In this document: positions 1-5,353 of the stretch, in pieces
How the letters are laid out: the number at the start of each line of letters is the position of its first letter
How positions within the stretch are numbered: the stretch's first letter is position 1
Assembly: GCA_029940245.1 (NCBI GenBank)
Contig: JAOZRF010000226.1
Location: 1 to 5,353, forward strand
Direction: 5' to 3'
Length of the DNA: 5,353 nt
Source: Desulfobacula sp.
GTDB lineage: Bacteria; Desulfobacterota; Desulfobacteria; Desulfobacterales; Desulfobacteraceae
The notes under the pieces: generated by a model
The model's input: only the letters and a program-made list of their open reading frames with translations
What the model was told of the DNA's origin: nothing
The model's database searches: none
Position numbers and translations under genes: made by a program

Positions 1-80
1 TTTGAGCACAGCCAAGAAATGTAAGAACCGTAATCAACAATATCAGGAGGAGGGGGGATTGTCAAATAAACAAAAGGCAT
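1..80 (-). CDS. Possible 5' end of a divergent gene, cut by the window edge
   Basis: Reading leftward from an ATG at 80, the frame stays open to the edge for 26 codons and begins MPFVYLTIPPPPDIVDYG. The third codon positions are rich in T, as expected for a coding frame in AT-rich DNA, and the peptide looks protein-like with hydrophobic and proline-rich stretches. Against it, there is no Shine-Dalgarno sequence before this ATG, and the same bases are open in one plus-strand frame that ends at a TGA at 80-82 (last residues EEGGLSNKQKA). I do not recognise either product. If the minus reading is right, the gene is divergent from the Smr-domain gene and shares a short promoter region with it. 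Confidence 0.27.
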   Translation of the reverse strand, partial: MPFVYLTIPPPPDIVDYGSYISWLCS

Positions 81-95
81 GAAAAACTTGAAAAT

Positions 96-101
96 TATAC
101 T
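96..101 (+). promoter_or_regulatory. Candidate -10 element upstream of the Smr-domain gene
   Basis: TATACT lies 21 bases before the ATG of the Smr-domain gene and matches TATAAT at five of six positions. No convincing -35 hexamer sits 16-18 bases upstream; the best TTG-type hexamer (TTGTCA, 59-64) is much too far away. This is a weak call based on the -10 match and position only. Confidence 0.22.
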
Positions 102-122
102 GGAATGCGATAAATTAAAGCC

Positions 123-746
123 ATGACAGACAAAAAAAAACAGAAAAAAAGCTTAAAACAGCGGAATAAAAATGATCTGCCTGTTTTTGATTCTGATCAG
201 GATTTTTTAAAGGCTTTTACAGGAGAGAATGGAATTAAGCCGGATTCTCTGGAAACTCGTTTTATTGAAACCCCGGAAAAATTTCAGATAAATAAGCATG
301 GCATAGAGGTGATCGATACACTTTCTCAAAACCGGAATAGTACAGAAACCAAAGAGGATTTTTCTGTACTATTGGAGGAATCATTTCAAAAAAGAGAAGA
401 AAAACAGTTAAAGAAGCCGGCACCCATACCCTTAAAAAAAAGATTGAAACGGTATCCACCAGTTGAAGCAGTACTGGATCTTCATGGATACAACACCATC
501 GGCGCCCAGGTGAGAACCCGTTCATTTATCAGCGCTTGCAAACACCAGGGCTTTTTTACAATAAGCATTATTGTGGGCAAAGGACTGCATTCAGACACAG
601 GCCCTGTGCTGCCCGATGTTGTTGAAGATGTTATAAAGGAAATGAAAAAACAGGACCAGGTTCTGTTTTATGAATGGGATAAGAAAAAGAAAACCAGAAG
701 CGGTGCCTTAATCGTATATTTGAAACAATTTGAACAATTTGAATGA
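123..746 (+). CDS. Smr-domain protein (MutS2 C-terminal-like, possible nuclease or nucleic-acid binder)
   Basis: The 207-residue protein has two parts. The first ~110 residues are very polar and Lys-rich, with no recognised domain, and are probably partly disordered. Residues ~115-202 form an Smr domain: LDLHG at 118-122 is the family's signature, IIVGKGLHS at 149-157 is the second conserved loop (usually xxxGKGxHS), and SGALIVYLK at 193-201 is the closing strand. Stand-alone Smr proteins are related to the MutS2 C-terminus; some members nick DNA or cleave RNA at stalled ribosomes, but the substrate cannot be told from sequence. The start at 123 has no strong ribosome-binding site; it overlaps, as ATGA, the stop of a 15-codon frame starting at 79. 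The protein ends with a tandem 9-base repeat (726-734 and 735-743) giving QFEQFE. The gene converges on mltG with adjacent stop codons. Domain assignment is firm; cellular role is open. Confidence 0.87.
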   Translation: MTDKKKQKKSLKQRNKNDLPVFDSDQDFLKAFTGENGIKPDSLETRFIETPEKFQINKHGIEVIDTLSQNRNSTETKEDFSVLLEESFQKREEKQLKKPAPIPLKKRLKRYPPVEAVLDLHGYNTIGAQVRTRSFISACKHQGFFTISIIVGKGLHSDTGPVLPDVVEDVIKEMKKQDQVLFYEWDKKKKTRSGALIVYLKQFEQFE

Positions 747-1769
747 TTATTTTTTTTTGAGTTGATATTGCTTAACAGCACGATTATGCTCCTGGACAGT
801 TTTTGAAAATTGATGGGTGGTATCTTTTTTAGAAACAAAAAAAAGATATTCAGTATGGGCAGGATTAAGGGCTGCCTGCAATGACAAGGCCCCTGGATTT
901 GCAATGGGTCCCAGGGGAAGACCTTTGATTTGATAGGTATTGTAAGGGGTTACCATGTTAAGGTGTTTTCTTTTAATATTGCCGTCAAAATTTTTAATGC
1001 CGTAAATAACAGTGGGATCACTTTCCAGGCGCATGTTTTTTTTCAGGCGGTTATAAAACACAGAAGAGATCAATGGCCTTTCCCGGGCATCTCCTGTCTC
1101 TTTTTCAATAATGGATGCAAGGGTCACAATTTCATGGACTGAAAAGCCCATTGTTTTTGCCTGTTTCTGCCATTTTTTAGTAAAAACAGCATTAAAATGC
1201 ACCACCATGGTATTGATTACAGTCTGACAGGATGTATGCTTCGGGAAAAAATAAGTATCTGGAAAAAGATAGCCTTCCAGGCTTGTTGCCTTGATCCCCA
1301 GGGAAAGAATAAAGGTTTTATCATGGCAAAGAGCTATAAACCTGTCTTTACTACAGAAACCTGCCATTTTAACCACACTTGCAATCTCTTTTATATTCAT
1401 CCCTTCAGGAATGGTTATTCTGTATAATTTTACCTTCCCTTTTACAAGAACCTCAAGAATTTGTTCCGGGGAATTAGAAGCCGACAGACTATATTCTCCT
1501 GCCTGAAGTTTTTTTTCAGCCTTTGTATATTTAACAAATAATTTAAAATAGGTTTTATTTGATATGATGGATTCAGTTTCAAGATTTTTTGCAATAACAG
1601 CAAGACTTTGGCCCTGCTCAATTAAAAATACTTTTTCAGCAGCAGTTGGATTGAAAGGCGTTTTAATAAAAGATGATATTTCCTGAAAAAATAAAAACCC
1701 ACTGCCGGCCAGAAAGATAACAAGGGTGAAAAAAGAAATGAATAAAATTTTAAATTTGTTTTTTACCAT
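747..1769 (-). CDS. mltG: Endolytic murein transglycosylase MltG (YceG family)
   Basis: MltG is an inner-membrane lytic transglycosylase that cuts nascent glycan strands and is thought to set their length. The 340-residue protein fits the family's usual ~330-350. Visible features in order: a short basic N-terminus and one membrane anchor at ~8-29; a LysM-like region at ~45-110; then the YceG catalytic domain with LEGYLFPDTY at 164-173, ASIIEKET at 218-225 holding the expected catalytic Glu222, the VFYNRL segment at 237-242, LESDPTVIYG at 248-257, and the GLPLGPIANPG stretch at 283-293. All family hallmarks are present, so it should be active. The ATG at 1769 directly precedes the basic anchor; the Shine-Dalgarno is weak. 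The gene starts only 19 bases after the rnf terminator hairpin, so it probably has its own promoter: TTGTTA (1811-1806) and TATTAT (1790-1785) with a short 15-base spacer is a weak candidate. It faces the Smr-domain gene. Confidence 0.95.
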   Translation of the reverse strand: MVKNKFKILFISFFTLVIFLAGSGFLFFQEISSFIKTPFNPTAAEKVFLIEQGQSLAVIAKNLETESIISNKTYFKLFVKYTKAEKKLQAGEYSLSASNSPEQILEVLVKGKVKLYRITIPEGMNIKEIASVVKMAGFCSKDRFIALCHDKTFILSLGIKATSLEGYLFPDTYFFPKHTSCQTVINTMVVHFNAVFTKKWQKQAKTMGFSVHEIVTLASIIEKETGDARERPLISSVFYNRLKKNMRLESDPTVIYGIKNFDGNIKRKHLNMVTPYNTYQIKGLPLGPIANPGALSLQAALNPAHTEYLFFVSKKDTTHQFSKTVQEHNRAVKQYQLKKK

Positions 1770-1788
1770 AAGTGTGCTTTATAAATAA

Positions 1789-1824
1789 TAAAAGGGTATC
1801 GAATTTAACAATGATACCCTTTTA
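1789..1824 (-). terminator. Rho-independent terminator of the rnf operon
   Basis: A perfect 12-bp inverted repeat (TAAAAGGGTATC at 1789-1800 with GATACCCTTTTA at 1813-1824) encloses a 12-base loop, 25 bases after the rnfB stop. On the minus strand the stem is followed by a U-rich run (TTATTTAT after the TTTTA of the stem), as expected for intrinsic termination of a transcript coming from rnfB. The stem is AT-rich (4 G-C pairs), so termination may be partial, and readthrough would enter mltG. Confidence 0.72.
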
Positions 1825-1849
1825 CTATTATGATGGTCTTATTACGATA

Positions 1850-3946
1850 TTAACGTCGGTTTGCTTTTGCCATTGGAAAATCAGTGTCCGGGTTATAGCA
1901 TATCCTGCAGCAATTCAGGCATCTTTGTGATTCTTTTTGAGCAGCATCTTCCGGCAGAACAAGATCAACTTCAATCATGGAATCAAGCCTTTGAGAAACA
2001 GGAATCTCCGGCATTTTAGCCCGGGCTGATTTCTGGATACCGGGAACTTTTGTAAAAATGGATTCCGGAATTCTTTTTTTCTGTAAGGAATTTTTTACCG
2101 GTTCAACAGGTTCTCCTTTAAGGAAAAGGTCAATGGACCGGGCAGCCCTCCGCCCGCTGCCAATGGCATCAACAACAAGGGCCGGGCCCGTGGCGGAATC
2201 TCCAGCTGTAAAAATATAGGGTATGGAAGCCTGCAAAGTTGCCGGGTCATTATCAATGGTATTCCACCGGGTGAGTTCTAACTGTGTCATTCTTTGATGG
2301 GGGTCCTGTTCTTTAAAGGAAGGATCCGGGGATTGTCCAATGGCAGAGATAACCATATCCACAGAAAGAAGTGTCTCAGAGCCTTCAACAGGTTCGGGAC
2401 GTCGTCTGCCGCTGGCATCGGGTTCTCCCAGTTCCATTTTAAGGTATTCAAGCTGGGTGACCTTGCCGGTGTCATTGCTGATGATTTTTGTAGGGGCTGC
2501 CAGGAAAACAAATTCAATGCCTTCCTCTTCTGATGCAACAATCTCAACTTCATTGGCCGGCATTTCTTTTCTGGTTCTTCTGTAAACCATGTAAACTGTA
2601 TCCAGCCCTGATCTTAAAAGGGTTCTTGCACAGTCCACGGCAGTATTCCCTCCGCCAACAACGGCAGCGGTTTTACCAAGCTTTATTTTTTCACCTCTGG
2701 ACATTCTCTGTAGAAAGTCAATTCCGGTAAAACTGCCATCCAGATCTTCTCCTTTGATCCCAAGTGAATAATCTTTCCATGCACCCACACCCAGGAATAC
2801 GGCCTCATACCCCGAGGCCATTAAAGATCCAAGCCCGAAATCAGCACCGAATTTGACATGGCAGAAAGATTTGATACCAAGATCAAGGATTCCCTGAATT
2901 TCCCAGTCAAGCACTTTTTTGGGAAGCCGGTATTCAGGGATACCGTATCTGAGCATACCGCCAAGTTTTGGCATGGCATCAAAGATATCCACCTTGTGAC
3001 CGATTCTGCGTAAAAAGAACGCACAGGATAATCCAGCAGGCCCGCCACCGATTACTGCCACTTTTTTACCACTGTCCGGAGCACATTTGATGGGGATCCT
3101 GGAACCTGAATTCATTTCAAAGTCTGAAGCAAATCGTTTGAGCTGGTTGATGGAAACCGGTTCATCTTCAATTCCCCTTCTACATTCATCCTCGCAGGGG
3201 TGGGGGCAGACTCTGCCACAGGCAAGGGGCAATGGATTTCTCATGCGGATGGTCTTAACAGCCTCTTTATATTTGCCTTCCTTTATTTGATTAATATATT
3301 TTGGAATATTGATTTCAGCAGGACAGGTCTGGGCACAGGGAGCCAGGGCATCCTGTGTCTGGTTAAATTTCATGAGTTGTTCAGAAAGGGTTGTTACCTT
3401 TATAATATCTTTTGGGCAGGCCTGCTGGCAGGCACCGCAGCCCACACATTTGTCATCATCCACAACAGGATAGCCATTTTGGCCAATTTTAATCGCATTA
3501 AATTGACACGCTTTTACACAATCACCCAGACCGATACATCCAACAGAGCAAACCCTTCTGCCGCCATATACGGAGGACATGGCTTTGCACGAGGAGATTC
3601 CCATATAGTGGTATTTATCATCCGCGCGAAATCCGCCCTCACAATAATTATAAGATAGCCGGCTTTCAGCACTGCCTGCATCCACACCCATTATCCTGGC
3701 AACTTCTTCCACACCCTCTTTGCCCGAAATAACACATACTGAAGGCTTTGCACTGCCATTTACAACGGCTTCAGCAGCAGCAGAACATCCTGCATATCCA
3801 CAACCTCCACAATTTGCACCGGCAAGGTTGTTTTCCACCTGGGCAATTCTCGGGTCTTCATATACATAAAAAATTTTGGAGGAAAGGCTAAGAACAATAC
3901 CACAAACAGCACCGATGCCTAGCATAAACAATAAAGCTGAGATCAT
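1850..3946 (-). CDS. rnfB: RnfB fused to a GltD/NfnB-type FAD and NAD(P)H oxidoreductase
   Basis: RnfB carries electrons from ferredoxin into the membrane Rnf complex. Residues 1-25 are a membrane anchor. C46, C49, C54 and C71 form the RnfB N-terminal cluster domain; C133, C137, C143, C147 and C167, C170, C173, C177 supply two ferredoxin-type [4Fe-4S] sites. Usual RnfB ends near here or adds more ferredoxin repeats (about 190-330 residues). This one continues after a linker of only ~20 residues into a whole GltD-like module: C204, C208, C243, C247, C251, C255 (two-cluster domain); FAD motif GGGPAG at 300-305 and GGMLRYGIPEYRLPK at 329-343; nucleotide motif GGGNTA at 431-436; YRRTRKEMPA at 455-464, whose arginines in relatives contact the NADPH 2'-phosphate; AGD at 581-583. 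The tail has C676, C679, C680, C683. A good Shine-Dalgarno (AAGGTGA) precedes the ATG. It is the last gene of the operon. The domain calls are firm; NADPH use and coupling are inferred. Confidence 0.93.
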   Translation of the reverse strand: MISALLFMLGIGAVCGIVLSLSSKIFYVYEDPRIAQVENNLAGANCGGCGYAGCSAAAEAVVNGSAKPSVCVISGKEGVEEVARIMGVDAGSAESRLSYNYCEGGFRADDKYHYMGISSCKAMSSVYGGRRVCSVGCIGLGDCVKACQFNAIKIGQNGYPVVDDDKCVGCGACQQACPKDIIKVTTLSEQLMKFNQTQDALAPCAQTCPAEINIPKYINQIKEGKYKEAVKTIRMRNPLPLACGRVCPHPCEDECRRGIEDEPVSINQLKRFASDFEMNSGSRIPIKCAPDSGKKVAVIGGGPAGLSCAFFLRRIGHKVDIFDAMPKLGGMLRYGIPEYRLPKKVLDWEIQGILDLGIKSFCHVKFGADFGLGSLMASGYEAVFLGVGAWKDYSLGIKGEDLDGSFTGIDFLQRMSRGEKIKLGKTAAVVGGGNTAVDCARTLLRSGLDTVYMVYRRTRKEMPANEVEIVASEEEGIEFVFLAAPTKIISNDTGKVTQLEYLKMELGEPDASGRRRPEPVEGSETLLSVDMVISAIGQSPDPSFKEQDPHQRMTQLELTRWNTIDNDPATLQASIPYIFTAGDSATGPALVVDAIGSGRRAARSIDLFLKGEPVEPVKNSLQKKRIPESIFTKVPGIQKSARAKMPEIPVSQRLDSMIEVDLVLPEDAAQKESQRCLNCCRICYNPDTDFPMAKANRR

Positions 3947-3950
3947 AATT

Positions 3951-3957
3951 TCACCTT
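3951..3957 (-). promoter_or_regulatory. rnfB ribosome-binding site
   Basis: AAGGTGA on the minus strand lies four bases before the rnfB ATG and fixes this start, which also begins the hydrophobic anchor typical of RnfB. The intercistronic hairpin ends about ten bases upstream of it, so the site itself stays outside the stem. Confidence 0.7.
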
Positions 3958-3967
3958 ATATTCTTTA

Positions 3968-4000
3968 ATATCCCCTGGTTGTAAAAGCCTGGGGAGATAT
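3968..4000. other. Hairpin in the rnfA-rnfB gap
   Basis: ATATCCCC (3968-3975) pairs with GGGG (3991-3994) and ATAT (3997-4000), with a two-base bulge; an inner GG/CC pair set (3977-3978 with 3988-3989) follows a T-T mismatch. In the sense (minus) transcript no U-run follows, so it is unlikely to stop rnf transcription and could instead protect or mark a processing site between rnfA and rnfB. On the plus strand it is followed by CCTTTTTTT (4002-4010), the form of an intrinsic terminator facing antisense transcription. Confidence 0.5.
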
Positions 4001-4008
4001 ACCTTTTT

Positions 4009-4584
4009 TTAAACCATTCCCTTAAATGACATAAATGTCATTGCAATCATTCCAGCAGTAATAAGTCCGATGGATGTATCCTGCAATGGTTTGGGAACTC
4101 TTGCAAGCAGTATTCTTTCCCTTATTCCGGCAAATAAAATTAATGCCAGTGCAAAGCCGGCAGCATAGGCAAAGGAAGTGACAAGGGCTTCAATAAATGT
4201 ATATTCTTCTTTGATGTTAATCAGACAGACACCCATGACAGCGCAATTGGTTGTGATAAGTGGCAGAAAAATGCCAAGGCCTGCATAGAGGGCAGGAATA
4301 CTTTTCTTAAGAAACATTTCTACAAATTGAACCAGGGATGCGATTACAAGAATAAATGATACTGTCTGCAGATAGACGACATCCAAAGCTTTTAACAGGT
4401 ATTCATTGACAATCCATGTTAAAGATCCGGCCATTACCAATACAAAAATAACAGCCATCCCCATGCCCACGGCGGTTTCCATTTTTTTGGAAGTCCCGAG
4501 AAACGGGCAGTTGCCAAGGTATTGGGCAAGGAGAATATTGTTGATAAAAATACAGCTGATTGCCAGGACAAATAGATCACCCAT
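4009..4584 (-). CDS. rnfA: Rnf complex membrane subunit RnfA
   Basis: RnfA is an integral membrane subunit of the Rnf complex and a paralogue of RnfE; together they form the membrane core through which electrons pass. The 191-residue protein is close to the usual ~190. It is hydrophobic with about six membrane segments (roughly 5-22, 38-60, 68-90, 97-119, 130-153, 170-189). The family signatures are present: NNILLAQYLGNCPFLG at 15-30 and TTNCAVMG at 111-118. C26 and C114 are the conserved cysteines that, with their RnfE counterparts, bind an intramembrane [2Fe-2S] cluster in studied Rnf/Nqr complexes. It starts 15 bases after the rnfE stop and has a strong AAGGAG Shine-Dalgarno in that gap (4593-4598), so translation is likely tightly linked to rnfE. 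A 62-base gap with a hairpin separates it from rnfB. Confidence 0.97.
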   Translation of the reverse strand: MGDLFVLAISCIFINNILLAQYLGNCPFLGTSKKMETAVGMGMAVIFVLVMAGSLTWIVNEYLLKALDVVYLQTVSFILVIASLVQFVEMFLKKSIPALYAGLGIFLPLITTNCAVMGVCLINIKEEYTFIEALVTSFAYAAGFALALILFAGIRERILLARVPKPLQDTSIGLITAGMIAMTFMSFKGMV

Positions 4585-4592
4585 GTTCTTCT

Positions 4593-4598
4593 CTCCTT
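4593..4598 (-). promoter_or_regulatory. rnfA ribosome-binding site
   Basis: AAGGAG on the minus strand sits eight bases before the rnfA ATG, inside the 15-base gap after the rnfE stop. It supports the chosen start of rnfA. Confidence 0.75.
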
Positions 4599-4599
4599 T

Positions 4600-5208
4600 T
4601 TATTTTTTCCCGATAAGATTCATCATGCAGAGCATCAGTCCAAGACCGATAAAAGCGCCGGGTGCTTCAATCATGAATTTGAACGGCATAAAGTTGGCGC
4701 CCATTTCAAAAATGGGAGTACCCCCCCAGATGGTCAGGGTTCCATTTCCCAGAATCTCTCTGACAGTACCCAGTGAAGCAAGTGCAAGCGTAAATCCGAT
4801 ACCCATTCCCAGTCCGTCTGCAACGGAAAGAATCGGTGTGTTTTTACCGGCAAAGGCTTCTGCTCTTCCAAGCACGATACAGTTTACAACGATAAGGGGA
4901 ATGAAAATACCCAGTTTCAGGAACAATTCATATGTATACGCCTGCATCAAAAGCTCCACAATAGTCACAAAAGTGGCAATAATGACTACGAAACAGGCAA
5001 TTCTGACTTTTGACGGAATCACATTTCTGAGAAGAGAAATTAAAAGATTGGAGAAAACCAGAACAAAGGTGGTCGCAATTCCCATCCCGATTCCGTTTTC
5101 AACGGATTTTGTTACAGCAAGGGTTGGGCAAAGTCCCAAAACAAGCCTGAAAGGAGGTATCTCAGCCCAGAGTCCTTTTGTAAATTCTTTTGCTATGGAT
5201 TGTGCCAT
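4600..5208 (-). CDS. rnfE: Rnf complex membrane subunit RnfE
   Basis: RnfE is the second paralogous membrane-core subunit and pairs with RnfA in opposite topology. The 202-residue length is typical. Family signatures: GLWAEIPPF at 12-20, LGLCPTLAVT at 24-33, and VVNCIVLGRAEAFA at 107-120. C27 and C110 are the conserved cysteines expected to share the intramembrane [2Fe-2S] cluster with RnfA C26 and C114. About six hydrophobic segments are visible (roughly 20-33, 38-60, 68-90, 97-118, 128-150, 176-198). The start at 5208 is supported by an AGGAGA Shine-Dalgarno nine bases upstream. The gene follows rnfG after a 35-base gap that holds an AT-rich palindrome. RnfE and NqrD are close relatives; the neighbouring RnfB and the absence of NqrF-like sequence point to Rnf rather than Nqr. 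Confidence 0.96.
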   Translation of the reverse strand: MAQSIAKEFTKGLWAEIPPFRLVLGLCPTLAVTKSVENGIGMGIATTFVLVFSNLLISLLRNVIPSKVRIACFVVIIATFVTIVELLMQAYTYELFLKLGIFIPLIVVNCIVLGRAEAFAGKNTPILSVADGLGMGIGFTLALASLGTVREILGNGTLTIWGGTPIFEMGANFMPFKFMIEAPGAFIGLGLMLCMMNLIGKK

Positions 5209-5217
5209 AATGTATGT

Positions 5218-5223
5218 TCTCCT
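5218..5223 (-). promoter_or_regulatory. rnfE ribosome-binding site
   Basis: AGGAGA on the minus strand lies nine bases before the rnfE ATG and supports that start. Its first base is also the last base of the AT palindrome at 5223-5240, so a stem there could affect access to the site. Confidence 0.72.
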
Positions 5224-5240
5224 AAATATTTAAATATTTA
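5223..5240. repeat. 18-bp AT-only perfect palindrome between rnfG and rnfE
   Basis: TAAATATTTAAATATTTA reads identically on both strands and also contains two overlapping copies of TAAATATTTA. It fills most of the rnfG-rnfE gap and abuts the rnfE ribosome-binding site. With no G-C pairs any RNA stem would be weak; a protein-binding site or chance AT richness are alternatives. Confidence 0.6.
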
Positions 5241-5243
5241 GCC

Positions 5244-5353
5244 CTATTTTATTTGTTTTAATATTTCAGGTTTAAGTGATTGATACAGTTTTTTTGCCTG
5301 GGCTGCTGCAACACAAACTGCCTTCGAGGTAACGGTTGCACCAGACATGGCGA
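5244..5353 (-). CDS. rnfG: Rnf complex FMN-binding subunit RnfG, C-terminal end only
   Basis: The last 36 codons of a gene run in from the right edge and end at a TAG at 5246-5244. The visible peptide starts AMSGATVTSKAV and ends EILKQIK. SGATVTS is the flavinylation motif of RnfG/NqrC-type subunits: the threonine encoded at 5334-5336 is where ApbE attaches FMN through a phosphoester bond. RnfG is anchored in the membrane with the flavin domain outside the cytoplasm and passes electrons between the RnfA/E core and RnfD. Its position before rnfE fits the common rnfCDGEAB order. The N-terminal anchor and most of the domain lie outside the window. RnfD also carries a covalent FMN with a similar motif, but its motif is not near the C-terminus, so RnfG is the better call. 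Confidence 0.9.
   Translation of the reverse strand, partial: AMSGATVTSKAVCVAAAQAKKLYQSLKPEILKQIK

Follow-up and report, generated by a model that had tools for sequence, protein, structure and literature searches.

In the Desulfobacula DNA analyzed here, RnfB is fused in a single polypeptide to a flavoprotein of the GltD/StnC type. We favor, with modest confidence, a reading in which this Rnf complex is driven by NADPH through a StnC-type module that feeds electrons into the core, with a periplasmic cytochrome c, and not NAD+, as their likely recipient. The reading draws on features taken from sequence: the fusion, its motifs and predicted cluster ligands, the intact cofactor residues of the core, the FMN/NADH motifs missing from RnfC, and a class III cytochrome encoded alongside. 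Passages of PMC5109826 describe an RnfB of about 700 residues with NAD+-binding sites and an RnfC without NADH domains in Desulfobacula toluolica Tol2, as well as a second such cluster (“Rnf2”), with a cytochrome, in Desulfococcus multivorans, and note that the mode of action of Rnf2 awaits verification. The present locus shares all of these traits (the ~700-residue RnfB with a nucleotide site, the RnfC without an NADH domain, and the cytochrome in the cluster) and is a member of the Rnf2 (Tol2-type) class. According to an excerpt of PMC11887813, Rnf2 belongs to the core genome of the Desulfobacteraceae and is made abundantly and constitutively by six strains; a large share of the carbon oxidized with sulfate in marine sediments is attributed to this family. 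The fusion is already in print; new here are a second paralog, the assignment of the module to the Stn type, and the counts for RnfC and the cytochrome. A search of open-license PMC papers found no experimental test of the fusion, and the doubt of a first-pass annotation whether it had been studied thus stands for its biochemistry and not for the fusion itself.

The window, by which we mean the whole stretch of 5,353 nucleotides that was analyzed, is a 5.4-kb contig of a draft genome (566 contigs, 79.5% complete) whose best segment identity to Desulfobacula records is 82–88%; the top match, at 89%, is a Proteobacteria record. Its minus strand carries, in order, the 3′ end of rnfG (5244..5353), cut by the contig end and recognized by eye with the gene order as in locus L009; rnfE (4600..5208) and rnfA (4009..4584), core subunits with a [2Fe-2S] Cys pair identified by profile match and residue check; rnfB2 (1850..3946); and mltG, followed by smr on the plus strand. 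The smr and mltG genes (123–1769) adjoin rnfB2, and ORFs reading as smr and mltG also border the operons of L009, L016, and other loci, including loci without rnfB. Contig C353 of the same genome holds rnfC, rnfD, a class III tetraheme cytochrome gene, and an rseC-family gene. Because the complete order in L009 and L016 is rseC–cytochrome–rnfC-D-G-E-A-B–mltG, these four genes probably belong to the operon of the window, so that rnfB2 would be encoded with rnfCDGEA (A, E, and the end of G in the window; C and D on C353). An RseC/MucC-family gene (107.6 bits; L029:451-921) heads the Rnf2 operon and occupies the same position in family loci. In the neighborhood tables, which do not extend to L069, a single rnfE or rnfG of L060, L062, and L063 is hidden by the ORF filter.

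The rnfB2 gene, identified from its ORF and from Pfam and NCBIfam matches, starts with ATG and runs for 698 codons (1850..3946, minus strand) with no internal stop, encoding the unbroken 698-residue polypeptide of RnfB and flavoprotein that the first-pass annotation had proposed. The RnfB part (residues 1–186; 3389..3946, minus strand, as are all features of the gene) comprises an N-terminal helix, an FeS cluster domain, and a dicluster ferredoxin domain; the helix spans residues 2–25 in the structure model and was judged by eye to be transmembrane. The product scores 77.5 bits against the RnfB family TIGR01944 (cut-off 68.7), and Pfam places FeS at residues 41–72, the Fer4_7 dicluster domain at 137–181, Fer4_20 at 202–280, and Pyr_redox_2 at 294–598. 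The GltD-fold module (residues 198–612; 2111..3355), which extends to residue 683 when its Cys tail is included, consists of a two-cluster Cys domain and FAD and NADP Rossmann folds. Motif searches locate the FAD motif GGGPAGL (GxGxxG; residues 300–306; 3029..3049), the NADP motif GGGNTAVD (GGGNxAxD; residues 431–438; 2633..2656), YRR (residues 455–457; 2576..2584; also an alignment column), and the GD motif for FAD (residues 582–583; 2198..2203), bearing out the earlier description of a two-cluster Cys domain followed by FAD and NAD(P)H folds with their motifs. By comparison with DPD and NfnB, we take YRR to supply the predicted 2′-phosphate contacts.

Twenty cysteines are invariant among 30 aligned rows of the rnfB2 type (type A), which, with 23 rows of a second type (type B, below), form a chosen subset of those listed; they predict five [4Fe-4S] clusters. 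Three would lie in the RnfB part (46/49/54/71, 133/137/143/147, and 167/170/173/177) and two in the module, ligated from 204/208/247/251/255 together with C676, C679, and C683. These last residues belong to a C-terminal Cys tail (residues 660–683; 1898..1969), recognized from invariant Cys and the fold match, which is predicted to complete the module's clusters. C102 and C120 are likewise invariant and lie outside the five. Of the five or six clusters claimed previously, five are thus predicted and the sixth lacks support.

The earlier assignment of the module as NfnB/GltD-type is upheld for the GltD fold; by fold score and by one shared ligand, K270, the module is closer to StnC, whose NADPH domain does not bifurcate, than to NfnB. 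Large-subunit structures of StnC and NfnABC (8oh5, 9bov, and 9n5u) are among the fold matches, and the match to them extends to residue 680–683; the rows listed cover mainly residues 199–646, with the RnfB half of the model hardly probed by fold. K270 (3137..3139; alignment column), the equivalent of StnC K170, is Lys in 30/30 type-A rows and Glu in the NfnB of the same genome. The module therefore shows the fold, the FAD and NADP motifs, the cluster ligands, and the Lys at the proximal cluster of the GltD/StnC type, and lacks both the Glu of bifurcating NfnB and, in the operon, a visible NfnA partner. It is predicted from these motifs to bind and oxidize NADPH. We infer a preference for NADP over NAD, taking as our premise the arginine rule for distinguishing the two; that 9bov, the top fold match, carries the title of an NAD complex counts against regarding this preference as settled. 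Transfer through the module would be linear and non-bifurcating. Bifurcation of NADPH electrons in the manner of NfnB, with one electron going to ferredoxin and one into Rnf, is very improbable given the Lys at position 270 and with no NfnA-like partner seen in the operon; moreover, R340 of the rnfB2 product aligns with R239 of StnC, and the available text of PMC10482914, which treats this Arg and the role of K170 at the proximal cluster, describes StnC as non-bifurcating. The large subunits of StnC and NfnABC likewise combine a GltD-fold domain with a C-terminal Cys tail, and StnC has the same linear electron exit that the rnfB2 module would have. Their partner is a NuoG/FdhF-like domain, whereas the rnfB2 module is joined to RnfB instead, and a bifurcating partner is not seen in the Rnf2 operon.

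Type A is present in at least 66 of 86 family genomes at ≥72% identity (G048 and G080 show the module half only), and type B in at least 57 of 86 at ≥53% identity. Among the matches listed, 43 of the 86 genomes have both types, 23 type A only, 14 type B only, and 6 neither, counts that also hinge on draft completeness. Of 120 proteins listed, 106 match rnfB2 at 79–90% identity over at least 98% of its length, and genome records hold 20 rnfB2 loci, of which five are truncated by a contig end. The family genomes with type A include some assembled as a single contig, such as G055. Across the phylum, 395 sampled genomes were scanned at an E threshold of 1e-140, and full-length type A (≥49% identity) occurs in 30, that of the window included. 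An artifactual or frameshifted join of two genes, which the first-pass annotation had raised as an assembly error, therefore has a negligible probability, with nothing found in its favor. Genome G050 carries a second type-A-like frame besides its operon copy (69% identical, 448 aa, cut by the contig end; G050:C380:2943-4274). Loss of soluble Nfn was considered as a reason for the fusion and rejected: nfnB is present in 77 of the 86 family genomes, and the source genome has it on C344 with an adjoining ORF reading as nfnA, which leaves the earlier suggestion that the fusion might act in place of Nfn, rather than beside it, unsupported.

In the Rnf complexes of known structure, electrons pass from RnfB through the [2Fe-2S] cluster of RnfA/E, the FMN of RnfG, and the flavins of RnfD to the clusters of RnfC, and from these through the RnfC FMN to NAD+ (PMC11889175 and PMC9588780, in the sections available). 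An alignment of 38 RnfC sequences was made from 34 Rnf2-type rows (19 from fused-A operons, including that of the window, six from fused-B operons, eight from operons without rnfB, and one cut before rnfB), two rows of a class here named Rnf3 (L094 and L095), and two canonical rows; L124 yielded no RnfC, and L016, L082, and L093 were left out of the motif set. The FMN loop and the acidic motif that follows it are absent in 34/34 Rnf2-type rows and kept in both canonical ones. In a wider control of 22 canonical operons, 20 from the same family plus the two aligned, RnfB is unfused and the FMN loop present in 22/22, and the second motif in 21/22. With these motifs absent and a Complex1_51K score of 18.8 bits, below the cut-off of 31.2, the RnfC of the source genome lacks the canonical FMN/NADH site. 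Of the 11 non-canonical RnfCs compared with Pfam, one of them Rnf3, 10 show the same loss; the exception is the Rnf2-type RnfC of L118 (59.8 bits). Both [4Fe-4S] motifs of RnfC, with eight cluster Cys, are retained in 38/38 rows, the cluster Cys of RnfA/E in 34/34, and SGAT of RnfG in 29/29, the last two sets including canonical rows. The RnfD flavin region was rejected as a diagnostic since the controls themselves vary between T and S.

A strict coupling, in which the RnfC site is lost only with a fused RnfB, was likewise rejected: the Rnf3 rows, with unfused RnfB, lack it too, so the loss is a trait of the Rnf2 and Rnf3 classes that is not strictly tied to the fusion. Rnf3 combines a tetraheme cytochrome and an RnfC without FMN motifs with a short, unfused, divergently placed RnfB of about 292 residues and 28 Cys, and its route is perhaps from ferredoxin to cytochrome. 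For Rnf2, NADPH:NAD+ activity is unlikely because RnfC is without the FMN/NADH motifs. The same loss bears on the proposal that ferredoxin remains the main donor, the module adding a ferredoxin:NADP+ exchange and the complex linking the ferredoxin, NADP, and NADH pools, a role that the accessible text of a Sci Adv 2025 paper assigns to Rnf2 and Nfn together. The ferredoxin-like domain of RnfB is retained intact, and ferredoxin may still dock there; with no evident NADH site in RnfC, and with nfnB available for that exchange in most family genomes, we nevertheless regard ferredoxin as main donor as distinctly improbable.

The 2.5 kb upstream of rnfC were searched for a multiheme cytochrome c frame (at least three CxxCH; most have four), and one is present in 31 of 37 Rnf2-type loci and in 2/2 Rnf3 loci versus 0/22 canonical loci. 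A cytochrome always upstream of rnfC was rejected at 31/37: no such frame was seen in the 2.5-kb flank of five loci with fused RnfB (L109, L110, L118, L119, and L121), and in L127 only 316 bases of upstream flank could be searched. The two [4Fe-4S] motifs retained in RnfC mean that a cytosolic exit for the electrons may persist, and with the same NADPH input they could leave through the two RnfC clusters to a cytosolic one-electron carrier, the cytochrome being accessory. The five loci without a nearby cytochrome are consistent with such an exit, as are reports, in the parts of the papers available, that the rnf2 cytochrome of D. multivorans was seen only in lactate-adapted cells and other Rnf2 subunits more widely (PMC5109826) and that the path in Acetobacterium woodii is U-shaped, via RnfD to RnfC (PMC11889175). 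Such a carrier would, however, need a potential above that of NADPH, a candidate gene for it is not seen in the operon, and the cytochrome is associated with Rnf2-type and not with canonical loci. The cytosolic exit is thus unlikely, though the most credible of the alternatives.

In the favored route to the cytochrome, NADPH would reduce the FAD of the module, from which electrons would pass to the two module clusters and then to those of RnfB, entering the ion-pumping core one at a time (RnfB to RnfA/E to RnfG). They would exit from RnfG to the periplasmic cytochrome or, alternatively, pass by way of RnfD and the RnfC clusters to another carrier. Ion export would accompany the flow from RnfB onward, so a donor at the potential of NADPH would need a more positive acceptor, which makes it unlikely that ferredoxin is the acceptor when ions are exported. 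The route would be reversible, and the ion gradient could then drive NADP+ reduction. The idea, put forward in the first-pass annotation, that NADPH entering at the Rnf input could couple the ion gradient with the NADPH pool is supported at this level of sequence-based argument.

The source genome holds a second RnfB–GltD fusion, the type B aforementioned, without NADPH motifs (G000:C222:5-2056; L002:2-2056); the formate dehydrogenase gene next to it, which runs in the opposite direction away from it, contains an in-frame TGA that likely encodes selenocysteine. Type B retains the RnfB half, the cluster Cys, and K270 in 23/23 rows, and motif expressions find the NADP motif in 0/23, YR[RK] in 0/23, and GD in 2/23. 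Because L121 carries a near-miss NADP motif (GGGNASID) and R456 is kept in 21/23 rows, type B may still bind a nucleotide. In a quick, midpoint-rooted tree of the GltD part, type B forms one clade (SH-aLRT 100), which the nearest type-A rows join at only 88–91. Type B is a true RnfB, since outside the family it is found inside rnf operons (L117, L118, L120, and L125; L119 and L121 by coordinates). Within the Desulfobacteraceae, the operon holds type A, and type B is encoded elsewhere, as in the one-contig genome G055 (A in L060, B in L070), which has one full RnfD match and a partial match of 37% read as NqrB. In G416 (one contig, one RnfD match), type B is in the operon (L120) and type A elsewhere (L112).

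In nine loci (L079–L084, L088, L090, and L091), rnfB is absent after rnfA and another gene stands there, in eight of them an ORF reading as mltG; in L082, rnfE and rnfA are hidden by the ORF filter, and the gap is too small for rnfB. Five of these genomes have an intact type B elsewhere (G061, G064, G066, G049, and G051), G085 has a partial one and G070 a broken one, and the drafts G067 and G069 have the core operon with no RnfB match of any kind. The states of G070, G067, and G069 either count against an exchange of input subunits or are gaps in the drafts. Some genomes of genus g8 have the core operon and no RnfB match of any kind, a point against the favored reading of Rnf2, and G001 (80% complete) has type B and no RnfD match.

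Thirteen family loci have enough flank to look for a formate dehydrogenase gene near type B, and nine of them have one (L002, L070–L075, L077, and L078; two genes intervene in L074 and a single one in L077, L070 is covered in part, and the flank of L086 is too short for the count). A rule that B is always next to fdhA was rejected at 9/13. No formate dehydrogenase gene is near B in L076, L085, L087, and L089, and the formate link is weakened because these four are all B-only genomes. The in-frame TGA is present in 10/10 formate dehydrogenase genes checked (eight family loci plus L118 and L119). At L124:9536-11383, a type-B fusion lies beside a 615-residue NuoE/NuoF-like protein (Complex1_51K, 165 bits), possibly another dehydrogenase partner. 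Soluble fusions of a ferredoxin part and a GltD module, with no TM or FeS domain, occur at L114:7898-9697, L115:7858-9657, and L116:7970-9757; the genes adjoining them are, as we read them, presumably a 2-oxoacid oxidoreductase and a succinyl-CoA ligase. We tentatively propose, as a possibility rather than a probability, that one Rnf core takes exchangeable, substrate-specific RnfB inputs, type A for NADPH and type B for electrons from a partner dehydrogenase. If so, Rnf would serve as a modular hub of respiration in which the exchange of one subunit switches the fuel, and types A and B offer a natural test of input-subunit swapping.

The passages on Rnf2 in print call the RnfB sites NAD+-binding, as opposed to the Stn-type NADPH module proposed here. 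Canonical Rnf (A. woodii, Clostridium tetanomorphum) has the core subunits and their cofactor residues in common with Rnf2; its nucleotide site is at RnfC, whereas that of Rnf2 is at RnfB, with a cytochrome added to the operon. The Rnf genes of Methanosarcina acetivorans are likewise accompanied by a multiheme cytochrome c, MmcA, a probable electron recipient; the donor there is ferredoxin, and MmcA deletion is without substantial effect on growth on acetate, as given in the text available from PMC6703419. In Na+-NQR, the reductase is likewise at the input subunit, and the RnfC homolog has no nucleotide site; its NqrF is FNR-related (PMC11889175, in part), whereas the Rnf2 module is an unrelated flavoprotein of GltD fold, and, unlike Na+-NQR, Rnf2 keeps RnfB and two RnfC cluster motifs. 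With a module not of the NqrF type and eight cluster Cys in RnfC, Rnf2 is thus not itself a Na+-NQR. No paper drawing this comparison was found among open-license PMC papers. Because the same shift involves an unrelated flavoprotein, Rnf2 looks like a parallel case to Na+-NQR, with the dehydrogenase site shifted to the subunit where electrons enter and that of RnfC decayed; it would parallel the described rise of Na+-NQR from Rnf. The comparison gives the Rnf2 reaction the form of a definite claim that can be tested, namely that NADPH drives the pump and that the electrons leave through a cytochrome c.
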